The notes beneath the pieces are model-generated. The model saw only the letters and a list, made by a program, of their open reading frames with translations, was not told where the DNA came from and searched no databases. 6,189 bases of DNA, taken from assembly GCA_019090365.1 (NCBI GenBank), contig JAHRWC010000043.1:1-6189 (forward strand). Direction: 5' to 3'. The position numbers and the translations under genes were made by a program. Shown here piece after piece: positions 1 through 6,189 of the stretch (position 1 is its first letter; every line of letters begins with the position of its first letter). The stretch comes from Flavobacteriaceae bacterium. GTDB taxonomy: Bacteria > Bacteroidota > Bacteroidia > Flavobacteriales > Flavobacteriaceae.

Positions 1-384
1 ACATTAAAGGAGATTGTTTTTCCTACCGATTTTAATATCCTTTTTAGGAATAATGTTTTAAATACAATTTCAGATATTTTAAAAAATTATAAATCGAGAT
101 TAAATATTTTAAATATTTCAAAAAAAGAAAAACCTTTAACATCATTACAAAAAATAAATAAGGAAAGTTTAGAAGATTCTTTAAATGAAGAACAATTAGA
201 ATTCCATTTTATTTCTAATAAAAATATTGAAAACGCCTTACAATTGTTTGTAGAAAACAGAGAAGTTGACATGATTGCAATTGTTGCTAAAAATTTAAAT
301 TTTTCGCAGCGCATATTATTTAGACCTAAAGTTGCTCGCATCAGTTATCATACTGAAATTCCTTTTTTAATTCTTCACGAATAA
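1..384 (+). CDS. Universal stress protein, C-terminal part (5' end outside window)
   Basis: The frame is open from base 1 to TAA at 382-384 and gives 127 residues with no start codon, so the gene begins to the left of the window. The visible start reads EIVFPTDF, which matches the first strand of the second Usp domain in the downstream proteins (for example KLLFTTDF and EIVFPTS). The end, DMIAIVAKN...YHTEIPFLILHE, matches the C-termini of the Usp proteins at 491 and 1359. This is therefore the second domain of a two-domain Usp. Like its neighbours it lacks the G-x2-G-x9-G-(S/T) nucleotide-binding motif in this half. The full protein is probably about 280 residues and cytoplasmic. No strong terminator follows, and the next gene has its own promoter 40-100 bp downstream. 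The antisense open frame over this region is a shadow. Confidence 0.85.
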   Translation, partial: TLKEIVFPTDFNILFRNNVLNTISDILKNYKSRLNILNISKKEKPLTSLQKINKESLEDSLNEEQLEFHFISNKNIENALQLFVENREVDMIAIVAKNLNFSQRILFRPKVARISYHTEIPFLILHE

Positions 385-422
385 TTTCAAAAACACCTTT
401 TTCTTCTTATTATCAATTACTT

Positions 423-440
423 AAATGATAATTATCATTT
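423..440. promoter_or_regulatory. FNR/Crp-family-like operator upstream of the Usp operon
   Basis: This is an 18-bp perfect palindrome, AAATGATAATTATCATTT, containing TGAT-AATT-ATCA at 426-437 with its centre at 431.5. The core matches the FNR half-sites (TTGAT-N4-ATCAA) in spacing and in the inner bases. The centre is 29.5 nt upstream of the -7 box at 461, which places it near -41.5, the class II activator position. Two other promoters in the window share this geometry. A Fur-like reading (GATAAT repeats) is possible for this copy alone. Confidence 0.65.
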
Positions 441-460
441 TTTTCAGAATTTTTGATGAC

Positions 461-468
461 TAACTTTG
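461..468 (+). promoter_or_regulatory. Bacteroidetes-type -7 box of the Usp operon
   Basis: TAACTTTG matches the Bacteroidetes -7 consensus TAnnTTTG at every fixed position. No TTTG is seen at the -33 position, where there is a T-run at 438-444, which fits an activator-dependent promoter. The predicted transcript start is near 473, giving a leader of about 18 nt before the ATG at 491. Confidence 0.65.
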
Positions 469-490
469 AGAATAGTCTAAATCTGGAAAA

Positions 491-1336
491 ATGAGAAAAC
501 TACTTATTCCTACCGATTTTTCAGAAAATGCATTAAATGCTATTAAAAATGCTGTGGTTCTTTTTAAATATGAACAATGCGAAATATTTTTAATGCATGC
601 ATATATTGATGAACTTTACGATGCAAAAAAAGATCATCCAGAAACTGAATTTGAAGCTTTAAAAAAAGAGATTCATACCACAGTTGAATTAAAAATGGAC
701 GTACTTCTTTCAGAAGTGAAAAAGTTTTCTCCTAACCCTAAACACAATTTCATTCCGTTACTTCTAAATGGTACACTCATCGATGAACTTAATGATATCG
801 TTGATCGAGAAAATATTGACTTATTATTAATGGGTACTTTAGGGCAAGCCAATCATAAAAACAAAACTTTTGGAAGCAATACAATTCAGGTTTTAAAATA
901 TGTTAAATGCCCTGTAATGGCAATACCAAAAGGGTTTTCTTCATATGCTGCCAAAAAATTATTATTTACTACAGATTTTCAATTACCCTATAAAAGAAGA
1001 GAGTTAAAACTTATAAGCACTTTAGCAAAAAGTTTTGTCGCAAAAATAGATTTCTTATATGTTTCAGATTTCAAAACACTTTCCCACAGACAAGAAGACA
1101 ATAAAGCATTTTTAGATAGTTGTTTTAGAGCTAATCTTACTGAATTTCATTCAAAACAAGATGATGACCTTACACATGCTATTAATAAATTTATAAATGA
1201 ACATGAAATTGACCTTTTAATAATGGTCAATTCAAGACATTCATTTCTAGAAAACATTCTCTATCAATCTACTATCGATGCTATTGGTCTACATATAAAA
1301 ATTCCTTTTTTAGTACTGCAAAACCTTAAGCGGTAA
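491..1336 (+). CDS. Universal stress protein, tandem two-domain UspA family
   Basis: This 281-residue cytoplasmic protein has two tandem Usp domains. Domain 1 (about residues 1-147) opens with KLLIPTDFSENALNAI and carries the complete nucleotide-binding motif G115-TL-G118-x9-G128-S129, followed by the typical closing strand CPVMAIP. Domain 2 (about 155-281) starts LLFTTDF. At the equivalent place it reads DLLIMVNSRHSFLENI, so the glycine motif is lost and this half is unlikely to bind ATP in the usual way. The ATG follows a short AT-rich leader with no clear Shine-Dalgarno sequence. It is the first gene of the operon, and the next Usp starts 22 bp after its stop. The FNR-like promoter suggests induction under low oxygen or redox stress. 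Family membership is clear from the motifs; the specific role is inferred. Confidence 0.93.
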   Translation: MRKLLIPTDFSENALNAIKNAVVLFKYEQCEIFLMHAYIDELYDAKKDHPETEFEALKKEIHTTVELKMDVLLSEVKKFSPNPKHNFIPLLLNGTLIDELNDIVDRENIDLLLMGTLGQANHKNKTFGSNTIQVLKYVKCPVMAIPKGFSSYAAKKLLFTTDFQLPYKRRELKLISTLAKSFVAKIDFLYVSDFKTLSHRQEDNKAFLDSCFRANLTEFHSKQDDDLTHAINKFINEHEIDLLIMVNSRHSFLENILYQSTIDAIGLHIKIPFLVLQNLKR

Positions 1337-1358
1337 TAAAAAATAAAACCTTTACGTC

Positions 1359-2210
1359 ATGAAAAGAAAAATACTTTTACCTACAGATTTTTCAGAGAAC
1401 TCTTGGAATGCAATTAAATATGCCATCGAATTATTTGAAAACGAAACATGTGATTTTTACCTCCTTAATGTTTTTTCTACCATAGGATTTGCTTCAGATA
1501 ATATTATGGTTCCTGAAATGGGGGAAATAGCTTTTAATTCAGTTAAGAAAAATTCAGAAAAAGGATTAGATAAATTCTTATATCGAATTTCTTTAAGGAA
1601 AGACAATCCTAATCATGAATTCTTTACAATTTCAATGTATGACACCTTGTTATATAGTATAAAAGAAGTTGTAGAAAAAAACACAATCGACCTCATCATT
1701 ATGGGCACCAAAGGCTCCTCTAATGTATTAACTGCATTTTTTGGCAGTAATACTGTAACAGTTATGGAGAAGGTTAGAAATTGTCCAGTAATTGCTATTC
1801 CTGAAAAAACAAATTTTAAAACTCCTTATGAAATTGTATTTCCAACAAGTTTAAAAACTCAATATAACAGTAACGAGCTTCAACAATTAGTAGATATAGC
1901 CTCACTAAATAATTCAACTATAAGAATATTACATATTCAAAAGGAAAATAGCTTAGATGAAGAACAATTAAACAATAAAAAAATATTGCGAGATAATTTT
2001 GGACCCTTAGAGCATAGTTTTCATTACATCCGCGATGTTGATTTATACACCAGCTTATATAAATTTATTGAAATAATGAACACAGACATGATTGTATTCA
2101 TTAATAAAGAACATAGTTTTTTCGAAAATATTTTCTCTAATCCTATGGTTAAGGAGTTAGGATATCATTCAAAAATTCCTGTGTTGACATTACATGATTT
2201 TAAAAAATAA
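1359..2210 (+). CDS. Universal stress protein, tandem two-domain UspA family
   Basis: This 283-residue protein is a divergent paralogue of the preceding gene. Domain 1 opens KILLPTDFSENSWNAIKYA and contains the full ATP-type motif G116-TK-G119-x9-G129-S130, then CPVIAIP. Domain 2 begins at about residue 158 (EIVFPTS) and ends DMIVFINKEHSFFENIFSNP...SKIPVLTLHD; the glycine loop is replaced by NKEHSFFEN, as in the paralogues. A Usp dimer or tandem pair normally acts in the cytoplasm as an ATP-binding stress or energy sensor; no partner is defined here. It lies 22 bp after the upstream Usp and 11 bp before the ATP-cone gene, with no promoter visible between them, so it is most likely co-transcribed from the promoter at 423-468. 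Confidence 0.93.
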   Translation: MKRKILLPTDFSENSWNAIKYAIELFENETCDFYLLNVFSTIGFASDNIMVPEMGEIAFNSVKKNSEKGLDKFLYRISLRKDNPNHEFFTISMYDTLLYSIKEVVEKNTIDLIIMGTKGSSNVLTAFFGSNTVTVMEKVRNCPVIAIPEKTNFKTPYEIVFPTSLKTQYNSNELQQLVDIASLNNSTIRILHIQKENSLDEEQLNNKKILRDNFGPLEHSFHYIRDVDLYTSLYKFIEIMNTDMIVFINKEHSFFENIFSNPMVKELGYHSKIPVLTLHDFKK

Positions 2211-2221
2211 ACAGCGCTAAT

Positions 2222-3079
2222 TTGAAACCTTTAGACAATAAAATAGAAATCGATGTTATAAAATCTTCAGGAAAGAGAGCACGATTTTCATTGAAGAAAT
2301 TAAGCAGTTCATTAAAACGAAGTGGAGCAAATGACAACACGGTTAAACAGATTTTAAATAAAGTAAGAGATGAATTATACCAAGGCATTTCTACAAAAGA
2401 AATCTATAACCGCGCCTTTGCGCTTTTAAAAAAAGAAAAATCTGTATTTGCTTCAAAATACAAATTAAAAAAAGCCATTTATGAGTTAGGCCCTACAGGT
2501 TTTCCTTTTGAACGATTTATTGGCGCTATGTTATTTTATTCAGGATACAGCATAAAAATAGGTCAAACCATTGAAGGAAATTGTGTAAATCATGAGGTTG
2601 ATGTAGTTGCAAATAAAAATGGTGTAGATATAATGGCTGAATGTAAATTTCATAGTGAAGAAGGAAGAAATTGCAATGTAAAAGTGCCTTTATACATACA
2701 TTCTAGATATCAAGATATTCAAGAACAAAGAAATAATAACCCAAAAACAAATGGAATTCCAACAGAATGTTGGGTTGTTACCAATACGCGATTTTCAAAA
2801 GATGCAATCACCTACGGAGAGTGTTCTGGTTTATATATGTTAAGTTGGGATTATCCCAAAAGTAATAGTTTACGAAAACGAATAGATCGATTAGGATTAT
2901 ATCCAATTACGGTTTCAACAGTTTTAACTCAACGAGAAAAACAATTTCTAATTAGTCGAGATATCGTTTTATGCAGACAGTTAATAAATGATTTATTTTA
3001 CCTAGATCACTTAGGTATTTCAGAAGAAAGGAAAAAAATAATTCTTAATGAAATAAATATGTTATGTCATGAAAAATGA
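2222..3079 (+). CDS. ATP-cone domain fused to a PD-(D/E)xK (Mrr-like) nuclease domain
   Basis: The protein has 285 residues. Residues about 8-90 look like an ATP-cone, the nucleotide-binding regulatory domain known from ribonucleotide reductases and NrdR: IDVIKSSGKRARFSLKKL, then helices ending FASKYKLKKAIYELGP. Residues about 95-210 resemble a restriction-endonuclease-like fold: E97 (FERFIG), then HEVD127, then E140-C-K142 (AECKFH), which gives the D...ExK active-site pattern. The last 70 or so residues are helical and unassigned. The start is TTG at 2222-2224; an in-frame stop lies at 2201-2203, no ATG lies between, and the next TTG (residue 24) would cut into the ATP-cone. The 3' end overlaps the next gene by 11 bp, suggesting translational coupling. 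An ATP- or dATP-regulated nuclease is an inference; there is no adjacent methylase, so it is not an ordinary restriction system. Confidence 0.8.
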   Translation: MKPLDNKIEIDVIKSSGKRARFSLKKLSSSLKRSGANDNTVKQILNKVRDELYQGISTKEIYNRAFALLKKEKSVFASKYKLKKAIYELGPTGFPFERFIGAMLFYSGYSIKIGQTIEGNCVNHEVDVVANKNGVDIMAECKFHSEEGRNCNVKVPLYIHSRYQDIQEQRNNNPKTNGIPTECWVVTNTRFSKDAITYGECSGLYMLSWDYPKSNSLRKRIDRLGLYPITVSTVLTQREKQFLISRDIVLCRQLINDLFYLDHLGISEERKKIILNEINMLCHEK

Positions 3080-4445
3080 AGTGATAAAAGTTCATTTTTT
3101 AGGTGCCTCTAGAACAGTAACAGGTTCTAAATTTCTAATAGAGACCTCTCAGAAAAATATTCTTATTGATTGTGGAATGTTTCAAGGTTTAAAAGAATTA
3201 CGTGAAAAAAACTGGGAAAATATCCCTTTTGATGTTTCCACAATAGATCATGTTTTATTAACCCATGGTCATCTAGATCATACCGGTTATTTACCTCGAC
3301 TCGTTCAACAAGGATTTAAAGGGAGTATTGAAGGAACATCGCCAACTTTAGCTATTGCAAAAATTATTTTAAAAGATAGTGGTAAAATTCATGAAGAGGA
3401 TGCAAAAAGAGCAAACAAAGAAGGGTATTCAAAACATGAACCTGCCCTCCCTTTTTATACGATAAAGGAAGCTGAACAAACCATTCGATTTTTTAACAAT
3501 AGAGAAAAGAACGTTTGGCATCAACTGGATAAAGATATTAAATATCGCTTGCGATATAATGGGCATATTATTGGTTCTACTTTTATTGAATTAGATCTCT
3601 TCGGAAAAATATTCGTTTTTTCTGGTGATATAGGAAGACAAAATGATTTATTACTAGCACCTCCTTTGCGTCCAAAATGGGCTGATTATTTATTTTTAGA
3701 AAGCACTTATGGCAATAAATTACACCCAAAAGAAGATATTGAAGATAAAATAGTAGCGCTTGTAAATACAACACTTAAAAACAGAGGGACTTTAATAATT
3801 CCTTCATTTGCAGTAGAAAGATTACAATCGTTAATGTATTTGTTATGGCAATTATATAAGAAGAATAAAATTCCAAATATTCCTGTTTTTGTTGATAGTC
3901 CTATGGGGAATAATGTACTCTCCGTATTCGAACAATATTCTAATTGGCACAAATTACCAGCTAATGAATTTGCTGCAATGAGTCGTTGGACAAACATCAT
4001 AACTTCATACAAAGAAACGTGGGAAACCATTGATAACCCACGGCCAAAAATAGTAATTGCAGGTAGTGGAATGGTAACAGGAGGAAGAGTATTAACCTAT
4101 CTACAACAACTCATTGATGAGGCTTCAACAAATATATTATTGGTAGGATATCAGGCAGAAGGAACTAGAGGAAGACAATTATTAGAAGGCGCTCATGAAA
4201 TTAAATTTTATGGCAAATACTATCCTGTTAATGCACAAGTACATCAAATAGAAAGTTTGTCTGCACATGCAGATCAAAAAGAAATTCTTGAGTGGATGGG
4301 AGGTATTAAAAATGTAATAGAAACTGTATTTTTAGTACATGGAGAACCTTCTTCAATAAATACATTACGCGTAAAAATTCAGGATGTTTACCATTGTAAA
4401 GTGACTGTACCAAAATTATATGATGTGCTTAAAATTCATCTTTAA
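3069..4445 (+). CDS. MBL-fold/beta-CASP RNA-processing exonuclease-like protein
   Basis: This 458-residue protein has the full set of metallo-beta-lactamase and beta-CASP motifs expected of a cytoplasmic zinc-dependent RNase (CPSF-73/YSH1-like family). They are H66-x-H68-x-D70-H71 (THGHLDHTGYLP), H166 (NGHIIGS), D187 (SGDIGR), motif A E211 (LESTYG), motif B H400 (SAHAD) and motif C H424 (LVHGE). The beta-CASP insert spans roughly residues 225-365, including the conserved PSFAVER and AGSGMVTGGR segments. The length is normal for the short bacterial members, which lack the extra C-terminal domain of RNase J. Catalytic residues appear intact, so an active enzyme is likely; the RNA substrate is unknown. 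The ATG at 3069 lies inside the end of the ATP-cone nuclease gene (11-bp overlap). It is the last gene of the operon, with no strong terminator after it. Confidence 0.92.
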   Translation: MKNEVIKVHFLGASRTVTGSKFLIETSQKNILIDCGMFQGLKELREKNWENIPFDVSTIDHVLLTHGHLDHTGYLPRLVQQGFKGSIEGTSPTLAIAKIILKDSGKIHEEDAKRANKEGYSKHEPALPFYTIKEAEQTIRFFNNREKNVWHQLDKDIKYRLRYNGHIIGSTFIELDLFGKIFVFSGDIGRQNDLLLAPPLRPKWADYLFLESTYGNKLHPKEDIEDKIVALVNTTLKNRGTLIIPSFAVERLQSLMYLLWQLYKKNKIPNIPVFVDSPMGNNVLSVFEQYSNWHKLPANEFAAMSRWTNIITSYKETWETIDNPRPKIVIAGSGMVTGGRVLTYLQQLIDEASTNILLVGYQAEGTRGRQLLEGAHEIKFYGKYYPVNAQVHQIESLSAHADQKEILEWMGGIKNVIETVFLVHGEPSSINTLRVKIQDVYHCKVTVPKLYDVLKIHL

Positions 4446-4472
4446 TCACTAATTATCAATACTCTAAAAATC

Positions 4473-4484
4473 TGATTTTTATCA
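4473..4484. promoter_or_regulatory. FNR/Crp-family-like operator upstream of the lipoprotein gene
   Basis: TGAT-TTTT-ATCA is a perfect core palindrome for the half-sites, centred at 4478.5. It lies 29.5 nt upstream of the -7-like box at 4508, the same distance as at the Usp operon and the minus-strand Usp gene. Unlike the site at 423-440 it is not extended beyond the core (C on the left, T on the right). Confidence 0.55.
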
Positions 4485-4499
4485 TTTTATAAAAATGAT
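4481..4499. repeat. AT-rich inverted repeat in the lipoprotein promoter
   Basis: ATCATTTT-ATA-AAAATGAT is an 8-bp perfect inverted repeat with a 3-nt spacer. Its left arm overlaps the right half-site of the FNR-like operator, and it covers about -39 to -21 of the predicted promoter. It could be a second protein-binding site over the -33 region or a chance consequence of composition. It is too AT-rich and lacks the T-tract expected of a terminator for the upstream operon. Confidence 0.4.
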
Positions 4500-4507
4500 T
4501 TAACTCT

Positions 4508-4515
4508 TATCTTAG
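4508..4515 (+). promoter_or_regulatory. -7-like box of the lipoprotein gene
   Basis: TATCTTAG fits TAnnTTTG at five of six fixed positions (A for T at the seventh base). The main support is its position: its first T is 29.5 nt from the operator centre, exactly as in the other two promoters. The predicted transcript start is near 4520, leaving a leader of about 15 nt before the ATG. Confidence 0.5.
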
Positions 4516-4534
4516 ATAATTATATCTATTCGTC

Positions 4535-5167
4535 ATGAAAAATTTAATCCTCAGTAGTCTTGTTTTATTATTAATTAGTTGTTCTTCTAGTAAAATAGTT
4601 GAGCAATATAAGAGCCCCGATAATCCAACATTTGAAGCCAATAAAGTATTAATTATTGGTATGGCTCAAAATATAGAATCTAGAAGAATGTTTGAAAAAG
4701 AACTTGCTGTAGCCCTAGAAAAAAAGGATGTTATTGCTGTAAAAAGCGTCGACTTTTTTGAAAACTCATTTGCTTCAGATAAAAAATCTGAAACAGATTT
4801 GAATGCTATTGAAAAACAACTTACCGATGCAGGATTTGATGCAATCATACTTTCAAAAGTGATAAGTTCAGAAAATAAAGTCACCTTAGTAAAAGCGATT
4901 AAAAGTTTTGATGAATCTTTCAATAACTTTAGAGATGATTACTATAAAAGTCAGGATATTTATTTTAACGATGACTATCTACAAGAATCAAAAACTTACC
5001 ATACAGAAACTACTTTGTATTGCATTTGTCCAACGAAAGAACGTGAGTTAATTTGGAAAGGCACAATTGATATTGTAAACCCAGTTAAAGCAAAAACTTC
5101 GATAGGTGATTATGTTTCTTTATTGTTGAAAGAATTTGAAAAACAGCAGCTCTTAATTGTAGATTAA
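4535..5167 (+). CDS. Small hypothetical lipoprotein
   Basis: The product is 210 residues and I do not recognise a named family. The N-terminus has a lysine at position 2, a hydrophobic core (LILSSLVLLLIS) and a lipobox ending at C16 (LLISC), so it is very likely a lipoprotein exported by Sec and processed by signal peptidase II. The residues after the cysteine (SSSK) show no acidic surface-export signal, so a periplasm-facing location is the better guess. The mature part starts with a strand-like segment (KVLIIGMA), then helices (ESRRMFEKELAVALEKK), GFDAIILSKVI, a tyrosine/aspartate-rich stretch at 134-148, and a strand TTLYCICPTKERELIWKG, a pattern common in small envelope lipoproteins. It has its own FNR-like promoter and ends 3 bp from the converging Usp gene. 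Shared regulation suggests an envelope role in the same stress response. Confidence 0.85.
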   Translation: MKNLILSSLVLLLISCSSSKIVEQYKSPDNPTFEANKVLIIGMAQNIESRRMFEKELAVALEKKDVIAVKSVDFFENSFASDKKSETDLNAIEKQLTDAGFDAIILSKVISSENKVTLVKAIKSFDESFNNFRDDYYKSQDIYFNDDYLQESKTYHTETTLYCICPTKERELIWKGTIDIVNPVKAKTSIGDYVSLLLKEFEKQQLLIVD

Positions 5168-5170
5168 AAG

Positions 5171-6007
5171 CTATTTATGTAAAATCAACAATGGAACTTT
5201 TGTGCCGTAATCTATTTTAGCCATTTCTGATCCATACACAAAACGTTTTACAAAAGATTCTTTTTCAAAAAAGGAAGTATGCATATCCACATCAATTAAT
5301 TGCACAAAAGAATCAACAGCTATAGGAGTTGATACACCTACAATTTTATAAAACTCTGTGTTAATATTTTTAAATTTCTCCTTTAATTGTTTCTGAAATT
5401 TATTTTCAATTTCAACATCATATTCTTTATCATTAATTTCTAATACTTTCAATAAAGCATGCTGATGATTGATGATTTCTAAGAGTGGTTTTAATTTTTT
5501 TATATCAAAAGACTCATGATTATGAATGGTAAATAAAACTATTTCAAATTGATTTAAGGTATAACTTTCAGGAATCACTAATAATGGACAATCTACATTT
5601 CTAATAACATTTAAAGTATGACTTCCAAAAACTACTTCTTTAGCTCCTGTTGCACCATTACTACCCATAATAATTAAATCAATATCATTTGCCTTGATCG
5701 ATTGATTAATCGCATCTATAAATACATCAAAATTGATTATAGAAATAAAGGCATACTTTTCTGAAGCGTATTTTTTTTGATAAAAATCTACTAATTTGTG
5801 AAGTTCTTGTCGGTTATCTTTTAAGACTGAATCATATACAGTATTTCCATTGGAAGCTGTATAAAAATCATCTGTAGTGTATTCTGATACTTTTTTAGTA
5901 TTTAAAAAATAAAAATTACAAGGGTTTCCTTTAAAAAACTCTAATGCATAATTAATTGCATTTTTTGAATTCTCTGAAAAATCGGTAGGCAATAATATGT
6001 TTTTCAT
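5171..6007 (-). CDS. Universal stress protein, tandem two-domain UspA family (minus strand)
   Basis: This 278-residue protein is the fourth Usp in the window. Domain 1 opens KNILLPTDFSENSKNAINYA and contains the complete nucleotide-binding motif G115-SN-G118-x9-G128-S129, then CPLLVIP. Domain 2 begins at about residue 155 (EIVLFTIHNHES), is more divergent than in the plus-strand paralogues, and reads DVDMHTSFFEKESFVKRFVYGSEM where the glycine loop would be; it ends VPLLILHK. It is cytoplasmic and probably binds ATP through the first domain only. The ATG (complement of 6005-6007) follows a predicted 15-nt leader. It is transcribed alone from the promoter at 6027-6073, downstream of a tRNA gene separated by a terminator, and converges on the lipoprotein gene with a 3-bp gap. 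Confidence 0.93.
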   Translation of the reverse strand: MKNILLPTDFSENSKNAINYALEFFKGNPCNFYFLNTKKVSEYTTDDFYTASNGNTVYDSVLKDNRQELHKLVDFYQKKYASEKYAFISIINFDVFIDAINQSIKANDIDLIIMGSNGATGAKEVVFGSHTLNVIRNVDCPLLVIPESYTLNQFEIVLFTIHNHESFDIKKLKPLLEIINHQHALLKVLEINDKEYDVEIENKFQKQLKEKFKNINTEFYKIVGVSTPIAVDSFVQLIDVDMHTSFFEKESFVKRFVYGSEMAKIDYGTKVPLLILHK

Positions 6008-6026
6008 TATCAGACTATTATACTAA

Positions 6027-6034
6027 TAAAATTA
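6027..6034 (-). promoter_or_regulatory. -7-like box of the minus-strand Usp gene
   Basis: Read on the minus strand this is TAATTTTA, fitting TAnnTTTG at five of six fixed positions (final A instead of G). It starts 29.5 nt from the operator centre at 6063.5. The predicted transcript start is near 6022. No TTTG is seen at -33, as expected for an activator-dependent promoter. Confidence 0.5.
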
Positions 6035-6053
6035 GTAAATTTTTTAATATGTC

Positions 6054-6073
6054 TTTATGATAATCATCATAAA
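6054..6073. promoter_or_regulatory. FNR/Crp-family-like operator upstream of the minus-strand Usp gene
   Basis: TTTATGAT-AATC-ATCATAAA has 8-bp perfect arms around a 4-nt spacer and contains TGAT-AATC-ATCA at 6058-6069. Its half-sites and spacing match the operator at 423-440. It sits 7 bp from the T-tract of the tRNA terminator, so the promoter begins almost directly after transcription of the tRNA ends. Confidence 0.65.
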
Positions 6074-6080
6074 ATTGCAT

Positions 6081-6113
6081 AAAAAAAGCCTCTCTATAAA
6101 GAGAAGCTTTTTT
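6081..6113 (-). terminator. Rho-independent terminator of tRNA-Leu
   Basis: On the minus strand the hairpin reads AAGCTTCTC, a 6-nt loop (TTTATA), then GAGAGGCTT, followed by a run of T (complement of 6087-6081). The stem has one G-T wobble on the minus strand but a C-A mismatch when read on the plus strand, so it is better suited to minus-strand transcripts. Flanking A and T runs extend the stem. It starts right at the CCA end of the tRNA and separates the tRNA from the Usp promoter. Confidence 0.8.
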
Positions 6114-6189
6114 GGTGCGGGCGGGGAGACTCGAACTCCCACGCCGTGAAGCACTAGATCCTAAGTCTAGCATGTCTACCAATTCCATC
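6113..6189 (-). tRNA. tRNA-Leu (anticodon UAG), 5' end outside window
   Basis: Read on the minus strand, the window edge falls at about tRNA position 9. The D arm is ATG/CAT with loop GAATTGGTAGA. The anticodon stem CTAGA/TCTAG encloses loop CTTAGGA with anticodon TAG at 6163-6161 (reads CUA, leucine). A long class II variable arm follows at 6153-6141, as expected for tRNA-Leu. The T arm is GGGAG-TTCGAGT-CTCCC. The 3' acceptor strand CGCCCGC (6123-6117) is followed by discriminator A (6116) and an encoded CCA (6115-6113). About eight bases of the 5' acceptor side are missing because the window ends. Confidence 0.93.

What the first reader, a model, noticed from the sequence alone, without database searches (positions are those of the whole stretch)
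423..6073. Three promoters share a TGAT-N4-ATCA operator at an identical distance from the -7 box
Seen: perfect TGAT-N4-ATCA palindromes at 426-437, 4473-4484 and 6058-6069, one in each intergenic region. In each, the dyad centre is exactly 29.5 nt upstream of the first T of a TAnnTTTG-like box (461, 4508, and 6034 on the minus strand). My manual scan found no other perfect copy in the window. Known: FNR-family activators bind TTGAT-N4-ATCAA and activate class II promoters from about -41.5; taking the first T of the -7 box as -12 gives precisely that. Inferred: a Crp/Fnr-family activator controls the Usp/nuclease/RNase operon, the lipoprotein and the minus-strand Usp as one regulon, likely linked to low oxygen or redox state.
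Basis: partly seen in the sequence, partly recalled or inferred. Interest (0 to 1): 0.75.

Follow-up and report, generated by a model that had tools for sequence, protein, structure and literature searches.

The report
Shared low-oxygen switch before stress genes
Three neighbouring stress-gene promoters in one bacterium carry the same short mirror-image DNA sequence at exactly the same distance from the transcription start signal, a layout that recurs in many related bacteria before genes linked to life at low oxygen, so the three are likely switched on together when oxygen runs short.

Summary
In 97 related loci plus the window, 169 of 180 oriented intergenic palindromes have TAnnTT at exactly +29.5, with 1 each at +28.5 and +30.5. 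With the site relaxed to TGAY-N4-RTCA, the same spacing precedes hemN in 28 of 41, the cbb3 gene ccoI in 31 of 39 (box nAnnTTTR) and the Usp orthologue in 15 of 15. With the -7 box at -12 to -5 (PMC9723704) the centre is at -41.5: a class II Crp/Fnr promoter, likely for low oxygen. Two corrections: the outer bases are not those of FNR's TTGAT-N4-ATCAA, and the best candidate regulator is not a plain FNR. Related islands encode a PAS kinase resembling the FixL haem sensor and a response regulator fused to a Crp/Fnr DNA-binding domain. In this genome only the start of the kinase gene is assembled, at a contig end; the regulator gene was not found and may lie in the gap before the window. An Fnr-like protein is also present; genomes with either regulator alone keep the box. 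Binding, oxygen response and phosphotransfer are untested.

The parts
426..437 (.). operator 1, TGATAATTATCA
   Evidence: perfect palindrome; intergenic, 59 nt from the Usp start codon
461..468 (+). -7 box 1, TAACTTTG; predicted transcript start near 473
   Evidence: 23 nt after the palindrome; the box spans -12 to -5 in F. psychrophilum (PMC9723704, passages)
491..1336 (+). Usp (first gene of the operon)
   Evidence: Pfam Usp PF00582, 84.9 bits; best matches at 44-55% identity in 17 of the 59 other family genomes searched
1359..2210 (+). second Usp
   Evidence: Pfam Usp, 70.8 bits
2222..3079 (+). ATP-cone protein, probable nuclease
   Evidence: Pfam ATP-cone over its cut-off; AF1548-like_C below its cut-off
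3069..4445 (+). metallo-beta-lactamase/beta-CASP RNase-like protein
   Evidence: Pfam Lactamase_B, Beta-Casp and RMMBL
4473..4484 (.). operator 2, TGATTTTTATCA
   Evidence: perfect palindrome
4508..4515 (+). -7 box 2, TATCTTAG; predicted transcript start near 4520
   Evidence: 23 nt after the palindrome
4535..5167 (+). lipoprotein-like protein of unknown function (cluster 4)
   Evidence: ORF, no Pfam match; members of the cluster in 52 of the 98 sources
6058..6069 (.). operator 3, TGATAATCATCA
   Evidence: perfect palindrome
6027..6034 (-). -7 box 3, TAATTTTA on the minus strand; predicted transcript start near 6022
   Evidence: 23 nt after the palindrome
5171..6007 (-). minus-strand Usp
   Evidence: Pfam Usp, 71.1 bits
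1..384 (+). C-terminal part of an upstream gene, cut by the contig end; clusters with the Usp proteins
   Evidence: 5'-open ORF, cluster 0 (Usp) by BLASTP, no Pfam match; the window starts at base 1 of contig C449

Best explanation
The three promoters share a TGAT-N4-ATCA dyad centred 29.5 nt upstream of the -7 box, and this dyad is likely the operator of a Crp/Fnr-type activator that would switch on the stress genes when oxygen falls. Shown: the dyad, the spacing, and their conservation before Usp, Hsp20, hemN, ccoI and cytochrome c genes in related genomes. Inferred: a dimer binds at -41.5 and recruits RNA polymerase at class II promoters. Most likely mechanism (inferred): a PAS histidine kinase resembling the FixL haem sensor would autophosphorylate at low oxygen and pass phosphate to a response regulator in which a receiver domain is fused to a Crp/Fnr DNA-binding module; the phosphorylated regulator would then bind the box. 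This would be the FixL-FixJ-FixK relay shortened by one step. An Fnr-like protein, also encoded in this genome, would bind the same box. In this genome the start of the kinase gene is found at the end of contig C260; the regulator gene is not in the assembly and is predicted to lie in the gap before the window.
For: Spacing: 169 of 180 oriented intergenic palindromes have TAnnTT at +29.5, against 1 at +28.5 and 1 at +30.5; hemN 28 of 41 (TAnnTT), ccoI 31 of 39 (nAnnTTTR) and Usp orthologue 15 of 15 at spacing 23, with 5 or fewer at any other spacing from 12 to 35. Of 265 palindromes in 1.06 Mb, 234 are noncoding although 11% of the bases are. Targets: 107 Usp, 37 Hsp20, 12 of an unknown family, 3 cytochrome c, 2 S30AE ribosome-hibernation genes and others among 181 ORFs. 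Regulator: REC + cNMP_binding + HTH_Crp_2 protein, cluster 6, in 40 of 98 sources; the kinase cluster 9 stands directly before it in 22 of its 23 loci. It is present in 16 of the 17 other genomes with the Usp orthologue against 8 of 42 without (P = 9e-8, not corrected for kinship or linkage). Kinase PAS: the best solved match of this genome's copy is a FixL (1d06, E 1e-14); 12 of the 17 matched chains are named FixL, DosP or haem PAS, 13 with yddU, which I recall to be DosP. The FixL His column is H in 25 of 31 and the Arg column R in 22 of 31 kinases. Recognition helix: ATE[ST]xxR in 58 of 82 full-length REC-Crp proteins, the 12 printed exceptions keeping E and R (A[PS]E[ST] or SSET), and in 29 of 30 Fnr-like proteins. 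The box persists with either regulator alone: hemN Fnr only 12 of 17, REC-Crp only 7 of 9, both 9 of 13, neither 0 of 2; ccoI Fnr only 14 of 17, REC-Crp only 10 of 11, both 8 of 11 (my reading of the rows).
Against: The REC-Crp gene was not found in this genome's assembly; its place in the gap rests on synteny. One genome (G008) keeps the Usp operon and box with Fnr alone, so the fusion is not required. Six of 31 kinases have no His in the column, 2 of them by gaps. In +-1.5 kb around REC-Crp a perfect-palindrome composite was seen in 13 of 30 family loci (L136-L165), 5 of 8 further family loci (L240-L247) and 2 of 20 loci L248-L267, of which 18 come from other orders of the class. In this genome hemN over the cut-off is missing, ccoS-ccoN is one base off, and the other composites do not point to oxygen. 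Another Crp/Fnr protein of this genome, L005, has the ExxSR helix pattern of FNR. Related loci are not independent samples. No haem, phosphotransfer, DNA binding or oxygen response has been measured.
Confidence: 0.66

Rival explanations
1. The Fnr-like protein of the ccoI locus (L001 type) alone is the activator in this genome, and the kinase/REC-Crp pair acts elsewhere or is lost.
For: The gene is in this assembly beside a ccoI start; Fnr-only genomes keep the box at hemN 12 of 17, ccoI 14 of 17 and the Usp operon of G008; it carries 3 of the 4 FNR cluster cysteines.
Against: 7 of the 17 other genomes with the Usp orthologue lack it but have REC-Crp, and the box persists there in 5 of 5 with a located start codon (2 not located); its presence is not associated with the Usp orthologue (10 of 17 against 28 of 42, P = 0.57).
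Confidence: 0.24
2. The dyads are operators of a Crp/Fnr-type protein that answers another signal, such as nitric oxide, sulfur or general energy stress, through one of the other Crp/Fnr proteins of this genome (L002-L005).
For: Five Crp/Fnr proteins are in the assembly; L005 has the ExxSR helix pattern of FNR; Usp genes are general stress genes (recalled).
Against: The same box stands before hemN, ccoI and cytochrome c in relatives; hemN, cbb3 and UspA genes are in the FNR core regulon of alphaproteobacteria (PMC2908626, passages). L002-L004 lack the E of the helix. Distribution of L002-L005 types was not tested against the box.
Confidence: 0.09
3. The palindromes are a chance product of AT-rich intergenic DNA.
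For: With one mismatch the palindrome alone is not enriched in the window.
Against: Composites 3 against a mean of 0.008 in shuffles; one dominant spacing in many promoters.
Confidence: 0.01

Closest known systems
FNR/FixK core regulon of alphaproteobacteria (PMC2908626, passages read)
   Same: Fnr-type sites before a P-type ATPase, cytochrome oxidase, UspA and hemN genes; FNR and FixK sites called virtually identical; displacement of FNR by FixK in Caulobacter proposed there
   Different: another phylum and -7 box; outer bases of the site differ; the candidate regulator is a receiver-Crp/Fnr fusion; Hsp20, nuclease and RNase genes are included
FixL-FixJ-FixK cascade (PMC4999443 and PMC5234846, passages read)
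   Same: FixL-like PAS kinase; a receiver protein; a Crp/Fnr-type DNA-binding module at the end of the relay
   Different: receiver and Crp/Fnr module are one protein, with no LuxR-type FixJ output and no separate fixK step
low-oxygen-activated (lxa) locus of Burkholderia cenocepacia and the DosR regulon (PMC6127331, passages read)
   Same: cluster of several Usp genes with a heat shock protein, raised at low oxygen and linked to anoxic persistence
   Different: other lineages and regulators; low-oxygen induction is not shown for the island here
Crp/Fnr protein of known structure 2gau (best solved match of the Fnr-like protein)
   Same: Crp/Fnr fold, related sequence over residues 17-226
   Different: the alignment does not cover the N-terminal cysteine pair, and the ATES helix core is not conserved in it

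Membership tests
Class II Crp/Fnr-type promoter | dyad centred near -41.5 (recalled) | tested here: met
   29.5 nt from the first T of the box in 3 of 3 window promoters and 169 of 180 related sites; box at -12 to -5 from PMC9723704
Class II Crp/Fnr-type promoter | activator binding and activation in vivo | not testable with these tools
   needs footprinting, reporters and mutants
Canonical FNR box TTGAT-N4-ATCAA | inner TGAT and ATCA half-sites | tested here: met
   for the window; half-sites vary as TGAY/RTCA at hemN and ccoI
Canonical FNR box TTGAT-N4-ATCAA | outer T and A | tested here: not met
   upstream outer base C 74%, A 16%, T 7%, G 3%; downstream T 96%, G 4%, A 0% of 180 sites
FNR regulator | four cluster cysteines | tested here: not met
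   the Fnr-like protein aligns 3 of the 4 cysteines of solved FNR (which four is recalled); another cysteine at 53 might serve
FixL haem sensor kinase | PAS with the haem-ligand His and the Arg of FixL (roles recalled) | tested here: met
   both aligned in this genome's kinase; H in 25 of 31, R in 22 of 31 kinases
FixL haem sensor kinase | haem and oxygen binding | not testable with these tools
   needs purified protein
FixJ response regulator | receiver plus LuxR-type HTH | tested here: not met
   receiver plus cNMP_binding plus HTH_Crp_2 in the 2 proteins scanned and in the precomputed domains of the 120 listed relatives
FixK | stand-alone Crp/Fnr protein expressed under FixJ control | tested here: not met
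   the Crp/Fnr module is fused to the receiver
DosR/lxa-type hypoxia stress regulon | Usp and Hsp20 genes induced at low oxygen | tested here: inconclusive
   gene content met; induction not testable here

The most novel reading that the evidence does not exclude
In Flavobacteriaceae a one-step oxygen relay has evolved: a FixL-like haem kinase drives a response regulator whose output domain is itself an FNR, and in genomes that have no Fnr-like protein (11 of 60 sampled) it has taken over the low-oxygen regulon, from cbb3 oxidase and hemN to a Usp/Hsp20/nuclease/RNase dormancy island.
Probability: 0.55. Interest if true: 0.75.

Novelty: new variant of a known kind. Interest (0 to 1): 0.62.

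Why it matters
Low-oxygen control in flavobacteria seems little described: a transcript-start map of F. psychrophilum reports cbb3 and haem genes rising under oxygen limitation, and its main text has no word beginning with Fnr or Crp (PMC9723704). If right, this gives an operator, a fixed promoter geometry, a target list and two candidate regulators, each testable by a mutant. It would also show how a two-component system can take over an FNR regulon by fusing its receiver to the FNR DNA-binding module.

Tried and rejected
Rejected: chance; a canonical FNR site (outer bases); the idea that the REC-Crp fusion is always needed (G008 has the box with Fnr only). A gene by gene control (176 other ORFs, of which 15 reach 7 or 8 palindrome matches with a full box) was not usable because the loci hold other regulon genes and alternative starts; I replaced it by the shifted-spacing control. 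ARAGORN found no tRNA in the window. Perfect palindromes are commoner in genomes with REC-Crp only: 11 of 17 hemN and ccoI composites against 10 of 43 in Fnr genomes (tallied by hand; P = 0.006; an earlier test used a wrong total of 45). Suggestive, not corrected for kinship. Structure prediction was not run. Literature searches aimed at a receiver-Crp/Fnr fusion or an Fnr-type regulon in Bacteroidetes listed no paper whose title or abstract start describes it; only an open-licence library was searched, and lists were capped.

Rows dropped before counts: one search used 180 of 218 oriented rows (38 with two candidate genes left out); one search used 41 of 42 hemN loci, 39 of 42 ccoI loci and 15 of 17 Usp loci (start codon not located in the rest); 3 of the 39 ccoI rows (L180, L184, L347) look like wrongly picked ORFs and count as misses; one search examined 64 of 114 palindromes of this genome. 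The helix comparison selected proteins by part of the motif, so I recounted without that.

Odds: on re-checking I saw that L005 has an FNR-like ExxSR helix; for that I moved 0.02 and 0.01 from the best explanation and the first rival and set the second rival to 0.09.
Full report
What was checked. The window (6189 bases, from base 1 of contig C449 of a 2.55 Mb, 452-contig draft genome of 88% completeness) holds three perfect TGAT-N4-ATCA palindromes, at 426, 4473 and 6058, and no others. Each is followed, 23 nt on, by TAnnTT. Shuffling the window 1000 times gave 0.008 such composites on average and never more than 1. Only the first box is a full TAnnTTTG.

Where it recurs. A scan of genome contigs with the ATP-cone protein kept 80 loci (the best of 213); their titles name Flavobacteriaceae, Flavobacteriales or genera I know as flavobacterial, one being labelled Algicola. 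A family search with the first Usp gave 17 further loci at 44-55% identity. In these 97 loci plus the window, 234 of 265 palindromes lie in the 11% of bases that are noncoding. Of 180 that point to a single gene within 130 nt, 169 have TAnnTT at +29.5; +28.5 and +30.5 have 1 each; the next most frequent offset is +6.5 with 22, next to the palindrome itself. The column frequencies give roughly aaCTGAT-AWWT-ATCATTkT, 19 nt, TAnnTTTR.

What is under it. Clustering the genes behind the composite gave 107 Usp, 37 Hsp20, 12 of an unknown family of about 150 residues, 4 of the lipoprotein family of the window, 4 of a 135-residue family, 3 cytochrome c, 2 ribosome-hibernation genes and single cases including an OsmC-like, a pyridoxamine-oxidase-like and a P-type ATPase gene (the last named by eye), 181 in all; 42 composites had no ORF start in range. 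The nuclease and RNase genes further down the operon almost never have one of their own (1 of 82 and 0 of 80). To test the low-oxygen idea, hemN and the cbb3 copper ATPase ccoI were fetched from the same 60 family genomes: all 42 hemN genes over the family cut-off and 42 ccoI regions. At spacing 23, TGAY-N4-RTCA with the box precedes hemN in 28 of 41, ccoI in 31 of 39 and the Usp orthologue in 15 of 15; no other spacing from 12 to 35 exceeds 5. At ccoI the box is nAnnTTTR: only 1 of 39 has TAnnTT.

This genome. Of 64 palindromes examined (of 114), 18 are noncoding and 9 of these have the box; none of 46 coding ones has. Besides the three in the window, the six others precede a 134-residue gene next to the kinase and five genes I could not tie to oxygen. 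ccoI has TGATAATAGTCA with AACCTTTG at the exact spacing, ccoS-ccoN a perfect site one base off, and no hemN over the cut-off was found.

Geometry. A transcript-start map of F. psychrophilum puts TAnnTTTG at -12 to -5 (PMC9723704, passages). The dyad centre is then at -41.5, the class II position of Crp/Fnr activators (recalled). The 3' flank TTG/TTT of the palindrome falls at -35 to -33, where Bacteroidetes promoters have their -33 element (recalled), so operator and -33 element abut.

Which regulator. After a kinase and before the Usp genes of related islands lies a 350-residue protein with receiver, cNMP-binding and HTH_Crp_2 domains, seen in 40 of the 98 sources, many of which are cut before that point. 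It occurs in 24 of 60 family genomes and 44 of 296 genomes of the phylum (two of these match mainly over the receiver), and has at least 7954 relatives in a protein database; the named ones among the 120 listed are called response regulator, transcriptional regulator, CheY-like or CRP-like protein. Its helix reads ATE[ST]xxR in 58 of 82 full-length copies, the exceptions printed keeping E and R; an Fnr-like protein has it in 29 of 30. The Fnr-like protein is found in 39 of 60 genomes including this one, and a CcoI-like start lies near it in 26 of the 30 loci examined, not counting two doubtful ones. Against solved FNR it keeps three of four cluster cysteines and the E and R of the recognition helix but has I for S before the R. 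That S contacts the outer T of TTGAT in FNR (recalled), which would fit the loss of the outer T here.

Either regulator alone goes with the box. By genome class, hemN has the composite in 12 of 17 with Fnr only, 7 of 9 with REC-Crp only, 9 of 13 with both and 0 of 2 with neither; ccoI in 14 of 17, 10 of 11 and 8 of 11 (read by hand). The Usp orthologue itself goes with REC-Crp (16 of 17 against 8 of 42, P = 9e-8) and not with Fnr (10 of 17 against 28 of 42, P = 0.57); kinship and linkage are not corrected for. Beyond the family the link is weak: 2 of 20 loci L248-L267 show a perfect composite near REC-Crp.

The sensor. The start of the kinase gene of this genome lies at the end of contig C260 (L232:1551-2351), divergent from a 134-residue gene that has its own composite. 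That gene is 53% identical to its counterpart in L102; in L064 and L102 this family, the kinase and REC-Crp stand in this order before the island. So the window most likely follows after a gap that holds the rest of the kinase, REC-Crp and the start of the first Usp. The smallest contig I saw was 3524 bases, so a short piece may have been dropped from the assembly (inference). The PAS domain matches a FixL best (1d06, E 1e-14); 12 of 17 matched chains are named FixL, DosP or haem PAS. The His and Arg of FixL are aligned in it; across 31 kinases the His column is H in 25 and the Arg column R in 22.

Mechanism. Most likely a FixL-like kinase and a receiver-Crp/Fnr fusion activate class II promoters at low oxygen, with an Fnr-like protein reading the same box. 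The promoter architecture is shown by sequence; binding, signal and phosphotransfer are inferred. Fnr alone in this genome is the main rival; a role of L005, whose helix has the FNR pattern, is not excluded.

Comparison. The gene set overlaps the FNR core regulon of alphaproteobacteria, where UspA, hemN, a P-type ATPase and cytochrome oxidase genes appear and where FixK is proposed to have displaced FNR in Caulobacter (PMC2908626, passages), and the Usp/heat-shock content of the Burkholderia lxa locus and DosR regulon (PMC6127331, passages). What differs is the phylum, the outer bases of the site and the fusion regulator. It is a new variant of a known kind.

Noticed in passing
L179-L208 and L340-L351, upstream of ccoI: ccoI promoters keep the operator at the exact spacing but mostly replace the T at -12 of the -7 box by A, G or C (only 1 of 39 has TAnnTT), which might make them more dependent on the activator.
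   Followed up: partly
L168 (contig C97:1382-1393): In this genome the ccoS-ccoN genes (named by eye) have CTGATAATTATCAT with TACTTTTG at 30.5 instead of 29.5.
   Followed up: partly
window 6082-6189: A terminator-like hairpin with a T run, then what looks by eye like a minus-strand tRNA-Leu cut by the window end; ARAGORN reports none.
   Followed up: no
L081:4407-4850, L114:5486-5893, L232:1037-1441: Three small families under the box (about 147, 135 and 134 residues); the members scanned for each family have no Pfam match (for the third family the relative in L102 was scanned).
   Followed up: no
L242:213, L164:295, L165:823 and 858: In L242 the composite precedes the kinase gene itself, which suggests autoregulation; in L164 and L165 it precedes other genes beside further REC-Crp copies.
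   Followed up: no
hemN and ccoI sites: Half-sites TGAC are common in genomes with the Fnr-like protein and rarer in genomes with REC-Crp only, which may reflect different site preferences.
   Followed up: partly
window 2222: The ATP-cone protein has a TTG as its first start codon, 11 nt after the Usp stop; its true start is uncertain.
   Followed up: no
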